Of a stretch of 64,000 nt of DNA, positions 1 to 64,000 are shown one piece after another. Under the pieces are notes generated by a model that was not told the DNA's origin, did not search any database, and was given only the letters and a program-made list of their open reading frames with translations. Position numbers and translations under genes: made by a program. The stretch covers positions 1-64,000 of the forward strand of contig JAUHXA010000003.1 of NCBI GenBank assembly GCA_030427245.1, in the 5' to 3' direction. The DNA is from Bacteroidia bacterium (lineage in GTDB: Bacteria > Bacteroidota > Bacteroidia > Chitinophagales > UBA2359). Each line of letters begins with the position of its first letter. The stretch's first letter is position 1.

Positions 1-2
1 AT

Positions 3-401
3 CAATGGTTACACAATCCCTATTTGATTTCCGAAACAGCCAATAATTTAGCAGCAGGAAACTATACTGTTATTATCTCCACTGAAAACAATCAACAAAT
101 ATATATCCGACATTTTGAAATAATAGAGGAGGAACTGACAGATATAGAAAATCATTTGGTAGAAGATTTGAGTATTTACCCTACTTTGGTCACTGAATTT
201 GTTCAAATTGACTTACCTTCAACAGAATCAGAATACGACATTGAAGTATTTGATCAAAGTGGTAGATTGGTAGATAAGAAGGAAGTAGGTAGATTTCAAC
301 CTAAGATCTTACTACAAACCCAACTTTACCCCAAAGGAATGTATTTTGTATCTATGAGTAACGAACAAGGCCGATATGTAGGCAAGTTTATTCGACAATA
401 A
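3..401 (+). CDS. C-terminal fragment of a secreted protein with T9SS type A sorting domain
   Basis: The frame is open from the left edge, so the true start lies outside the window and only the last 132 or so residues are visible. The last 80 residues have the look of a type IX secretion system type A sorting domain: a segment LSIYPTLVTEFVQI, then a beta-rich stretch (DIEVFDQSGRLVDKKEV) and the terminal pattern LYPKGMYFVSMSNEQGRYVGKFIRQ split over two strands, ending in the usual basic Lys-Phe-Ile-Arg. Such domains direct cargo through the outer membrane of Bacteroidota and are cut off afterwards. The cargo function cannot be judged from what is present. A strong hairpin terminator follows 27 nt after the stop codon. 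Confidence 0.85.
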   Translation, partial: QWLHNPYLISETANNLAAGNYTVIISTENNQQIYIRHFEIIEEELTDIENHLVEDLSIYPTLVTEFVQIDLPSTESEYDIEVFDQSGRLVDKKEVGRFQPKILLQTQLYPKGMYFVSMSNEQGRYVGKFIRQ

Positions 402-428
402 TTTTGAACTAACTTTACTATTATTCAA

Positions 429-465
429 AACAAAAAGCGAGCTGATAATCAGCTCGCTTTTTGTT
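429..465. terminator. Bidirectional intrinsic terminator
   Basis: Perfect 17-bp stem (429-445 with 449-465) around a TAA loop, GC-rich in its inner half and flanked by A-run/T-run arms, so it can work in both directions. It sits between the T9SS cargo gene on the plus strand and the acetyltransferase-like gene on the minus strand, which converge here. Confidence 0.85.
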
Positions 466-503
466 TCTTGCCTTCAATTTCATTTTCTATCAGGGCTTTT
501 CTT

Positions 504-1700
504 TTACTTGAAAGGATGCCGTTGCTCCCAATCATCATCTCTCAAACGGTTGATAATTGGCACCAATACTCGATTGCCAATAAAATTTTGATGACGCATA
601 AAGCTATTAGAATTGACAGGAACAGCTCCAACTGTGCTTTTGATTTCGTGTGCTGTTCGTCCAAAAGCAAGTGTTTTGACTCTATACTTGATTGCCTCAT
701 TCACCAAGTCATAGAGTATATTAGCGTACAAACCATGACTACGATTCAAGCTATGTTGATAGCCTACATAGTGAGCTTCTAAGTGATGCTCTGTCACAAA
801 ATAGCTAATAAACCCCACCAATTCTTCTTTAAGATAGTAGGCCAGAATTTTGAATTGGCTGTTGAACTGTCTTTTCAATTCCACAAAATACTGAGCAGCA
901 GCAGAAAGCAAATTGATTTCTGCCCCATCCGCCATTTCTATGTAGAGTTGGTGAATAGTCTGTATATTGGCTTGAATATCTTCAATATTTAAATCTTTCC
1001 GAACCAAATCTTTGCCCTTTTTTCGATAACTTTTGGTACGAGTTCGATATTTAGAAGTCATACTTTGGAGGTAGTCTTCAAAACAATACCATTCTTCACG
1101 CATAGGTAAAACCATGTCGGGAAGTCCAGCCACCTCTTTATAACCTTGTGTATTTAAAAACCGAGCATGCTTTAATACATTTTCTTCAAATTCCTTCACC
1201 ATTACTGCATCAACCGTATCTTTTTTTGATTTTTCAACCTGAATGATGTGGTCAATTGCCTTATTAAGTTCACAAAAAGCTTCGTCCGCTTCTATTTTGG
1301 TAGAATAGTAAAATCCATGCTGCCCTGAAATAAAAGGATTGCCGCAAATCAACATTCTCGTTTCCATATTATTCACTTTCGAGCGCATGTAATTCTTGAA
1401 CAACACCCCCATATTTTGCAGCCATCTATCTTTCTTTTCTTCCAACTGAAGATTGCTTCCTTCAATGCGAACCAATGCTATAAAAGCCCAAGCAACAGGC
1501 TCTCCACCTTTCAGCATTGTTACATAGCGTACTCCTACCGAATCAATATGAGCTTGTTCAAAAGCAGTTAAATATTTTCGATGTAAGAAAGTCTGAGAAA
1601 GAGGAATACAATTGTCCCAAAATCCAACAGGAATTTGATGGATAGAGTCGAAAAACTTCAATTCAATGGTTTGGGCTGCAACATTTTCTTGAGCTTTCAT
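504..1700 (-). CDS. GNAT/FemAB-like acyltransferase (peptidogalycan biosynthesis-like)
   Basis: The frame encodes up to 445 residues from an ATG at 1841. I prefer the ATG at 1700 (398 residues), because the extra 47 residues are a low-complexity Ser/Thr/Asn stretch and the conserved-looking fold begins just after 1700 (IELKFFDSIHQIP). The C-terminal half resembles the acetyltransferase-6 type GNAT fold, with ILAYYLKEELVGFIS as the central strands and an acyl-CoA loop region near the segment YANILYDLVNEA. Proteins of this kind transfer acyl or aminoacyl groups, but the substrate is unknown here. The gene stands alone, transcribed toward the bidirectional terminator. Family assignment is by overall pattern, not by a strict motif. 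The longer start at 1841 remains possible. Confidence 0.6.
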   Translation of the reverse strand: MKAQENVAAQTIELKFFDSIHQIPVGFWDNCIPLSQTFLHRKYLTAFEQAHIDSVGVRYVTMLKGGEPVAWAFIALVRIEGSNLQLEEKKDRWLQNMGVLFKNYMRSKVNNMETRMLICGNPFISGQHGFYYSTKIEADEAFCELNKAIDHIIQVEKSKKDTVDAVMVKEFEENVLKHARFLNTQGYKEVAGLPDMVLPMREEWYCFEDYLQSMTSKYRTRTKSYRKKGKDLVRKDLNIEDIQANIQTIHQLYIEMADGAEINLLSAAAQYFVELKRQFNSQFKILAYYLKEELVGFISYFVTEHHLEAHYVGYQHSLNRSHGLYANILYDLVNEAIKYRVKTLAFGRTAHEIKSTVGAVPVNSNSFMRHQNFIGNRVLVPIINRLRDDDWEQRHPFK

Positions 1701-1979
1701 GGCGGTCAAAGGGCAGAGGGTTAAGCTATTGTTACAAGTAGAGGTAGAAGTATTAAACATCAGAGTACTTGCTGTTTTTGATGAAGGATAAGGAATAGTA
1801 AAATCTTTGGTATCATTAACAGAACTGTTAAGGTAGCCCATCAGTTCTCATAAAAATTGTTAAATCAACGACATTAGAAGTATTAAATACGTCATTATAA
1901 CGGATTTAGCTCTATTGTATTGTAACAATAAAAATCGTCAATTGATTCCAAAGGCGTGCAAATTTAACCTTTTTTAGCT

Positions 1980-1987
1980 TACCTTTG
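1980..1987 (+). promoter_or_regulatory. Bacteroidota -7 box TACCTTTG
   Basis: Exact match to TAnnTTTG ahead of the aminotransferase gene. No convincing -33 element is visible. It implies a leader of roughly 110-150 nt that contains the dispersed 54-bp element. Confidence 0.4.
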
Positions 1988-2038
1988 CGACGCATTTGGT
2001 TTATTCTTTTGAGAGTTATTTTCATTTGTTTATTTTTT

Positions 2039-2092
2039 CTTTTTGAAGGTCAGAGGGAACTTACCATAAATGAAATAATCATTTCCCTTTGT
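2039..2092 (+). repeat. Dispersed 54-bp element, copy 1
   Basis: Matches positions 22830-22883 at 46 of 54 bases without gaps (core AAGGTCAGA-GGAACTTACCAT and CCCTTTGT). It lies just upstream of the aminotransferase start. The second copy also lies upstream of a plus-strand gene. No coding or structural role is obvious. Confidence 0.7.
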
Positions 2093-2139
2093 ATTCTCAA
2101 ACTTCAATGCCTAAATCAAACTTCAACCAATATAAAAAC

Positions 2140-3351
2140 ATGCAAGTTTTAGAAAAAACAACAGTTTTATCAAATCGAATCATCAATTTGGCAGAATCTG
2201 CCACACTCAAAATGGCTGCTCTTGCCCGTCAATTGAAGCAGCAAGGAAAAGATGTCATCAATTTGAGTATTGGAGAACCAGATTTCGGTACTCCTGAACA
2301 CATCAAAGAAGCTGCCATTCAAGCTATCAAAGAAGGACATTCTCATTACACGCCTGTTCCTGGCTACCTAGACCTACGACAAGCAATTGTCCAAAAATTG
2401 AAACGAGACAATAATTTGGACTATACGCCCAATCAAATCATAGTTTCGACAGGAGCAAAGCAATCTTTGGCGAATGTTATTTTGAGTACAGTCAATCCCG
2501 GTGAAGAAGTAATCATGCCGATTCCCTATTGGGTGAGTTATGCCGCACAGGTAGAGTTGGCGGAAGGTGTTTTGATTGAAGTACCTACTTCTTTGGAGAA
2601 CAAGTTCAAAATCACTCCTGAAGATTTGGAAGCGGCGATTACTTCAAAAACCAAACTTTTTGTATTTTCTTCTCCCTGCAATCCAACAGGTTCACTTTAT
2701 ACCAAAGAAGAACTACGAGCTTTGGCAGAAGTTTTTGCTCGACACGAACAAGTCTATATCATTTCCGATGAAATTTACGAACACATCACCTTTGAAGGCA
2801 AACACGAAAGCATTGCTCAGTTTGACTTTATCAAAGACCGAGTAGTCGTTGTCAATGGCTTGTCCAAAGGTTTTGCCATGACAGGTTGGAGATTGGGTTA
2901 CATTGCTGCACCGCTAGAAATTGCAAAAGCTTGTGATAAAATGCAGGGCCAGTTTACTTCTGGAACTTGTGCTATTACTCAACGAGCAGCTATTGCAGCT
3001 TTGACTGGCACATTAGAGCCTACTTATGCCATGCGTGAACAATTCAAACAACGAAGAAAGCTGGTTTTAGACTTATTGAACGACATCCAAGGTGTTCAAA
3101 CTTACACACCAAATGGTGCTTTTTATGTTTTTCCCGATGTCAGCTATTATTTGGGCAAATCTGACGGTAATACGACTATCAAAAATGTAGATGACTTGTG
3201 TATATACTTACTCAATGATTGTCATGTTTCGGTTGTCACAGGCGCAGCTTTTGGCAACGACCAATGTATCCGCCTTTCGTATGCGGCTTCAAGCGAACAA
3301 TTGATCGAAGCACTGAGACGCATCAAAGAAAGTTTGGCAAAATTGAGCTGA
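2140..3351 (+). CDS. Pyridoxal-phosphate aminotransferase, aspartate aminotransferase type
   Basis: A class I/II fold-type I aminotransferase of the aspartate transaminase Ib group, moving the amino group between aspartate (or a similar amino acid) and 2-oxoglutarate in the cytoplasm. With the start at 2140 it has 403 residues, normal for the family. Key features are NPTG at 181-184, the Asp of ISDEIYE at 210, the PLP lysine K243 in GLSKGFAMTGWRLGY, and an arginine near 378 in CIRLSY that would bind the substrate carboxylate. In-frame starts also exist at 2089 (TTG) and 2107 (ATG). I choose 2140 because relatives begin shortly before the segment VLSNRIINLAESAT. The 3' end is followed by a 7-bp tandem repeat. 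Exact substrate range is not decided by sequence. Confidence 0.9.
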   Translation: MQVLEKTTVLSNRIINLAESATLKMAALARQLKQQGKDVINLSIGEPDFGTPEHIKEAAIQAIKEGHSHYTPVPGYLDLRQAIVQKLKRDNNLDYTPNQIIVSTGAKQSLANVILSTVNPGEEVIMPIPYWVSYAAQVELAEGVLIEVPTSLENKFKITPEDLEAAITSKTKLFVFSSPCNPTGSLYTKEELRALAEVFARHEQVYIISDEIYEHITFEGKHESIAQFDFIKDRVVVVNGLSKGFAMTGWRLGYIAAPLEIAKACDKMQGQFTSGTCAITQRAAIAALTGTLEPTYAMREQFKQRRKLVLDLLNDIQGVQTYTPNGAFYVFPDVSYYLGKSDGNTTIKNVDDLCIYLLNDCHVSVVTGAAFGNDQCIRLSYAASSEQLIEALRRIKESLAKLS

Positions 3352-3366
3352 GGGGCAAGATGATAA

Positions 3367-3435
<69 letters not shown>

Positions 3436-3462
3436 ATTAAAAAACCATAAATATTCGTACTC

Positions 3463-4467
3463 GTGACAAACAGCAGTGCTATTATCAACATTTTTAAATC
3501 TTTTGAACGACTAAAAGTGCTTATAGTGGGAGATGTAATGGTGGACAGTTATATCTTTGGTCATACCAACCGCATTTCTCCTGAAGCTCCTATTCCCATA
3601 GTGGAAGTCTATAAAAAAGAAAGCCGTTTGGGTGGTGCTGCAAATGTTGCCTTGAATGTCAAAGAATTGGGAGCAACTCCCCTACTCTGTTCTGTTGTTG
3701 GAGATGATTACGAGGGACATGCCTTCAAACGCTACCTCCAGGCTAATCACATTGATCCTGCTTACATTATTCTCGACCAAGAACGCAAAACCACCGTTAA
3801 AACTCGTGTGGTCAGCCGCAACAATCAACTCATCCGATTCGACTCAGAACAACGTGACCTATTGGATGCCAAAACCGAATTATTGCTCATTGACAACATC
3901 ATAGACATCCTTTATCGAACGAAACCTGATGTGGTTATTTTGCAGGACTACAATAAGGGTGTACTAACTCCGAAGGTAATTGCCAGTATTATTTACAACA
4001 GCAATCAGATGGAAATTCCCGTAGCAGTTGATCCCAAAAAAGATAATTTTTTCCTATACAAAGGCTGTACACTCTTTAAGCCAAATCTTCGAGAAGCTTC
4101 TGACGGATTGGCAACCGTTTTAAATCCGGGAAGACCCGAAAGTTTGGTTTCGGCCGATGAACAATTGAGAGCCATTTTAAACAACACTTATACTATTATC
4201 ACTTTATCCGAAAAAGGTATTTTTGTAGGAATGGAGGGCGACCACGAAATCATTCCCGCTTACTTACGCAACATCGTGGATGTATCAGGAGCAGGTGATA
4301 CGGTCATAAGTATGCTCGCTTTGGGTTTAGCACTCGGTTTGGACATATTTGCAACCACCGAATTGGCAAATATTGCAGCGGGAATGGTTTGCGAAAGGGT
4401 CGGTGTAGTAGCTGTGGATAGAGATGCTTTATTGAAGGAATCAGCAGCTTTTTTAAGTGAAGAATAA
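3463..4467 (+). CDS. hldA: D-glycero-beta-D-manno-heptose-7-phosphate kinase (PfkB family)
   Basis: A ribokinase/PfkB-fold kinase that most likely phosphorylates heptose 7-phosphate at C1 in the ADP-heptose pathway for lipopolysaccharide core. The 334 residues match the kinase half of bifunctional HldE/RfaE; the nucleotidyltransferase half is absent, so that step must be encoded elsewhere. Visible motifs are VGDVMVDSY near 22-30, the RLGGAANVA substrate region at 55-63, VDPKKDNF at 189-196, and the C-terminal anion-hole motif DVSGAGDT at 273-280 with D279 as catalytic base. The start is a GTG; no ATG lies close by. A related PfkB sugar kinase function cannot be excluded, but the N-terminal region fits RfaE best. 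Confidence 0.85.
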   Translation: MTNSSAIINIFKSFERLKVLIVGDVMVDSYIFGHTNRISPEAPIPIVEVYKKESRLGGAANVALNVKELGATPLLCSVVGDDYEGHAFKRYLQANHIDPAYIILDQERKTTVKTRVVSRNNQLIRFDSEQRDLLDAKTELLLIDNIIDILYRTKPDVVILQDYNKGVLTPKVIASIIYNSNQMEIPVAVDPKKDNFFLYKGCTLFKPNLREASDGLATVLNPGRPESLVSADEQLRAILNNTYTIITLSEKGIFVGMEGDHEIIPAYLRNIVDVSGAGDTVISMLALGLALGLDIFATTELANIAAGMVCERVGVVAVDRDALLKESAAFLSEE

Positions 4468-4599
4468 ATTCAGATTTTTAAATGCAAAATTCGCATTTAC
4501 GTTCCTTTGATAAAATATTGAACAATTTATACTTCAACCTTTTCTTACTTCAATTGTTCTGTTGTCCTTATCTTCATTCCAAACCAACAATAATTGAGT

Positions 4600-6084
4600 A
4601 TGAAAATCTTGCTGACTGGCGCAAATGGTTATATCGGAAAACGTCTCTTACTTGCACTCACCGAACAAGGTCATGAAGTACATTGTACCGTTAGAGACAA
4701 ACGTCGCTTTCGTTTGGGGGAACGTTTCCAAAACAAACAGTTGATTCATATTTGGGAATGTGATTTATTGGACGAAACCACTTGTTTACATCTACCCATA
4801 GAGATTGACGTTGCCTTTTACCTCGTTCACTCCATGAGTAGCAACTCCAACAAATTTAGTGAGTTGGAGCAGAGAATGGCGAAAAACTTCAAAGAGTACA
4901 TCAATACGACTTCTGCCCAGCAAATAATTTATCTTAGCGGAATTGTGAATGATTCTGAACTATCCAAACACCTGCAATCGAGGTTCAACACCGAAAATAT
5001 TCTCAAAGAAAGCAATGTTCCGGTCACCATTCTTCGAGCAGCCATCATCATTGGCTCGGGAAGTGCTTCTTTTGAAATCATACGAGATTTGGTCGAGAAA
5101 TTGCCTGTTATGATTGCACCCAAATGGCTGAATACCAAATGTCAGCCTATCAGCATTCGAGACACTTTGAATTACCTGCAAGGGGTCATGATGCAGTCTG
5201 AAGCATACAACCGGAGTTTCGACATCGGTGGTCCCGACATTTTGACCTACAAAGAAATGTTGTTACAATTTGGGGAAGTTCGTGGCCTCAAAAGATTCAT
5301 TTTTACCGTTCCTGTATTTAGCCCTCGTTTGTCTTCCTATTGGCTCTACTTTGTCACTTCAACTTCTTACAAATTGGCGGTCAGCTTGGTGGACAGTATG
5401 AGGAACGAGGTAATTGTTAAAAACAATGACATTGATAAAATCGTAACTACTGAAAAAATTGGTTATAAAAAAGCTGTTGCATTAGCTTTTGACATCATCC
5501 AACAAAGTGCAGTTATTTCGAGTTGGAAAGATGCGGTCGTTAGTGGAAAAATTGATGAAAACTATACCGACTTTATCCAAGTTCCTCAACAAGCTTGTTT
5601 TCGCGACAGTCGTAGCTTTCCATTTCCCAAAGAGGATACTTCCAAGGTTTTAAACAACTTATGGCAGATTGGAGGTCAACGTGGCTGGTACGCCTACAAC
5701 ACACTGTGGATGATTCGAGGATATTTGGATAAAATAGTGGGGGGGGTTGGCCTTAGAAGGGGAAGGCGAAATGCTCTTCAACTCACCGAGGGCGATGCTT
5801 TAGATTTTTGGCGAGTTTTGGTAGCCGATAAACCCAAAAAACGCCTACTGCTTTTCGCAGAAATGAAAGTCCCAGGAGAAGCATGGCTTGAGTTTACTAT
5901 TGAAGAAGGGAAAGATATAAAAACCAATATTTTACACCAAAAAGCTACTTTTCGTCCCAAAGGACTCTTGGGAAGATTGTATTGGTACAGCGTATATCCA
6001 CTTCATTTTTTGGTCTTTCCAGGAATGGCAAAGGGAATTATTGACTATAATGCTGAAACTAAGAACAATATGACAGCTTATTAA
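4600..6084 (+). CDS. SDR-family NAD(P)-binding protein with C-terminal DUF2867
   Basis: The N-terminal part is a Rossmann domain of the atypical/extended SDR type with GANGYIG at 7-13, as in NmrA/YbjT-like proteins. The C-terminal third fits DUF2867, with an RGRR-containing strand and a terminal hydrophobic stretch. Proteins with this architecture are annotated as NAD(P)H-binding oxidoreductases or epimerases, and their substrate is unknown. An in-frame TTG lies 6 nt upstream; the ATG at 4600 directly precedes KILLTG and is the better start (494 residues). The coding sequence contains an uninterrupted run of eight G at 5739-5746 within the IVGGVGLRRG segment; the frame is intact across it. 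The gene lies 130 nt after the heptose kinase on the same strand. Confidence 0.85.
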   Translation: MKILLTGANGYIGKRLLLALTEQGHEVHCTVRDKRRFRLGERFQNKQLIHIWECDLLDETTCLHLPIEIDVAFYLVHSMSSNSNKFSELEQRMAKNFKEYINTTSAQQIIYLSGIVNDSELSKHLQSRFNTENILKESNVPVTILRAAIIIGSGSASFEIIRDLVEKLPVMIAPKWLNTKCQPISIRDTLNYLQGVMMQSEAYNRSFDIGGPDILTYKEMLLQFGEVRGLKRFIFTVPVFSPRLSSYWLYFVTSTSYKLAVSLVDSMRNEVIVKNNDIDKIVTTEKIGYKKAVALAFDIIQQSAVISSWKDAVVSGKIDENYTDFIQVPQQACFRDSRSFPFPKEDTSKVLNNLWQIGGQRGWYAYNTLWMIRGYLDKIVGGVGLRRGRRNALQLTEGDALDFWRVLVADKPKKRLLLFAEMKVPGEAWLEFTIEEGKDIKTNILHQKATFRPKGLLGRLYWYSVYPLHFLVFPGMAKGIIDYNAETKNNMTAY

Positions 6085-6209
6085 AATTCGCAAGTTTAGC
6101 TGTAAGAAAAACAGTCCAATTGATCTGTTGAATATAATACGTTTACATTTAAAACATTTGTCTGTTAAAATTCATTAGATACTGTGACTTCAAAAATAAA
6201 ACCAAAATA

Positions 6210-6656
6210 ATGAGATTTCTATTCATCACTTTTTTCTCAATTTTCCTATTTGCCTGTTCTTCTGACAGTACTGATAAAAAATCGGCTATCAAAAAACCTG
6301 AAGAATTGTCAAATAATACCGAAGAGATACACCTAAAGCCTAAGCAGGCGAATGAATCCTTGGACAAACTTCTTAACCAAATATGGGAGTTACCGAAAGT
6401 GCAAGAGCGTTCTGAATATGTCCAAAAGGAGACAAAGGGTGAGCGAAAATTGAAGATAGAAATTCAACAAGAACCCACGAAGGCAGATCCTTATTACTGG
6501 GTCAAAGTAGGAGAAGACAATGGAATGAGTTTTGTTTCCCACTTTCTATTTGCAATCGATCCTAATACGAATGAAATCTTTTATTACGATAGCTTGACTG
6601 GAGAGAAAATGACAGTGGAAGAATGGGGAAAGGTGGAGGAAATGCCCATAGAATGA
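6210..6656 (+). CDS. Small lipoprotein of unknown function
   Basis: A 148-residue protein with a short hydrophobic leader and a lipobox ending in LFAC, placing the lipidated cysteine at position 16, followed by Ser/Asp-rich sequence. The mature part is charged, with a conserved-looking C-terminal beta segment (YYWVKVGEDNGMSFVSHFLF) that ends with TGEKMTVEEWGKVEE. I do not recognise the family. It would be anchored in the inner or outer membrane. It is preceded by about 125 bp without other genes. Confidence 0.75.
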   Translation: MRFLFITFFSIFLFACSSDSTDKKSAIKKPEELSNNTEEIHLKPKQANESLDKLLNQIWELPKVQERSEYVQKETKGERKLKIEIQQEPTKADPYYWVKVGEDNGMSFVSHFLFAIDPNTNEIFYYDSLTGEKMTVEEWGKVEEMPIE

Positions 6657-6854
6657 TGTCTTTTTTAAATCAGAAACTAATTTCATAGACTTCATCCCAA
6701 AAATCAAAAGTAATTGATTATCAATAACATTCCAAGAAAAGGCATAATCTCATAGCGACAGCATCAAGATTACAAATCCCCCCAAATGCTTGATTTACAA
6801 TATATGTGTTTCAATGGAGAAAAGATGTCACCTTGATGCTGAATGATGACCTAC

Positions 6855-6991
6855 TTCATACTACTGTACATTTTTAATTCAACCACAAAAGGCACAAAGA
6901 AAACAAAAGTAAAGAACTGAAATTCAACTACCTCTTTTGTGCCCTTTTGATACTTTTATGGTTCAAAAATCATTTTGTACAGTAGTATGAA
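6855..6991. mobile_element. MITE-like element with 16-bp terminal inverted repeats
   Basis: A 137-bp non-coding unit bounded by perfect 16-bp inverted repeats, TTCATACTACTGTACA at 6855-6870 and its complement at 6976-6991. Inside them the arms stay partly complementary (ACAAAAGGCACAAAG against CTTTTGTGCCCTTTTG), so the whole unit can fold back. It is flanked by a 5-bp direct repeat CCTAC at 6850-6854 and 6992-6996, the mark of transposition. It ends 7 nt from the fabG stop codon. It has no room for a transposase, so it would need one supplied in trans. No second copy was seen in the window. Confidence 0.75.
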
Positions 6992-6998
6992 CCTACTT

Positions 6999-7745
6999 CT
7001 AACAATTCATCGCCCCACAAACGCTAATCACTTGTCCCGAGACATAGCTCGACATATCCGAAGCTAAGAATAAGCATACATCTGCCACTTCTTCGACATT
7101 ACCAAAACGTTTCAGAGGAATGGATTTAAGATAGGCATCTCGCACCTCGTCTTTGAGTTCATCGGTCATTTCAGTAGCAATAAAGCCTGGTGCTACGGCA
7201 TTGCAGCGAATGTTTCGTGAGCCGACTTCTTGTGCTATGGATTTAGAAAAGCCAATAATTCCCGCTTTTGAAGCGGCATAATTGGATTGTCCTGCATTAC
7301 CTCTCATCCCTACTATTGAAGTGATGTTGATGATGGAACCTTTGCGAGTTTTCATCATTGAGCGAATGCTGTTTTTGGTGAGATTAAAGACCGAATTGAG
7401 GTTGGTTTGAATAACATCGCTCCACTGTTGTTCATTCATTCTTACAATCAAGGTGTCACGAGTGATCCCTGCATTGTTCACCAAGATGTCAATCGCTCCA
7501 AACTCTTTTATGACTTCTTTGCACAAACTTTCGGCAGCCTCAAAATCGGCGGCATCGGATTGATATCCTTTGGCTTGCACACCAAAACTCTTCAATTCTT
7601 CTTCTAATGTTTGTGCTTTTTCGACCGAAGAACGATAAGTAAATACTACATTAGCACCTTCTTGAGCAAATTTGATGGCAATTCCTCGACCAATACCTCT
7701 TGTTGCGCCCGAAATCAGGGCAGTTTTATTCTCCAATAATCCCAT
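6999..7745 (-). CDS. fabG: 3-oxoacyl-[acyl-carrier-protein] reductase FabG
   Basis: NADPH-dependent reduction of 3-oxoacyl-ACP in fatty acid elongation. At 248 residues it has the standard length. It shows the classical SDR motifs: nucleotide loop GATRGIGRG at 13-21, NNAG at 90-93, the catalytic N115, S143 in NITSIVG, and YAASK at 156-160. The C-terminal segment ends in SSYVSGQVISVCGAMNC, as in FabG, where the last residues take part in the tetramer. The gene is not next to other fab genes; the operon at 25-30 kb carries fabH, accB and accC. A MITE-like insertion lies immediately beyond the stop codon. Confidence 0.92.
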   Translation of the reverse strand: MGLLENKTALISGATRGIGRGIAIKFAQEGANVVFTYRSSVEKAQTLEEELKSFGVQAKGYQSDAADFEAAESLCKEVIKEFGAIDILVNNAGITRDTLIVRMNEQQWSDVIQTNLNSVFNLTKNSIRSMMKTRKGSIINITSIVGMRGNAGQSNYAASKAGIIGFSKSIAQEVGSRNIRCNAVAPGFIATEMTDELKDEVRDAYLKSIPLKRFGNVEEVADVCLFLASDMSSYVSGQVISVCGAMNC

Positions 7746-7835
7746 GAATCATTATCTTTTTAGTTCCAATTTTCGCTTTTTGATTTGTATCTCTACAAAA
7801 CGAAAACCATATTTATTGTTTGTTTCTAAGTATTT

Positions 7836-9311
7836 TCATCTATTTTCCACATAAACACTATCAGTTAAAATAGTAAAACGAAAAATAGTTCCTTTATTTA
7901 CCTCAGATTCCACTGTAATTTGTCCATTGTGTAACTCTACAATTTTTTTTACATGTGCCAACCCTATTCCTGTTCCTTCATATTTGGTTTTCCCATGAAG
8001 TTTTTGGAATAAAATAAAAATCTTTTCTTGATCCTTTTCGTGAATTCCTATCCCATTATCTTTCAATTCAAATTCCCATCCTCCTCTGATTTTTTTAGAC
8101 ATAATCCTTATCTCAGGATTGAGGGCTTCTTTTCTAAACTTAATTGCATTGCTAATCAGATTCTGAAACAAAAGTTGGATCTCCAATGGATATCCTTGGA
8201 TGATAGGCAAATCAGTCGCTATTATTTTTGCATTGTTAGACTGAATAGAGGAATTGAGATCAGCGCACACCATTTCAATCACCTTCCCACAATCTACTTC
8301 CTTCAACTCCTTGATTTTACTCAATTGTGAGTAATCCAACAAGTCGTTCACTAAGTTCTCCATTCGCAGTGTTGCCTGTTTAATATAATCCAAAAAAGTT
8401 TTTCCTTCTTCTGTTAGCTGCTCTTTGTTCTCAATCAATAGCAATTCAACCAATCCTTTGATGCTAAGCAGAGGTTCTCGAAGATCATGAGAGACAATGT
8501 AAGCCAATTGTTCCATCTCCTTGCTTTTAGCTTCTAATGAAGCCACTCTTCGCAAAACTTCTTCAAATTCTTTTTGAGTAGTAATGTCAACATTCGTTCC
8601 GACCAAACGTGTTGGATTTCCATTCTCATCTCTTTGAAGTATAGCCAAAGCCCGAATAAAACGAATAGACTTATCAGGTAAAATCACTCGAAACTCAACT
8701 TCAAAATCCTCCCCTCTAAACATTGTATTTTCCGCCCTTCGTTGAATGAGAGGCCTGTCTTCGGGATGCACCAGCTTTATCCATGAATTAAAATTCCCCG
8801 CAAACGAATCTTGTGATATGCCATATAATCGAAACATTTCATCATCCCAAACCAATACATCGTTCGGTATATCCTGATCCCATATACCTAACTTAGAGCC
8901 TTTTGTGGCTAAAAGCAATCTTTGAGTAATTAGGTTAAGTTTTTCTTCTGATTTTTTGCGTTTAGTGATGTCTTGAGTGTACATAAGTAAGCCTCCAATA
9001 GTATCATCAGAATCATACCAGGGTCTTACATCCCAAGTAATCCATTGTGTTGTACCATCTGCTCGTAGAAAAAGTCCTTCATCACAACGATTAATTTCGC
9101 CCGTTAAGCATGTTTGATGGATTTTTTTCCAATCCTCACCAATTTCTGGAAATACTTCATAATGCGTTTTTCCAATAATATCTTGTCCAACCAGCTTATA
9201 ATCCTCCATCCACATTTGAGAAACAGCTATATACCTCATTTGCTTATCAAACATAGCAAGAGCATTGGGTGCTTGATTTACAAATATTTCATAAAAACTC
9301 TTATCCAACAT
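7836..9311 (-). CDS. PAS-domain sensor histidine kinase
   Basis: A 491-residue kinase without signal peptide or membrane segments, so probably a soluble sensor. Two PAS domains are visible at about 8-115 and 130-245; each ends in a PAC-like motif (DITKRKK and VDITTQK). The HisKA segment has the phospho-acceptor H275 in VSHDLREP. The ATPase domain shows the N box around N384-N388, the G1 box DNGIG at 418-422 and the G2 box GTGIG at 446-450. No response regulator is adjacent, so the partner is unknown. The gene lies 90 bp upstream of fabG on the same strand. The sensed signal cannot be inferred; no heme or flavin signature was recognised. Confidence 0.9.
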   Translation of the reverse strand: MLDKSFYEIFVNQAPNALAMFDKQMRYIAVSQMWMEDYKLVGQDIIGKTHYEVFPEIGEDWKKIHQTCLTGEINRCDEGLFLRADGTTQWITWDVRPWYDSDDTIGGLLMYTQDITKRKKSEEKLNLITQRLLLATKGSKLGIWDQDIPNDVLVWDDEMFRLYGISQDSFAGNFNSWIKLVHPEDRPLIQRRAENTMFRGEDFEVEFRVILPDKSIRFIRALAILQRDENGNPTRLVGTNVDITTQKEFEEVLRRVASLEAKSKEMEQLAYIVSHDLREPLLSIKGLVELLLIENKEQLTEEGKTFLDYIKQATLRMENLVNDLLDYSQLSKIKELKEVDCGKVIEMVCADLNSSIQSNNAKIIATDLPIIQGYPLEIQLLFQNLISNAIKFRKEALNPEIRIMSKKIRGGWEFELKDNGIGIHEKDQEKIFILFQKLHGKTKYEGTGIGLAHVKKIVELHNGQITVESEVNKGTIFRFTILTDSVYVENR

Positions 9312-9608
9312 TATCTCGATAAATTAAATCATTAAAGTGCCATATCTTGATATTAATACATAAATAATAAAATAGATAGTTAATAAGAAACACAAATCAC
9401 TACCTATTTTATTATTCTTTTATTTTTAAATACGAGAAAGGTGCAGATAAGTTTTTAAAAAAATACAATCATCTATGGTTTTAGACCTTTGAAGTTTATT
9501 CTATTCAGAAATATTCGGCTATTTTTTTTCTAAATAAATCTTTGTGAGAACAAACTTCAAAAATCTTTATTGCTTCTACGAAAATTATCAAAGAGCCCTT
9601 ATTATCTA
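9312..9608. other. Intergenic, about 300 bp, no gene seen
   Basis: AT-rich spacer between the sensor kinase and sucD, both on the minus strand. I see no ORF worth calling, no strong hairpin and no -7 box in the right place. Confidence 0.5.
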
Positions 9609-10481
9609 TTATTTCTTCAACACTTCCGCCATCGTTTCACCAATAAAAGCAGGTGAATCAACTACATGAATTCCACATTCACGCATAATTTTCATTTTTG
9701 CCTCTGCGGTATCTTCAGCTCCACCTACAATGGCTCCTGCATGACCCATCGTTCTACCTTTTGGAGCCGTTTGACCCGCAATGAAACCAACAACAGGCTT
9801 CGTAGCATTTTCTTTGATCCAATAAGCAGCATCTGCTTCCATACTTCCACCAATCTCCCCAATCATAATGATACCATCTGTGTCAGGATCTTCCATCAAC
9901 AATTGCACTGCATCTTTGGTAGTTGTTCCGATGATTGGATCACCGCCAATACCAATACAAGTAGATTGTCCCATACCTGCTTTGGTCACTTGGTCCACTG
10001 CTTCGTAGGTCAATGTACCTGACCGAGACACGATGCCAATACGACCTGGGCGGTGAATAAAGCCCGGCATAATACCTACTTTTGCTTCACCGGGGGTCAT
10101 GACACCAGGACAGTTCGGTCCTACCAAACGACAATCTCTATCTTCAATAAAGGCTTTCACCTTCACCATATCTTGTACAGGGATTCCTTCAGAAATACAG
10201 ATGATAACTTTGATTCCCGCTGCAGCTGCTTCCATAATCGCATCGGCTGCAAAACGAGGAGGTACAAAAATAATTGAAGTATCTGCACCCGTTTCTGCCA
10301 CTGATTCGGCAACGGTATTGAATACAGGGCGGTCAAGATGTTGTGTTCCCCCTTTGTTGGGAGTTACGCCACCTACCACATTACTGCCGTATTCTATCAT
10401 TTGACCAGCATGGAAACTTCCTTCTTTACCTGTAAAGCCTTGAACGATGATTTTCGAGTTTTTGCCTACTAAAACTGCCAT
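9609..10481 (-). CDS. sucD: Succinyl-CoA synthetase alpha subunit
   Basis: The alpha subunit of succinate-CoA ligase, which makes succinate and ATP or GTP from succinyl-CoA in the TCA cycle. Length 290 residues is standard. The N-terminal CoA-binding Rossmann domain has [14 protein letters not shown] near 15-28, and the phosphohistidine is H247 in [10 protein letters not shown]. The segment [11 protein letters not shown] at 120-130 is typical. The beta subunit gene sucC is not beside it and not in the window, so the two are unlinked here. The preceding step, 2-oxoglutarate dehydrogenase, is encoded at 50.7-56.7 kb. Confidence 0.95.
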
Positions 10482-10645
10482 AAAATATTGAAGATTGATT
10501 GATTAAATATTTACTAAGAGTGGATAATAAACGCATTGGAGTTATTGCCATTTTTATATAAAACACTGCAAAGGTTTGTAATCCTGCCACAAAAATACAA
10601 TATTTTTTTTCCGAAAGAAGGAACTTTTTTAGTTTAAATTTTGCT

Positions 10646-10653
10646 TATATTTG
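10646..10653 (+). promoter_or_regulatory. -7 box TATATTTG of the tRNA-Leu gene
   Basis: Exact match to the Bacteroidota -7 consensus, 30 nt ahead of the tRNA. A T-rich stretch with TTTA-like sequence about 20 nt upstream may serve as the -33 region. Confidence 0.55.
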
Positions 10654-10683
10654 CGCCTCCAATGCAAAAACACAATCTGTAAT

Positions 10684-10769
10684 GCCCAGATGGTGGAATT
10701 GGTAGACACGCCAGCTTGAGGGGCTGGTGCCTAATTATGGGCGTGCAAGTTCGAGTCTTGTTCTGGGCA
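10684..10769 (+). tRNA. tRNA-Leu (anticodon GAG)
   Basis: 86 nt with a full cloverleaf: acceptor stem GCCCAGA/TCTGGGC (10684-10690 with 10762-10768), discriminator A at 10769, D arm with TGGTGGAATTGGTAGACA, anticodon stem CCAGC/GCTGG with loop TTGAGGG and anticodon GAG at 10718-10720, a long variable arm as expected for leucine, and TTCGAGT in the T loop. CCA is not encoded. A perfect 27-bp hairpin follows at once. Confidence 0.95.
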
Positions 10770-10829
10770 CTATTACATAAAGAAAGGGCTGAAAATTATA
10801 CGATTTTCAGCCCTTTCTTTATGTAATAG
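10770..10829 (+). terminator. Perfect 27-bp hairpin after tRNA-Leu
   Basis: Arms 10770-10796 and 10803-10829 are exact reverse complements around a 6-nt loop. The stem starts at the first base after the tRNA discriminator. It contains the GC core AAGGGCT and is likely the transcription terminator, but it is much longer than needed and has no mismatch. Confidence 0.8.
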
Positions 10830-10853
10830 TGAATGAAATGTATTTTAAAGAAT

Positions 10854-11936
10854 CTACTCATATAACTTCGCACTAAAAATAATCTGCTCTTTATAGTTGT
10901 AAATATCTTCCAACTTTTCAATTGGCATCCTCTCACTCTTCTTCTCTTCACCAAACACTTCTATGTATTTTTGAGTACTATTAAAACGCAACCTGCAAAT
11001 AGGCTTTCTATTGTTATCATCCAACAAAATACCAAAATAAGACTTTGTATCACGACTTGCTATACGCTCTATATCTAATACTTCAGCTAATATGGCTTGA
11101 ACAATTCTATACCCTTGTAGCTCATCTTCGGTTGTCTCTATGCCATTGCTATTAGTTTCTTCTTCTACTACTTTAACTTCCACATCTTCCATCACACTTG
11201 TAGCCATCTGTTTCTGACCTTGAATAGCAGTTTGAAGACGTGCATTAATAGTTTCATTTATCCATCCCTGAGTAGCTCGATTCACTAATATAGTAAACTG
11301 CTCCAACACCTTTGAAGTTAGCCTCCCACCATATACCTTTGAAGCAAAAAATTTAACAAAATCTTCGCTACCATTTTTCATCTCTGATGTAAGTAATTCT
11401 TTGATTTCCTTTGAGTATTTTAAATCGCTAGCTACACTAATAATTTCGTCTGCATCAAACACTTGACACTGAAATCTTTTTAACTCATTAGCGATGTTTT
11501 CAGTAATGTTTGTAAGATCGAACTCTAAAAAAGGCTTATCATCCATCTTATTCTCAGCTTCCAAATCCGTATAAAAACGATACTTCGCTCCATTTGTCAA
11601 AATAGCAAATCTTGCCTTCGTTACATGAAAATAGCGATGTAGTTGAGTATGGTGTGGATTCAATTGCTCCTTCCAGTGCTTACATTCAATGATAATTATA
11701 GGAACACTATCTTGAAAAATACAGTAATCCACCTTTTCACCTTTTTTTATGCCGATATCTGCAATGAATTCAGGCACTACCTCCAAAGGATTGAATACAT
11801 CATATCCCAAAGCAGCCAAAAAAGGCATTACAAATGCATTTTTTGAAGCTTCCTCTGTCCCAACTTTATCTTTCAGTTTTTCAAATCTATCTCCAATATT
11901 CTTCAATTTGTCAATTAAATCCATAATAATTTCCAT
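10854..11936 (-). CDS. Orphan type I restriction HsdR-N-like nuclease domain protein
   Basis: A 360-residue protein with a PD-(D/E)XK nuclease core of the HsdR N-terminal type: EVVPEF near 52-57, D70 in EKVDYCIF, and the E84-C-K86 pair in IIIECKHW. These residues would bind the metal and cleave DNA. The helicase/translocase part of a true HsdR is missing, and no HsdM or HsdS gene is near. The C-terminal domain (about 260-360) is a mixed alpha/beta segment I do not recognise. Stand-alone proteins like this are common in Bacteroidota, and their role is unclear; defence or repair are possible. It lies directly beyond a tRNA-Leu gene, a usual site for integrated DNA. The ATG at 11924 (MDLIDKL) is an alternative start. 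Confidence 0.75.
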   Translation of the reverse strand: MEIIMDLIDKLKNIGDRFEKLKDKVGTEEASKNAFVMPFLAALGYDVFNPLEVVPEFIADIGIKKGEKVDYCIFQDSVPIIIIECKHWKEQLNPHHTQLHRYFHVTKARFAILTNGAKYRFYTDLEAENKMDDKPFLEFDLTNITENIANELKRFQCQVFDADEIISVASDLKYSKEIKELLTSEMKNGSEDFVKFFASKVYGGRLTSKVLEQFTILVNRATQGWINETINARLQTAIQGQKQMATSVMEDVEVKVVEEETNSNGIETTEDELQGYRIVQAILAEVLDIERIASRDTKSYFGILLDDNNRKPICRLRFNSTQKYIEVFGEEKKSERMPIEKLEDIYNYKEQIIFSAKLYE

Positions 11937-11956
11937 TTAGAGTAAGAAAAAGTTTG

Positions 11957-11964
11957 CAAATATA
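11957..11964 (-). promoter_or_regulatory. -7 box (TATATTTG on the minus strand)
   Basis: The plus strand reads CAAATATA, giving TATATTTG on the coding strand 21 nt ahead of the ATG at 11936. The -33 region is A/T-rich (TTTA-like). Confidence 0.5.
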
Positions 11965-12069
11965 AATAACTAAAATTTAAAATAAAAGAAAAAATTAACA
12001 ATACTATCCCATTAATCTAAATCCTTTCTTTTTTAGCAAAAAACCAAAATGAATTTCATATCATTATTC

Positions 12070-14826
12070 TTATCGAATCAAGGTAAAGTTCCCTTGAGCA
12101 ATAACAGGTAAACCATCCATATCCGTATAAGTCAAAACATACACATATACGCCCAGAGGTTGCTCTTGAAAATCAACTAAGCCATCCCATCCTTCGGTCA
12201 TGTCGGTCGTTGAAAAAATAGATTTTCCGAAACGATTGTAAATTTCCAATTGATAATTCTCAACAAATCGAGTCAAAGGTAAGAAAACATCGTTCACACT
12301 ATCTCGATTTGGACTAAAAGCAGTCGGCACAACAACCGAGGATTCGCATCTTGCCACCACATTGACGGCTGCAATGTTGCTACATCCTGCTACATTTGTG
12401 GCAACAACTTGGTAAGTTCCTGGAGCATTAACGGTAATCTCTGCTGTGGTTTCGCCCGTCGACCACTCAAAAGTCAAGTCAGGATTATCGCCCGCACTTA
12501 GAATAACCACATCCCCCGTAGAAGTACACAAGCTTCGTTCTTCGCCCAATGATACAACAGGCGGATTTTCAACTCTCACAGTGATGCTTCCTTCTGCCTC
12601 ACAAGCCCCACTCCTCACCACTACGCTGTAAGTTCCTGCGCTATTAACCGTGATTTGGTCTGTGGTTTCACCTGTTGACCACTCGTGAACAGCTCCTGCC
12701 AAGCCCGTTTGAAGAGTCAAAGTTTCGCCTACACATAACGCCGTATCTGCCCCTAAATCAACAAAAAAGTCATTTGTAAATGTTACGGTAGCACTTTTTG
12801 TAGCAGAACAATTGTTGCCCAAAGAAACCTCCACTGAATAAGTGCCATCAGCAGGAACGGTAAACAATGAATCGGTGGTAACTCCATCCGACCACAAAAA
12901 AGTTGCATTGGGCTTGCCAATACCTGCGTCCAAAATCAAGGGTTGAGAAGCACAAGCAAAAATTTCATCATCTTCGTTTGCTCCCAAGTCAATATCAATA
13001 GCTCCCAAAAGCTCCACATCTGTGGAAACATTCACAATACAACCATTGTCATTCACTTCAACAGTATAAGTTCCACTGTCTTGAACATCAATACTTGGAG
13101 TGATTTCACCGCTCGACCACAAATAAGTTGCCCCCGCAATATTTGTGGCGTTCAAAGTAGTCGTTTCAGCACATATTTCCCCACTTTCGTCAATTGTGAC
13201 CACTGGTGGGGGATTGAAGGTAAGGGTGATTTCATCCATAAAAACACACTCATTTTGAGTCACTACCACACTGTACGTTCCACTTGCAGTTACTTCAATG
13301 GTAGGAGTAGTTTCTAAAGTGTTCCATTCATAAACCGAACTTGCTCCCACAATAGTAGCATCCAAGGTGACTGTTTCGCCTTCGCAGTAAGTTGTTTGGT
13401 CTGCTCCTTGAATCGAAAAATTGGCAGTATCTCCTTGCCCCAAGATGACTTCAACGGTGTCTCTGACCACACAAGTTCCAATGCTGATTTCGACCCAATA
13501 ATCATCTCTCGAACTAGTAACAGTGATGGATTCATCGCCCGAACCATTGATCCACAGATAAGTGGCATTGGGATAAGAAGGGGCTGTCAAAACAAGTGAG
13601 CTCTCGCAGGTCGTAATCACATCTCCCAAATCTACCAAAGGAGCTTGAGAAATAGTGATGGTTTTGGTAATGGTTTCTTGTGCAATGCAACCTCCAATCG
13701 TCAGTGTCACATTGTAATCTCCAGGGCCACTAAAAGTATGGACAGGATTTTCTAAATTACTTGTATTGTCTGCACCCGATGAAGGATCATCAAAATCCCA
13801 CGTCCACGAAATAGCTCCAATCGAATTATCTACAAAAATGGTCTCTTCTCCCTCACATGTATTCTCAAAAGTATAATCGGGAATGGCAATGCAAGGGATT
13901 CCTGCTGTCAAATCAAACACCTCCCCTGCGAGTGGTAAGGGTGCAGGAGCAATACCTGTGACAATATCATGTTTGAATAAAAAATAATCTCCATTCACAG
14001 TAGACTGAGCTGCAACGTACAATGTTTTCTCAAAAGAATCATAGGCTGTATTACCTGCCGTAATGGCTAAACTTCCTCCAGGTGTATTGGTTGCTATCGT
14101 ACTCTCAATAGCTCCAGACGCAGGGTTGATCATCACGATGTCGTAGTCTGTGGTAAAGGCCATCAACAAACCAGATTCATCTTCAAATTCTAAATCCACT
14201 AAAGGAAGTGGCACATCAAAACTATTGACATTCCCCGTATTGGTGTCCAATACGTAGATTGTGTACCCCATACTGATTGTATTTTGAGTCGTAAAAAAGT
14301 AACGATCTCCTTGCGAGTCAATAGTCGAAATACTACTTGCCAAGAGGGTGTTTGGGTTCAGATTGATTCCTCCTCCTACATTAGAAGTAGCACCATTGTC
14401 ATTAACTGCAACAAATTGAATACTTCCTCCATTGTTCAATAGACCATATAATACACTATCATTGCAATCATATTGAAGTTCGCTAAGTGCCTGAGAAATA
14501 ACGGGGTCATCAATTTGGTTGTTGGTAAAACTAATTTCTCTGATATTGAGCACATTATTAAAGTTAAGTTCTACTATAAAGTACAGCTTTCTATCACTTG
14601 GAGCCACTGCAAGTCCTCCTCTTCTAAAAGAGAGAGGATTGAGATTGTTAGACACTTTTGTAATCGTATCAAACTCTGCAGTAGTTGTATTGAGATTGAC
14701 AGGAATGACAATATTATTTTCAAAGTTAATCCCATATAACTCAATACAACTTTGAGCTTTAGCCTCAAAACCATACAGCACAATGGCAATTAACATATAT
14801 AGAAAAAAAAGTTGGGGTTTCAGCAT
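12070..14826 (-). CDS. Large secreted cell-surface protein with PKD and Ig-like repeats and T9SS type B sorting domain
   Basis: A 918-residue secreted protein. Residues 1-25 form a signal peptide (ending KAQ). Residues to about 310 look beta-propeller-like, with repeated short strand motifs. A PKD domain spans about 326-390 (WTWDFDD and HTFSGPGDYNVTLTI). Six Ig-like repeats follow, each of 65-75 residues with a pattern Y-x-W-x-x-G...G-T-Y-x-V-x-V and paired cysteines. The last 90 residues are the gliding-motility C-terminal (CHU_C) type B sorting domain: PTAFSPNRDSVNDVF, LEIYNRFG, GWDG and YVYVLTYTD. It would be exported through T9SS and used in adhesion or gliding. The repeats give it high internal similarity. 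Ligand is unknown. Confidence 0.9.
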   Translation of the reverse strand: MLKPQLFFLYMLIAIVLYGFEAKAQSCIELYGINFENNIVIPVNLNTTTAEFDTITKVSNNLNPLSFRRGGLAVAPSDRKLYFIVELNFNNVLNIREISFTNNQIDDPVISQALSELQYDCNDSVLYGLLNNGGSIQFVAVNDNGATSNVGGGINLNPNTLLASSISTIDSQGDRYFFTTQNTISMGYTIYVLDTNTGNVNSFDVPLPLVDLEFEDESGLLMAFTTDYDIVMINPASGAIESTIATNTPGGSLAITAGNTAYDSFEKTLYVAAQSTVNGDYFLFKHDIVTGIAPAPLPLAGEVFDLTAGIPCIAIPDYTFENTCEGEETIFVDNSIGAISWTWDFDDPSSGADNTSNLENPVHTFSGPGDYNVTLTIGGCIAQETITKTITISQAPLVDLGDVITTCESSLVLTAPSYPNATYLWINGSGDESITVTSSRDDYWVEISIGTCVVRDTVEVILGQGDTANFSIQGADQTTYCEGETVTLDATIVGASSVYEWNTLETTPTIEVTASGTYSVVVTQNECVFMDEITLTFNPPPVVTIDESGEICAETTTLNATNIAGATYLWSSGEITPSIDVQDSGTYTVEVNDNGCIVNVSTDVELLGAIDIDLGANEDDEIFACASQPLILDAGIGKPNATFLWSDGVTTDSLFTVPADGTYSVEVSLGNNCSATKSATVTFTNDFFVDLGADTALCVGETLTLQTGLAGAVHEWSTGETTDQITVNSAGTYSVVVRSGACEAEGSITVRVENPPVVSLGEERSLCTSTGDVVILSAGDNPDLTFEWSTGETTAEITVNAPGTYQVVATNVAGCSNIAAVNVVARCESSVVVPTAFSPNRDSVNDVFLPLTRFVENYQLEIYNRFGKSIFSTTDMTEGWDGLVDFQEQPLGVYVYVLTYTDMDGLPVIAQGNFTLIR

Positions 14827-15142
14827 TTTTATTTAATTATTTTGATGTCTTGAAATTATTAAGATAACGAAGCAAATACACTATTTACTATGAGAAAATA
14901 TGAAATTAATAAATTGGATGAACTGATTTGTAAGGCAATTGACATGCAATAAGTTTTACCCCTTCCATATCCATTGCAAAGATGGTGATTTGCTGGTTTT
15001 GTAGCAAATATTATTTTTCGAGTTTATCAGATGAAAAACAACAAACGAGCGCAAAATTAGTTAATATTCTGTGACTCTTTGAGCAACAAAAAGGAATATA
15101 CAGTTTATTTTTGTGCGTTAAACAGTTAGGATATTTTCTTAT
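14827..15142. other. Divergent intergenic region
   Basis: 316 bp between two divergent genes. It holds the promoter of the transglutaminase-like gene at its right end and a possible 20-codon ORF at 14890-14952 that I do not call. No repeat or strong hairpin was seen. Confidence 0.5.
15106..15113 (+). promoter_or_regulatory. -7 box TATTTTTG
   Basis: Consensus -7 box 30 nt ahead of the ATG at 15143. A TTTG at 15078-15081 could be the -33 element, although the 24-nt spacing is somewhat long. Confidence 0.5.
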
Positions 15143-16384
15143 ATGAATTTTACATCTACTATTGGGCAATTATTTATTCTTTTACTATTGCTTTTTATTT
15201 CCTCATCTGTTTTGGGGCAATCAAAAGACAATCTTGACTTTACGAGTATAGACAGTCATGCACGTAAAGTTCCAGCCACTATATGTAAGAATATTGATGA
15301 TTTGGCAAACTACTTAACAGAACCCGCTTCTAATGATTTTGAGAAGGCACGTAGTTTTTATGTCTGGTTGACAAGTAATATCAGCTATGATATGCAGGCT
15401 TACAAAAACGGTAAACGAAGAATCAACCAAAACAACGAAGACATTTTGAGGAGAAAACGAGCAGTTTGTTTTGGGTATTCCCAATTCTTCAAAACTTTGT
15501 GTGACAAAGTGGGCTTGCCTTCAGAGATTATTTCGGGATATAGCAAAGGTTCGTTGACTTCAACTCCCAATTTAGAACAGCCTGATCATGCTTGGAATGC
15601 AGTCAAACTGGAAGGAAAATGGTATCTACTTGATGCTACTTGGGGCGCAGGAGTGGTGTACCGCCAAAGTGAGTTTGTCCATCAATTTAGTGAAGATTAT
15701 TTCCTCACTTCACCTAAAGAACTCATTATCAACCACTTACCCGCCGACCCTATGTGGCAACTACTTCCTTGTGTGATTTCAATCGACGATTTTAGTGCCT
15801 CTCCCAAAGAACTCCTCAATTTGGTCGCAGATAAGTCCCATAATTGTGTGAGCTATGCGGATAGTCTTGCCAAGTTTGAACAACTTGGATATCACCAAAA
15901 AACGTTAAAGACTGCTATTAATTCTTATCAATTCAATCCTACAAAGGCAAACGCCAAGGAATTGGGTCATGCTTATATGGATTACGAAGCGTATTTGGAT
16001 GCAAAAGCGGTTAAACTCCAAGAGACTGATTCGATTGATGAATTATTGGCTATCCAACAAGAGATGATTCAAACTTGTGAGCAAGCTACACAGTACATCG
16101 AACTATATGACCGTCAAAAAGAAAACTTAGCCTATACTTATATCAATTACGCAGTGACCATTTCTAAAAAACTTCCTGAATTTAAGTCGGTTAAAAATTA
16201 CTATCAGATGGTGATGATTTACCAAGAGATGTTGCCCTATTTCCAAAAAGCCCAACAACTATTGATGAAACTGCCCACCAATTTTTATATGGAAAGTGCT
16301 AAAGAACAATGTAGAAGCAATATTGAAGCGATTATCAACAACTTAGAAATATACCGCCATGAATTGAAGCTGAATGACAAATAA
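15143..16384 (+). CDS. Exported transglutaminase-like (cysteine protease fold) protein
   Basis: A 413-residue protein with a signal peptide (hydrophobic 7-22, cut near LGQ) and a transglutaminase-like core at about 45-170. The catalytic triad is visible: C109 in RAVCFGYSQFF, H149 in DHAWNAV, and D164 in YLLDATWG. Bacterial members act as proteases or peptide cross-linkers, in the periplasm or at the surface. The C-terminal 220 residues are mostly helical, with many Gln, Glu and Lys, and may bind the envelope or a partner. The eukaryotic kyphoscoliosis peptidase has the same triad arrangement. The downstream unknown exported gene lies about 110 nt away on the same strand and may be cotranscribed. 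Confidence 0.85.
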   Translation: MNFTSTIGQLFILLLLLFISSSVLGQSKDNLDFTSIDSHARKVPATICKNIDDLANYLTEPASNDFEKARSFYVWLTSNISYDMQAYKNGKRRINQNNEDILRRKRAVCFGYSQFFKTLCDKVGLPSEIISGYSKGSLTSTPNLEQPDHAWNAVKLEGKWYLLDATWGAGVVYRQSEFVHQFSEDYFLTSPKELIINHLPADPMWQLLPCVISIDDFSASPKELLNLVADKSHNCVSYADSLAKFEQLGYHQKTLKTAINSYQFNPTKANAKELGHAYMDYEAYLDAKAVKLQETDSIDELLAIQQEMIQTCEQATQYIELYDRQKENLAYTYINYAVTISKKLPEFKSVKNYYQMVMIYQEMLPYFQKAQQLLMKLPTNFYMESAKEQCRSNIEAIINNLEIYRHELKLNDK

Positions 16385-16495
16385 TTTACCAAGAGGGTTT
16401 TATTGTCAAAAAATTGCGAACTTTGTACCTCAAAACTCAACCAATGGATTATAAGGCGCATTTTTCATTTTTATTTTAATTTTCATTCACAGCTT

Positions 16496-17608
16496 ATGCG
16501 ATTCTTAATAATAAGTTTTTTACTTATTGCAGCCACCTCCACTTCCATACTTTTCGCTCAATCTGATGGCCCTATTAGCGACATCATTCCAGGAGCTTCA
16601 AAGCCGAAATCACAAAAAACCAAGAAACCGAAAATCAAGTATCAGTTTCACAACGGAACAATGCTACTTAAAACAGGCTTGGAATTGCGGGGAGACTTCA
16701 AGTATCTGGAGAGCAAATTGGGAATACCCGAATTTTTGGTTATTGAAGCAGGCAAGAAGAAAACCAAGAAAAAAGTCTCTTTGTCAATGGTTCAGCGACT
16801 GACCGTTGCAGGGGCAGAAAGAGGCATTACCGCCTATCCCGATTCCACCGAATTTGTGTGGATTGACCAATACAAAGACTTGTATCGAAAAGTGCGGACA
16901 GGCACCATTGAAGTTTACGACAATTCTCGAATCGTCAATGAAGACTATCCTTTCCTTTCGGATTACCTGCTTATCACAGGACGACAAGACTATGGTTACA
17001 AGGCGATTAGAGAGGTTCAGGATTTGGAAATCATGATGACTGATCGCCCCTATTTTATGCAGTCTGCCAAATTCAGTGGTCGCTACGAAAGCAAAGATTT
17101 TCGGGTAGTTCTGTACTTGATTGACCTCTTCAACGATTCAGATCCCATGAAAAGATTGAAGTGGGATAATATGACTCTGACACTCAAGGATGGCAATAGA
17201 GTACAAGGAAAAGGCTATTTTCAACCAATGGACTTGAGAGGAGAATACATATTGACCTCTAATAATGCTTTTATCCACTTTCACGACGGCAAAGATTTTA
17301 GCCTCTACAATCAGAGAGAGGTTAAATCGGTTTTGGTAAATGGCGTTCCCTACGAATCCGCTTTTTACACCTCTAATAGCAAGTATTTTTACGGTCGAAC
17401 GTGGATAAACAATGGCACAGAGTACATCGTTACCAAACGCATTGCCCACGCTAACAACTACTTTTTTCGCACTCGTTCCAATAGTTTTAGCGATTTGGTG
17501 ATTCTCAAAAAAGTCGGCAATGGCTACATAAAACCTGCCAATGAAGTGCAATTGCGTCGGTCTTATTTGGAGGAAATGAAAAAAGATCACCCTGATGCGG
17601 AAGGCTAA
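16496..17608 (+). CDS. Exported protein of unknown function
   Basis: With the start at 16496 the protein has 370 residues and a clear signal peptide (hydrophobic 3-20, cut near LFAQ). The frame is open further up to a TTG at 16403, but that stretch encodes no plausible leader. After a basic linker rich in Lys, the rest is predicted mostly beta, with short repeats of the type LTLKDGNRVQGKGYF, which suggests a beta-solenoid or barrel-like fold. I do not recognise the family. It ends 15 bp from the end of the convergent kinase gene. Confidence 0.65.
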   Translation: MRFLIISFLLIAATSTSILFAQSDGPISDIIPGASKPKSQKTKKPKIKYQFHNGTMLLKTGLELRGDFKYLESKLGIPEFLVIEAGKKKTKKKVSLSMVQRLTVAGAERGITAYPDSTEFVWIDQYKDLYRKVRTGTIEVYDNSRIVNEDYPFLSDYLLITGRQDYGYKAIREVQDLEIMMTDRPYFMQSAKFSGRYESKDFRVVLYLIDLFNDSDPMKRLKWDNMTLTLKDGNRVQGKGYFQPMDLRGEYILTSNNAFIHFHDGKDFSLYNQREVKSVLVNGVPYESAFYTSNSKYFYGRTWINNGTEYIVTKRIAHANNYFFRTRSNSFSDLVILKKVGNGYIKPANEVQLRRSYLEEMKKDHPDAEG

Positions 17609-17623
17609 AATGAATTTTCTATC

Positions 17624-19351
17624 CTACTTGTTATTCAACAAACAAATCCCATCTATATTTACCGCCACAATTCCCGCATTCGTGTGAAACAACTGTGTAT
17701 CATCTGTCAATAAAGGGCAAGTCAATTCCTGCAAAACGGCAAAATCTTGGGTACGACGAATCAACATTTTGTCGTCTGCTGCTTCAAAAATCAATCCATG
17801 TCCGTGTTTCAAAGCTTTGTAAGCCACCATCTTGGGCTGCAATAAAAAAGTTTGACTCAATTGACATTGAAGGTTTTGAAGACTGAAATACTCATGCTGT
17901 AAGGTAATTTCTTTCTTTCCTGCAATCTGCTGTTGATAAGTTACGATTCCGTGGTTTCCAAATATTTGAACAGACTTGACAGGCAAATTCAACAAGACAC
18001 TCGATAAATATTTGCCAGAAGCATAAAAAGTATAGGTTTTGCCACCTACCAACTGCCACAATCCCTGATGATGTGTATGTATGCCTTGTCCAAACACAGG
18101 TGTTTGTTCGACTCGAATGAAGGTTTGATTCACCTCATCCAGATATACTGTTTTGAGGTAATCTTCCTCCACAATCACCAACATATTATCAAACTGAACC
18201 CATCGGCTTTGAGGCGTAAAAGCCACATTTCGTAGCAAACGAAACTGCTTTTGATTTTTCTCTAAAACCCACAACTCAAATCCTTTTTTCGCCAAAATCT
18301 GCTGATTTCCAATAAATATTTTTTCAAATTCATTTACGTCAAAACGATTCAACAAAGAAGCATACCCCTGATGAATCACTTCAAAAACAAGGTATTGAAG
18401 GTTGGTTTTCAGAAGCAAGCGATTTTGGAGAGCAATGACTTCCAAAATACTTTCGCCCTGTGTCAATTGATAAAAAGGGTTCACCTTTAAGTTACCTTTT
18501 TTAAGGGCAACGGGCTTCAGTTTGGGAGAGTTTTGCTGAGTAGTTGGAGTCGTTTTCAACAATTGCAAGGGTGCACGATGTCCGTTCATAAAAAAGGCTT
18601 CAAATTGTTGTTGTAAAATTGGATTTGCAATCGGGCGGTAACATTTAGGCGTTTTCAGTCGGGCATCTTTCGCAAAAACAGGAATTTGGTGAATCATTCG
18701 ATCAGCTATGGTTTTGTAGGTCGAGTGAACCCCTTTGAAGGGATGTATGTATGCCAATAGCTGAAACAATATCACCGCAAAAGCAAAATAATCACTGTCT
18801 TGCGAAACTCGTCCTTGATAATAGTGGTCTCGGATTTCATCGTATAACACGCCCGAATGGGGCTGCATTGGAGTTTGGTAGGCATCTACATCAATGAACT
18901 TCACCACGCCTTGGTCATTCACCAAAATATTCAATCCACTCAAATCTCCAATCACTATTTGGTGTAGATGAGCTTGTTTGATAGCTGCTTGAATCTGATG
19001 GATGATTTTCCATTTTGCAGCTTCGTCTATCTGTTTTCTTTGACAAAAAGGTGCGCTGAAAAGTGATGCCAATGGAAAAAAATCTTTCCCTAAATAGTCC
19101 ATCGTAAAACCAATGATTGCTGAAGTCGAAGTATCCCGAATGACCTGCAAGGGCTTGACATAGTACCGCTTGTCCAATACCTTCAATGCTTGGATTTGTT
19201 GTAAAGTAATCGTTGCATTTGGATTGTGGTAAATCTTGGCGACTTGCTGCGGCAGTTCTGGAATCAACAATATTCGCCCCTCTCCTCCTCGATGGATTTC
19301 ATTTTGGTCAGACAGGGTAATCTGAGTGTTGTTTTGGGTTATTGCTTTCAT
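17624..19351 (-). CDS. Atypical protein kinase domain with C-terminal beta-propeller-like region
   Basis: A 575-residue protein, counted from the ATG at 19351; the frame continues upstream to 19426, but that would overlap the phosphatase gene. The first 250 residues are a eukaryotic-type kinase fold of the YegI/COG4248 kind: glycine loop GGEGRIL at 22-28, lysine K39 in VAKIY, catalytic loop IGDLSGLNILV with D136 and N141, and metal loop IDVDAYQ with D154 in place of DFG. The remaining 320 residues look like repeated beta strands. It follows the PP2C phosphatase gene by 28 nt on the same strand, so the two probably form a phosphorylation switch. Substrate unknown. The active-site residues appear intact. 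Confidence 0.8.
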   Translation of the reverse strand: MKAITQNNTQITLSDQNEIHRGGEGRILLIPELPQQVAKIYHNPNATITLQQIQALKVLDKRYYVKPLQVIRDTSTSAIIGFTMDYLGKDFFPLASLFSAPFCQRKQIDEAAKWKIIHQIQAAIKQAHLHQIVIGDLSGLNILVNDQGVVKFIDVDAYQTPMQPHSGVLYDEIRDHYYQGRVSQDSDYFAFAVILFQLLAYIHPFKGVHSTYKTIADRMIHQIPVFAKDARLKTPKCYRPIANPILQQQFEAFFMNGHRAPLQLLKTTPTTQQNSPKLKPVALKKGNLKVNPFYQLTQGESILEVIALQNRLLLKTNLQYLVFEVIHQGYASLLNRFDVNEFEKIFIGNQQILAKKGFELWVLEKNQKQFRLLRNVAFTPQSRWVQFDNMLVIVEEDYLKTVYLDEVNQTFIRVEQTPVFGQGIHTHHQGLWQLVGGKTYTFYASGKYLSSVLLNLPVKSVQIFGNHGIVTYQQQIAGKKEITLQHEYFSLQNLQCQLSQTFLLQPKMVAYKALKHGHGLIFEAADDKMLIRRTQDFAVLQELTCPLLTDDTQLFHTNAGIVAVNIDGICLLNNK

Positions 19352-19379
19352 AGCTTTTACTTTACTATATCGTTCAGTA

Positions 19380-20120
19380 TCAAACTCCAGTCGGTTTATA
19401 CAAATACCTGACAATTGCCAAATCATCCATATTCACCAATTGATGCTGAGTCCGCAAAATATTACATTTGCGATTGAGCATAGCTGAATGTTTAGCAAAC
19501 TGTGTATCACAGAGCAGATATTCTGTGAGCCAATTGGAGTCGGGTCTTGAAACATTCTGAGTACTGACAAAACTCAATAACCCATCTGTAGAAATTGCCA
19601 ATTCATTCGGATTTTCGGATTCAAAAGTGTTTTGAGTTAGGTACTTTTGAAGAGTCTCTTCATCGTCGTTTAAATGGTAAGCAGGATAATTAGGGATGTT
19701 GTTTTGGTCAATAATGGAGATGTTTCCATCTATTGCCACTACTCCATCTCCCAAAACACTCACCCATGCTTGCTGCTTGTTGCAAACCATTAACAAAAGG
19801 GTTGACAAAAGTTCGGAAGTCTCCAATTGCAGTTGCTTTTGCACTTCCTTCAGTTCGTTCATGAATTGCCGTAAAAGCTCCAAACCCAAAGATTTGGCAC
19901 TAAAGTCACCTTGACTAAAACGCTCGCTTTCAGCCACTTTCCGCATAAGTTTGCAAGTAAGTGTTGAAGCAAAATGGGAATCTTTTCCACCTGAACAACC
20001 GTCAGCTACAATGGCTATTTGCCACTTCTCACCCATTTCCTTAATGGAAGTTTGAAGCAAAAAATCCTCACAAAAATGTTTGTGCTGATGTCCTCTTTGA
20101 AGGGTAGTGTATATCTGCAT
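19380..20120 (-). CDS. PP2C-family protein phosphatase
   Basis: A 246-residue PP2C-like Ser/Thr phosphatase. Metal-binding acidic residues are visible at E18-D19 (HFCEDF) and D40-G41 (IVADGCSGGKDSHFAS), with a later Asp in AISTDGLL and another in the segment MDDLAIVRYL near the end. It is shorter than a full PP2C and lacks part of the usual central insertion. No signal peptide or membrane segment. It is the first gene of a two-gene unit with the kinase, and is expected to reverse its phosphorylation. Similar phosphatase-kinase pairs in other bacteria often come with a VWA protein; none lies nearby here. Confidence 0.8.
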   Translation of the reverse strand: MQIYTTLQRGHQHKHFCEDFLLQTSIKEMGEKWQIAIVADGCSGGKDSHFASTLTCKLMRKVAESERFSQGDFSAKSLGLELLRQFMNELKEVQKQLQLETSELLSTLLLMVCNKQQAWVSVLGDGVVAIDGNISIIDQNNIPNYPAYHLNDDEETLQKYLTQNTFESENPNELAISTDGLLSFVSTQNVSRPDSNWLTEYLLCDTQFAKHSAMLNRKCNILRTQHQLVNMDDLAIVRYLYKPTGV

Positions 20121-20148
20121 TTATTCTTTTGAGTTTTAGTATAAAAAT

Positions 20149-20184
20149 AAAATGTATCATCAAATGACTTCGATGATACATTTT
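20149..20184 (-). terminator. Intrinsic terminator after the DUF2147 gene
   Basis: 13-bp perfect stem, 20149-20161 with 20172-20184. On the minus strand it is followed by a T-rich tract. It ends the leftward transcript of the two small genes and insulates the PP2C gene. Confidence 0.7.
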
Positions 20185-20220
20185 ACCGTCTCAAGCGACC
20201 TATGACCAAATTTGTGAATT

Positions 20221-20679
20221 CTATTTCACTTTTGTCCACACATTCGACTTACCTAACCACCTCATCCCTGCAATGAATCCCTTCAAAAACAAGCTTCCAT
20301 CTTTTTGCAGTTTCAAGTAGCCCGTATAAGTTTTTCCAGAGCGAGAATTGTAAACCGTTCCGCCCGTCCATTCTTTTGCATCTGCATCGTATTTAAAATC
20401 CTTCAAAACTACTAAACCAACAATTGGCTGATCTCTCAGCGAAGCATCCTCATTGAATTCATCCGTTCTTGGTGTACCATCTGCTTTGTTCGGTTCAGCC
20501 ACCCAAACGATTTTACCATAATAGGCATCTCCCTTCTTATAGACTTCCACTTTTCCGTCTTTTTCGGGAACCAACCAAGTACCTACAATTCCATCAGCAC
20601 CTGATTGTGCCACTACTGCATTACCTAATAAAAAACTGGCCATCAATATGGTCAAAAAACTTTGAAAAAATAATTTCAT
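20221..20679 (-). CDS. DUF2147 exported protein
   Basis: 152 residues with a signal peptide (hydrophobic 5-22, cut near VVAQ). The mature part fits DUF2147, with GIVGTWLVPEKDGKVEVYKKG at the start, GKIVWVAEPNKADGTPRTD, and the terminal segment GYLKLQKDGSLFLKGFI split across two strands: a small beta-rich periplasmic protein of unknown function. The start 20 nt below the neighbouring Lon-domain gene on the same strand suggests cotranscription. A hairpin terminator follows. Confidence 0.85.
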   Translation of the reverse strand: MKLFFQSFLTILMASFLLGNAVVAQSGADGIVGTWLVPEKDGKVEVYKKGDAYYGKIVWVAEPNKADGTPRTDEFNEDASLRDQPIVGLVVLKDFKYDADAKEWTGGTVYNSRSGKTYTGYLKLQKDGSLFLKGFIAGMRWLGKSNVWTKVK

Positions 20680-20698
20680 TTCTTGTTAAATATTAATT

Positions 20699-21328
20699 TT
20701 ACAAATCAAGTATATTCAAATTCTTAAAATGTCCGTTCATTTGGACTTTCTCTTTTATTTTTTCTGTGCGAATCACCACAGGGACAATTTCTTTGAGGTG
20801 TTCCAAAATTTTGAATAAACGTTCACTCTCTTTATTGATTTTCAAGAGTTCATATTCTTGTTCTGTAGAAAAACCTATATTGTGTGCTATTTCAAAAGAA
20901 TTGAAATCATCATGGATAGTCTGTTTGACCTTCAATGCTTCATAAAGTAAAATAAGCTGTTCCCTTATTTGAATTTTTGAAGCTATATCCGTAGCAAACT
21001 CGTTTTCTTGAAAAATCGCCACTCCACCAGGATAGAGTTTTCCAGTTGCCTGTTTTTTGAAACTCTTCAATTGAAAAGGTCGAATACCTTTTGTGCTCAC
21101 ATCCATTTCTCCATTTGGATAAATTCGCTCAATGGCTATCAATCGCATTTCAGTACCATACTCTTTCACTTTTCCATCTAAATAAACAGGAATTCCGAAA
21201 GTTGTTTTTTGTTGGTCACATTCTTGAACCAATTGTTTGTAACGAGGCTCAAAAACATGAAGATTGAGCTTTTCATTTGGAAAAACCACTAAATTTAACG
21301 GAAAAAGAGGTATAAAATTGGCATCCAT
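20699..21328 (-). CDS. LON peptidase substrate-binding domain protein
   Basis: A 209-residue protein made only of the N-terminal substrate-binding domain of Lon, beginning IPLFPLNLVVFPNEKLNLHVFE and continuing with RYKQLVQEC. The AAA and protease parts of Lon are absent, so it is not a protease. Such single-domain proteins are common in Bacteroidota and Proteobacteria; their role is unknown. It is the first gene of a unit with the DUF2147 gene. Confidence 0.88.
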   Translation of the reverse strand: MDANFIPLFPLNLVVFPNEKLNLHVFEPRYKQLVQECDQQKTTFGIPVYLDGKVKEYGTEMRLIAIERIYPNGEMDVSTKGIRPFQLKSFKKQATGKLYPGGVAIFQENEFATDIASKIQIREQLILLYEALKVKQTIHDDFNSFEIAHNIGFSTEQEYELLKINKESERLFKILEHLKEIVPVVIRTEKIKEKVQMNGHFKNLNILDL

Positions 21329-21357
21329 ATATTTGATTTATAGAAAAACGATTTCTG

Positions 21358-21365
21358 CAAAAGTA
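21358..21365 (-). promoter_or_regulatory. -7 box (TACTTTTG on the minus strand)
   Basis: The plus strand reads CAAAAGTA, 30 nt ahead of the Lon-domain gene start. The -33 element is not clear. Confidence 0.45.
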
Positions 21366-21382
21366 CAATATAAACACAAAAA

Positions 21383-21411
21383 AACCAGCAATTCTTTACG
21401 TGTTGCTGGTT
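21383..21411 (-). terminator. Intrinsic terminator
   Basis: 9-bp stem AACCAGCAA/TTGCTGGTT (21383-21391 with 21403-21411). On the minus strand it is followed by a run of T. It ends the redoxin-SPOR transcript 80 nt below its stop codon. Confidence 0.75.
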
Positions 21412-21491
21412 CTAATGCCGTTCTGTACGGTCAATTAACCTTACAGAGATTTGATGAATACCCTCATTTTCATTTTAGCTATTACTGAAAA

Positions 21492-22655
21492 TTATGGTCT
21501 AAATAAGTTGGTAGCTTGATATTTAGGGGTAGGTTGTTCTGCTATTTCCTCATTGTTGTTCTGATTTAGAAAGCGATAAGAAATGATATGTGCATTGTAA
21601 TATCCTTTATTAATCAACTCTTTAGCTGCATTTGTAGCGCTGCCTTTATCTGTAAAATCTCCCACTAACACTCTTGTACCACCCATAGCAGTAGGTTCTT
21701 TATAAATTCTACCTAAGTGCTGAAAATGGCTAAAATCATGAAACGCAAGTGTCGAAAAAATACCCAATTCTACTCGATAATTAGCTGTCATTGAAGTAGC
21801 ATGATAGGTCTCTACATTACTTGCCAATCTTGCTGAATTTGAAAATGGGACATTTGGTTGACGATTTTGAGGATGGGTATTTGCAGCCAACGCATTGTTT
21901 TTCGCCAATTGTGTCCGCTGACTCAATGTGTAATCCAATTTAGACTCGCACATGTCTTTGCCGATAATGACACCGTTAGGATCTAACAGATATGAAGCGG
22001 GAATAATATCCACACTATATGCCTCTACGGCACCTGCATCCGTGGTGTTAAATGCCCATGTCAAACCTTCTTCATCTATGACTTCCAACCAATCTTCTCT
22101 TTCTTTGTCGAGTGAAATAGCGAATATCTCAAAGCCATTTGCATCTGCAAAAGAAGTCTGACCATATTTTTCGTATAAGTCTTGATAGTGAGGGACTTTG
22201 AGCATGGAAGTCGGACACCAAGATGCCCAAAAATGCACCAAAGTATACTTACCTCTTGTATCAGATAGATTAACAGGCAATCCATTTTTATTGGGCAACT
22301 GTACATTAGGCAAGGTCTGACCTACTTGATATAGGGTGTTGGGTGTGTAAGCGTTTGTAGGTGCACCTTCTGGCACTACCTTCAAAAACTTATAATGTTT
22401 ATCACTAAAAGGATAGTAGTTTTGATTTTCTACCTTTTTGGAGTCTGATGTATAGGATTCACTTGAAACGAATTGAGTAGGTTTTACTTGATTTCTATCC
22501 GTATTGTCATTATACTGAACAGGATTTGAAGTAATGACTTTAGATGGCGTGAATTGCCAAGTAGGGATGGAGTTGGTTTGTCCAAGAGCCATAGAAAAAC
22601 AACCTGATAGAAAAAACAGAAGATATGTACTTGGATTTTTAAAAATACTTTTCAT
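21492..22655 (-). CDS. Redoxin-like protein with degenerate active site fused to a SPOR-like domain
   Basis: 387 residues with an N-terminal export signal; LSGC at 16-19 could be a lipobox, or a signal peptidase I site may follow near ALGQ. Residues about 110-250 form a TlpA/AhpC-like redoxin domain, but the active motif is FWASWCPTS with C147 only; the second cysteine (position 150) is Ser. It therefore cannot perform normal dithiol exchange. The last 100 residues (GGTRVLVGDFTDKGSATNAA, KELINKGYYNAHIISY) resemble a SPOR domain, which binds denuded peptidoglycan. An envelope-located thiol-related or structural protein is inferred. Confidence 0.75.
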   Translation of the reverse strand: MKSIFKNPSTYLLFFLSGCFSMALGQTNSIPTWQFTPSKVITSNPVQYNDNTDRNQVKPTQFVSSESYTSDSKKVENQNYYPFSDKHYKFLKVVPEGAPTNAYTPNTLYQVGQTLPNVQLPNKNGLPVNLSDTRGKYTLVHFWASWCPTSMLKVPHYQDLYEKYGQTSFADANGFEIFAISLDKEREDWLEVIDEEGLTWAFNTTDAGAVEAYSVDIIPASYLLDPNGVIIGKDMCESKLDYTLSQRTQLAKNNALAANTHPQNRQPNVPFSNSARLASNVETYHATSMTANYRVELGIFSTLAFHDFSHFQHLGRIYKEPTAMGGTRVLVGDFTDKGSATNAAKELINKGYYNAHIISYRFLNQNNNEEIAEQPTPKYQATNLFRP

Positions 22656-22829
22656 GGGCTAATTTAATTTATTAAGCAATTTTAAGTAGTGTTCTTGTAG
22701 ATTTCATCAAATGTAAGTAGGCATACCTATTTCATTGAAGGGCCTCAGAAAATTTATGAGTAGGGGTAATTATGTGGTAAGATCAAATAGTGGTGGTTAA
22801 TAGCTATCTCATTTTCAGTTGTTGCTTTT

Positions 22830-22883
22830 CTTTTTAAAGGTCAGATGGAACTTACCATGGACAAAATAACCATTACCCTTTGT
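22830..22883 (+). repeat. Dispersed 54-bp element, copy 2
   Basis: 46 of 54 bases match 2039-2092, same orientation, and again upstream of a plus-strand gene (240 nt before the thioredoxin-TPR gene). Confidence 0.7.
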
Positions 22884-23055
22884 GTTTTAATGATTATTTA
22901 AGCATGGACATTTCACACAAGCATTATTTAAACTTGAATATTTAAGTTTACTGGATCTTGACTATTTTTGTTGTCATTAGAATGTAATATATGCAAGCTT
23001 TTGCAGAAAAAATATTTTTCTGTCCCTTGCAAATACTTACTACCCCAATATGCAG

Positions 23056-23086
23056 TTTAAAACTTGTACGATAAATCGTAGATTTG
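23056..23086 (+). promoter_or_regulatory. Promoter: TTTA, 19 nt, TAGATTTG
   Basis: -33-like TTTA at 23056-23059 and -7 box TAGATTTG at 23079-23086 with the usual spacing, 37 nt before the ATG. Confidence 0.6.
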
Positions 23087-23122
23087 TTTTCTATTCATTT
23101 ACTTTCTAAATCAATCAAATAA

Positions 23123-24889
23123 ATGCTTATGAACAGTTTGACCAAACTCTTTACGATGCTGCTTCTTTTTGCTTGCATCAACACTTATGCCCAAGAATCC
23201 GAAGGAATTGATTTCTTCGATGGAAGTTGGGAAGAAGTATTGGCAGAAGCACAAAAAACCAACAAACCCATTTTCTTAGACGCTTATGCTTCTTGGTGTA
23301 AGCCCTGCAAAATGATGATGAAAAAAGTATTTCCACAAGCAAGTGTGGGCGAATACTTCAATGACAACTATGTGAGTGTAAAAATAGACATGGAAAAAGG
23401 TGAAGGTCCTGAACTTGCCAAAAAATACGATGTGCGAGTTTTTCCTACCTTCTTGTTTATCAATTCACAAGGAGAAGCACTTCACAAAGCTGCTGGATTT
23501 CAAGAACCTACTGATTTTGTGCAAATCGGACAAGACGCAATGGATGTGAATAAACAGTATTACGCACTGAAAGCCAAATATGAGACTGGCGACAAATCTC
23601 CGACTTTGCTCTACAACTATGCAATGGCTATGTACAATTCTGATGCTTATTATCAGTCTGGTGAAGTAGCAGATGAATACCTAAAACAATTGGGCAAGAA
23701 AGACTTGAAAAGTAAGCAAACCATGGATATGGTAATGGATATTCCCGTTGCTCACGATGGTTTTGCTGCACAATTATTGTTGGACAAACGCAAAAAATAT
23801 GTCAAAGAATACACTGCCGAAAAAGTCGACAATAAGCTTTTAGGTATGATGAAATCCAAAGTGAATATGGCTGCCAAAGACAACGATGTTACTGCATTGA
23901 AGGAAGCAACTGCTTTTTTGAGTGAAAACGTTCCTACAAAGGCGGACAAATGGAATACCAAATTGAAGATGAGTTTTAACCAACAAACCGAAAATTGGGA
24001 AGGTTTTGCAGAAGCAGCTACTACATTCGTTGAAAAGTATGCAATGGACGATTCAGAAACATTGAATAGCATTGCTTGGACGTTCTATGAAACCATGGAA
24101 GACAATAAGGAACTTCAAAAAGCAGTGAAATGGGCAGACCGTTCTATCGAATTGGAGAAAAACTACTACAATACAGATACTAAAGCAGCTTTGCTCTACA
24201 AAATGGGCAAACATGAAGAAGCTTTGGCGGCTGCAAAAGTGGCGATTGATGCTGCAATTGCGGAAGAAATGGAGCCCAAAGAAACCAGAGATTTACTTAC
24301 CAAAATCACCTATGACAGTGGCTTGGGATTGGACTATATATTAGCAAACAGAGAGGCGTTTGCCCAGAGTTTGGGAGACGAAAAAGCTCATAAAACCATC
24401 AAAAAATTGATGTACAATGCTGCTTACCGTGCTGGAAAAGACAAGAATATGGAAGCTCTACAATCTACGCTTGCTTTGGTAAATAAACATTATCCAAAAA
24501 AAGCGGCCTCTACCTCTGCTTCTTTGACGCTTGCTTACTACGAAAATGCAGGTGATTGGGATCAATACGTTAGTACTGCAACGGCTTATATCGAGAACGA
24601 CGGAGGCATGGACGATTGGAATTTGTTGAATACGGCTGCTTGGGGTTTCTTTGAAAATATCGAAGACAAAGCGCTCTTAGAGAAAGCATTGGTTTGGGCA
24701 ACTCGTTCAGTTGAATTGGACAAAAACTACTACAATACAGATACAAAAGCAGCTCTTCACTTCAAATTAGGCAACAATCAGGAGGCCTTGATGGCTGCAA
24801 AGATGGCTTTGGACTTGGCTGCAAAGGAAGGCATTGAAGCGAAAGAGACACAGGAATTGATGAAGAAGCTAGAAAACTTAGAACCTTAA
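23123..24889 (+). CDS. Exported thioredoxin-domain protein with TPR-like repeats
   Basis: 588 residues. An N-terminal export signal (hydrophobic 8-18; a possible lipobox ends at C18) is followed by a thioredoxin domain at about 28-145 with an intact WCKPC motif (C59, C62) and the cis-proline in VRVFPTFLFI. The remainder, about 160-585, is helical and TPR-like. It contains a long internal duplication: the block around ADRSIELEKNYYNTDTKAAL recurs about 190 residues later as ATRSVELDKNYYNTDTKAAL. A periplasmic disulphide-handling protein that binds partners by its repeats is inferred. It stands alone with its own promoter and terminator. Confidence 0.85.
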   Translation: MLMNSLTKLFTMLLLFACINTYAQESEGIDFFDGSWEEVLAEAQKTNKPIFLDAYASWCKPCKMMMKKVFPQASVGEYFNDNYVSVKIDMEKGEGPELAKKYDVRVFPTFLFINSQGEALHKAAGFQEPTDFVQIGQDAMDVNKQYYALKAKYETGDKSPTLLYNYAMAMYNSDAYYQSGEVADEYLKQLGKKDLKSKQTMDMVMDIPVAHDGFAAQLLLDKRKKYVKEYTAEKVDNKLLGMMKSKVNMAAKDNDVTALKEATAFLSENVPTKADKWNTKLKMSFNQQTENWEGFAEAATTFVEKYAMDDSETLNSIAWTFYETMEDNKELQKAVKWADRSIELEKNYYNTDTKAALLYKMGKHEEALAAAKVAIDAAIAEEMEPKETRDLLTKITYDSGLGLDYILANREAFAQSLGDEKAHKTIKKLMYNAAYRAGKDKNMEALQSTLALVNKHYPKKAASTSASLTLAYYENAGDWDQYVSTATAYIENDGGMDDWNLLNTAAWGFFENIEDKALLEKALVWATRSVELDKNYYNTDTKAALHFKLGNNQEALMAAKMALDLAAKEGIEAKETQELMKKLENLEP

Positions 24890-24896
24890 AAGAAAA

Positions 24897-24940
24897 AATT
24901 GAAAAACACGCCCCTCTGTTCAGAGGACGGTTTTTCAATT
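24897..24940 (+). terminator. Intrinsic terminator of the thioredoxin-TPR gene
   Basis: Long, slightly imperfect stem of about 20 bp (AATTGAAAAAC...CTCTG against CAGAGG...GTTTTTCAATT) with a two-base loop, 8 nt after the stop codon. Confidence 0.8.
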
Positions 24941-24992
24941 ATTATTGTAGGAAATTACTATTTTAAGCATAGTTCGTAATTTCAATTTTGGC

Positions 24993-25024
24993 AAAGCCGA
25001 TTCTTTTTGTAGAGAATCGGCTTT
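24993..25024. terminator. Hairpin terminator between convergent genes
   Basis: 12-bp perfect stem (24993-25004 with 25013-25024) followed on the plus strand by a T-rich tract. It can end the leftward accC/reductase transcript and back up the preceding terminator. Confidence 0.7.
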
Positions 25025-25032
25025 TGCTTTTA

Positions 25033-25572
25033 TTATTCCTTTTTCTCATACACCAACTGTACCACGCCTGACTCAAAAGAAATCGTTTCCTTCAATACAA
25101 ATTGTATTTCCACATCTTTAGCCGAAGCTCCAAAAAGAGGAATCCCACTTCCCAAAACCACAGGCATAACCGAAATAATCATTTCATCTATAAGGTTGTT
25201 TTGCAGAAAAAAGGCATTCAAATTTCCGCCTCCAATCAACCAAATATCACTTCCTTTTTGAGTTTTTAGCTTTTGAATAAATTCACCTATGTTTTCGCTG
25301 ACAAAACTCACATCTTCGTTATCAGCACTATGTGTTCGACTGAAAACATAATTTTTCTTATCCGAGTATGGGAAGGGAACATCAAAAGTGAGAATTTGTT
25401 GGTAGGTTGCATTGCCCATCAGAGTCGTGTCAATGCTTTTGTAGAAGTCAAAATAACCGTAGTCTTCGTTTTCAGGATGGGGAATAGTATCTAACCAACC
25501 CACACTCCCATCGGATTTGGCGATAAAACCATCAATGCTTGTAGCGATGTAGAGTTTGATTTTTCTCATCAA
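25033..25572 (-). CDS. Dihydrofolate reductase-like protein (RibD C-terminal domain)
   Basis: 179 residues of the RibD_C/dihydrofolate reductase-like fold: N-terminal [20 protein letters not shown], central [13 protein letters not shown], and the nucleotide loop [16 protein letters not shown] near 115-130. Members reduce pterin- or flavin-precursor-like substrates with NADPH; the substrate is unknown for this one-domain group. The start codon overlaps the accC stop codon by 4 nt, so it is translationally coupled to the fatty acid operon, though no link in function is apparent. Confidence 0.88.
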
Positions 25573-26903
25573 TATTCAAAATCCTTGAGAAATCCTGTAT
25601 TGAAGTTTCCTTCTATAAATCGCTCATCGTCCATCAGTTTCAGATGAAAAGGAATCGTAGTTTTTACACCTTCAATGATGAATTCTTCCAAAGCTCTTTT
25701 CATTTTAGCAATGGCTTCGTTTCGGTCATTGGCATGAACAATCACCTTTGCCAATAAAGAATCGTAGTAAGGCGGAACGGTATAGCCAGCATGAATATGT
25801 GTATCTACTCGCACACCATGACCTTTTGAAGTATGAAGTTCGGTAATTCTACCTGGGCTTGGACGAAAATCGTTGTATGGGTCTTCTGCGTTAATTCGAC
25901 ATTCAATTGCATGACCTACTGGAAAATAGTTTTTTCCCGAAATCGCTACACCTGCTGCAACTTTTATTTGTTCTTTGATTAGGTCAAAGTTGATAACTTC
26001 TTCTGTAACAGGATGTTCTACTTGCACACGAGTATTCATCTCCATAAAGTAGAAGTTTTTGTATTTGTCCACCAAAAACTCGACTGTCCCCAAACTTTCG
26101 TAGTTGATGGACTTTGCAGCTTTGATGGCTGCTTCACCCATTTTTTCACGAAGGTCTTGATCTACAAAAGGCGAAGGTGATTCTTCCAGCAATTTTTGGT
26201 GACGACGTTGTATGCTACAATCTCTTTCTGAAAGGTGACAAGCAGTTCCGTATTGGTCGCCTACAATTTGGATTTCGATGTGTCGAGGTTCTTCAATAAA
26301 TTTTTCAATGTAAATTCCGTCGTTACCAAAGGATGCTTTTGCCTCCTGCCTTGCACTGTTCCAGTGCTTCTCAAAAGCAGCTTCTTCCCAAACTTCTCTC
26401 ATTCCTTTTCCACCACCGCCAGCAGTCGCTTTCAAAATCACAGGATACCCCACTTCCCCTGCAATTTTTTTGCCTTCTTCGATATCATGCACCAAACCAT
26501 CTGAACCAGGAATGACAGGCACTCCTGCTCTTATCATGGTTTGTTTTGCAGTAATTTTGTCTCCCATACTCCGAATCATTTCAGCAGTAGGGCCAATAAA
26601 TTTGATGTTGTAATCTGCACATATTTCGGCAAAGTGGGCATTTTCTGCCAAGAATCCATAACCTGGGTGAATGGCATCTGCATTTGTCACTTCCGCAGCG
26701 GCCATGATATGTGGTACATTAAGGTAAGAATCGGTACTTGATGGAGGGCCTATGCATACTGCTTCGTCGGCAAAACGTACATGCAAACTATCTTTGTCGG
26801 CAGTAGAGTAAACGGCTACGGTTTTGATGCCCATTTCCTTACAGGTACGTATGACCCGTAGAGCTATCTCCCCTCTATTTGCAATAAGTATTTTTTGAAA
26901 CAT
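25569..26903 (-). CDS. accC: Acetyl-CoA carboxylase, biotin carboxylase subunit
   Basis: ATP-dependent carboxylation of the biotin on AccB, the first half reaction of malonyl-CoA synthesis. 444 residues, as usual. The N-terminal domain begins [18 protein letters not shown]. The ATP-grasp domain has the glycine loop [12 protein letters not shown], the [16 protein letters not shown] segment, and [15 protein letters not shown] with the catalytic arginine. It follows accB by 81 nt and is the last lipid gene of the yceD-rpmF-fabH-efp-accB-accC unit. Confidence 0.96.
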
Positions 26904-26984
26904 TGGTCACTGATTATCAATCAAAATAAAAGTCAAAGCGTATAGTCAAAGAGTTAATTGAATTTGTTTTTTGAACTTGAACTT

Positions 26985-27503
26985 TTAGATAAGTTCTACG
27001 CGGAATAACTCTTGATCATACTCTACTGGAGATGAATCATCTAACAATACTTCTACCACCTTTCCGTTCACTTCTGATTCTATCTCATTGAAAAGTTTCA
27101 TTGCTTCTACAATGCAGAGCACATCTCCCTTGGAGATAGTATCGCCTATTTTGATATAGGGTGGCTTATCAGGTGACGAAGAACGGTAAAAAGTACCAAT
27201 CATGGGTGATTTGATGGTAAACAATTTATCGTTTTTAGGTTTTGCAGGAATGTCATTCGCAGAAGAATCTACCTTAGTTGGAGTCGTTACAGCTATTGTC
27301 TGAGGTGTAACATTTGGTTCTTGTACAGTTTGCTGAACAGACGGAAAAGACACGCCGCTTACCGATGCTTTTCCTTTGTTTACTGCTTCGGTATATCCCT
27401 TAGAACGAAGACTTATTTTGAAGTTTTCTGTTTCAATTTTCAACTCGCTTAGATCGGTTTGGTTGACCAACCTAATCAGCTCTTTTATTTGTTTGAAGTC
27501 CAT
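26985..27503 (-). CDS. accB: Biotin carboxyl carrier protein of acetyl-CoA carboxylase
   Basis: 172 residues. A helical N-terminus (DFKQIKELIRLVNQ), a Pro/Thr/Val-rich linker around 50-90, and a C-terminal biotinyl domain with the thumb region GTFYRSSSPDKPPYIKIGD and the biotinylated lysine K136 in VEAMKLFNE. The usual motif has Met-Met after the lysine; here it is Leu-Phe, a mild variation. Carries CO2 between AccC and the AccAD transferase, whose genes are not in the window. Confidence 0.95.
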   Translation of the reverse strand: MDFKQIKELIRLVNQTDLSELKIETENFKISLRSKGYTEAVNKGKASVSGVSFPSVQQTVQEPNVTPQTIAVTTPTKVDSSANDIPAKPKNDKLFTIKSPMIGTFYRSSSPDKPPYIKIGDTISKGDVLCIVEAMKLFNEIESEVNGKVVEVLLDDSSPVEYDQELFRVELI

Positions 27504-27575
27504 ATTGAGGATTTTCTTTGAAGATGTAAATGTTGGTTAAATTTACGCAAAAAAAATAGAATTGATTGCATTTTT

Positions 27576-28142
27576 TTAATCTCTGACTCTTTCCATATAG
27601 CTTCCATCAGCTGTAGCTATTCTGACTTTATCACCTTGATTGATAAATAAAGGCACGTTTACTTCAGCTTTTGACTTAAGAGTAGCTGGTTTCGTCGCAT
27701 TGGTAGCGGTATCACCTCTCACCCCCGGTTCGGTATAGGTTACCTCTTGGATAATATATTGAGGCAATTCACATTGAAGTGCTGTCTCATCTGTGGCATT
27801 AAACAAAACCTCAACGTTTTGACCTTCTAATAAAAATTGAGGCGCATTGATCATTTCTTCTTGAAGAGCAATCTGATTGTAGGTTTCCGTATTCATAAAA
27901 TGGTAACCCATATCATCTTTATAAAGATACTGATAGGTTCTTCTTTCGATTCGTACTTCAGTTACCTTGTAGCCAGATGGAAAAGTTCTATCTACGACTT
28001 TTCCCGAAACCAAGTTCTTCAATTTTGTACGCACAAAGGCAGGTCCTTTACCTGGTTTTACGTGTAGGAATTCAACTATTGTCCACAATCCATTGTCAAG
28101 TTCCATACAGTACCCATTCCTAAAATCTGTTGTAGAAGCCAT
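27576..28142 (-). CDS. efp: Translation elongation factor P
   Basis: 188 residues, three OB/KOW-type beta-barrel domains. It relieves ribosome stalling at polyproline. The tip loop is VKPGKGPAFVRTK, with K32 as the position that is modified in many bacteria. The C-terminal domain carries the signature GDTATNATKPATLKSKAEV, split in the usual way, and ends with RIATADGSYMERV. Its location between fabH and accB is common in Bacteroidota. Confidence 0.96.
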   Translation of the reverse strand: MASTTDFRNGYCMELDNGLWTIVEFLHVKPGKGPAFVRTKLKNLVSGKVVDRTFPSGYKVTEVRIERRTYQYLYKDDMGYHFMNTETYNQIALQEEMINAPQFLLEGQNVEVLFNATDETALQCELPQYIIQEVTYTEPGVRGDTATNATKPATLKSKAEVNVPLFINQGDKVRIATADGSYMERVRD

Positions 28143-28215
28143 TATATTTGATATTTATTTTTTATTGTTTTTAGTTTAAAATATCCCAGAACCCAGTGTG
28201 GTTTTGAATTTGATA

Positions 28216-29214
28216 TTACTGAGAATCATATTGCCATTGTAGGTAAACAGCTCCCCAAGTAAAGCCTCCACCAAAAGCAGCCAAAACGATATTGTCGCCT
28301 TTTTTCAATTGTTTTTCCCAATCCCACAAGCAAAGTGGAATCGTTGCCGCAGTAGTATTTCCATATCGTTCAATATTCAGCATCACCTTATCTTCTGTGA
28401 GCCCCATTCTACGAGCTGTTGCATCAATAATGCGTTTATTAGCTTGATGTGGCACCAACCACGCAACATCCTCTCCTGTGAGATTGTTGCGTTCCATAAT
28501 TTCAGCCGATACATCCGCCATTTTCTTCACTGCAAATTTGAATACTGTTCGACCATCTTGAAAAGCATAATGCTCTCTATTTGTGACAGTTTCTATGCTT
28601 GCAGGTCGTAAGGAACCTCCAGCTTTCATGTGTAAATAAGGTGCCCCCGAACCATCCGAACGCAATATTTCATCTTTGATTCCTGTACCATTCTCAGTAG
28701 GTTCTAACAAGACTGCTGCTGCCCCGTCGCCAAAAATAATACAAGTAGCACGATCTTGGTAATCTATTATGGAGGACATTTTATCTGCTCCTACTACTAC
28801 AACTCGACGATATACTCCTGATTCGATGAACTTAGCTCCTGTTGTCAAAGCATACAAAAACCCAGAACAAGCAGCTGATATGTCGAAACTTCCTGTGGGT
28901 GCGGCCCCTAATTTGTGGCATATTAAATTAGCAGTGCTGGGAAAGACCATATCAGGCGTAACAGTTGCACAAATCAATAAGTCAATATCCGAAGGCTGCA
29001 AATTTTTCTTCTCCAACAAACCTTTCACGGCTTCAAATCCCATATCAGAAGTGGCCAACCCTTCTCCTTTTAAGATTCGGCGTTCTTTAATGCCTGTTCT
29101 TGTTACAATCCACTCGTCGTTGGTATCTACCATTTGTTCTAACTCTTGGTTGGTTAACACATAATCAGGCAAATAACCATGAACTCCTGTGATGGCTGCT
29201 AATTGTCGAGACAT
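28216..29214 (-). CDS. fabH: Beta-ketoacyl-ACP synthase III
   Basis: Condenses acetyl-CoA (or a branched acyl-CoA) with malonyl-ACP to start fatty acid synthesis. The start is taken at 29214 ([10 protein letters not shown]), giving 332 residues; the longer frame to 29286 adds a hydrophobic stretch that overlaps the non-coding leader. The catalytic triad is C116 in [11 protein letters not shown]256 in VPHQANKR and N286 in [10 protein letters not shown]. Spacing to rpmF upstream is about 100 nt. In Bacteroidota FabH often prefers branched starters, which would fit the branched-chain-type E1 gene at 43.6 kb; this is inference. Confidence 0.95.
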
Positions 29215-29315
29215 TCGATAAGATTCTGTAAGTAAGGAAATTAGAAAAAATTGTGCCACGAATAATGAACTTATCAGTCGTGGCACTGTAGGAATCGCAG
29301 ATTGTTTTTTGTTTT

Positions 29316-29504
29316 TTATTCAGCAGAATCGCCTATTACTACTTGACCTTTGTAGTACAATTTGCCTTCATGCCAATGCGCTCTGTGATAGATGTGCGCT
29401 TGGTTGGTAGTTGGATCTGTAGCCAACGTAGGTTTCGTTGCTTTAACGTGGGTTCTACGTTTGTCTCTTCTTGTTTTGGATATTTTCCGCTTAGGATGTG
29501 CCAT
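29316..29504 (-). CDS. rpmF: 50S ribosomal protein L32
   Basis: 62 residues with the typical start [18 protein letters not shown] and a basic first half. It lacks zinc-ribbon cysteines, as in the Cys-minus form seen in many Bacteroidota (histidine-rich second half [10 protein letters not shown]). It lies just downstream of yceD, the standard arrangement. Confidence 0.95.
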
Positions 29505-29525
29505 TGTTTGAAACTATTTTGAAAA

Positions 29526-30107
29526 TTAATTATTGTTGTTATTCTTGTGATTGTTTTTAAACTTTAAAAGTGCCTCCCAACGAGGATCTGTTGTCTCCTC
29601 TTCTTTGCTTTGATTATTTCGATTCAAAATCTTCAAAACTTTGGGATTACACTTTTTACCATCTACACTGTCCTCGCTGCAATTCTTGCGAATCGGCAAA
29701 GACAACACGGTTATTTCGTAGATTAGATGGGCTACATTTATGGCTGTACTATCATTGGGTATCGTCAAAATGTCTAACTCCTTTTCATCTGATGTATTTT
29801 CTGCATTTTGCATCTGTACAATTGCCTCTTCTTCAAAGTCAATTGCCATGTAAAAATCATCGGAGCATCTATCACATTGCGTCCTTATTTTTCCTTCAAT
29901 TTGAAAGTTCAACTCAAAGAAATTGTGTTTCTTATTGAATTCTAAATCCACTTCCAACACCCCTTCTTCAATTGGGCTGTTTTCAAATTCTTGGAAAAAG
30001 TTGGAATCAATGATATATTGAAAATGATGAACATCTTTTTTCAACCCCATAAAAGGGATATTAAAAGCCTTCAAAGTCCCACTATTCCGTTCTAATAAAT
30101 GATTCAA
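29526..30107 (-). CDS. YceD/DUF177 family protein
   Basis: 193 residues of the DUF177 family, a protein needed for 23S rRNA accumulation in other bacteria and nearly always found ahead of rpmF. The CDRCSDDFYMAID segment with its CxxC and a later Cys are the family hallmark. Highly acidic and Asn-rich at the C-terminus. First gene of the operon, with a -7 box 34 nt before its start. Confidence 0.88.
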   Translation of the reverse strand: MNHLLERNSGTLKAFNIPFMGLKKDVHHFQYIIDSNFFQEFENSPIEEGVLEVDLEFNKKHNFFELNFQIEGKIRTQCDRCSDDFYMAIDFEEEAIVQMQNAENTSDEKELDILTIPNDSTAINVAHLIYEITVLSLPIRKNCSEDSVDGKKCNPKVLKILNRNNQSKEEETTDPRWEALLKFKNNHKNNNNN

Positions 30108-30140
30108 GGAACGAAAATTTTAGTTTTTTAAAAAGCGGTG

Positions 30141-30148
30141 CAAATGTA
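30141..30148 (-). promoter_or_regulatory. -7 box (TACATTTG on the minus strand) of the yceD operon
   Basis: The plus strand reads CAAATGTA, 34 nt ahead of the yceD start. A CAAA at 30161-30164 could be a close-set -33 element. Confidence 0.5.
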
Positions 30149-30186
30149 CGTAAAAAATTGCAAATAACCATTGTCTAAAAACATTG

Positions 30187-30215
30187 TTTGGTATCACTTG
30201 TTTCACCTAACTTTG
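30187..30215 (+). promoter_or_regulatory. Promoter: TTTG, 17 nt, TAACTTTG
   Basis: TTTG at 30187-30190 and -7 box TAACTTTG at 30208-30215, upstream of the MFS gene, implying a leader of about 155 nt. It faces away from the yceD promoter. Confidence 0.55.
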
Positions 30216-30378
30216 CAGCCTTTGTCAATATGAAAGGCAATATTAAATTTATATGCTTCAATAGCAGTTATTTATAACACACCACCCTCCTCTATACTCC
30301 TAAAATAAGGAAACTTTCAATTTGATGAGGAAATATTTCCTTATCAAAAGGGGCTGGTTCAGTTCCAAAATATTATCT

Positions 30379-31572
30379 ATGAAACAAGAACGATTTGTCT
30401 TATTCCTCCTCGCTACAATCAACTTCACCAACATTGTGGATGTAATGATTATGATGCCTTTAGGAGACATTTTCATGAAGCTCTATGATATTTCTCCTCA
30501 ACAATTCAGTTGGTTGGTCTCTTCCTATGCGTTGGGTGCTTTTTGTTCGAGTATAATGGGCATGTTTTGGATAGATCGTTTTGATCGCAAAAAAGCGCTG
30601 CTATTTATATACAGTGGTTTTACAATCGGTACTTTCTTATGTGCCTTTGCTTACAGCTACGAGAGTTTTTTAATAATACGATTTTGTACAGGTATTTTTG
30701 GAGGGATGATTGGAGCATTGGTCTTGTCGGTGGTTAGCGATATTTTTCCTTTCGCCAAACGAGGTGCTGCAATGGGTGTATTGACTGCCGCATTCTCTGC
30801 TGCTGCTGCTTTGGGCGTGCCATTGGGCTTGTTTTTAGCCGATCAATTTGATTGGTATGCTCCGTTTTTGTTCGTCTCAGGTATGGGTGTTATTATTCTA
30901 ACCCAAATCGTAATCCGCTTTCCTTCTATGTCAAAGCATTTAATACATCAAGGCAAAAACAAAAGTTTGGTCAGTGTGATTACTGACATCACAACCGACT
31001 CCAACCAGTTGAATGCCTTGCTACTGGGGATTATTTTGGTATTGGGGCATTTCATCATCATTCCTTTCATTGCGCCTTATATGATTCGCAATGTAGGTTT
31101 TACGCAAGGTCAAATTACTTGGATGTATTTTGCAGGAGGATTGGCTACTGTTTTTTCTGCGCCTATTATCGGCAAACTAACCGACCGATTTGGGGCATTG
31201 AAGTTGTTCAATGTCTTGATGTTGATTTCTTTCGTCCCTGTACTGATGATCACCCAAATGCCTCCTATTCCTGCATTTTTGGCTTTGGCGGTGACGACTT
31301 TGTTTTTCATTTTGGGAAGCGGACGAATGATTCCTCCTCAGGCGATGATTACAGCGAGTGTAGGACCTAAAAATAGGGGTAGTTTTATGAGTGTGAAAGC
31401 TGCATTTCAACAGTTGGGTATTTTTTTAGCTTCGGTCATTAGTGGTGCGCTTGTCGTTGATAATGGGTCAGGAATTTTGGAAGGCTATGATTTGGTGGGT
31501 TATTTGTCTATCGGTATCAGCTTGGTAGCGATTGTGTTGGCGAGAAAATTGAAGGTTGCAGCAGGCAACTAA
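30379..31572 (+). CDS. MFS transporter
   Basis: A major facilitator superfamily membrane protein, about 397 residues from the ATG at 30379 and twelve hydrophobic segments. In-frame starts exist at 30322 (TTG) and 30325 (ATG), but the added sequence is short and basic and does not look like part of the first helix. The A-motif-like loop GMFWIDRFDRKKAL follows helix 2, and a second copy GKLTDRFGALK appears between helices 8 and 9. It resembles AraJ-type drug/sugar efflux members. Substrate unknown. It converges with the alpha/beta hydrolase gene, separated by 6 bp. Confidence 0.88.
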   Translation: MKQERFVLFLLATINFTNIVDVMIMMPLGDIFMKLYDISPQQFSWLVSSYALGAFCSSIMGMFWIDRFDRKKALLFIYSGFTIGTFLCAFAYSYESFLIIRFCTGIFGGMIGALVLSVVSDIFPFAKRGAAMGVLTAAFSAAAALGVPLGLFLADQFDWYAPFLFVSGMGVIILTQIVIRFPSMSKHLIHQGKNKSLVSVITDITTDSNQLNALLLGIILVLGHFIIIPFIAPYMIRNVGFTQGQITWMYFAGGLATVFSAPIIGKLTDRFGALKLFNVLMLISFVPVLMITQMPPIPAFLALAVTTLFFILGSGRMIPPQAMITASVGPKNRGSFMSVKAAFQQLGIFLASVISGALVVDNGSGILEGYDLVGYLSIGISLVAIVLARKLKVAAGN

Positions 31573-31578
31573 TGAGCT

Positions 31579-32943
31579 TCAAGCCGCCGATAAACCCACA
31601 TAAAACTCCACTATTTCTCTTGCCAAATCAGGCATTTTGAGATATTCCAAAAAATATTCTCCCAACTCTTCTACCGCCACAGGAGCAAAAATTGAAGCAT
31701 GAGGAAATTGTCTATACAGCTCATAAAATGCTTCCATTCCCTCTTTTTGTAACAACTCCACCAATTGCTCAAAAGTAGGAGCTTTACGGCTCTCTTTTTG
31801 ATAGGTCTCCACAAATCTTTTGCTTTTTCCTCGCTGCAATAGTTCACATTGAAGTCCATCTCCACTTAATTTTTCAAAGTTATTTTTTTCAAAAAGTTTT
31901 TGTGACTTTGAATTATTTTTGACAAAAGTTTCCAGAAAATGGTGTGTGAAAACGCAGACTTGCTGATAACGCTGCCAAATAACTTTAAAATCGCCTTGGT
32001 GTTTTTTTGAACGAATCAAAGTTTCCATAACCCCAATCGAAATAAAATCATTATGTAATAGTTGTCCAATTTTGCAGTAATAACGATTTGCCGATTGAAG
32101 TTTATTCAACAAATCAAAAGTAGCGGACAAACGAGCAAAAGCAAGTATAGGGTTTTGAAATTGATGTTGTTTGGTAGCTAAAATTTCTAAAATTCGGGGG
32201 TTTTTCTTGTAAAATTCATAGTCTAATGTTGAATCTATCAAAACCGATGCTTTGAAGCGACTTCTATATTTTTCGTATTTTTCTCCCATTAACCCCAGCA
32301 TAACTTGTGCTCCAAAACTATGCCCTATTAGAGCAATCTGACTGTCTTTGACATTAAATTGTCTTTGTTGATATTGTATAATAGTCTCTATATCTTTAAT
32401 AGAACGTTCCAAGTCCCAATCTATTCCCAACGTTTGAGCATTCATTGGATGGTAAGAACTACTCACGACTATATAACCCCAACTTGCCAAATACTCTAAC
32501 AATAAAAAATTGTCTTCAATGTGAGCATTCAGTCCTTGATGATAGATTACCAAGGGAAAGGATTCCTCTACTTTAGGAGCATTTTTCAATGCTTTTACTG
32601 GGCTTTGAAGCAATTCCTGAAAAAGCTCTTCATCTAACTCTGTTCTATCTTCGATTTTTTTCCCACTAAAATACAAACGGGCTTTTTCTATACTGTCATT
32701 TTTTAAGCGATGATGAAAGGATGTCAAGGAGGAGTCTGAGCTCTGAAAATTCCAATAATCCTGATAATACATACTTGATACTTCAATCGTCTTTTGTGCA
32801 GGATACCAAATATTTAGAGGAATCGGTCGCAGAGTAGTTTGATGTTCGGGATGGTAAGTTTGGTAAAATCGTCTTTCGTCAAAAATACAATGGTATTTGA
32901 ATCCTATGTCATGGGGACCATATTGAAGAGGTAATTGAAGCAT
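31579..32943 (-). CDS. Alpha/beta hydrolase (dienelactone hydrolase/PAF-acetylhydrolase-like)
   Basis: 454 residues. The central fold has an oxyanion region in FPLVIYHQGLNA, the nucleophile S209 in ALIGHSFGAQV, and an Asp in DSTLDYEFY that may be the acid. It begins with TLRPIPLNIWYPA, as in platelet-activating-factor acetylhydrolase-like proteins. The C-terminal 150 residues are helical and unusual for the family; I do not know their role. No signal peptide. A cytoplasmic esterase or lipase is likely; the substrate is not inferable. Confidence 0.8.
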   Translation of the reverse strand: MLQLPLQYGPHDIGFKYHCIFDERRFYQTYHPEHQTTLRPIPLNIWYPAQKTIEVSSMYYQDYWNFQSSDSSLTSFHHRLKNDSIEKARLYFSGKKIEDRTELDEELFQELLQSPVKALKNAPKVEESFPLVIYHQGLNAHIEDNFLLLEYLASWGYIVVSSSYHPMNAQTLGIDWDLERSIKDIETIIQYQQRQFNVKDSQIALIGHSFGAQVMLGLMGEKYEKYRSRFKASVLIDSTLDYEFYKKNPRILEILATKQHQFQNPILAFARLSATFDLLNKLQSANRYYCKIGQLLHNDFISIGVMETLIRSKKHQGDFKVIWQRYQQVCVFTHHFLETFVKNNSKSQKLFEKNNFEKLSGDGLQCELLQRGKSKRFVETYQKESRKAPTFEQLVELLQKEGMEAFYELYRQFPHASIFAPVAVEELGEYFLEYLKMPDLAREIVEFYVGLSAA

Positions 32944-33128
32944 AAATACGTGATTAAGTTGGAAAAAAATTATTAATTTATCCAGTAATTTTGCAGTATT
33001 TTTAAACGCAAGTTAAAATAATCTATCTAATAAAATTGTTTTATGAGTTGACCACTTTAAAATTGCGTAAGTAATTTACAAAAAAGATATTACAATTAAA
33101 TTATTCTTTCCTTCAAAAAGACACGTTC

Positions 33129-33899
33129 ATGCAAAACAAAATTTTTTTCCTATTTCTATTCACCTCTTTCTCACTTCTTTCTTTCAATACCTCCTATGCA
33201 CAATGCAATCCCAATGATGAGGTGGAATCTTGGCTGAGTTGGGGCAAAAGTTGGGAAAATTTTGCTATAGATTATTTTCCTATTAGTGTTGAGCGAGAAA
33301 TGGAAGTAGGTGATTCGCTGTATTTAGAGATGATGAAAGAACAGAAGTTGCTGAAAACGCACCCCAAAAAACAACTCTTGGAAAGGGTCATGAATCGTCT
33401 TACTCCTCATGTCAATCGAAAAGGGATTGTGTACCGAACCCACATTCTAGACGATGATGAAATGGTGAATGCCTTTGCCATTGCAGGAGGACATCTTTTC
33501 ATTACCTCCAAAATGCTCAATTGGGTGGATTCAGAAGACGAATTGGCATTTGTTTTGTCCCATGAAATTGCACATGTGGATGACAAACACTCAGTTAGAA
33601 AGGTTCAAAAAATCTTATTGGGTAATCAATATTTTGGCGAATATGGGGTCATGGCTGCAAATATCGAGTTGGTTTTGAGCCAACCTTTGGGGCAAATTGA
33701 TGAATATACTGCCGATAGATTGGGGGCTGCTTTGATGGTAAAAGCGGGGTATGACCCTCGAAAAGGATTGAAGTTTTTTGAAAAAATGGCACATTTTGAA
33801 GAATACAACGAAATCGAAAAAATGATGCGCTCTCACCCCTATTCTACCGAACGCCACAATTGTTTGTCAGATTATATGACCAATGAGTTGAATCGTTAG
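33129..33899 (+). CDS. Exported M48-family zinc metallopeptidase
   Basis: 256 residues with a signal peptide (hydrophobic 5-22, cut near SYAQ). The zinc motif HEIAH is at 145-149 in FVLSHEIAHVDDKHS, and the third ligand E192 lies in QIDEYTADRLGA. This is the pattern of the M48 peptidases (BepA/LoiP-like) that act on misassembled outer membrane proteins. No TPR domain is attached, so it resembles the LoiP-like short form. It ends 18 bp from the convergent permease gene. Confidence 0.9.
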   Translation: MQNKIFFLFLFTSFSLLSFNTSYAQCNPNDEVESWLSWGKSWENFAIDYFPISVEREMEVGDSLYLEMMKEQKLLKTHPKKQLLERVMNRLTPHVNRKGIVYRTHILDDDEMVNAFAIAGGHLFITSKMLNWVDSEDELAFVLSHEIAHVDDKHSVRKVQKILLGNQYFGEYGVMAANIELVLSQPLGQIDEYTADRLGAALMVKAGYDPRKGLKFFEKMAHFEEYNEIEKMMRSHPYSTERHNCLSDYMTNELNR

Positions 33900-33917
33900 A
33901 CATATTGATTCCTGACA

Positions 33918-35711
33918 CTATAAATATAAGTAGGGAATTAAAAATGTACAAAGCATCCATACCAATAAGGTCAGCAATCCACCAACTTTCACAAAGTCCA
34001 TAAATGTGTATTTTCCTGCGCCATATACGAGTGTATTGGTCTGATAACCAATTGGTGTTAAAAAACTTGTGCTTGCAGCAAACATCACCGTTACCAAAAA
34101 TGGTTTGGGATCCAAACCCAATTGATCGGCAATTGTAATGGCAATGGGGGCTAATAATACTGCGGTGGCATTGTTGGACATAAAACTTGTCAACAAAGTG
34201 GTAATCAAAAACAAAAGGGAAATAATGAAAGTAGGAGAAGAACTGCCTGCTAAATCTACAATTGTCTGAGCAATCAAAGCACTTGTACCCGATTTTTCGA
34301 CTGCAATACCTAGAGGCAAAATACCTGCCAATAAGAAAAACACCCTCCAATCCATTTTACGGTAAATATAACCCATTGACAGACAGCCAGTGACAATCAT
34401 CCAAATACAACCGATTAAAGCGGCAGTTACGATGGGTAAGATATTGAGGGCGGCAGTTACGACTACAAATAGAATAATCAATGTCGAAAGAGCCATTTTT
34501 CTGCGTCTCAAATTGGGTTTTTTGACCCTCTCCAAGACGATGAAATCAGGTGAAGTATAAAAAGCATTGAGGTTGCTACGGCGAGCTTCCATCAACAATA
34601 CATCTCCAAAATGAATCTCTGTTTCCGAAACTTTCTTGGTATTAGCAGTTGTTTCTCCACTGCTGCGAATCGCCAAAGGAATGGCTTTGAAGAGGTGCTG
34701 AAAATCCACTTCACCGATTCTTTTACCAACCAAAAAAGAATTGCGTCCAATGACTGCTTCAAACAAAACGGCTTCTTCGGAGGTCAATTCATGGTCGTCT
34801 AAATGTACATCCTTTTTGATGCGAATACCTTGTTTGCTTTGGATCTCAATGATTTCCTTCAAATTGGCTTTGATGGTCAGTAAATCGTGTTCCCGAATTG
34901 CTTCAATTTGGTTCGGCACCCAAATCTCTCTTCCTTCACCACCTTCTCTAATGAGTTCAATTACATCAACATTGTAGCGTTTGACTAACTCGGTGTCTTT
35001 TAATCTTTTGCCGAGCATTGGAGAGTCTTTTTTGACTTCAATTTGGGTGAGGTATTTGGACAGTTTGTAGGATTTGGTCAGTTCTTCTTCTGCGGTTTTT
35101 CTTTCAGGAATGAGGCGTGTTCGTGCTAAAAGCATGAAAATCATAGAGGCACCAAACAACAGAATACCCAATAAGGAAAATTCAAAAATTCCAAAAGATG
35201 TGCCATAATGTTCTTGATAGACAGAACTGACGATGATATTGGTGGAAGTGCCTATAATGGTGACTGTTCCACCCAACATTGCGGCGAAAGATAAGGGCAT
35301 CAAAAAGCGAGAAGGACTGACTTTGGCATAATTTGCTAACCGAATGACTACTGGCATAAAGATGGCAACAACCGCTGTATTGTTCATAAAAGCGGATAAA
35401 AACCCAACGACTAGGACTATCATCACATAAATTCGCCATTCACTTTCACCCGTAAATGCCTCCAATTTGTCGCCCAAATAATAGACCAAGCCCGTGCTCT
35501 GCAATCCTAAACTCAACACCAACAAGGCAAAAACGGTAATGGTAGCAACATGACTGAAGCCCGACAATCCTTCATCTATACTCAATACGCCACTTACAAT
35601 GAGAATTGTCATTGTCAACAAAGCTGTTACCTCTGCTTCTAAATATTCAGTGGTAAACAACACTATAGCAATCAAAGCAATTGCCAAAACAAAGAGGATT
35701 TCAGGGGTCAT
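33918..35711 (-). CDS. SLC13-type anion permease with two RCK_C (TrkA-C) domains
   Basis: 597 residues. The two transmembrane halves (about 1-190 and 390-597) have the features of SLC13/DASS and ArsB-like carriers, with the conserved helical hairpins FMNNTAVVAIFMPVV and FMSNNATAVLLAPI. Between them sit two RCK_C domains at about 210-290 and 295-380, with the segment KDSPMLGKRLKDTEL starting the first. Such proteins import sulphate, dicarboxylates or other anions with sodium, and the RCK_C parts may sense a ligand. A role in sulphate uptake is common for this architecture, but there is no linked cys gene to confirm it. Confidence 0.85.
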   Translation of the reverse strand: MTPEILFVLAIALIAIVLFTTEYLEAEVTALLTMTILIVSGVLSIDEGLSGFSHVATITVFALLVLSLGLQSTGLVYYLGDKLEAFTGESEWRIYVMIVLVVGFLSAFMNNTAVVAIFMPVVIRLANYAKVSPSRFLMPLSFAAMLGGTVTIIGTSTNIIVSSVYQEHYGTSFGIFEFSLLGILLFGASMIFMLLARTRLIPERKTAEEELTKSYKLSKYLTQIEVKKDSPMLGKRLKDTELVKRYNVDVIELIREGGEGREIWVPNQIEAIREHDLLTIKANLKEIIEIQSKQGIRIKKDVHLDDHELTSEEAVLFEAVIGRNSFLVGKRIGEVDFQHLFKAIPLAIRSSGETTANTKKVSETEIHFGDVLLMEARRSNLNAFYTSPDFIVLERVKKPNLRRRKMALSTLIILFVVVTAALNILPIVTAALIGCIWMIVTGCLSMGYIYRKMDWRVFFLLAGILPLGIAVEKSGTSALIAQTIVDLAGSSSPTFIISLLFLITTLLTSFMSNNATAVLLAPIAITIADQLGLDPKPFLVTVMFAASTSFLTPIGYQTNTLVYGAGKYTFMDFVKVGGLLTLLVWMLCTFLIPYLYL

Positions 35712-35908
35712 ATAGGCTTTGTTTAGATGAAGGAGTCAAAGGAGAAAGGAATCTTTGGGTGAAAGAAATTCATCTAAAGTAGCAAGATAGCTTATAAGAT
35801 TTGCATCCGCAAAAAAGATTTTGCAACAACTTAAAATTTTAAAATGGGAATAAAAGTTAATGTCTGACTTTTCAAATCACCCAATCTTTCAAAAATTGGC
35901 TTGCAAAC

Positions 35909-36646
35909 TCACTTTTGGAGCGTTGGCTCACACAATTCTGCTTCAAATAACTGAGCAAAATATTTCTTCAATTTACTCTTCACCTCTTCAATATCCACCT
36001 CTTTCACTCCCAACTCTTTGTGCAAAGAGGTTACTGCCTTGTCGGTAATGCCACAGGGTACGATGTTGTTGAAGTATTGAAGGTCGGTGTTCACATTAAA
36101 GGCCCATCCGTGCATAGTGACCCAACGACTACATCGAATGCCCATTGCACATATTTTTCTTGCCTTCAATGGGTTGTCTCCATCCAACCAAACACCTGTT
36201 GCGCCTTTGATGCGCCCTCCTCCCAAACCATAGTCTGCCAAAGTGAGAATAATCATTTCTTCAAGCAAGCGTAAAAATTTGTGGATGTCGGTAAAAAAAT
36301 TGTCTAAGTCGAGAATTGGATAGCCTACTATCTGCCCAGGTCCATGATAGGTGATGTCGCCCCCTCTATTGATTTTAAAAAACTCTATCTTGTTGCTCTC
36401 CAATTGGTTTTGGTTCATCAATAGATGTTCGATGGAGCCACTTTTGCCGAGCGTATATACGTGGGGGTGATTGCAGAAGAGCAGATGGTTGGTGGTGGGA
36501 ACTTGTGTAGATTCTTCTCGTTTTCGGTTGGCAACTTTTTCAGCAATTACACTTTTAAACAATTCATCTTGGTAATTCCAGGCTTTTTCGTAGCTGATTT
36601 GGTGAAGGTCTTGAAACTGTATGGTTTGGTTGGGGTTTGTGTACAT
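35909..36646 (-). CDS. lipB: Lipoyl(octanoyl) transferase
   Basis: Transfers octanoyl from ACP to the lipoyl domains of 2-oxoacid dehydrogenases. 245 residues counted from the ATG at 36646; the frame is open to 36694 but the preceding part is rich in His and Asn and lacks homology-like sequence. Motifs are RGGDITYHGPGQIVGYP at 94-110, K164 in ARKICAMGIR, and the catalytic C198 in VPCGITDKAVTSL. Its products are needed by SucB at 53.5 kb and by the branched-chain complex, both in the window. Confidence 0.92.
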   Translation of the reverse strand: MYTNPNQTIQFQDLHQISYEKAWNYQDELFKSVIAEKVANRKREESTQVPTTNHLLFCNHPHVYTLGKSGSIEHLLMNQNQLESNKIEFFKINRGGDITYHGPGQIVGYPILDLDNFFTDIHKFLRLLEEMIILTLADYGLGGGRIKGATGVWLDGDNPLKARKICAMGIRCSRWVTMHGWAFNVNTDLQYFNNIVPCGITDKAVTSLHKELGVKEVDIEEVKSKLKKYFAQLFEAELCEPTLQK

Positions 36647-36671
36647 AAATAAAGAATAATTGTTGTGATGG

Positions 36672-36719
36672 TTTCGCTTTGCTGATTGCTTCATGGTTGA
36701 ATTGTTTCGCTTCGCTGAT
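36672..36719. repeat. Imperfect 15-bp direct repeat
   Basis: TTTCGCTTTGCTGAT (36672-36686) recurs as TTTCGCTTCGCTGAT (36705-36719) just upstream of lipB. Origin by local duplication or slippage is likely; no function is inferred. Confidence 0.6.
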
Positions 36720-36788
36720 GGTTAGTTAGATGGCTGAACTGTTGTTCAGTGGATATTATTGATTAGTATGGCCATTCAGCTATTCAAC

Positions 36789-37721
36789 TTATTTCCTCCG
36801 ATACTTTGTAGGTGGAACACCAAACTCTTTTTTGAAGGAACGGCTAAAGGAATGAATATCGTTAAAGCCTGTGAGAAAAGCAATCTCTGTAACAGAATGT
36901 TCTATATCCATCAAAAGTTCTGCTGCTTTGCCCAAACGTTTTTGAATCCGGTATTGGTGAGGAGACAAACCATAGACGGTTTTGAAGGTACGGTGAAAAT
37001 GAAAAGGAGAAATGGTGGCAACTCTGGAAATATCTTGAATATCTATGTTTTTATCCAAATTTTCGTCAATGTATTCCTTAGCTACCGATAGGCGTTTGTA
37101 AAGTTCTTTACGGGTACTTTGTTTGACACTCTTCAACTTACTCATTTGGTTGAATACCTTGCCTTGCGATTGCAGCAATGCGGTGGTCAGGTTGTAATAA
37201 ATATCATCTGTGGTCAGTAATAAATCTTTTGGATCTCCTTCAATGAGCTGTTTTTCAATTTGACTTGCCAATTTTTGAAGTTCGATTCCCAACTGCGAGG
37301 AGTGGCTGGCAGGATAAATTTTATCCATGATTGGAATCGTTTTCGATTCATCACAAAAATCAAAAGGCAAATCAAGTAATTTCTCATCCTTCTGTTCACT
37401 ATTTTGTAGCACATCTTTGACCATTTCTGTACTCAAATTGATGCACAGTCCATTGGTATATTCTTGGGTGTCAATGAATACGTAAAAAGGGGTGTATTGG
37501 TTGAGCAGTAAAAAATGATTATCAGTAACACCATACATTTCATGACCTACGGTGTAGTTTTCCACTCCTTGAATAACATATTTAATTCCAATACCACCTA
37601 CTTCGCCCTTGTCTTCAATATTTTTGAAGGAGGAGTATGCCATTTTATTGGTGTTGAAGGGCTTGTGAGGAGGTAAATTGTTTTCATGATAGTGGTGAAA
37701 ATGTATGTGTTTTGTGTTCAT
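36789..37721 (-). CDS. AraC-family transcriptional regulator
   Basis: 310 residues. The C-terminal 105 residues hold two helix-turn-helix units: the first around NIDIQDISRVATISPFHFHR and the second ending in VTEIAFLTGFNDIHSFSRSF, then GVPPTKYRR. The N-terminal 200 residues form a ligand-binding-type domain of unknown specificity. It is divergent from the methyltransferase gene, with 221 bp between the two starts. That gap holds a -7 box and a direct repeat of CTTTGCAAA that could be its own operator. Confidence 0.92.
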   Translation of the reverse strand: MNTKHIHFHHYHENNLPPHKPFNTNKMAYSSFKNIEDKGEVGGIGIKYVIQGVENYTVGHEMYGVTDNHFLLLNQYTPFYVFIDTQEYTNGLCINLSTEMVKDVLQNSEQKDEKLLDLPFDFCDESKTIPIMDKIYPASHSSQLGIELQKLASQIEKQLIEGDPKDLLLTTDDIYYNLTTALLQSQGKVFNQMSKLKSVKQSTRKELYKRLSVAKEYIDENLDKNIDIQDISRVATISPFHFHRTFKTVYGLSPHQYRIQKRLGKAAELLMDIEHSVTEIAFLTGFNDIHSFSRSFKKEFGVPPTKYRRK

Positions 37722-37760
37722 AGTAGGATGGTTGTTAGACGTTTGCTGTTTGAAGTCGTT

Positions 37761-37784
37761 CTTTGCAAATATAACCTTTGCAAA
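37761..37784. promoter_or_regulatory. Direct repeat CTTTGCAAA x2, possible AraC operator
   Basis: Two exact copies of CTTTGCAAA at 37761-37769 and 37776-37784, 15 bp apart start to start, and the -7 box of the AraC gene (TATATTTG on the minus strand, 37766-37773) overlaps the first. Spacing and position suit a self-regulating AraC-type protein. Function is inferred. Confidence 0.45.
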
Positions 37785-37916
37785 GCAGAATTACCTCTAC
37801 TCTATATTTGTTTAGCACTTTTTAACAAAAGATACGGTGATTTGAAGGTAGGATATGAGTGGCATGGAAAATATCCTATCTCATTTTTTGGGCTCTCTTG
37901 TCCAAAGTCTAATGTG

Positions 37917-37924
37917 TATATTTG
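37917..37924 (+). promoter_or_regulatory. -7 box TATATTTG
   Basis: Exact -7 box 19 nt ahead of the methyltransferase ATG; TTG at 37898-37900 may be the -33 element. Confidence 0.5.
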
Positions 37925-37942
37925 CATTTTGAAACGCTAGCA

Positions 37943-38854
37943 ATGACTCCTTACAAGTTATCTCCCAAACATTTTATCAAACAGGATTCCCAACAAATTG
38001 CATCTTTTTTGAAGGAAAAGAAAGAACAGCAATTCACTGACACACAAACGATTGATTCCTTTGGTAATGAATGGCAACGATTTCACCATTTTGAGGCGGG
38101 GGAATTGGAGCGTATCGGTCAAGAGTATTTTGACATTGTAGACGAAGAAATGTTGAACAAAAATTCAACGGTCTTAGACATTGGTTGTGGAAGTGGTCGG
38201 TGGTCAAAATATGTGAGCAGTCGGGCAGGATTTGTAGAGGCAATAGATCCTAGTGAGGCAGTTTTGGTGGCAACGGAGGTATTGAAGGATGCAGAAAATG
38301 TGCGAGTGACTCAAGCGGGAATTGACGAAATCCCTTTTGAAGACAACAGCTTTGATTTTGCTTTCTGTTTGGGCGTTTTGCACCACCTTCCAAATACCTC
38401 AGAAGCATTGAAGAAATGTGTGGACAAGGTGAAACCCAACGGTTATTTTTTAACCTATCTATACTACAATTTGGACAATCGAGGAGTTTTGTATCGCTTG
38501 GTCTTCAAGACTTCTAATCTTATCCGTCAAATGGTGAGCTGTTTGCCTTTTCGATTGAAGGCAGTGGTTTGTGATGTGTTAGCGGTGGTTTTGTATATGC
38601 CTTTTGTAGTGTTGAGTCGAATTTTATCTAAGATTCCCTTATTGAAGCGAATCGTGCCGAGTTTGCCACTTTCTTATTATTGTGACAAAAGCTTCTACAT
38701 CATCCGCAATGATGCGCTTGACCGCTTTGGTACGCCCTTAGAAAAACGCTATTCCAAAGCTGAAATCCGAGAAATGATGGAGGCTGCAGGATTGACGGAT
38801 ATTCGTTTTTCTGAAAATGCTCCCTTTTGGCATGGAGTGGGAAAAAAGAGGTAG
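37943..38854 (+). CDS. Class I SAM-dependent methyltransferase
   Basis: 303 residues from the ATG at 37943 (a TTG in frame at 37922 lies inside the promoter). The SAM-binding motif VLDIGCGSGRW is at 77-87, followed by an acidic end of strand 2 (AIDPSEA) and motif FDFAFCLGVLHHL. After it comes a hydrophobic stretch near 185-225 (LAVVLYMPFVVLS) that is unusual for a soluble methyltransferase and may bind membrane or a lipid substrate. Substrate unknown. The divergent AraC gene may control it. Confidence 0.88.
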   Translation: MTPYKLSPKHFIKQDSQQIASFLKEKKEQQFTDTQTIDSFGNEWQRFHHFEAGELERIGQEYFDIVDEEMLNKNSTVLDIGCGSGRWSKYVSSRAGFVEAIDPSEAVLVATEVLKDAENVRVTQAGIDEIPFEDNSFDFAFCLGVLHHLPNTSEALKKCVDKVKPNGYFLTYLYYNLDNRGVLYRLVFKTSNLIRQMVSCLPFRLKAVVCDVLAVVLYMPFVVLSRILSKIPLLKRIVPSLPLSYYCDKSFYIIRNDALDRFGTPLEKRYSKAEIREMMEAAGLTDIRFSENAPFWHGVGKKR

Positions 38855-38926
38855 TACTGGATAAATTATTTCTTGATATGTTGGTTTTATAATTCTTGTT
38901 AATGATTCGAGTAGAGAAGCGAAAAG

Positions 38927-38958
38927 TTTGAAAGTGTACTTCAATTTGATTATTTTTG
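38927..38958 (+). promoter_or_regulatory. Promoter: TTTG, 20 nt, TATTTTTG
   Basis: TTTG at 38927-38930 and TATTTTTG at 38951-38958, spacing as in the Bacteroidota consensus, 15 nt before the ATG at 38974. Confidence 0.65.
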
Positions 38959-38973
38959 TAAAAACCTCTTTTT

Positions 38974-39372
38974 ATGCAGAAAATACAAATTCAGACGGAG
39001 TTAGATATGAATACGATATTACAACAACTAAAAATTAGTGAGTTAGAAGCTTTTGCTAGAGAAATATCTATGCATATTACTCAAAGAAAAGCAAAAGATA
39101 AAAAAACAAGAGAGGCGGAATTGCTCCAAAAATTAAATGAAGAATGTGTCTTACCTCATCAGCATTTACAACTTTTCTATTTCTTGATTGAAAAAAGAAG
39201 AAACAAACAACTTTCGAAAAATGAAGCAAAACAACTTGCACAATTAATTCAGGAAGAGGAAATGATGCGCCTTAAAAGAATCAAAATTCTTGGAGAATTG
39301 GCACAATTAAAAAATATACCTATCTCTCAGTTGACCGAACAATTGGGAATTAAACCACCTCAAAGTGTCTGA
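38974..39372 (+). CDS. Small helical protein, partner of the HNH endonuclease
   Basis: 132 residues, almost wholly helical and rich in Leu, Glu, Gln and Lys. The N-terminus is a short beta segment (QKIQIQTELDMNT); then helices with the repeated pattern of Leu spaced by 3-4. The C-terminus (GELAQLKNIPISQLTEQLGI) resembles a small HTH-like end. I recall that proteins with this layout lie directly before an HNH endonuclease gene in many cyanobacteria and some Bacteroidota, but I know of no assigned function. The last 8 nt overlap the HNH gene, and both are behind one good promoter, which suggests a two-gene unit such as a toxin-antitoxin pair or a cargo/partner pair. This is inference. Confidence 0.8.
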   Translation: MQKIQIQTELDMNTILQQLKISELEAFAREISMHITQRKAKDKKTREAELLQKLNEECVLPHQHLQLFYFLIEKRRNKQLSKNEAKQLAQLIQEEEMMRLKRIKILGELAQLKNIPISQLTEQLGIKPPQSV

Positions 39373-39793
39373 ATATATCCCAGTAGATTTACGCGTTTTG
39401 GTTAAAGGTAGAGCAAAAGGAGTTTGTGAGTACTGCTTGGCTTTGAGTGATTACTCTTTTCACCCTTTTGCAATTGATCATATACATCCCACTTCCAAAG
39501 GCGGTAAAACCACGCAAGACAACCTTGCTTTTGCTTGCCAACACTGCAATAATGCCAAATATAATAAGATAACAGGCATAGATCCTCTGAATAATACATT
39601 ATCTACTTTATTTCACCCTCGCCAGCAAAAATGGGAAGACCATTTTATTTGGAACAGTGAAAAAACTATCATTATCGGAATCAGTCCAGTTGGTAGAACA
39701 ACCGTTCAAACAATGAAAATGAATAGAATTGAAGCTATAAATCTTCGCAAAGCATTGTATGAATTTGGTGTTCATCCACCTTTTTTATTTTAA
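39365..39793 (+). CDS. HNH endonuclease
   Basis: 142 residues with a single HNH domain. Zinc-binding cysteines are C21 and C24 (CEYC) and C58 and C61 (CQHC). The catalytic core is IDHIHP with D38-H39, N53 in QDNLAF, and N62 after the second CxxC. The C-terminal 60 residues (NPL...HPRQQKWEDHF, GISPVGRTTVQTMKMNR) are shared with similar stand-alone HNH proteins. The start is a GTG inside the end of the upstream gene (39365), so translation is coupled. It overlaps the end of the convergent DUF5916 gene by 9 nt. No methylase or phage gene is near. Confidence 0.9.
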   Translation: MSEYIPVDLRVLVKGRAKGVCEYCLALSDYSFHPFAIDHIHPTSKGGKTTQDNLAFACQHCNNAKYNKITGIDPLNNTLSTLFHPRQQKWEDHFIWNSEKTIIIGISPVGRTTVQTMKMNRIEAINLRKALYEFGVHPPFLF

Positions 39794-42463
39794 AAACCGA
39801 TAAGTGTATTTCAATAGGAAAGTATTGTGTGCACTGGAATCAAATAAATTACCAGTCAGTTTTCTGAAACGTCGATCCTTCAATATAGGCGTGTCTCCTC
39901 GATTTTGTGACCAGACCAAAAAGAGGGTCGAACCAGGAATATACTCCCATCGAGCCACGAAATTGGAGCGAAATTGAAGATAATTGAAGTCGGGATTTCC
40001 AAAAGTATAGTCCGTTATTCCATCTTGATTTTCATCCACTAAATATTCTTCATCTTCCGTATTGAAATTGATTTCAGCAGTACTGTAAGTATGGAAACGG
40101 TCGTTTAGGTCTTTTGCCAGATTGTCGGTAATGCGTTTAAATTCACTGTATTCTCCTTTTGAAATAAAGGGCTGCCCCCAAAACTGCAAGGTTAAATTCG
40201 GACGGATTGTATAGTCCATTCGAGTGGTCAAGCTATAGGTTTCTTGATTGACTTTAGCCCGAATATATCGCACTTCCTCTTCAAAATCTATGTTGTCCAC
40301 ATATTGAGTTATCAACATATTTTTGCTATAAGAAGGGCCAATTGACATCTTCAGGGCATGGATAGGTTGGTAATTTAAATTCAAACTGACTCCTGTATTG
40401 TCGCTACTGCCATCATAGGCTGTGTTTCTATTCCATTCCAAATTTAGTTGAAGTTTCTTACGTTGATTTGTATTGATATACCCCCACCAATTCACATTGG
40501 GCGACATTTGCAAATAAGGGCCTCCACGAAGTTGCCTATCGCTTTTCCAATAATTCCCAAGATAAAACCCCGTTCCTGCACTCCAAAAGTTCTTAAAATT
40601 GGCATGTGCATTGACATTGTTGGCTTGATAATTAAAAACACCGCCCATGTCCCATCCAAACCAATGGTTGTAATTGAAGCGGATATCGTAAAAAATACCA
40701 AAAGGCTCGGTGATGCGATAACCTGCCCAAAAGAAATGATTGAAGTAATCACTGTTTTGCAGAAAGCCAATATCATTTAGCTCCAATTCTGGAGAACGCC
40801 AAGTCAAGCCGCCTTCATATACAACTTTGCCCCCTAATTTCCCGAGCTTCAATGTGCCAGCTGTACCCGTCAAAGAGGTTCGAGTAGGAGTAACTTCTAT
40901 GTATTCTGCATCTGGGCGTTGAAAGTTATGTATGAAAGCATTTTGGGTTTCTTCAATAGCCTCCGCACTCCCAGTGACATGACTTGCCACAATGTTACCT
41001 GATATGTAACGAGACTGATCTTTCCACCTGTGAATGAAATCCAAACCTCCTGAGTATGCACTTTTTCGCAAAAAATTCAAGTCAGGATATTTGTCTAAGC
41101 TGCGATTAACCGCCGTAAAAATGCCTCCAATTTGGCTATTTCGATTATTGAAGTCTTGTGCTACACGAGCGACAAAATAATTGGTCAATGGTTCTACAAC
41201 GGTTTTGGTGTGTTCATCATCATTTGGCATAGCAACTGTCGCCTCCTCTTTGGCAGTGACGCTCTCTAATATTCCGATAGACAGCCCTTTTTTGGTTTTA
41301 CCAGACAATTTTGCAGCTCCAATAATGGAAGTCTGAACAGGTTGATTTATATACGCATCATCGTCCACATCAGGGTAATGATGAGGAGAACGACCTATTC
41401 GACGAGAATAAAAAATGTTGTCACTGCTATATGGACCGCCAGCTTCTGCACGAGTCAGTTGATAGTCAAAGATGTTTCTTCCTTCAATAAAGAACGGGCG
41501 ACGCTCCTGAAAAAAAACCGCAAAGCCATCAATATTGACCACCGAAGGGTCGGCTTCTACTTGTCCAAAGTCGGGATTGATTGTAAAGTCGAGGGTCAAA
41601 TCACTCGTCACTCCAATTTTTCCGTTCAAGCCTACATCAATATCAGAGTCGCTACCTGTTGCAAAAGGATTGCCCTCTTCTTTTTCAAAGGTTTCAGTCT
41701 GTGCCAAAACATAGGGTTCGAGTTCGATTTGTTTTTGGGGTTTGATGCCCACCAATCCATGCAGTTCTCCAAAACGGTGCACCCAACCCGATTCGTTTAG
41801 AGGAAGATACTGCCAGGTTGAACGTTCTTCTGCTCTAAAAACCCGTCTAGTAGATTGCAGCCCCCAAACTTGCACTTCTTTGTTGGCAAACCGCAATTGA
41901 CTCAATGGAATTTTTACTTCTGCTGTCCAGCCTTTGTCGTCAATAGCCGTTTTGGTGTACCAAATCGGATCCCAGCTCCCGTCCCAATTGTTGCCATTGT
42001 TGGTGACAGCTTCATCGCCTTTTACACCTGAAACGCTGATGGTGAACGAAAAAGCGGTTTGTTTGTCAAAATAACTGTCAATATTGATTTCGACCCAATC
42101 CCCCTCAAATCCATCTCGGCGAGACATCCGCCGCACAATTTTTTTGGGGTCGTCAAAACAGCGATAGGCAAAATAAATATACTTGTCATCATACAATACT
42201 TTGAACCGAGTTTCAGCAGTTGGAGCTTTGCCGTTGTAGGGTTTCCATTGCAGATAATCCCCCGTCCATTCTACGGTTTCCCAACAAGCTTCGTCAAACT
42301 TTCCGTCAATAATGGGCGATTGTCCTTCAATGCGTTTGGTGGTGTAAATCCGTTTTTCTTCACTGATTTTGGGGAGAGTGTCTGTTGGAATATCTGTTTG
42401 TGCGTGAGTGATAAATGACGAAAAAAAAAGGGTTAAAAAGAAAAATAGTAGATTTCGTTTCAT
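39785..42463 (-). CDS. DUF5916 protein: CBM9-like domain plus outer-membrane beta-barrel
   Basis: 892 residues with a signal peptide (hydrophobic 5-18, cut near THAQ). An N-terminal carbohydrate-binding CBM9-like domain spans about 35-215 (IIDGKFDEACWE, YDDKYIYFAYRC). The rest fits DUF5916, a membrane-barrel domain with alternating strands and many aromatic turns; it ends with the pattern NTFLLKYTYRFLK, an outer-membrane insertion signal. It could bind or import glycans or act as a scaffold at the surface. The gene stands alone and starts 330 bp from a divergent unknown gene. Confidence 0.85.
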   Translation of the reverse strand: MKRNLLFFFLTLFFSSFITHAQTDIPTDTLPKISEEKRIYTTKRIEGQSPIIDGKFDEACWETVEWTGDYLQWKPYNGKAPTAETRFKVLYDDKYIYFAYRCFDDPKKIVRRMSRRDGFEGDWVEINIDSYFDKQTAFSFTISVSGVKGDEAVTNNGNNWDGSWDPIWYTKTAIDDKGWTAEVKIPLSQLRFANKEVQVWGLQSTRRVFRAEERSTWQYLPLNESGWVHRFGELHGLVGIKPQKQIELEPYVLAQTETFEKEEGNPFATGSDSDIDVGLNGKIGVTSDLTLDFTINPDFGQVEADPSVVNIDGFAVFFQERRPFFIEGRNIFDYQLTRAEAGGPYSSDNIFYSRRIGRSPHHYPDVDDDAYINQPVQTSIIGAAKLSGKTKKGLSIGILESVTAKEEATVAMPNDDEHTKTVVEPLTNYFVARVAQDFNNRNSQIGGIFTAVNRSLDKYPDLNFLRKSAYSGGLDFIHRWKDQSRYISGNIVASHVTGSAEAIEETQNAFIHNFQRPDAEYIEVTPTRTSLTGTAGTLKLGKLGGKVVYEGGLTWRSPELELNDIGFLQNSDYFNHFFWAGYRITEPFGIFYDIRFNYNHWFGWDMGGVFNYQANNVNAHANFKNFWSAGTGFYLGNYWKSDRQLRGGPYLQMSPNVNWWGYINTNQRKKLQLNLEWNRNTAYDGSSDNTGVSLNLNYQPIHALKMSIGPSYSKNMLITQYVDNIDFEEEVRYIRAKVNQETYSLTTRMDYTIRPNLTLQFWGQPFISKGEYSEFKRITDNLAKDLNDRFHTYSTAEINFNTEDEEYLVDENQDGITDYTFGNPDFNYLQFRSNFVARWEYIPGSTLFLVWSQNRGDTPILKDRRFRKLTGNLFDSSAHNTFLLKYTYRFLK

Positions 42464-42793
42464 AGCGACGGTTGTTGAATAATGAAAGGTTCTTGATGAT
42501 ATATATTACCCTTCGATGAATGAGAAGTTCATTTTAGGTCAATTATAAAACTGCTATTTTAGTCTATTTGGTTCATTTTGGCAGAGGATTGAAGGAGCTT
42601 TAACCTTTTTTAACGGCAAACTCGTATTTTGAGCGTTTAGGTTGATAGTCGTATTTGAAGGCTATTCTTTTGAAAAGTATTCCTCAATAACTCTTGTTCA
42701 TCCAATATCTTTCTCGTAATTTTAATGTCAGAAGATTATTGACATTCTCGCAAAAACACAATACAATTACCAAATATAAATACAATCAAAACC
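42464..42793. other. Divergent intergenic region, 330 bp
   Basis: Between the DUF5916 gene and the acidic-tailed unknown gene. I see two TTGAAGG copies, no exact TAnnTTTG box, no hairpin and no ORF. Confidence 0.5.
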
Positions 42794-43480
42794 ATGGCTA
42801 AAAAACGAAATAAAAAAAAGAAATCCAGTGGAGGTGCTCCCGTAAAATTGACTCCTCAAAAATACATACAGACCAGAGCCAGAAAATTGCCTTTCTACAA
42901 GTGTTTTGTCAATGAGGATTGGGAAGAGGGAGGAATGGCGGTTATCGTTGTATCTCGACAACAAGGGGGAGAAAAATTGGTTGTTGGTCTGTATTTAGTT
43001 GATACCTGGTGCTTGGGATTGAAGGATACACACTTTCAGTTTCGGATGGATAACTATGAGTTTGACAATGAGTTCTTATCCCATATTTATACCACAAGAG
43101 GTTTGAATTTCGAAGAAATAAGTACTGAGTTCGCCCAAAACTTGATTTATGGAGCGATTGAATATGCCGAAGATTTAGGTTTTTCACCTCACAAAGACTT
43201 CAAACTCACCGAATATATTTTAGACCCAGCAGACAGCATTGAAGTAATGGATATAGAGTTTGGCAAAGATGGTGTGCCTCATTACACATCAGGCCCTAAT
43301 GACAATGTAGAAAAAATCATGGCTACTTTGATAAAAAATGTAGGCGAGGGGAATTTCCATTATACAATAGGAAGCCAGGTTTTTGAAGGAGAAGAATACG
43401 ATGACGAAGATGATTATGAATATGAGGAGGAAGAAGATGATGATTTTGCAGAAGACATTGAATACGAAGAAACGAAGTAA
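42794..43480 (+). CDS. Unknown protein with basic N-terminus and acidic tail
   Basis: 228 residues. Begins with a lysine-rich stretch (AKKRNKKKKSSGG), then a domain starting PFYKCFVNEDWEEGGMAVIVVSRQ and GLYLVDTWCLGLKDTHFQF. I recall similar proteins of unknown function in Bacteroidota and other bacteria. The final 30 residues are nearly all Asp, Glu and Tyr. The charge split suggests it binds nucleic acid or a basic partner, but this is only inference. It stands alone on the plus strand. Confidence 0.7.
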   Translation: MAKKRNKKKKSSGGAPVKLTPQKYIQTRARKLPFYKCFVNEDWEEGGMAVIVVSRQQGGEKLVVGLYLVDTWCLGLKDTHFQFRMDNYEFDNEFLSHIYTTRGLNFEEISTEFAQNLIYGAIEYAEDLGFSPHKDFKLTEYILDPADSIEVMDIEFGKDGVPHYTSGPNDNVEKIMATLIKNVGEGNFHYTIGSQVFEGEEYDDEDDYEYEEEEDDDFAEDIEYEETK

Positions 43481-43630
43481 CTTGAACTTTGGACGAATCT
43501 AAAAGCAATAGTCTTTGTTCAAAACCAATCACTACACTTAAAACCTACATTTCTCAGTTCTTAATTCCAATATTTCAACTATCCAAATGATTATTTATCT
43601 GTGGCATCTGAAGTATCTGCGAAATCTGTG

Positions 43631-46078
43631 TTAAAAAAACAAAGGATAATCTTTAGGAGAAACTTCGTGCATAATATTGTATGCTTTTTCGACTATATCT
43701 TCAATGCTGGGCTTGGAATAGTAGTCACCATCTGAACCGTAGGCTGCTCTATGAGCTTTGGCGGTTAGGGTAGTAGGTGCAGAATCCAACCATCTAAAAG
43801 CGCCCTGAACTTCCATTATTTGCTGCAAAATAAACGCAGATGCACCACCAGGAACATCTTCATCTACAATGAGCAGTCGGTTGGTTTTTTGAAGGGATTG
43901 AAGGATGTCATGTTCCAAATCGAAAGGTAATAAAGATTGAATATCAATCACCTCACAGCTAATTTTTAGACGTTCTTTCAAACGCTCTGCCGCTTTTTCG
44001 ACCAATCTACAAGTAGAACCATAGGTAACAATCGTAAGATCGTTTCCTTCCTTCAATACATCTACTTTACCCAAAGGAGTACGCATATAAGCGATATTTT
44101 CGGGCTTGGGTTCTTTCAATCGGTAGCCATTCAAACATTCTACTATTAAGGCAGGTTCATCTGATTGCAGCATCGTATTGTAGAAGCCCGCCGCCTGTGT
44201 CATGTTGCGAGGAACTAAGACATGAACGCCACGTATTCCATTCAAAATCATGCCCATTGGAGAACCTGTATGCCAAACACCTTCCAATCTGTGTCCACGT
44301 GTACGGATAATCATTGGAGCTTTTTGTCGTCCTTTGGTTCGATATGCCAAAGTAGACAAATCATCCACAATAGGCTGCATTCCATAAATGAAATAATCCA
44401 AGTATTGAATCTCTGCAACAGGTCGCAAACCTCTCATTGCCAAGCCTATCCCCTGCCCCATAATGGTATTTTCACGAATACCCGTATCAAAAATTCGCTT
44501 AATTCCATACTTTTCTTGCAGTCCTGCAAAAGCCTGATTGACTCCGCCTATATGACCAACATCCTCTCCAAAAGCCACCAGTCGTTCATCTCTCGCAAAA
44601 GCAGCATCAAAAAACTCATTCAAGATTTCGTAGCCACTTACCAAAGTAGGCGTTTTGCTGTAAGTCGGTTTGATTTCACGAATATTTAAGGCAGATTCCT
44701 CTGTTTCACTAAACAAATAAGAGCTGTATATCTCTTGATTCCTTGCCTGAAATTCGTTTTTCCATTGCCGCAATTGTTCTATCAAAGGATGTTGTTCTTG
44801 ATACAATTCCATTAGTAAATTCCGAACAGATTCTGCAATATTTCTCAGCGTAGGATTGATTTCTGCAAGTAGAGATTCTTTTGCATCTCTGACCGCCTTT
44901 TTGTTGTTCACCTTTGGCAAAAGTTGGTCGTAAAGTGCGGTAACCTCTGCAATGTGTTTTTTCAAAGGAGCATTGAATTCTTCCCAAGCCTGCCTCAAGC
45001 CCGCCCTTGCAGCCGACTTTGATTTTCTATCAATTGCCTTTAATTCCTCTTTTGAAGCCAAATGATTTTTTTCAATCCACTCCAACATTTTCTTATTACA
45101 GTCCCATTCTTTTTCCCACTCCAACCGTTCTTTACTTTTATAGCGTTGGTGGGATCCACTTGTTGAATGACCTTGTTGTTGAGTCACTTCTAGTACATGC
45201 ACGAGAGCAGGAATATGAGTTTTTCGTACTTTTTCGGCAGCCTCCTGATAGACTTTGCAGAGATTGGGATAATCCCATGCCTTAACGGTATAAATGTCAA
45301 AACCCGCTTTCTCTTCAGTGCGTTGAAACCCCATCAAAACTTCCGAAATACTCTCTTTAGTCGTTTGGTATTTCTTCGGAACAGATATACCATAGCCATC
45401 ATCCCAAACCGAAATCAACATAGGCAACTGCATGACTCCCACCGCATTGACACTTTCCCAAAAAGGGCCTTCACTTGTACTCGAATCCCCAATCGTGACA
45501 AACACAACTTCATTGCCTTTGTTGGTGAATTGGGTCATAGAATGTAAGTCAGGAATAGAACGATAAACCTTTGAAGCCAATGCCAAGCCAACTCCTCGAC
45601 TCATTTGCCCTGCTGTTGGAGCAATATCCGCAGAAGAATTGTATTGTTCCATCAAGTTTTTCCAATCTCCTCGCTCATCCAAACTATGAGTAGCAAAATG
45701 TGAGTTCATTTGTCGCCCAGCAGAATGAGGTTCCTGTTCAGGATTTGGATTGGCATATAGTTGAGCAAATAATTGGGAAGGGGTCGAAAGACCTAAAGTA
45801 AGCATCAAGGTTTGATCTCGGTAGTAGCCCGACCGAAAATCTCCTTTTTGAAAAACTTTGGCTAAAGCAATCTGAGGCAGTTCTTTACCATCTCCCAAAA
45901 TGCCAAATTTAGCTTTTCCTGTTAGTACTTCTCTCCGAGACAGCAAGCTAATTTCTCTACTTAATTGGGCAATATAGTAATCTTCTAAGATTGCTTCTCT
46001 TGAATCACTATCAATGTTTTCAATGCTCGTAACTATCTGTTTTTCATCTAAAGGAAATGAAACTGTTGGTAGCTCCAT
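43631..46078 (-). CDS. Fused alpha/beta E1 component of a 2-oxoacid dehydrogenase (branched-chain type)
   Basis: 815 residues with alpha and beta subunits in one chain, as often seen in Bacteroidota. The alpha part (about 30-375) carries the TPP motif from G197-D198 in IGDSSTSEGPF to the Asp-Asp-Gly of SVWDDGYGIS. A helical linker of about 100 residues follows. The beta part (about 475-800) has FGEDVGHIGG, FDTGIRENTIMGQGIGLA and the C-terminal domain with EVIDIQSLLPFD. It decarboxylates 2-oxoacids of leucine, isoleucine and valine, or pyruvate, and passes the acyl group to a lipoyl E2 that is not here. Promoter likely at 46161-46168. Confidence 0.88.
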   Translation of the reverse strand: MELPTVSFPLDEKQIVTSIENIDSDSREAILEDYYIAQLSREISLLSRREVLTGKAKFGILGDGKELPQIALAKVFQKGDFRSGYYRDQTLMLTLGLSTPSQLFAQLYANPNPEQEPHSAGRQMNSHFATHSLDERGDWKNLMEQYNSSADIAPTAGQMSRGVGLALASKVYRSIPDLHSMTQFTNKGNEVVFVTIGDSSTSEGPFWESVNAVGVMQLPMLISVWDDGYGISVPKKYQTTKESISEVLMGFQRTEEKAGFDIYTVKAWDYPNLCKVYQEAAEKVRKTHIPALVHVLEVTQQQGHSTSGSHQRYKSKERLEWEKEWDCNKKMLEWIEKNHLASKEELKAIDRKSKSAARAGLRQAWEEFNAPLKKHIAEVTALYDQLLPKVNNKKAVRDAKESLLAEINPTLRNIAESVRNLLMELYQEQHPLIEQLRQWKNEFQARNQEIYSSYLFSETEESALNIREIKPTYSKTPTLVSGYEILNEFFDAAFARDERLVAFGEDVGHIGGVNQAFAGLQEKYGIKRIFDTGIRENTIMGQGIGLAMRGLRPVAEIQYLDYFIYGMQPIVDDLSTLAYRTKGRQKAPMIIRTRGHRLEGVWHTGSPMGMILNGIRGVHVLVPRNMTQAAGFYNTMLQSDEPALIVECLNGYRLKEPKPENIAYMRTPLGKVDVLKEGNDLTIVTYGSTCRLVEKAAERLKERLKISCEVIDIQSLLPFDLEHDILQSLQKTNRLLIVDEDVPGGASAFILQQIMEVQGAFRWLDSAPTTLTAKAHRAAYGSDGDYYSKPSIEDIVEKAYNIMHEVSPKDYPLFF

Positions 46079-46160
46079 AGGTTTTTTGGAATATATTTAA
46101 TGCTTTATATTAACCCTTTCGAGTTAGATTTTGTTCAAAAAGCGGGGAATTTTGGAGCTG

Positions 46161-46168
46161 CAAAGGTA
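46161..46168 (-). promoter_or_regulatory. -7 box (TACCTTTG on the minus strand)
   Basis: The plus strand reads CAAAGGTA, 83 nt ahead of the fused E1 gene start. No clear -33 element. Confidence 0.4.
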
Positions 46169-46251
46169 GAGATAATCTGATTATTTGTCTCTTAATTTAG
46201 TATAGGTGTGTGGTTACATGGCTATGCTGAATGACAATATAGCAATCCTTT

Positions 46252-46752
46252 CTACATCAAATACTTATCTGTCGGATTCCGTCCGTCCAACATCCAAAGC
46301 CGATTCTGTGTCTCCAAAACCTGACAAATAACCGATGCTTCCATTGGAGGCGCACAGTCTATAAAACAAGGACTCGAATCCAAATACATCCAATATGCAT
46401 TGTTGGTCAATGTACGGCGAGCAAGATCACGACTTTGTCCTTCAATGACAAAAGCCACCTCTTTGTCACGATACAAACGATTGACTGCCCACATGATCCA
46501 ACCTGAATAACTCATTTCCAAGCCCTGTTGAATAGAAACGGCTTGTATGGTTTGAACCATCTTTCTAACCAAAATTTTCAGACCATCTTCGACTGTTTCT
46601 ATGCCTTCCCATTTTTTGATTCCCAAACAGGTAAAGGCTTTACCGTTAATCATTTCGGCAACAGCCAAACGGCTCTCTGCTTCAACAACTAAAAAATTGT
46701 AGCCCGAATTTTTCCAATTGATGCTTTCGACAGAAGTGATAAAAATAGCCAT
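46252..46752 (-). CDS. Unknown protein, 166 residues
   Basis: No signal peptide, no membrane segment. The sequence is mixed alpha/beta, with a short hydrophobic stretch in SGYNFLVVEAESRLAVAEM at the start and Trp/Tyr-rich segments (YSGWIMWAVNRLY, NAYWMYLDSS) in the second half. I do not recognise the family. It lies 173 bp upstream of the fused E1 gene on the same strand and is divergent from pruA. Codon use resembles its neighbours, so it is likely a real gene. Confidence 0.6.
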   Translation of the reverse strand: MAIFITSVESINWKNSGYNFLVVEAESRLAVAEMINGKAFTCLGIKKWEGIETVEDGLKILVRKMVQTIQAVSIQQGLEMSYSGWIMWAVNRLYRDKEVAFVIEGQSRDLARRTLTNNAYWMYLDSSPCFIDCAPPMEASVICQVLETQNRLWMLDGRNPTDKYLM

Positions 46753-46936
46753 ATTTAAAAGGGTTTAGGGTGATGACATCAAGCTTATAAGTTATTAACT
46801 CTCGGCAATTCATTTTGGTTCAATTACTTAAACGAAGATTTGAGTGTAAATCTTGTCCCGTTTGTTCCAAATAAAAAATCAAACCACCAATTTGACTATT
46901 GAACTAACCATAAGTTTTCTATAATTTAAAAAATTC

Positions 46937-46965
46937 TTTATTGACAAAAGAATCCACTATTTTTG
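46937..46965 (+). promoter_or_regulatory. Promoter of pruA: TTTA, 17 nt, TATTTTTG
   Basis: TTTA at 46937-46940 and -7 box TATTTTTG at 46958-46965, 35 nt before the pruA ATG. It decides the start: the in-frame TTG at 46941 lies inside the promoter. Confidence 0.6.
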
Positions 46966-47000
46966 CAGCAAAATTTAAAACACTAAAAACAAAACAAACA

Positions 47001-48632
47001 ATGTCAAAAGGATTTTTCAATGTACCCTATCCCGATAACGAACCTGTATTGAGCTATGCCCCAAATTCTCCTGAAAAAGCGGAATTGAAGGCGATGCTTA
47101 AAAAGATGAAAAGTGAAGAGGCAGATATGCCGATGTTTATTGGAGGCAAGGAGGTGCGAACCGATAACCGTATTTCGGTGCATCCACCACATGAACTTTC
47201 ACATACATTGGGGTATTACCACAAAGGCGACGAAAGTCATGTCCATCAAGCGATTGATGCTGCAATGAATGCTAAAGAAAGTTGGGAAAAAATGCCTTGG
47301 GAGCATAGAGCTTCTATCTTTTTGAAGGCTGCGGAATTGTTGGCAGGTCCTTTTCGGCAAAGAATCAACGCTTCAACGATGTTGGGACAAAGTAAAAATG
47401 CCTATCAAGCAGAGATTGATGCAGCTTGTGAATTAATAGATTTCTTCCGCTTCAATGTTTCCTACATGACCGAAATTTATGCAGGTCAACCCGATTCGGC
47501 AGATGGAATCTGGAACCGTTCTGAATATCGTGCCTTAGAAGGTTTTGTTTTTGCAGTGACACCCTTCAATTTTACCTCTATTGCAGCCAACCTACCCGCA
47601 GCCCCTGCTTTGATGGGTAATACAGTCGTTTGGAAACCAGCAACTACACAAATTTATTCTGCTCACGTATTGATGGAATTGTTTCGGGAAGCAGGCTTAC
47701 CTGATGGTGTCATCAACCTGATTTATACGGATGGACCGACTACTGGAAACATCTGCTTTTCTCATCGAGATTTTGCAGGAATACACTTTACAGGCTCCAC
47801 AGGCACTTTCAATTACATGTGGAAAACGATTGGCGAGAACATGGCGAATTACAAATCCTATCCCCGAATTGTGGGCGAAACAGGCGGTAAGGATTTTGTA
47901 ATGGCACACCCTTCAGCAAATGCACAAGCACTGATAGTGGCTCTAGCAAGAGGGGCTTTTGAATACCAAGGTCAAAAATGTTCGGCTGCTTCTAGGGCTT
48001 ACATCCCCTCCAATTTGTGGGGTGAAGTAAAAGAAGGTTTGGTCAAAATGGTCAATTCCTTCAAAATGGGAACAGTTGAAGATTTTCGCAATTTTATCAA
48101 TGCAGTAATAGACGAAAAATCGTTTGACAATATTACAAAATACATTGACGCTGCAAAAAATGACCCCAATGTAGAAATCATTGCAGGAGGAACTTACAGC
48201 AAAGAAGTAGGTTATTTTATTTCACCAACAGTCATTCACACACAAGACCCAAAATCTGCTACCATGTGCGATGAATTGTTTGGGCCTGTATTGACGATTT
48301 ATGTGTATGATGAAAATGAGTTTGATGCGACTTTAGAAATCCTTGACAATACTTCACCTTATGCTCTAACAGGAGCTATTTTTTCACAAGACCGTCAAGC
48401 TATTGTGGATGCAGCTTACAAGCTTCGAAATGCAGCAGGTAATTTTTACATCAACGATAAGCCTACGGGTGCAGTGGTGAATCAACAACCTTTTGGAGGT
48501 GCAAGGGCTTCCGGAACAAACGACAAAGCAGGTTCATACCTCAACCTTGTGAGATGGGTTTCGGCTCGTTCTATCAAAGAAAACTTCAATCCTCCAAAGG
48601 ATTATCGCTATCCATTTTTAGCAGAAGAATAG
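47001..48632 (+). CDS. pruA: L-glutamate gamma-semialdehyde dehydrogenase (1-pyrroline-5-carboxylate dehydrogenase)
   Basis: Oxidises glutamate semialdehyde to glutamate with NAD+ in proline breakdown. 543 residues, as in the stand-alone PruA of Bacteroidota and eukaryotes, without a fused PutA domain. Catalytic residues are E293 in VGETGGKDFV and C327 in EYQGQKCSAASRAY; the NAD-binding loop is HFTGSTGTF. The C-terminal NQQPFGGARASGTNDKAG is typical. PutA-like proline dehydrogenase is not nearby. The SDR gene at 48654 follows after 21 nt and may be in the same transcript. Confidence 0.95.
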   Translation: MSKGFFNVPYPDNEPVLSYAPNSPEKAELKAMLKKMKSEEADMPMFIGGKEVRTDNRISVHPPHELSHTLGYYHKGDESHVHQAIDAAMNAKESWEKMPWEHRASIFLKAAELLAGPFRQRINASTMLGQSKNAYQAEIDAACELIDFFRFNVSYMTEIYAGQPDSADGIWNRSEYRALEGFVFAVTPFNFTSIAANLPAAPALMGNTVVWKPATTQIYSAHVLMELFREAGLPDGVINLIYTDGPTTGNICFSHRDFAGIHFTGSTGTFNYMWKTIGENMANYKSYPRIVGETGGKDFVMAHPSANAQALIVALARGAFEYQGQKCSAASRAYIPSNLWGEVKEGLVKMVNSFKMGTVEDFRNFINAVIDEKSFDNITKYIDAAKNDPNVEIIAGGTYSKEVGYFISPTVIHTQDPKSATMCDELFGPVLTIYVYDENEFDATLEILDNTSPYALTGAIFSQDRQAIVDAAYKLRNAAGNFYINDKPTGAVVNQQPFGGARASGTNDKAGSYLNLVRWVSARSIKENFNPPKDYRYPFLAEE

Positions 48633-48653
48633 AAAAAATTATACCTAACAATA

Positions 48654-49574
48654 ATGACTAAATCAACATGGAACATCAATGATGTTCCTTTCCAAAAAGG
48701 GAGAATCGCCATCGTTACGGGAGCCAATACGGGCTTGGGTTTTGAAACCGTATTGGCTTTGGCAAGCAAGAATATGGAAGTCATTTTGGCTTGTCGAAAC
48801 ATGGACAAGGCACAAAATGCACAAGTCAGAATCCTCCAAAAATACCCCAATGCAAAGCTGAAATGTATGCCAATAGATTTGAGTAGCCTGCAATCTGTAA
48901 GAACTTTTGCAGCAGACTACCTCAAGGAATACCAACATCTGGATTTACTTATCAACAATGCGGGCATCATGATTCCTCCTTTTAGCCTGACAGAAGATGG
49001 CTTTGAGAGTCAAATGGGAGCGAATTATTTTGGGCACTTTTTGCTGACTTTGCTCTTGTTGAAGACTATCATAAAAACGCCCAATTCAAGAATTGTTTCC
49101 TTGAGCAGTATTGCCCATAAAAGTGGTAAAATCAACTTTGACGACCTTCAATCCCAAAAAAGCTATTCTGCAGTACAGGCGTACGCACAAAGTAAACTGG
49201 CTTGCCTAATGTTTGCCTATGAACTACAAAGACGCTTGGAGGCAGCAGGAAGTTCAAGCATCTCAGTAGCCGCACATCCAGGTCTTTCTAATACAGAATT
49301 GAGCAGACATCTTCCCAAGTTAGCGTCTCTGATTTTTATGCCTGTATTCACCACATTTATGGCGCAAGATCCTTCAAAAGGTGCATTGCCAACCCTTCGG
49401 GCTGCCTTAGATGAAAACGCTCAAGGAGGGGATTATTATGGTCCTGACGGCTGGCGAGAATTCAAAGGTCTTCCCGTCACAGTTCGTTCTACTCGAAGGT
49501 CTCAAAAGGAGGAAACCGCCAAAAAACTGTGGGAAGTCAGCGAAAGTTTGGTAGGAGAGAAATCTCCTATTTGA
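48654..49574 (+). CDS. SDR-family oxidoreductase (retinol dehydrogenase/WWOX-like)
   Basis: 306 residues, classical short-chain dehydrogenase: cofactor loop TGANTGLG at 22-29, NNAG at 101-104, catalytic S151/S152, Y177 and K181 in AYAQSKLA. The arginine after strand 2 (ACRNMDKA) suggests NADP. Members of this branch reduce lipophilic carbonyls; some are protochlorophyllide-reductase-like. Substrate unknown. Likely cotranscribed with pruA above and the unknown gene below (9-nt gap). Confidence 0.88.
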   Translation: MTKSTWNINDVPFQKGRIAIVTGANTGLGFETVLALASKNMEVILACRNMDKAQNAQVRILQKYPNAKLKCMPIDLSSLQSVRTFAADYLKEYQHLDLLINNAGIMIPPFSLTEDGFESQMGANYFGHFLLTLLLLKTIIKTPNSRIVSLSSIAHKSGKINFDDLQSQKSYSAVQAYAQSKLACLMFAYELQRRLEAAGSSSISVAAHPGLSNTELSRHLPKLASLIFMPVFTTFMAQDPSKGALPTLRAALDENAQGGDYYGPDGWREFKGLPVTVRSTRRSQKEETAKKLWEVSESLVGEKSPI

Positions 49575-49583
49575 CATACAAAA

Positions 49584-50645
49584 ATGAATATTATGTGGTT
49601 TGAAGACCTAACTGGATTTAAAGAAGAATCTCCTGAACAAGTTCGAGGAAACTTATCTATTTCAGAGAATGTCCTTACTTCAAAGATAAACGGCAAAAGC
49701 TATATTTATGGCCATTTGGAAACTCCTACTTTGAAGGACTTGAAAGAACGAGTGAAAAAATCTCATGTTCCCAAAGGTCGTTTGGTCTTGAAGGAAATCG
49801 TGGGGAATGTTCAGCAATTACACACGGATTCTATCAATGAAGGAGCAATGTTTCAAGCCGCTTCCCAATTCAATTTGTTAGAAATGGTTTCACCTTCCGT
49901 TTCACCAAAAGCAGGAGTTGGGATTTATGAATACGATCGAACACAAGGCCCTGCTTGTGCCATTGCAGCAGGGGCAGGTACGATTTACCGAAACTATTTT
50001 GCAGAGGTAAACGGTCAAATAGGACAAACCCAAAACAATCAAATTGACTGTCTGCAAGATATGGGGAAAGCTTTAGGAAATGACCACAGCAACCTATGGG
50101 AAATGCGAAACGGCTATGCTTTGGCGAGCAAAGAAGGTTTAATTGAAATCTCCAAACGGATTCAATCTATGACTTCAACAGGGTTGGACGAATTGAGAGA
50201 TACGCTTCGGATTGGACTTCAATGGGATACCCAAGTTACCCTTAAAAACCAAAATATCGCCCATATATCAACCAAGCAACTATCCAAAATCAACAACATT
50301 TCTCCGCACCTCGTCAGTCAAGCCTATTGTTCGGCACTACCCGTAGCCTATTCCCAACATTCTTCTCAATTGTGGGCGGATTTTGCCCAAGTAGTTTTGG
50401 AAGCAACCTACGAGGCAACATTTGCAGCTGCGGTTTTGAATTTTGAAAAAACAGGCAACAATAAACTCTTCTTGACACTCGTAGGCGGTGGCGCTTTTGG
50501 CAATAACAGTGCTTGGATTTTTGCTGCAATCAATCGTGCACTTCAATTGTATTCAAATGTTCCTTTAGATGTCGCTTTAGTAAGTTATGGAAGGAGTGGT
50601 TCGAGGGTTAGAAACTTTATAGAGGACAAATCATGGGAGAAATAA
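49584..50645 (+). CDS. Conserved protein of unknown function
   Basis: 353 residues. The central part contains GIYEYDRTQGPACAIAAGAGTIYRN with many small residues, and the C-terminal part GGGAFGNNSAWIF and LVSYGRSGS, which look like nucleotide- or phosphate-binding loops. I recall similar sequences from several bacterial phyla but no described function. No signal peptide. It begins 9 nt after the SDR gene, so it probably shares its transcript. It ends 99 nt before sucA. Confidence 0.65.
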   Translation: MNIMWFEDLTGFKEESPEQVRGNLSISENVLTSKINGKSYIYGHLETPTLKDLKERVKKSHVPKGRLVLKEIVGNVQQLHTDSINEGAMFQAASQFNLLEMVSPSVSPKAGVGIYEYDRTQGPACAIAAGAGTIYRNYFAEVNGQIGQTQNNQIDCLQDMGKALGNDHSNLWEMRNGYALASKEGLIEISKRIQSMTSTGLDELRDTLRIGLQWDTQVTLKNQNIAHISTKQLSKINNISPHLVSQAYCSALPVAYSQHSSQLWADFAQVVLEATYEATFAAAVLNFEKTGNNKLFLTLVGGGAFGNNSAWIFAAINRALQLYSNVPLDVALVSYGRSGSRVRNFIEDKSWEK

Positions 50646-50744
50646 AGCACCCTCTTTCACTAAAACCCTCAAATTAATTAAAAAGAAACAATCCTCTTTT
50701 AGAAAAAATTCTGATATTTGTGACAATCAAGGAAAATAATAATT

Positions 50745-53510
50745 ATGTCAAGCAACTATTCGTATATCAGCAATGCTCATCCAGCATACATAGAATCTTT
50801 ATACAAAGAATACCAAGAAAACAAAGATTCAATAGACACGGATTGGCGAAAATTTTTTGAAGGTTTTGACTACGCAGTAGTAAGTGCCAACGGCAACGGA
50901 ACGGCTACAAACACTGCTCAAACCGCAAAGTCCACCTCTGCTAAAGTTGATTTTTCTTTAGAGGACGAATTGAAGGTGTATAACCTCATTCAAGCCTATC
51001 GAGCCAAAGGTCACTTAGAAGCAGACACCAATCCCATACGAAAACGTAAGGATAGAGGCGCACATTTAGCATTGAAGGATTTTGGACTGACCGAAGCAGA
51101 TTTGAAGAAACAATTTAGTATCGGGAGTGAACTTGGGATGCGAGATGCCACGCTTGAAGCCATACTGAACAAACTCAAAACCGTTTATTTGGGAAGTATC
51201 GGTTTGGAATTTATGCACCACACCGACCCCAAAATCATTCAGTGGTTCATTGACCGCTTTGAAAATAAATCAAATGGCTATGATTTTGATGGAGATACCA
51301 AAAAACACATTCTCCGAAAACTAAACCAAACGGTTGTTTTTGAGCAGTTTTTGCATACCAAATATGTTGGGCAAAAGCGTTTTTCATTAGAAGGCGGAGA
51401 ATCCACCATTCCTGCAATTGATGCTATGATTCAGGAAGCTGCTGCAACAGGCGCAGAGGAAATCATCATTGGTATGGCACACAGAGGTCGCTTGAATGTG
51501 CTAGTGAATATCTTAGGCAAGACTTATGAACAAGTATTCAGCGAATTTGAAGGAAAATTTCCTGAATTAACTATGGGCGATGGCGATGTTAAATATCACT
51601 TGGGTTATTCTTCGCAAATTGACACCAACTCAGGCAAGAGGGTTTATTTGAAATTAGCTCCCAATCCTTCACATTTGGAAGCCGTCAATCCCGTAGTTGA
51701 AGGTTTTGCAAGAGCCAAAGCAGATGCTATCTACGATTTTGACTACGACCGTCTGATGCCTATTCTGATTCATGGAGATGCTGCTATTGCAGGACAAGGC
51801 ATTGTATATGAGGTCGTTCAAATGTCGGAACTGGCAGGCTATTATACGGGCGGAACGATTCATTTTGTCATCAACAATCAAATTGGTTTTACCACCGATT
51901 TTGACGATGCACGTTCTGCTAACTATTCGACAGATATTGCCAAAATCGTGAAAGCTCCTGTCATTCATGTCAATGGAGACGATGTAGAAGCGGTTGTCTA
52001 TGCGGCAAAAGTAGCCACTGAATATCGACAAGAATTCAACAAAGATATTTTTGTGGACATGGTATGTTATCGCAAACATGGTCACAATGAAGGGGACGAC
52101 CCAAAGTTCACCCAACCCATCATGTACAAACTGATTGCCAAGCACGACAATCCTCGTGATTTGTATTCCCAAAAATTGGCAGCAGCAAACGAAGTAGATG
52201 CAGCCTTGGCAAAAAGAATGGACAAAGAGTTTCGTAACTTATTGCAGGAACGACTGGACATGGTGCGAAACGAAAAGCCCCTCCCCTATAAATACCAGGA
52301 ATCTGAATTGGCATGGAAAGAATTGAATGCGACTTCGGATCCAAAGGATTTTGAAAAATCTCCCGCAACTAACATCACTAAAGAGCGATTCCAAACCATT
52401 TTTGAAGGTATTACAGGCGTACCTGACGATTTCAAAGTATTGAGAAAAGTCCAAAAACTATTGGATGCTCGTAAAGAAATGGTAGTCGAAAAAGGACTAT
52501 TGGATTGGGCGACCGCCGAACTAATGGCGTATGGGTCTATTTTGTTGGAAGGACACAATGTCAGAATGAGTGGTCAAGATGTGAAAAGAGGAACTTTCTC
52601 ACATCGTCATGCTATTTTGCATGAGCCAACAGGTAGAGAACACAACCTATTGAGTGATTTGGCTGAAGAACAAGGACGTTTCTTGATTTACAATTCCTTC
52701 CTGTCCGAATTTGCAGTCTTGGGTTTTGAATTTGGCTACTCAATGGCATCTCCCTCTTCATTGACCCTGTGGGAAGCACAGTTTGGCGATTTTGTGAATG
52801 GCGCACAGACTATGATTGACCAATTCATCACGTCTTCTGAGAGTAAATGGGGGCGTATGAGTGGTTTGGTTATGTTGTTGCCGCATGGTTATGAAGGACA
52901 GGGACCTGAACATTCAAGTGCCAGATTAGAGCGTTTTCTTCAAGCCTGTGCAGAGTTCAACATTAGCGTGGTAAACATTACCGAACCTGCCAATTTTTTC
53001 CACGTTCTTCGTCGACAACAACACCGTCCATTCCGAAAACCTTTGATTGTCATGTCACCAAAATCACTTTTGCGTCATGCCAAATGTGTATCACCTATTG
53101 CAGATTTTGTAAGCGAAGGAGCAAGATTTAGAGAAGTCATAGATGATTCAAACATTCGACATCCTGAAAAAGTACGGAAATTGGTACTTTGTACGGGCAA
53201 GATTTACTACGACTTGTTGAAACACCAAGAAGAAAATGCTATTGAAGATGTGGCAGTTGTTCGTTTGGAACAGTTGTATCCTTTTCCTCAAAAACAACTG
53301 GAAGTTATTTTTGAAAAGTACAAAAATGCACAAGTGGTTTGGACACAAGAAGAACCTCAAAACATGGGCGCATGGTCTTTTATCTTGTATCAAATGCCCA
53401 AACAGGATATGGAAGTTATCTCTCGAAAACCAAGCGCTTCTCCTGCAACGGGTTTCAAAAAGGTACATGAAAAAGAGCAATTGAGCATTGTGGAACGGAC
53501 TTTTGCTTAG
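50745..53510 (+). CDS. sucA: 2-oxoglutarate dehydrogenase E1 component
   Basis: Thiamine-diphosphate-dependent decarboxylase of the TCA cycle. 921 residues, full length. The N-terminal E2-binding region (SSNYSYISNAHPAYIESLY) is present. Motifs: GMAHRGRLNVLVNILGK, HGDAAIAGQGIVYEV, and YRKHGHNEGDDPKFTQP for cofactor and substrate, and AHRHAILHEPTGRE-like sequence in the pyrimidine-binding domain. First gene of sucA-sucB, with 36 nt to sucB. Confidence 0.96.
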   Translation: MSSNYSYISNAHPAYIESLYKEYQENKDSIDTDWRKFFEGFDYAVVSANGNGTATNTAQTAKSTSAKVDFSLEDELKVYNLIQAYRAKGHLEADTNPIRKRKDRGAHLALKDFGLTEADLKKQFSIGSELGMRDATLEAILNKLKTVYLGSIGLEFMHHTDPKIIQWFIDRFENKSNGYDFDGDTKKHILRKLNQTVVFEQFLHTKYVGQKRFSLEGGESTIPAIDAMIQEAAATGAEEIIIGMAHRGRLNVLVNILGKTYEQVFSEFEGKFPELTMGDGDVKYHLGYSSQIDTNSGKRVYLKLAPNPSHLEAVNPVVEGFARAKADAIYDFDYDRLMPILIHGDAAIAGQGIVYEVVQMSELAGYYTGGTIHFVINNQIGFTTDFDDARSANYSTDIAKIVKAPVIHVNGDDVEAVVYAAKVATEYRQEFNKDIFVDMVCYRKHGHNEGDDPKFTQPIMYKLIAKHDNPRDLYSQKLAAANEVDAALAKRMDKEFRNLLQERLDMVRNEKPLPYKYQESELAWKELNATSDPKDFEKSPATNITKERFQTIFEGITGVPDDFKVLRKVQKLLDARKEMVVEKGLLDWATAELMAYGSILLEGHNVRMSGQDVKRGTFSHRHAILHEPTGREHNLLSDLAEEQGRFLIYNSFLSEFAVLGFEFGYSMASPSSLTLWEAQFGDFVNGAQTMIDQFITSSESKWGRMSGLVMLLPHGYEGQGPEHSSARLERFLQACAEFNISVVNITEPANFFHVLRRQQHRPFRKPLIVMSPKSLLRHAKCVSPIADFVSEGARFREVIDDSNIRHPEKVRKLVLCTGKIYYDLLKHQEENAIEDVAVVRLEQLYPFPQKQLEVIFEKYKNAQVVWTQEEPQNMGAWSFILYQMPKQDMEVISRKPSASPATGFKKVHEKEQLSIVERTFA

Positions 53511-53546
53511 ATTAGAAAACAAAAAAGGTAAAATCAATCAAATTAT

Positions 53547-55163
53547 ATGGCAATCATAGAAATGAAAATCCCTACGAGTGGGGAATCAATTACGGAAGTG
53601 ACTATTGCAGAGTTGTTGGTAGAGGATGGCAGTTATGTCGAAATGGATCAAGCTATTATGGAGGTCGAAACGGATAAAGCCAATATGGAATTACCCGCAG
53701 AAGCCGCTGGAATTGTTCATTTTACGGTAGAAGCAGGTGACGATGTTGCTGTAGGAACAGTCGTAGCAACCATCAATACCGATGCAGATTCTACCTCTGC
53801 CACTGATGATTCAGCAGAAAAAGTGGCAGAATCAACTGAAAAGGAAGAAGAAAAGCCTACTGTGGAAGTGGAACAAACAGACACTAAAAATGCCACGGAA
53901 AACGCTCCTTTGAAAGCAATCATAGAAATGAAAATCCCTTCAAGTGGAGAATCTATTACCGAAGTCACGATTGCCGAATTGTTGGTAGAAGATGGAAGTT
54001 ATGTCGAAATGGACCAGCCCATCATTGAAGTCGAAACCGACAAAGCCAATATGGAGTTACCCGCAGAAGCTGCTGGAATTGTTCATTTTATGGTAGAAGC
54101 AGGTGATGATGTAAGCGTTGGAACAGTGGTGGCTAAAATTGATACAAGTGGGGCTAAAAGCCAAAATAAAAGCGAGGAAAAAGAGGAAACCCAAACCGCT
54201 TCATCAACGCCTCCGAATACTCAAAACACCACTTACGCTACAGGACACCCCTCTCCTGCTGCTGCAAAATTGATTTCTGAAAACAACCTTCAAGCCAACA
54301 ATATAAGAGGTACAGGCCCTGATGGACGAATCACCAAAGAAGATGTCCTCCAACACCTTCAACAAAAAACAACACAAGTAGAACGTCCAACTCCTTCGGT
54401 CAAAAAAGCTGAACCTAAGAAGGTAAAAGAAACGGCTCCAACTCCAAAAACAGGTAGCCGTGGTATTCGCAAAGAAAAAATGTCTCGTTTGCGAAAAACC
54501 ATTTCTCGCCGTTTGTTGGCTGCAAAAAATGACACTGCCATGTTGACCACCTTCAATGAGGTGGATTTGACAGAAGTAATGGCGATTCGCAGCAAGTACA
54601 AAGAAACCTTCAAAGAAAAACACGAAATTGGTTTGGGCTTCATGTCCTTTTTCAGCAAAGCCTGTGCGATGGCATTGATGGAATATCCGTTGGTGAATGG
54701 GTATATTGACACCGAAGCTGGAGAAATAGAATTTCACGATTTTGTAGATATTTCAGTGGCCGTTTCTACTCCCAAAGGTTTGGTCGTTCCTGTTTTGCGA
54801 AATGTGGAGACCATGACCTTAGAAGAAATCGAAAAAGGCATCAAAGATTTGGCCATCAAAGGTCGAGACGGTAAACTGACGATGGACGAAATGACTGGCG
54901 GAACCTTCACCATCTCCAATGGTGGTATTTTTGGCTCGCTCAATTCTACGCCCATCATCAATCCTCCTCAATCTGCCATTTTGGGGATGCACAAGATTCA
55001 AGAACGTGCGATGGTGATAGATGGTGAAATCAAAATCCGTCCAATGATGTATTTAGCGGTTTCTTATGACCACCGAATCATTGATGGAAAAGAGGCGGTT
55101 CGCTTTTTGGTGCGGGTGAAAGAATTATTGGAAGAGCCGATGAAGATGTTCTTGAATATTTAG
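53547..55163 (+). CDS. sucB: Dihydrolipoyllysine succinyltransferase (E2) with two lipoyl domains
   Basis: 538 residues, longer than the usual 400 because it has two lipoyl domains, at about 2-78 and 124-200, joined by an acidic Ser/Thr/Glu linker. Lipoylated lysines are K44 and K166, both in ETDKANME. The two domains are nearly identical, and the DNA repeats with a period of 366 nt. A peripheral-subunit-binding domain follows at about 234-270 ([26 protein letters not shown]). The catalytic domain ends with H509 and D513 in [10 protein letters not shown]. Two lipoyl domains on E2 are known from pyruvate dehydrogenases but are unusual for the 2-oxoglutarate complex. Position after sucA supports SucB. 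Confidence 0.93.
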
Positions 55164-55193
55164 TTAATTGACAATGCAAAATTGAGGATTAAC

Positions 55194-55240
55194 AAAACCT
55201 GATAGTCGCACTTCAAAAGCTATCAGGTTTTTTATTATTT
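55194..55240 (+). terminator. Intrinsic terminator between sucB and lpd
   Basis: 12-bp perfect stem AAAACCTGATAG/CTATCAGGTTTT (55194-55205 with 55220-55231) followed by a T-rich tract. It may reduce or end the sucAB transcript, so lpd could have its own start. Confidence 0.8.
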
Positions 55241-55277
55241 TTTTTGAAAGTAAAATAAATTGATAAAAATACATAAA

Positions 55278-56681
55278 ATGAAATACGACGTTACCGTTAT
55301 CGGTTCAGGCCCAGGAGGATATGTAGCTGCAATCAGATGCGCTCAGTTGGGAATGAAAACAGCCATTATAGAAAGATATCCAACCTTAGGAGGAACTTGT
55401 CTGAATGTAGGCTGTATTCCCTCAAAAGCATTATTGGATTCAACCGAGCATTACCACAATGCAACTCACACCTTCAAAACCCACGGTATTGAAGTAGGCG
55501 ACATCAGCGTGAATTTTGAGCAAATGATTAAGCGCAAGGGTGAGGTTGTACAGCAGAATGTGCAAGGCATTGACTACTTGATGAACAAAAACGAAATTAC
55601 CGTCTATCATGGACATGGTTCGTTTGTCACCAAAAACAAAATTTCGATAGCAAAAGACGATGGCAGCAAAGAAGAAATCGAAACCGACAAAGTGATTATC
55701 GCCACAGGCTCAAAACCTTCAAGCTTGCCTTTCATAAAAATTGACAAAAAACGGGTGATTACCTCAACCGAAGCATTGGTTTTGAAGGAAATCCCCAAGC
55801 GAATGGTCGTGATTGGCGGTGGAGTGATTGGCTGTGAATTGGGTTCGGTCTATGCTCGATTGGGTTCAGAGGTAACGATTGTAGAATACATGCCCAATTT
55901 GATTGCAGGAATGGATGCGGATTTGGGTAAAGCCCTGTTTCGCTCCTTGAAAAAATTGGGTATCAAACACTACCTCAATTATGGCGTGACGAGTGTGGAA
56001 AACAAAGGTGATGTGGTGTCAATCACTGCAAAGGGCAACAAGAAAGGGGACGAAATCAATATAGAAGCTGAATACTGTTTGGTGTCGGTAGGTCGTCGTC
56101 CTTATACCGACAATTTGGGCTTGGAAAACATTGGCATCGAAACCAACAAACGAAAGCAAATTCCTGTTGATAAACATTTGCAGACCAGTGTGGAAGGCGT
56201 TTATGCGATTGGTGATGTGATTGAAGGGGCAATGTTGGCGCACAAAGCGGAGGAAGAAGGTGTTTTTGTAGCAGAAACGATTGCAGGGCAAAAACCACAT
56301 ATCAATTATTTATTGATTCCTGGCGTGGTCTATACTTGGCCCGAAGTTGCAGGAGTGGGTTACACTGAGCAGCAATTGAAGGAACAAGGTCGTGCTTATA
56401 AGTCTGGTAAATTCCCTTTTGCGGCAAGCGGCCGAGCAAGAGCGAGTATGGATACAGATGGTTTTGTGAAGGTGCTGGCAGACAAGGAAACGGACGAAAT
56501 TTTGGGCGTTCACATGATTGGGCCTCGTATTGCGGATTTGATTGCGGAAGCGGTTGTAGCGATGGAATACCGAGCTTCTGCCGAAGATATTGGCCGGATG
56601 AGTCATGCACATCCTACTTATACCGAAGCAATGAAAGAGGCTTGTTTGGCGGCTACGGAGAATCGAGCCTTGCATATGTAG
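55278..56681 (+). CDS. lpd: Dihydrolipoyl dehydrogenase (E3)
   Basis: FAD- and NAD-dependent reoxidation of dihydrolipoyl in 2-oxoacid dehydrogenases. 467 residues from the ATG at 55278 (a TTG in frame at 55260 is less likely). FAD loop GSGPGGY at 9-15, the redox-active disulfide C41/C46 in GGTCLNVGCIPSK, NAD loop VVIGGGVIGCELG, and the C-terminal base H445 with E450 in HAHPTYTEAM. It is the third gene of the sucA-sucB-lpd run, and probably also serves the fused E1 complex. Confidence 0.96.
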   Translation: MKYDVTVIGSGPGGYVAAIRCAQLGMKTAIIERYPTLGGTCLNVGCIPSKALLDSTEHYHNATHTFKTHGIEVGDISVNFEQMIKRKGEVVQQNVQGIDYLMNKNEITVYHGHGSFVTKNKISIAKDDGSKEEIETDKVIIATGSKPSSLPFIKIDKKRVITSTEALVLKEIPKRMVVIGGGVIGCELGSVYARLGSEVTIVEYMPNLIAGMDADLGKALFRSLKKLGIKHYLNYGVTSVENKGDVVSITAKGNKKGDEINIEAEYCLVSVGRRPYTDNLGLENIGIETNKRKQIPVDKHLQTSVEGVYAIGDVIEGAMLAHKAEEEGVFVAETIAGQKPHINYLLIPGVVYTWPEVAGVGYTEQQLKEQGRAYKSGKFPFAASGRARASMDTDGFVKVLADKETDEILGVHMIGPRIADLIAEAVVAMEYRASAEDIGRMSHAHPTYTEAMKEACLAATENRALHM

Positions 56682-56690
56682 GGCTTGATG

Positions 56691-56717
56691 GATGCTTTGG
56701 ATGCTTTGGATGCTTTG
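56691..56717. repeat. Tandem 9-bp repeat (GATGCTTTG x3)
   Basis: Three exact units of GATGCTTTG lie in the intergenic gap after lpd, 9 nt past its stop codon. Probable slippage repeat. Confidence 0.85.
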
Positions 56718-56810
56718 ATTTTAGAAAAAATAACTTTCAAGGAGAAAAGTGTTTGATTTGCTAGGTGAATCGAGCGAATAATAATGTGGACTGACAAAGT
56801 TAAAAAACCT

Positions 56811-57953
56811 TCAAAGACGCACTTCTTTCACCAGCTTTTCCAAACTTTCCAAATTGTGGAAAGGCAACAGTAGGTCAATGTAAGGCATTGCGGTTTTCAT
56901 ACCAACGACTTCGGGAGTCCAATCCGAACTTCCTGCCAATGGGTTCAACCACAAAACCTTCAATGCTTTTCGGTGTAAAAAACGCATATTCTCACTGACC
57001 AATTCTGAATCTCCTGTGTCCCATCCATCGCTGAGAATAATAACCAACGTTTTGGAATCGAGCATTTTGTGAGAAAACTCACGATTGAATTGCTGTAAGG
57101 ATTCTCCAATTTTTGTACCGCCTGACCAAGTATTTACTTTTTCGGTAATGTTTTGCAGCGATTGTTGGAGCGATTGAGTCGTCAATTCTTTGGAGATATA
57201 CTGCAATTTTGTGCTGAAAGCGAATGTATGTACTGTTGGAAACAGTTTTTGAAAAGCGTACATGAATTGAATAAAGAACTGACTGTATAGTTCCATCGAG
57301 CGACTGACATCACACAAAACCACCACCTTCAATTCATTTTTCTTCTTTTTTCGATAGGCAATTTTCACGATTTCCGCTTGTCGTACAATGTTTTGACGGA
57401 TGGTTTTTTGAAGGTCAATTTGTTGTTTTTGGTGAGTTGTTTGAAAACGGCGACTTCGGCGATTGGCGATTTTGTCCACCAGTTTTTTGACCCATCGAAA
57501 GACTTCCTTCAATTCGTTTTCGTCAAAATCGGGAAAATTAGCAATTCCTTTCGCTTCTATATCAGAGTAACTTGCCACTTCTTCTTCCTCCTTGTTTCGA
57601 TTGCCATTCAGCCAATTCTTCAACGCTTGAAAACTGATTTTCTGATTGTTAGAAGGCCTGGGCTTTTCTTTTTCCTCCAAAATTTCTTTGATTTTGCTGT
57701 CTATGGCTTTGTCCAATTCTCTCCAATATTGATTGTAAAGTTCGGGGAATTTTTGCAGTTGAAGAGGAGAACGGCAAAGGGCGGTTTGAAGACACAATTG
57801 CAGTTGTTGGGGTGAATTGTAGGGCTGCAAAATTTCCATTGCTTGCAGGGCATCTTTTTCTTCTGCCATGCCGATATTGAAGCCGTTTTTACGAAGGAAA
57901 CGGCAGAAAGCTACAATGTTGGCGGAGAGTTGGGTTTGGCGGTTGATTGTCAT
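56811..57953 (-). CDS. VWA domain protein, CoxE-like
   Basis: 380 residues. The C-terminal half is a von Willebrand A domain with a complete MIDAS start, D215-V-S217-R-S219 in VVLCDVSRSMEL, a Thr in WSGGTKIGESLQ, and an Asp in ILSDGWDTGD. The N-terminal half is helical, as in CoxE/YehP-like proteins. These act with a MoxR ATPase to mature or insert the molybdenum cofactor into CO-dehydrogenase-like enzymes. The MoxR gene is at 60.7 kb, but a GH2 gene lies in between, which is unusual. Confidence 0.88.
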   Translation of the reverse strand: MTINRQTQLSANIVAFCRFLRKNGFNIGMAEEKDALQAMEILQPYNSPQQLQLCLQTALCRSPLQLQKFPELYNQYWRELDKAIDSKIKEILEEKEKPRPSNNQKISFQALKNWLNGNRNKEEEEVASYSDIEAKGIANFPDFDENELKEVFRWVKKLVDKIANRRSRRFQTTHQKQQIDLQKTIRQNIVRQAEIVKIAYRKKKKNELKVVVLCDVSRSMELYSQFFIQFMYAFQKLFPTVHTFAFSTKLQYISKELTTQSLQQSLQNITEKVNTWSGGTKIGESLQQFNREFSHKMLDSKTLVIILSDGWDTGDSELVSENMRFLHRKALKVLWLNPLAGSSDWTPEVVGMKTAMPYIDLLLPFHNLESLEKLVKEVRL

Positions 57954-57988
57954 TTTTTTAACCTTTCCTAAATAACTAAGGTATGATT

Positions 57989-58096
57989 TTATACAATAGT
58001 TTTTTTCAGTATTCCTGATCTAAACTTATAGACATAAAACCGATTCTTAGCTTTTTTATAGGCGTCTTTTACTATTTTTATCCAAGGTTTTTTCAT
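57989..58096 (-). CDS. Possible 35-residue basic peptide
   Basis: A short ORF from ATG (58096) to TAA (57989), rich in Lys, Arg, Tyr and Phe, with a hydrophobic-charged pattern (WIKIVKDAYKKAKNRFYVYK). It lies between the GH2 gene and the VWA gene, same strand, and ends 35 nt before the VWA start. There is no clear ribosome site or homology I recognise. It could be a leader peptide or chance. Confidence 0.25.
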   Translation of the reverse strand: MKKPWIKIVKDAYKKAKNRFYVYKFRSGILKKTIV

Positions 58097-58198
58097 TATT
58101 CTTTATTATTAATTTGTAAATTTCCTCCTAAAGTGAAGTAATCATATTTTTTGTTTTTTACATTTCCAAAATACAGTTTTTCTGAAAAGTTTACAAAC

Positions 58199-60628
58199 CT
58201 ACCGCATTGAAATACTGGTTTTCGCACTCTTTAATCCTTTTACAGCCGCTTCAATCGTCACCGAACCTTTGGCAAACTCCGAACCCACAATCAACATCGC
58301 TTTGCCATAAAACAAGTTCACTTGATTGGATTTGAAGGGAGTAAAAGATTGTGGATTGCCATTGCCGACTCCTGCAATTTGGGCGTTTCCTTTGAGCGCA
58401 ATCGTCACCTCATTATCCGCCAATGGGCAAACGTTTCCCTCTCTATCAACAGCTTCAATCAAAACATAAGACAAATCTTTGCCATCAGCATCAATACTTT
58501 TGCGGTCAGGAGTCAGCCGCAATTGGTAAGGCTCTTTTGCAGTTTTGAGGATTTGTTCACCGATTTTCACTCCTTCTTTATAAGCAAGCACTTTGAGTTC
58601 GCCTGCTTCATAAATGACCTCTTTCCACATCAATCGAAAACGCTCAGTCGAGGTTTCAGACTTGGGATTTTTACATTTTTTGCCCAAAGATTTGCCGTTC
58701 AAAAACAGTTCAGCACATTCGCCATTGGTGTAAACAAATACAGGAACTTCCTTGCCAATTCGGTCTTTCCAGTTCCAATGTGGCAAAATGTGAATGGTCG
58801 TTTCGTCTGGTTTCCAATAACTTTTGTAGAGGTAAAATCGGTCTTTGGGAATACCACACAAATCCACTACACCAAAATAAGAACTTCTCGAAGCCTCTTT
58901 GTCGGTCATTCCGTGTTCCTTTGTCCATTGATTGTTGTAGGGTGTCGGTTCGCCCAAATAGTCGAAACCCGTCCAAATAAATTCCCCTGCAACGTAGGGT
59001 TCTTCTTGCTGCCACATAAAATCATCATCCGCCAATTCTGCCCAATAAGGAGCGTTCAAATCGTAGGAACTTACCTGCAAAGATTCAGTGAAATCGGTTT
59101 TATCTTCAGGCAATGGCAATTCGTAAAAACCTCTGGTACTAAGTGTTGAAGCAGATTCACTAATAATGACCGCTTTGTTAGGTTCCAATTGACGTGCCAA
59201 ACGATATCTGCGTCCATAGTTCCAACTATGTACATCGTAGAAGTCAAAATGCCGCAATTTGGCACTTTCATAGCTATCGCAAACCAGTGTGTTTGGGCGA
59301 GTTGGGTCGTATTTTTCCAAATAGTTGAGCATGGTCTGCAATCGGTAGAAACCATTCTCCTTATTCCACTGTACATCTCCAATCTCATTACCAACACTCC
59401 ACAAAAAAATGGAAGGATGGTTTCTATCTCTGACCACAAAATTGTGGATGTTTCGATGGGCAAAATTGTCAAAATCGGTTGTGTCCACAATGTCGGCTTT
59501 GCCATCGTATTTGTCGAATATCTCATTGAAAACCAACAATCCCATTTCGTCACACAAGTCCAAAAGTTCGGGAGCGGCTGTATTGTGACTGTTTCTGACC
59601 GCATTGCAACCCATGTCCTTCATCATCTGCAATTGTCGTTCCATTGCACGTTTGTTGAAGGCTGCACCCAAAGGCCCGTGATCGTGGTGCATGTTGACTC
59701 CCTTCAATTGCACTCTTTTATCATTCAAGTAAAAACCATTGTTGGCGGTGAATTGAATGGTGCGAACTCCAAAAGTGGAAGTATAGTCGTCCATTTTTTT
59801 GCCCTCTGGATTGAAAATTTCTGTTTCAACGGTGTATAAATGAGGATTTTCGATGTCCCATTTTCGGGGATTAGAGAGGGTGAAAGTTGTTTCGATTCTT
59901 TTGTTTTTTTTGGCAAATAGTTTTGCAGTTGATTCTTGTTCTGCCACTTGTTTTTTGTCGGCAGTGAAAATGCGGTGTTTGATGTGTATTTCTTGGTCTT
60001 TTTCCGAATGATTGTTGACGGTCGTAGCTATTCGCACATCTGTATAGTGCGGTTTAACAATTGGTGTAGTAATGCATGTCCCCCAAACTGCTACGTGAAT
60101 GGGTTGAACGACAATCAATTGTACTTTGCGGTAAATGCCTGCGCCAGGATACCAACGGCTGTCGTGTTGTCGGGTATCTACATGAATGGCAAGCTTATTT
60201 TCTCCTTCAAAATCAACAAAATCGGTGATGTTCAGATAAAACGAATTGTAGCCATAATCCCATTTTCCCGCCAATTTTCCATTCAGATACACACTCGGAA
60301 AAGCCATGATTCCGTCAAACAACAGATACAAAGTTTTGCCTTTGTCGTTTGGCGAAATGTTCAAATTCCTTCTATACCAAGCCTCTCCTTTCCATGCCAA
60401 TTTTCCCGTATTGCCATCGCCATTCACTTCAAAACCTTCTTCAACTGCCCAATCGTGCGGCACTTTGACTGTTTGCCAATCTTTATCATTGAAGTCCTTT
60501 TGATGCGCTGTTTTGTTTGCTCCTTTGGCAAATTTCCAATTGGTTTGGAGTTCGGCGATGGTTCTTTCTTGCGCAAAAGAGGGAAGGGAGAAAAGTAGAA
60601 AAATGAGAAGGAATGGTATTGTTTTCAA
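58199..60628 (-). CDS. Exported glycoside hydrolase family 2 (beta-galactosidase-like)
   Basis: 809 residues with a signal peptide (1-20, cut after FAQ). Domains: sugar-binding jelly roll (about 25-180), Ig-like sandwich (185-290), TIM barrel (295-590) and C-terminal Ig-like parts, one probably DUF4982. Catalytic residues are the acid/base E415 in SVGNEIGDV and the nucleophile E491 in VIISESAST. The motif VNMHHDHGPLG marks the beta-galactosidase branch common in Bacteroidota glycan-use loci. No susCD pair or other glycan gene is near. It sits between a MoxR and a CoxE-like gene, a place where it has no evident role. Confidence 0.9.
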   Translation of the reverse strand: MKTIPFLLIFLLFSLPSFAQERTIAELQTNWKFAKGANKTAHQKDFNDKDWQTVKVPHDWAVEEGFEVNGDGNTGKLAWKGEAWYRRNLNISPNDKGKTLYLLFDGIMAFPSVYLNGKLAGKWDYGYNSFYLNITDFVDFEGENKLAIHVDTRQHDSRWYPGAGIYRKVQLIVVQPIHVAVWGTCITTPIVKPHYTDVRIATTVNNHSEKDQEIHIKHRIFTADKKQVAEQESTAKLFAKKNKRIETTFTLSNPRKWDIENPHLYTVETEIFNPEGKKMDDYTSTFGVRTIQFTANNGFYLNDKRVQLKGVNMHHDHGPLGAAFNKRAMERQLQMMKDMGCNAVRNSHNTAAPELLDLCDEMGLLVFNEIFDKYDGKADIVDTTDFDNFAHRNIHNFVVRDRNHPSIFLWSVGNEIGDVQWNKENGFYRLQTMLNYLEKYDPTRPNTLVCDSYESAKLRHFDFYDVHSWNYGRRYRLARQLEPNKAVIISESASTLSTRGFYELPLPEDKTDFTESLQVSSYDLNAPYWAELADDDFMWQQEEPYVAGEFIWTGFDYLGEPTPYNNQWTKEHGMTDKEASRSSYFGVVDLCGIPKDRFYLYKSYWKPDETTIHILPHWNWKDRIGKEVPVFVYTNGECAELFLNGKSLGKKCKNPKSETSTERFRLMWKEVIYEAGELKVLAYKEGVKIGEQILKTAKEPYQLRLTPDRKSIDADGKDLSYVLIEAVDREGNVCPLADNEVTIALKGNAQIAGVGNGNPQSFTPFKSNQVNLFYGKAMLIVGSEFAKGSVTIEAAVKGLKSAKTSISMR

Positions 60629-60687
60629 GGTTTGGGGAGTTTGTAGTTAATTGATTTTTGAAGGTAAGAAATATTTCACAATTCTCT

Positions 60688-61575
60688 TTAGCCCATCTTA
60701 GAAACCGCCCCCACTTTCTCCAACAATTCCGAAAGCGACATTTGCGTACTTCGAATGTCTTTCCAATCCTTCAAGACAATGCCCAATGTATCTTTCACAA
60801 TCTTTTTGTCGAGGTGGTCAATATGTAGAGCGGCTAAAGCCATTGCCCAGTCCAAAGTTTCGGCGATGCCTGGCACCTTGTCCAGTTTTTGTTGGCGAAG
60901 TTGCTGCATAAATTGACAAATTTGAACACCCAATTTTTCGTCAATTTGAGGTATTTTTTGTTGAACGATTTGCAGTTCTTTGTCAAATTCGGGATAGTCA
61001 ATCCAAAGATAAAAACACCGCCTCCGCAAAGCATCCGAAAGGTCACGTACCCGATTGGAAGTAATGACCACCGTAGGAATAAACTCTGCCTTGACCGAGC
61101 CCATTTCAGGAATACTGATTTGCCAATCCGATAAGAGTTCCAACAAAAAACTCTCGAAAGCTTCGTCGGCTCGGTCCACCTCATCAATCAATAAAACGGG
61201 TGATTTCGGACTGCTAATCGCTTGCAGTAAAGGACGTTTGAGTAAGAATTTTTCATCGAAAATAAAATTTTCCTTTTCTTCAAAAGACCACTGTTCGGTT
61301 TCTGCCATTTTCAAGGCGAGCAATTGGGCTTGGTAATTCCATTCGTATAATGCCTGTTCTGCGCTCAATCCTTCATAACATTGCAGTCGAATCAGTTGGG
61401 TGTCATAAGCTTTCGCCAAAACCTTTGCGATTTCGGTTTTGCCAACACCAGGAGGTCCTTCGACTAATAAAGGGCGTTGGAGTTGTTGGCAGAGGTAAAC
61501 AGACATCAAAATAGATGAATCGGCGATATACCCTTGTTGTTGAAGTTGGGATTGAAGGTCTTGAAGTTGTTGCAT
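60688..61575 (-). CDS. MoxR-family AAA ATPase (CoxD-like)
   Basis: 295 residues. Walker A is GPPGVGKTE at 40-48, Walker B LLIDEVDRAD with D131-E132, and a sensor 1 asparagine in TVVITSNRVRDL. MoxR/CoxD ATPases act with VWA partners to activate molybdenum enzymes. Its place below the coxM-like gene and near the VWA gene supports this. Confidence 0.9.
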   Translation of the reverse strand: MQQLQDLQSQLQQQGYIADSSILMSVYLCQQLQRPLLVEGPPGVGKTEIAKVLAKAYDTQLIRLQCYEGLSAEQALYEWNYQAQLLALKMAETEQWSFEEKENFIFDEKFLLKRPLLQAISSPKSPVLLIDEVDRADEAFESFLLELLSDWQISIPEMGSVKAEFIPTVVITSNRVRDLSDALRRRCFYLWIDYPEFDKELQIVQQKIPQIDEKLGVQICQFMQQLRQQKLDKVPGIAETLDWAMALAALHIDHLDKKIVKDTLGIVLKDWKDIRSTQMSLSELLEKVGAVSKMG

Positions 61576-61721
61576 ATTGAAGCTAAGAACTTAGGCAAAT
61601 TAAAAACTCAATTACAAAATCAAACAAATACTTGTAAATGAATTGTTTGAATTTTCTGAATGGCTAATTTAATATTTTAGTTTGCCTTATTTGAAGTTTT
61701 TGAGTTTGGCAATTTATAAAA

Positions 61722-61760
61722 ATCTCCAATAACAGATTAATCAAACCCATTATTGGAGAT
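61722..61760 (-). terminator. Intrinsic terminator after the coxM-like gene
   Basis: 11-bp stem ATCTCCAATAA/TTATTGGAGAT (61722-61732 with 61750-61760). On the minus strand it is followed by TTTTTATAAATT. It would split the coxL-coxM transcript from moxR. Confidence 0.75.
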
Positions 61761-61799
61761 ATTTCGGTCAAAAAAGAAAATTATTTGAAGTTGTCAAAG

Positions 61800-62651
61800 C
61801 TAAGCCAAATCAGTCAAAGCCTTTTTTGCAAACACACCCGCCAAATGTCTGCGGTATTTTTCATTTGCAAAGTGGTCTTGCATCACCGAAACGCCATTCG
61901 CCACATTGGAGGTGGCTGCCTCAATTGACTCTGCATTGAAGTTTCTGCCTTCCAGGGCTTTTTCAATACCAGAATCCCGAAACGGTGTTGCACTTACTCC
62001 TGCAAAAGCCACTCTTGCATTTGCTACCTTTCCATTTCTTACTTCAATAGCTGCCGCACAACCAACTAAAGCAAAACGAGAGGCGGGCTGCGGAAATTTG
62101 CGGTAAACCGAATTTCTATTGGCAGCAGATTTGGGAATATAAATAGCGGTAATCAGTTCATTCTCTTCCATATCGGTCGAAAACAGACCTTGAAAAAAAT
62201 CATCCGCATCTACTTCTCGTGTGCCTTCTGCATTTTGGATGATGATTTTTGCATTGGCAGCTAAAAGCAATGTGGGCCAATCTGCAGCAGGGTCGGCATG
62301 GGCAATGTTGCCACCAATTGTACCAAAATTACGCACTTGCACATCCCCTACTTTGTTGGTTGCTTGCTCCAACATTGGAGCATGTTTTTTGATGATATCA
62401 CTGCGACCAATATCAGCGTGAGTTGCACAAGCACCAATAATAATAAAATTTTCGGTTTCAGTGATACCTGATAATTCTTCGATGCCTGAAATATCAATCA
62501 AATTTTCGGGTTCTGCCAAACGCAGTTTCATCATCGGTACAAGACTATGACCACCCGCAATAATTTTACATTCATCTTCATATTTATTGAGCAATTCTAT
62601 AGCTTCCGCCACGCTGTTTGCTTTGTGATAAGATACTTTATAAGGAACCAT
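61800..62651 (-). CDS. FAD-binding subunit of a molybdenum hydroxylase (CoxM-like)
   Basis: 283 residues. FAD-binding motifs AGGHS at 32-36 and TIGGN at 111-115, standard for the medium subunit of xanthine/CO dehydrogenase-type enzymes, which carries electrons from the iron-sulphur subunit to the acceptor. It lies 72 nt below the large-subunit gene. The small iron-sulphur subunit is not in the visible part. Because the linked large subunit has the form II motif, true CO oxidation should not be assumed. Confidence 0.92.
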   Translation of the reverse strand: MVPYKVSYHKANSVAEAIELLNKYEDECKIIAGGHSLVPMMKLRLAEPENLIDISGIEELSGITETENFIIIGACATHADIGRSDIIKKHAPMLEQATNKVGDVQVRNFGTIGGNIAHADPAADWPTLLLAANAKIIIQNAEGTREVDADDFFQGLFSTDMEENELITAIYIPKSAANRNSVYRKFPQPASRFALVGCAAAIEVRNGKVANARVAFAGVSATPFRDSGIEKALEGRNFNAESIEAATSNVANGVSVMQDHFANEKYRRHLAGVFAKKALTDLA

Positions 62652-62723
62652 TTTTTGTTTATTTTATTTATTTTTCCAATTCAAACTTTTGAAGTTTTGC
62701 TTCAAAGATGAAACTTCAAAAGC

Positions 62724-64000
62724 CTAATTTCCATTGATAACATTCCAAACTTTCTGAGAAGTGACAGGCATTTCGATGTCGTGAATACCATAAGGTGTAA
62801 GCGCATCCATAACCGCATTGACTACTGCTGGAGTTGCTCCAATACAGCCTGCCTCTCCTGCACCCTTCACTCCCAGAGGGTTGTGTGGACAAGGGGTAAC
62901 AGTTCTATCCACCTCAAAATTGGGTAAATCGTCTGCACGAGGCATCACATAATCCATGTAGGATGCATTCAACAACTGCCCTGATTCGTCATAAATCGTT
63001 CCTTCAAAAAGTGCTTGCCCAATACCTTGTGCCACGCCTCCATGAATTTGACCATCGACAATCATCGGATTGATAACATTTCCAACATCATCCACTGCAA
63101 TGAAACGTTTGAGTGTGACTTTGCCTGTATCTTTGTCAACTTCGACAATGGCAATATGTGCTCCAAAAGGATAGGTAAAGTTAGTTGGGTCGTAAAAACT
63201 GGAAAAATCAAGCCCAGGTTCTACACCTGTGGGATAGTCGTGAGGTACATAAGCCGTCAGTGAAATATCTCCAAAACTAATGGACTTATCTGTTCCTTTT
63301 ACAGTCCATTTGCCGCCCGCATATTCGAGGTCTTCGGCCGAACATTCCAGTTTATGGGCTGCAATTTTCGCCCCTTTTTCTAACACCTTTTCTATGCTTT
63401 TGACAATCGCACTTCCGCCTACGGCAAGACTTCGAGAACCATATGTTCCCATACCAAAAGCCACCGATTCGGAATCTCCATGTACGATTTCCACATCCTC
63501 CAATGGAATTCCAAATTTATCGGCTACTACCTGAGCAAAAGTCGTTTCATGTCCTTGACCATGCGAATGTGCGCCTGTGAAAACGCTTACTTTGCCTGTC
63601 GGCTGAACTCGTACTTGTGCCGATTCGTACAAACCTGCTCTTGCGCCTAAAGAACCTACTACTGCAGATGGTGCAATGCCACAAGCTTCAATATAAGTTG
63701 AGAATCCAATCCCCAACAATTTGCCGTTTTCACGAGCCGCTTTTTGTTCAGCTCTGAAATCTTCATAGCCTACCATCTTCAATGCTTTGTGCAATACTTC
63801 ATGATAGTTTCCGCTATCGTATTGAAGGGCAACTTGTGTTTGGTAGCCTTCTTGAGTGACTCCATCAAAAGGTTGAATGAAATTTTTGAGTCGCAATTCG
63901 GCTGGGTCTGTACCCATTTCCAAAGCAGCTGTATCCAACAATCTTTCCAAAAGATAGGTTGCTTCTGGACGACCTGCTCCACGATAAGCATCTACTGCTG
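62724..64000 (-). CDS. Large molybdopterin subunit of a molybdenum hydroxylase, form II CoxL-like (partial)
   Basis: The frame is open to the right edge, so about 425 residues of the C-terminal part are visible; the full protein would be near 780. At 63969-63989 lies AYRGAGR, the active-site loop motif of form II (BMS-type) CoxL-like proteins, as opposed to AYxCSFR of true CO dehydrogenase. The catalytic glutamate is in [10 protein letters not shown] near the end. It binds the molybdenum cofactor and hydroxylates an unknown substrate, perhaps an aldehyde or heterocycle. The order L then M fits the form II order S-L-M, so the small subunit gene is expected just beyond the edge. Confidence 0.9.

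Follow-up and report, generated by a model that had tools for sequence, protein, structure and literature searches.

Among described systems, the closest to the HNH protein considered here are the PtuB nucleases of Septu and of the type I-A retrons Ec78/Eco7 and Ec83, which resemble it in full-length fold, HNH core and profile match. PtuB proteins are 205-258 residues long and work with the ATPase PtuA, joined in the retrons by RT/msDNA. PtuAB arrests growth; the PtuAB proteins of retron-Eco7 and of Septu EcB88 deplete or cleave tRNA-Tyr, another Septu has been reported to cut DNA, and the PtuB of retron-Eco7 is not toxic in the absence of PtuA (PMC11555353, PMC13096335). It follows that a PtuB-like HNH protein alone need not be toxic.

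A second likeness is to the type II toxin-antitoxin (TA) modules, such as VapBC/FitAB, CcdAB, HicAB and RelBE, which share with the present pair an overlapping two-gene operon with a small first gene and a nuclease second, RHH-like N-termini (in many partner proteins of the family), a patchy, multi-copy and plasmid-borne occurrence, and solitary antitoxins. PtuB-type HNH proteins are not among the toxins of the 2009 survey of type II modules, from which the word HNH is missing (PMC2701414), and the HNH node of NetFlax is the PtuB partner of PtuA, that is, Septu (PMC10440598). The mycobacterial DNase MSMEG_1275 is also an HNH nuclease, one implicated in cell death, but its regulator, the ArsR-type MSMEG_6762, whose gene lies elsewhere, increases expression of the HNH gene, and there is no overlapping antitoxin gene (PMC9416677).

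The window, a stretch of 64,000 nucleotides from a Bacteroidia bacterium, contains a gene pair on the plus strand that is probably a type-II-like TA module, in which an HNH toxin resembling PtuB is paired with a helical antitoxin of modular build. The partner gene, encoding the proposed antitoxin (38974..39372, ATG start), specifies a protein of 132 residues that belongs to no curated family, and homologues of it lie 5' of nearly every HNH gene of the family. The HNH nuclease gene, encoding the proposed toxin (39365..39793, GTG start), specifies 142 residues with a PtuB-like fold. Both open reading frames are present as the initial annotation had claimed, with an 8-nt overlap (39365..39372, plus strand, +1 frame) that places the GTG inside the end of the partner gene; this start is supported by the relatives, which begin with a similar M-S-x-Y-I/V. 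The description of the first protein as helical also agrees with its model, which has five helices and no strands (mean pLDDT 89).

The near-consensus promoter that had been assigned to the pair was rejected in its sigma-70 form. The sigma-70-type match upstream of the pair (9/12) is at chance level, three such matches being found against 3.7 expected from shuffles, whereas TTTG-N20-TAnnTTTG, the Bacteroidota promoter pattern, is matched exactly at 38927..38958 (plus strand), just 5' of the partner gene. Chance alone would yield about 2.2 such matches per 64 kb on both strands, and about 0.002 in the 120-nt gap on the plus strand. With this probable promoter the leader would be about 10 nt long. 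Upstream of the pair, at a distance of 119 nt, lies a SAM methyltransferase gene of the Methyltransf_11 type (37922-38854), and downstream is a converging gene for a protein of 892 residues; neither resembles a phage or restriction gene, as had been noted. Further along the window, at 42794-43480, is a 228-residue protein with a very acidic C-terminus and no Pfam match.

The assignment of the second protein as HNH is confirmed by Pfam (PF01844, E=9e-14, above cut-off). Its HNH/zinc core (39425..39568, plus strand) comprises Cys21, Cys24, His39, Asn53, Cys58, Cys61, Asn62 and Lys65. In a set of 145 pairs, His39, Asn53 and Asn62 are jointly retained in 140, and Cys21, Cys24, Cys58 and Cys61 are nearly invariant; as read from the sequence, the catalytic residues are intact. 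C-terminal of the core lies a family motif, P-R-x3-W-x2-H-F (39617..39646, plus strand), whose Trp90, His93 and Phe94 are retained in 143, 136 and 142 of the same pairs, respectively. The model of the protein is confident (pLDDT 95.8), and its best full-length fold match is PtuB from Septu and retron Ec78/Eco7 (Z 10.3, 2.8 A, 127 of 142 residues). PtuB-type chains (Z 7.0-10.3 over 126-132 residues) all outrank other HNH proteins, the next of which reaches Z 5.8, and the PADLOC PtuB profiles are matched by each of 57 family members (57/57). The orphan endonuclease Gme HNH (4h9d) shares the HNH core (phmmer E=4e-7), but the match is mostly confined to it (75 residues, Z 5.3) and the PtuB-like C-terminal part is lacking. 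The protein looks like a small nuclease related to PtuB that would cut DNA or RNA.

The same comparison bears on whether the nuclease might act in DNA repair or in a restriction-like role, with the partner as an accessory protein. The HNH core is common to McrA-type restriction enzymes and a methyltransferase gene does lie upstream, but that gene is of the type and at the distance given above, and the match to McrA is confined to the HNH core (79 residues, Z 5.8) whereas that to PtuB spans the full length. No cognate DNA methyltransferase is found beside the HNH gene, and the immediate neighbour in the relatives is the partner rather than a methylase. This reading is therefore regarded as highly improbable.

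Likeness to PtuB does not make the locus a Septu system. The window HNH protein is shorter than PtuB and is accompanied by a small helical protein rather than an ATPase: the PtuB-fold HNH component of Septu is present, while no PtuA-type ATPase is encoded in the window operon. Among the relatives, an ORF with a Walker-A motif is an operon neighbour in just 6 of 79 loci and has no common size, and hence no ATPase is conserved.

The part common to the partner proteins is a helical hairpin at the C-terminus, about 50 residues long (39157..39312, plus strand; model helices 62-76 and 82-113), with the pattern L..L..K....LT..E..EL.... followed by a basic helix bearing a KARA-like motif. Profile comparison connects the short, long and divergent partner forms through this hairpin, although the A3/A5 comparison has some common rows and so slightly overstates the homology, for which the non-circular HMM described below is the better evidence. 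An HMM of the hairpin core tells true partners from other ORFs. The N-termini, by contrast with this common part, vary: they are nearly missing in short forms of 73-85 residues, RHH-like (TITLQVPE.IYQRL...) in many partners, and RelB-like or unclassified elsewhere. Their Pfam matches, weak and below the curated cut-offs, are to HicB, FitA-like RHH, RHH_5, RelB-like and Antitox_RHH, every one of which names an antitoxin or an antitoxin fold. In many relatives the variable N-terminus is likely to be a DNA-binding domain. No DNA-binding fold is visible in the N-terminus of the window partner in its five-helix model, and this protein has no family above the curated cut-off in Pfam or NCBIfam.

Other candidate relationships of the partner were rejected. 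Pfam matches to EDR2_C, PspB, RPC3_helical and DUF7667 were below cut-off and scattered, the best fold match in the PDB was not significant (E 0.8), a lack that carries no weight as evidence, the hairpin resembled YnzC too weakly (E 0.02) for the likeness to be used, and three single PADLOC matches were scattered and yielded no convincing defence family. One partner protein (L088, 4378-4959) carries two tandem hairpin domains, and those of three cyanobacterial genomes (L291, L296 and L321) share the N-terminus EKSYRAIAGDK.S.GKTAGQALDALT, which has no family match.

Relatives of the window HNH gene were searched in 84,980 species genomes, and the best 80 of at least 477 were used. A small partner-type ORF lies directly upstream in 79 of these 80, all from other genomes, which is far above chance. 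The commonest spacings are a 4-nt overlap (16/75 relatives) and the 8-nt overlap of the window (10/75), together 26/75. Adjacent, overlapping genes with the antitoxin first are characteristic of type II TA modules, and the arrangement suggests co-transcription.

The pairing was also approached from the HNH gene, in 18 genomes that were mostly picked for holding a locus and that contain 86 full-length family members. The family boundary is clean: the E values of full-length members lie below about 1e-38, those of generic HNH cores lie above about 1e-14, and partial copies fall in the interval. A recognisable partner accompanies 84 of the 86: 82 were detected by HMM, one is fused to its HNH protein (L303), and one overlaps the HNH gene further than the detection script permitted (L307). 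At L305 the upstream partner has decayed to a remnant, and L314 (G461:C32:20985-23162) is the sole family HNH gene with no partner upstream; one of a different subtype sits downstream. A partner HMM built from the first locus set alone, and hence non-circular, recovers it at 62 of 69 independent loci; the 349 and 118 ORFs that surround HNH genes outside the family or distant from it give no match. With one case in 86, the HNH family is not mostly partnerless, and the coupling proposed in the initial annotation stands; so does its statement that the pair recurs in cyanobacteria and Bacteroidota, the actual span being at least 11 phyla.

Loss of the two genes is asymmetric. Among 33 strong RHH-type partner matches, nine have no HNH gene and a further three lie beside a truncated one, as against the single HNH gene without a partner (9/33 vs 1/86, p=3e-5). 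As in type II TA modules, then, the proposed toxin rarely occurs without the proposed antitoxin, and solitary partners do occur. The window's own genome (G000), whose closest relatives suggest that it is probably a Bacteroidota of the Saprospiraceae type, contains five partner copies and three complete HNH genes. In one of its loci (L326, 1202-1690 on G000:C94) the partner is intact and the HNH gene is cut down to its last 27 residues; in another (L328, G000:C23 near 184172) an intact partner precedes an HNH gene whose core is mutated and whose frame ends at codon 95, followed by what we take to be a TIR-like gene. In the Pyrinomonadaceae locus L303 (G462:C7:192759-194963) the partner and the HNH protein are naturally fused in one open frame, and the fusion has neither the catalytic His nor Asn62 of the HNH core. 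Survival of the partner after loss of the nuclease, the rarity of the reverse, and the dead fusion together form the pattern to be expected of a nuclease that does harm in the absence of its partner. Two solitary partners (L359 and L368) are followed by genes we assume to be DUF433-like, with a presumably DUF5615-like gene next at L359, which together resemble another TA pair; two cases are too few to claim that partners are swapped to other toxins.

The protein distances of partner and HNH co-vary (r=0.65 over 145 pairs, 0/2000 permutations). They do so equally among the 19 paralogues of a single genome (r=0.65, 0/2000), and the effect of species history is therefore removed; inside genome G464 the co-variation is not significant (214/2000). 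Both genes have dN/dS values of 0.05-0.26, indicating purifying selection.

Tight pairing and co-variation would also be found in a two-component nuclease, in which the HNH protein would be active only with the partner as its targeting or activating subunit, as in a mini-Septu or a sequence-directed enzyme. Such a role has a precedent in retron-Eco7, where PtuB requires PtuA for toxicity, and DNA-binding N-termini could direct the HNH protein. However, many partners consist of the hairpin with no space for a separate targeting domain, no conserved ATPase adjoins the pair, and the partners outlast the HNH gene, a pattern of loss that a required activator would not obviously yield. A two-component nuclease is accordingly considered quite unlikely, and the partner less likely to be a targeting partner than an inhibitor. 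It is the TA or inhibitor reading, one of those raised in the initial annotation, that is favoured by the antitoxin-like N-termini of several partners, the survival of partners after HNH loss, the fusion, the co-variation and the patchy multi-copy spread.

For the TA module we infer direct binding, inhibition, toxicity, autoregulation and a target as follows. The HNH protein, with its PtuB fold, would be harmful to its own cell. The partner would be made first, with translation of the HNH gene coupled to it through the overlapping start, and would bind the HNH protein by the conserved hairpin and so hold it inactive; in many relatives its N-terminus may in addition repress the operon by binding DNA. 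Should the partner be lost or removed, whether by stress, plasmid loss or phage takeover, the nuclease would be freed to cut a nucleic acid that the cell cannot do without: DNA, or a tRNA if the analogy with PtuB applies. The chances that DNA is the target appear evenly balanced, and those of tRNA, which rest on the analogy, somewhat lower. A broader proposal, that minimal PtuB-type HNH proteins with re-domained helical antitoxins form a large unnamed TA superfamily, that this was the stock for the HNH effectors of Septu and type I-A retrons, and that the toxin, like some PtuAB, cleaves one particular tRNA, is unlikely to hold as a whole.

The pair looks like a previously undescribed TA module. 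In a full-text literature search, in which subscription papers are thinly covered, no HNH toxin paired with a small antitoxin like the partner came to light, and neither the partner nor the pair was found described in curated families and literature, the coverage of which is incomplete. If the TA reading is true, the pair adds a nuclease class missing from the type II toxins of the surveys compared (the 2009 survey and NetFlax), as a family that spans at least 11 phyla, reaches 19 copies in one genome and has been hidden under the names 'HNH endonuclease' and 'hypothetical protein'. The pair also connects TA modules with the PtuB effectors of Septu and retrons, making the origin of these effectors directly testable, and the partner family may supply natural inhibitors of HNH nucleases.

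The distribution of the pair is patchy and multi-copy, on chromosomes and plasmids. The phyla of the best 80 relatives include Bacteroidota, Cyanobacteriota, Chloroflexota, Planctomycetota, Acidobacteriota, Verrucomicrobiota, Pseudomonadota and Myxococcota, and on the tree of the HNH proteins the phyla are interspersed (20 changes against a minimum of 10), which is in keeping with horizontal transfer, though not proof of it. In the cyanobacterial phylum the pair is present in 15 of 59 sampled genomes and in none of those of about 2 Mb. In the sample of 18 genomes, each has between 1 and 19 full-length copies.

Plasmid carriage, together with the commonness of HNH proteins in phages and introns, might suggest that the HNH protein is a selfish or homing endonuclease and the partner gene a regulatory leader. 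Yet no full-length relative of the HNH protein occurs in 50,697 phage records, the 80 viral-contig loci listed match the HNH core alone with no full-length relative, and we know of no homing nuclease with a conserved small partner; this explanation is scarcely credible. Use of the module in anti-phage defence is a different matter, since it concerns what a TA pair is for and overlaps the TA reading: the pair would sense infection, with the partner as phage sensor. The PADLOC matches, the fold shared with PtuB of Septu and retron Ec78, and the patchy, multi-copy, plasmid-borne occurrence speak for such a use. Against it, there is no demonstrated defence-island pattern, neither neighbour of the window pair is a known defence gene, and the partners match no defence family convincingly, so that this use is possible but somewhat doubtful.

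The pair is carried by 34 plasmid records, of which the named ones are nearly all cyanobacterial, and the plasmid copies inspected are annotated as 'hypothetical protein' and 'HNH endonuclease'. On plasmid pP880101 of Rippkaea orientalis (L459), the partner and HNH genes are separated by an IS4 transposase gene. A genome of candidate division KSB1 (G463) holds 19 full-length copies of the pair, several with partners that differ in their N-termini.
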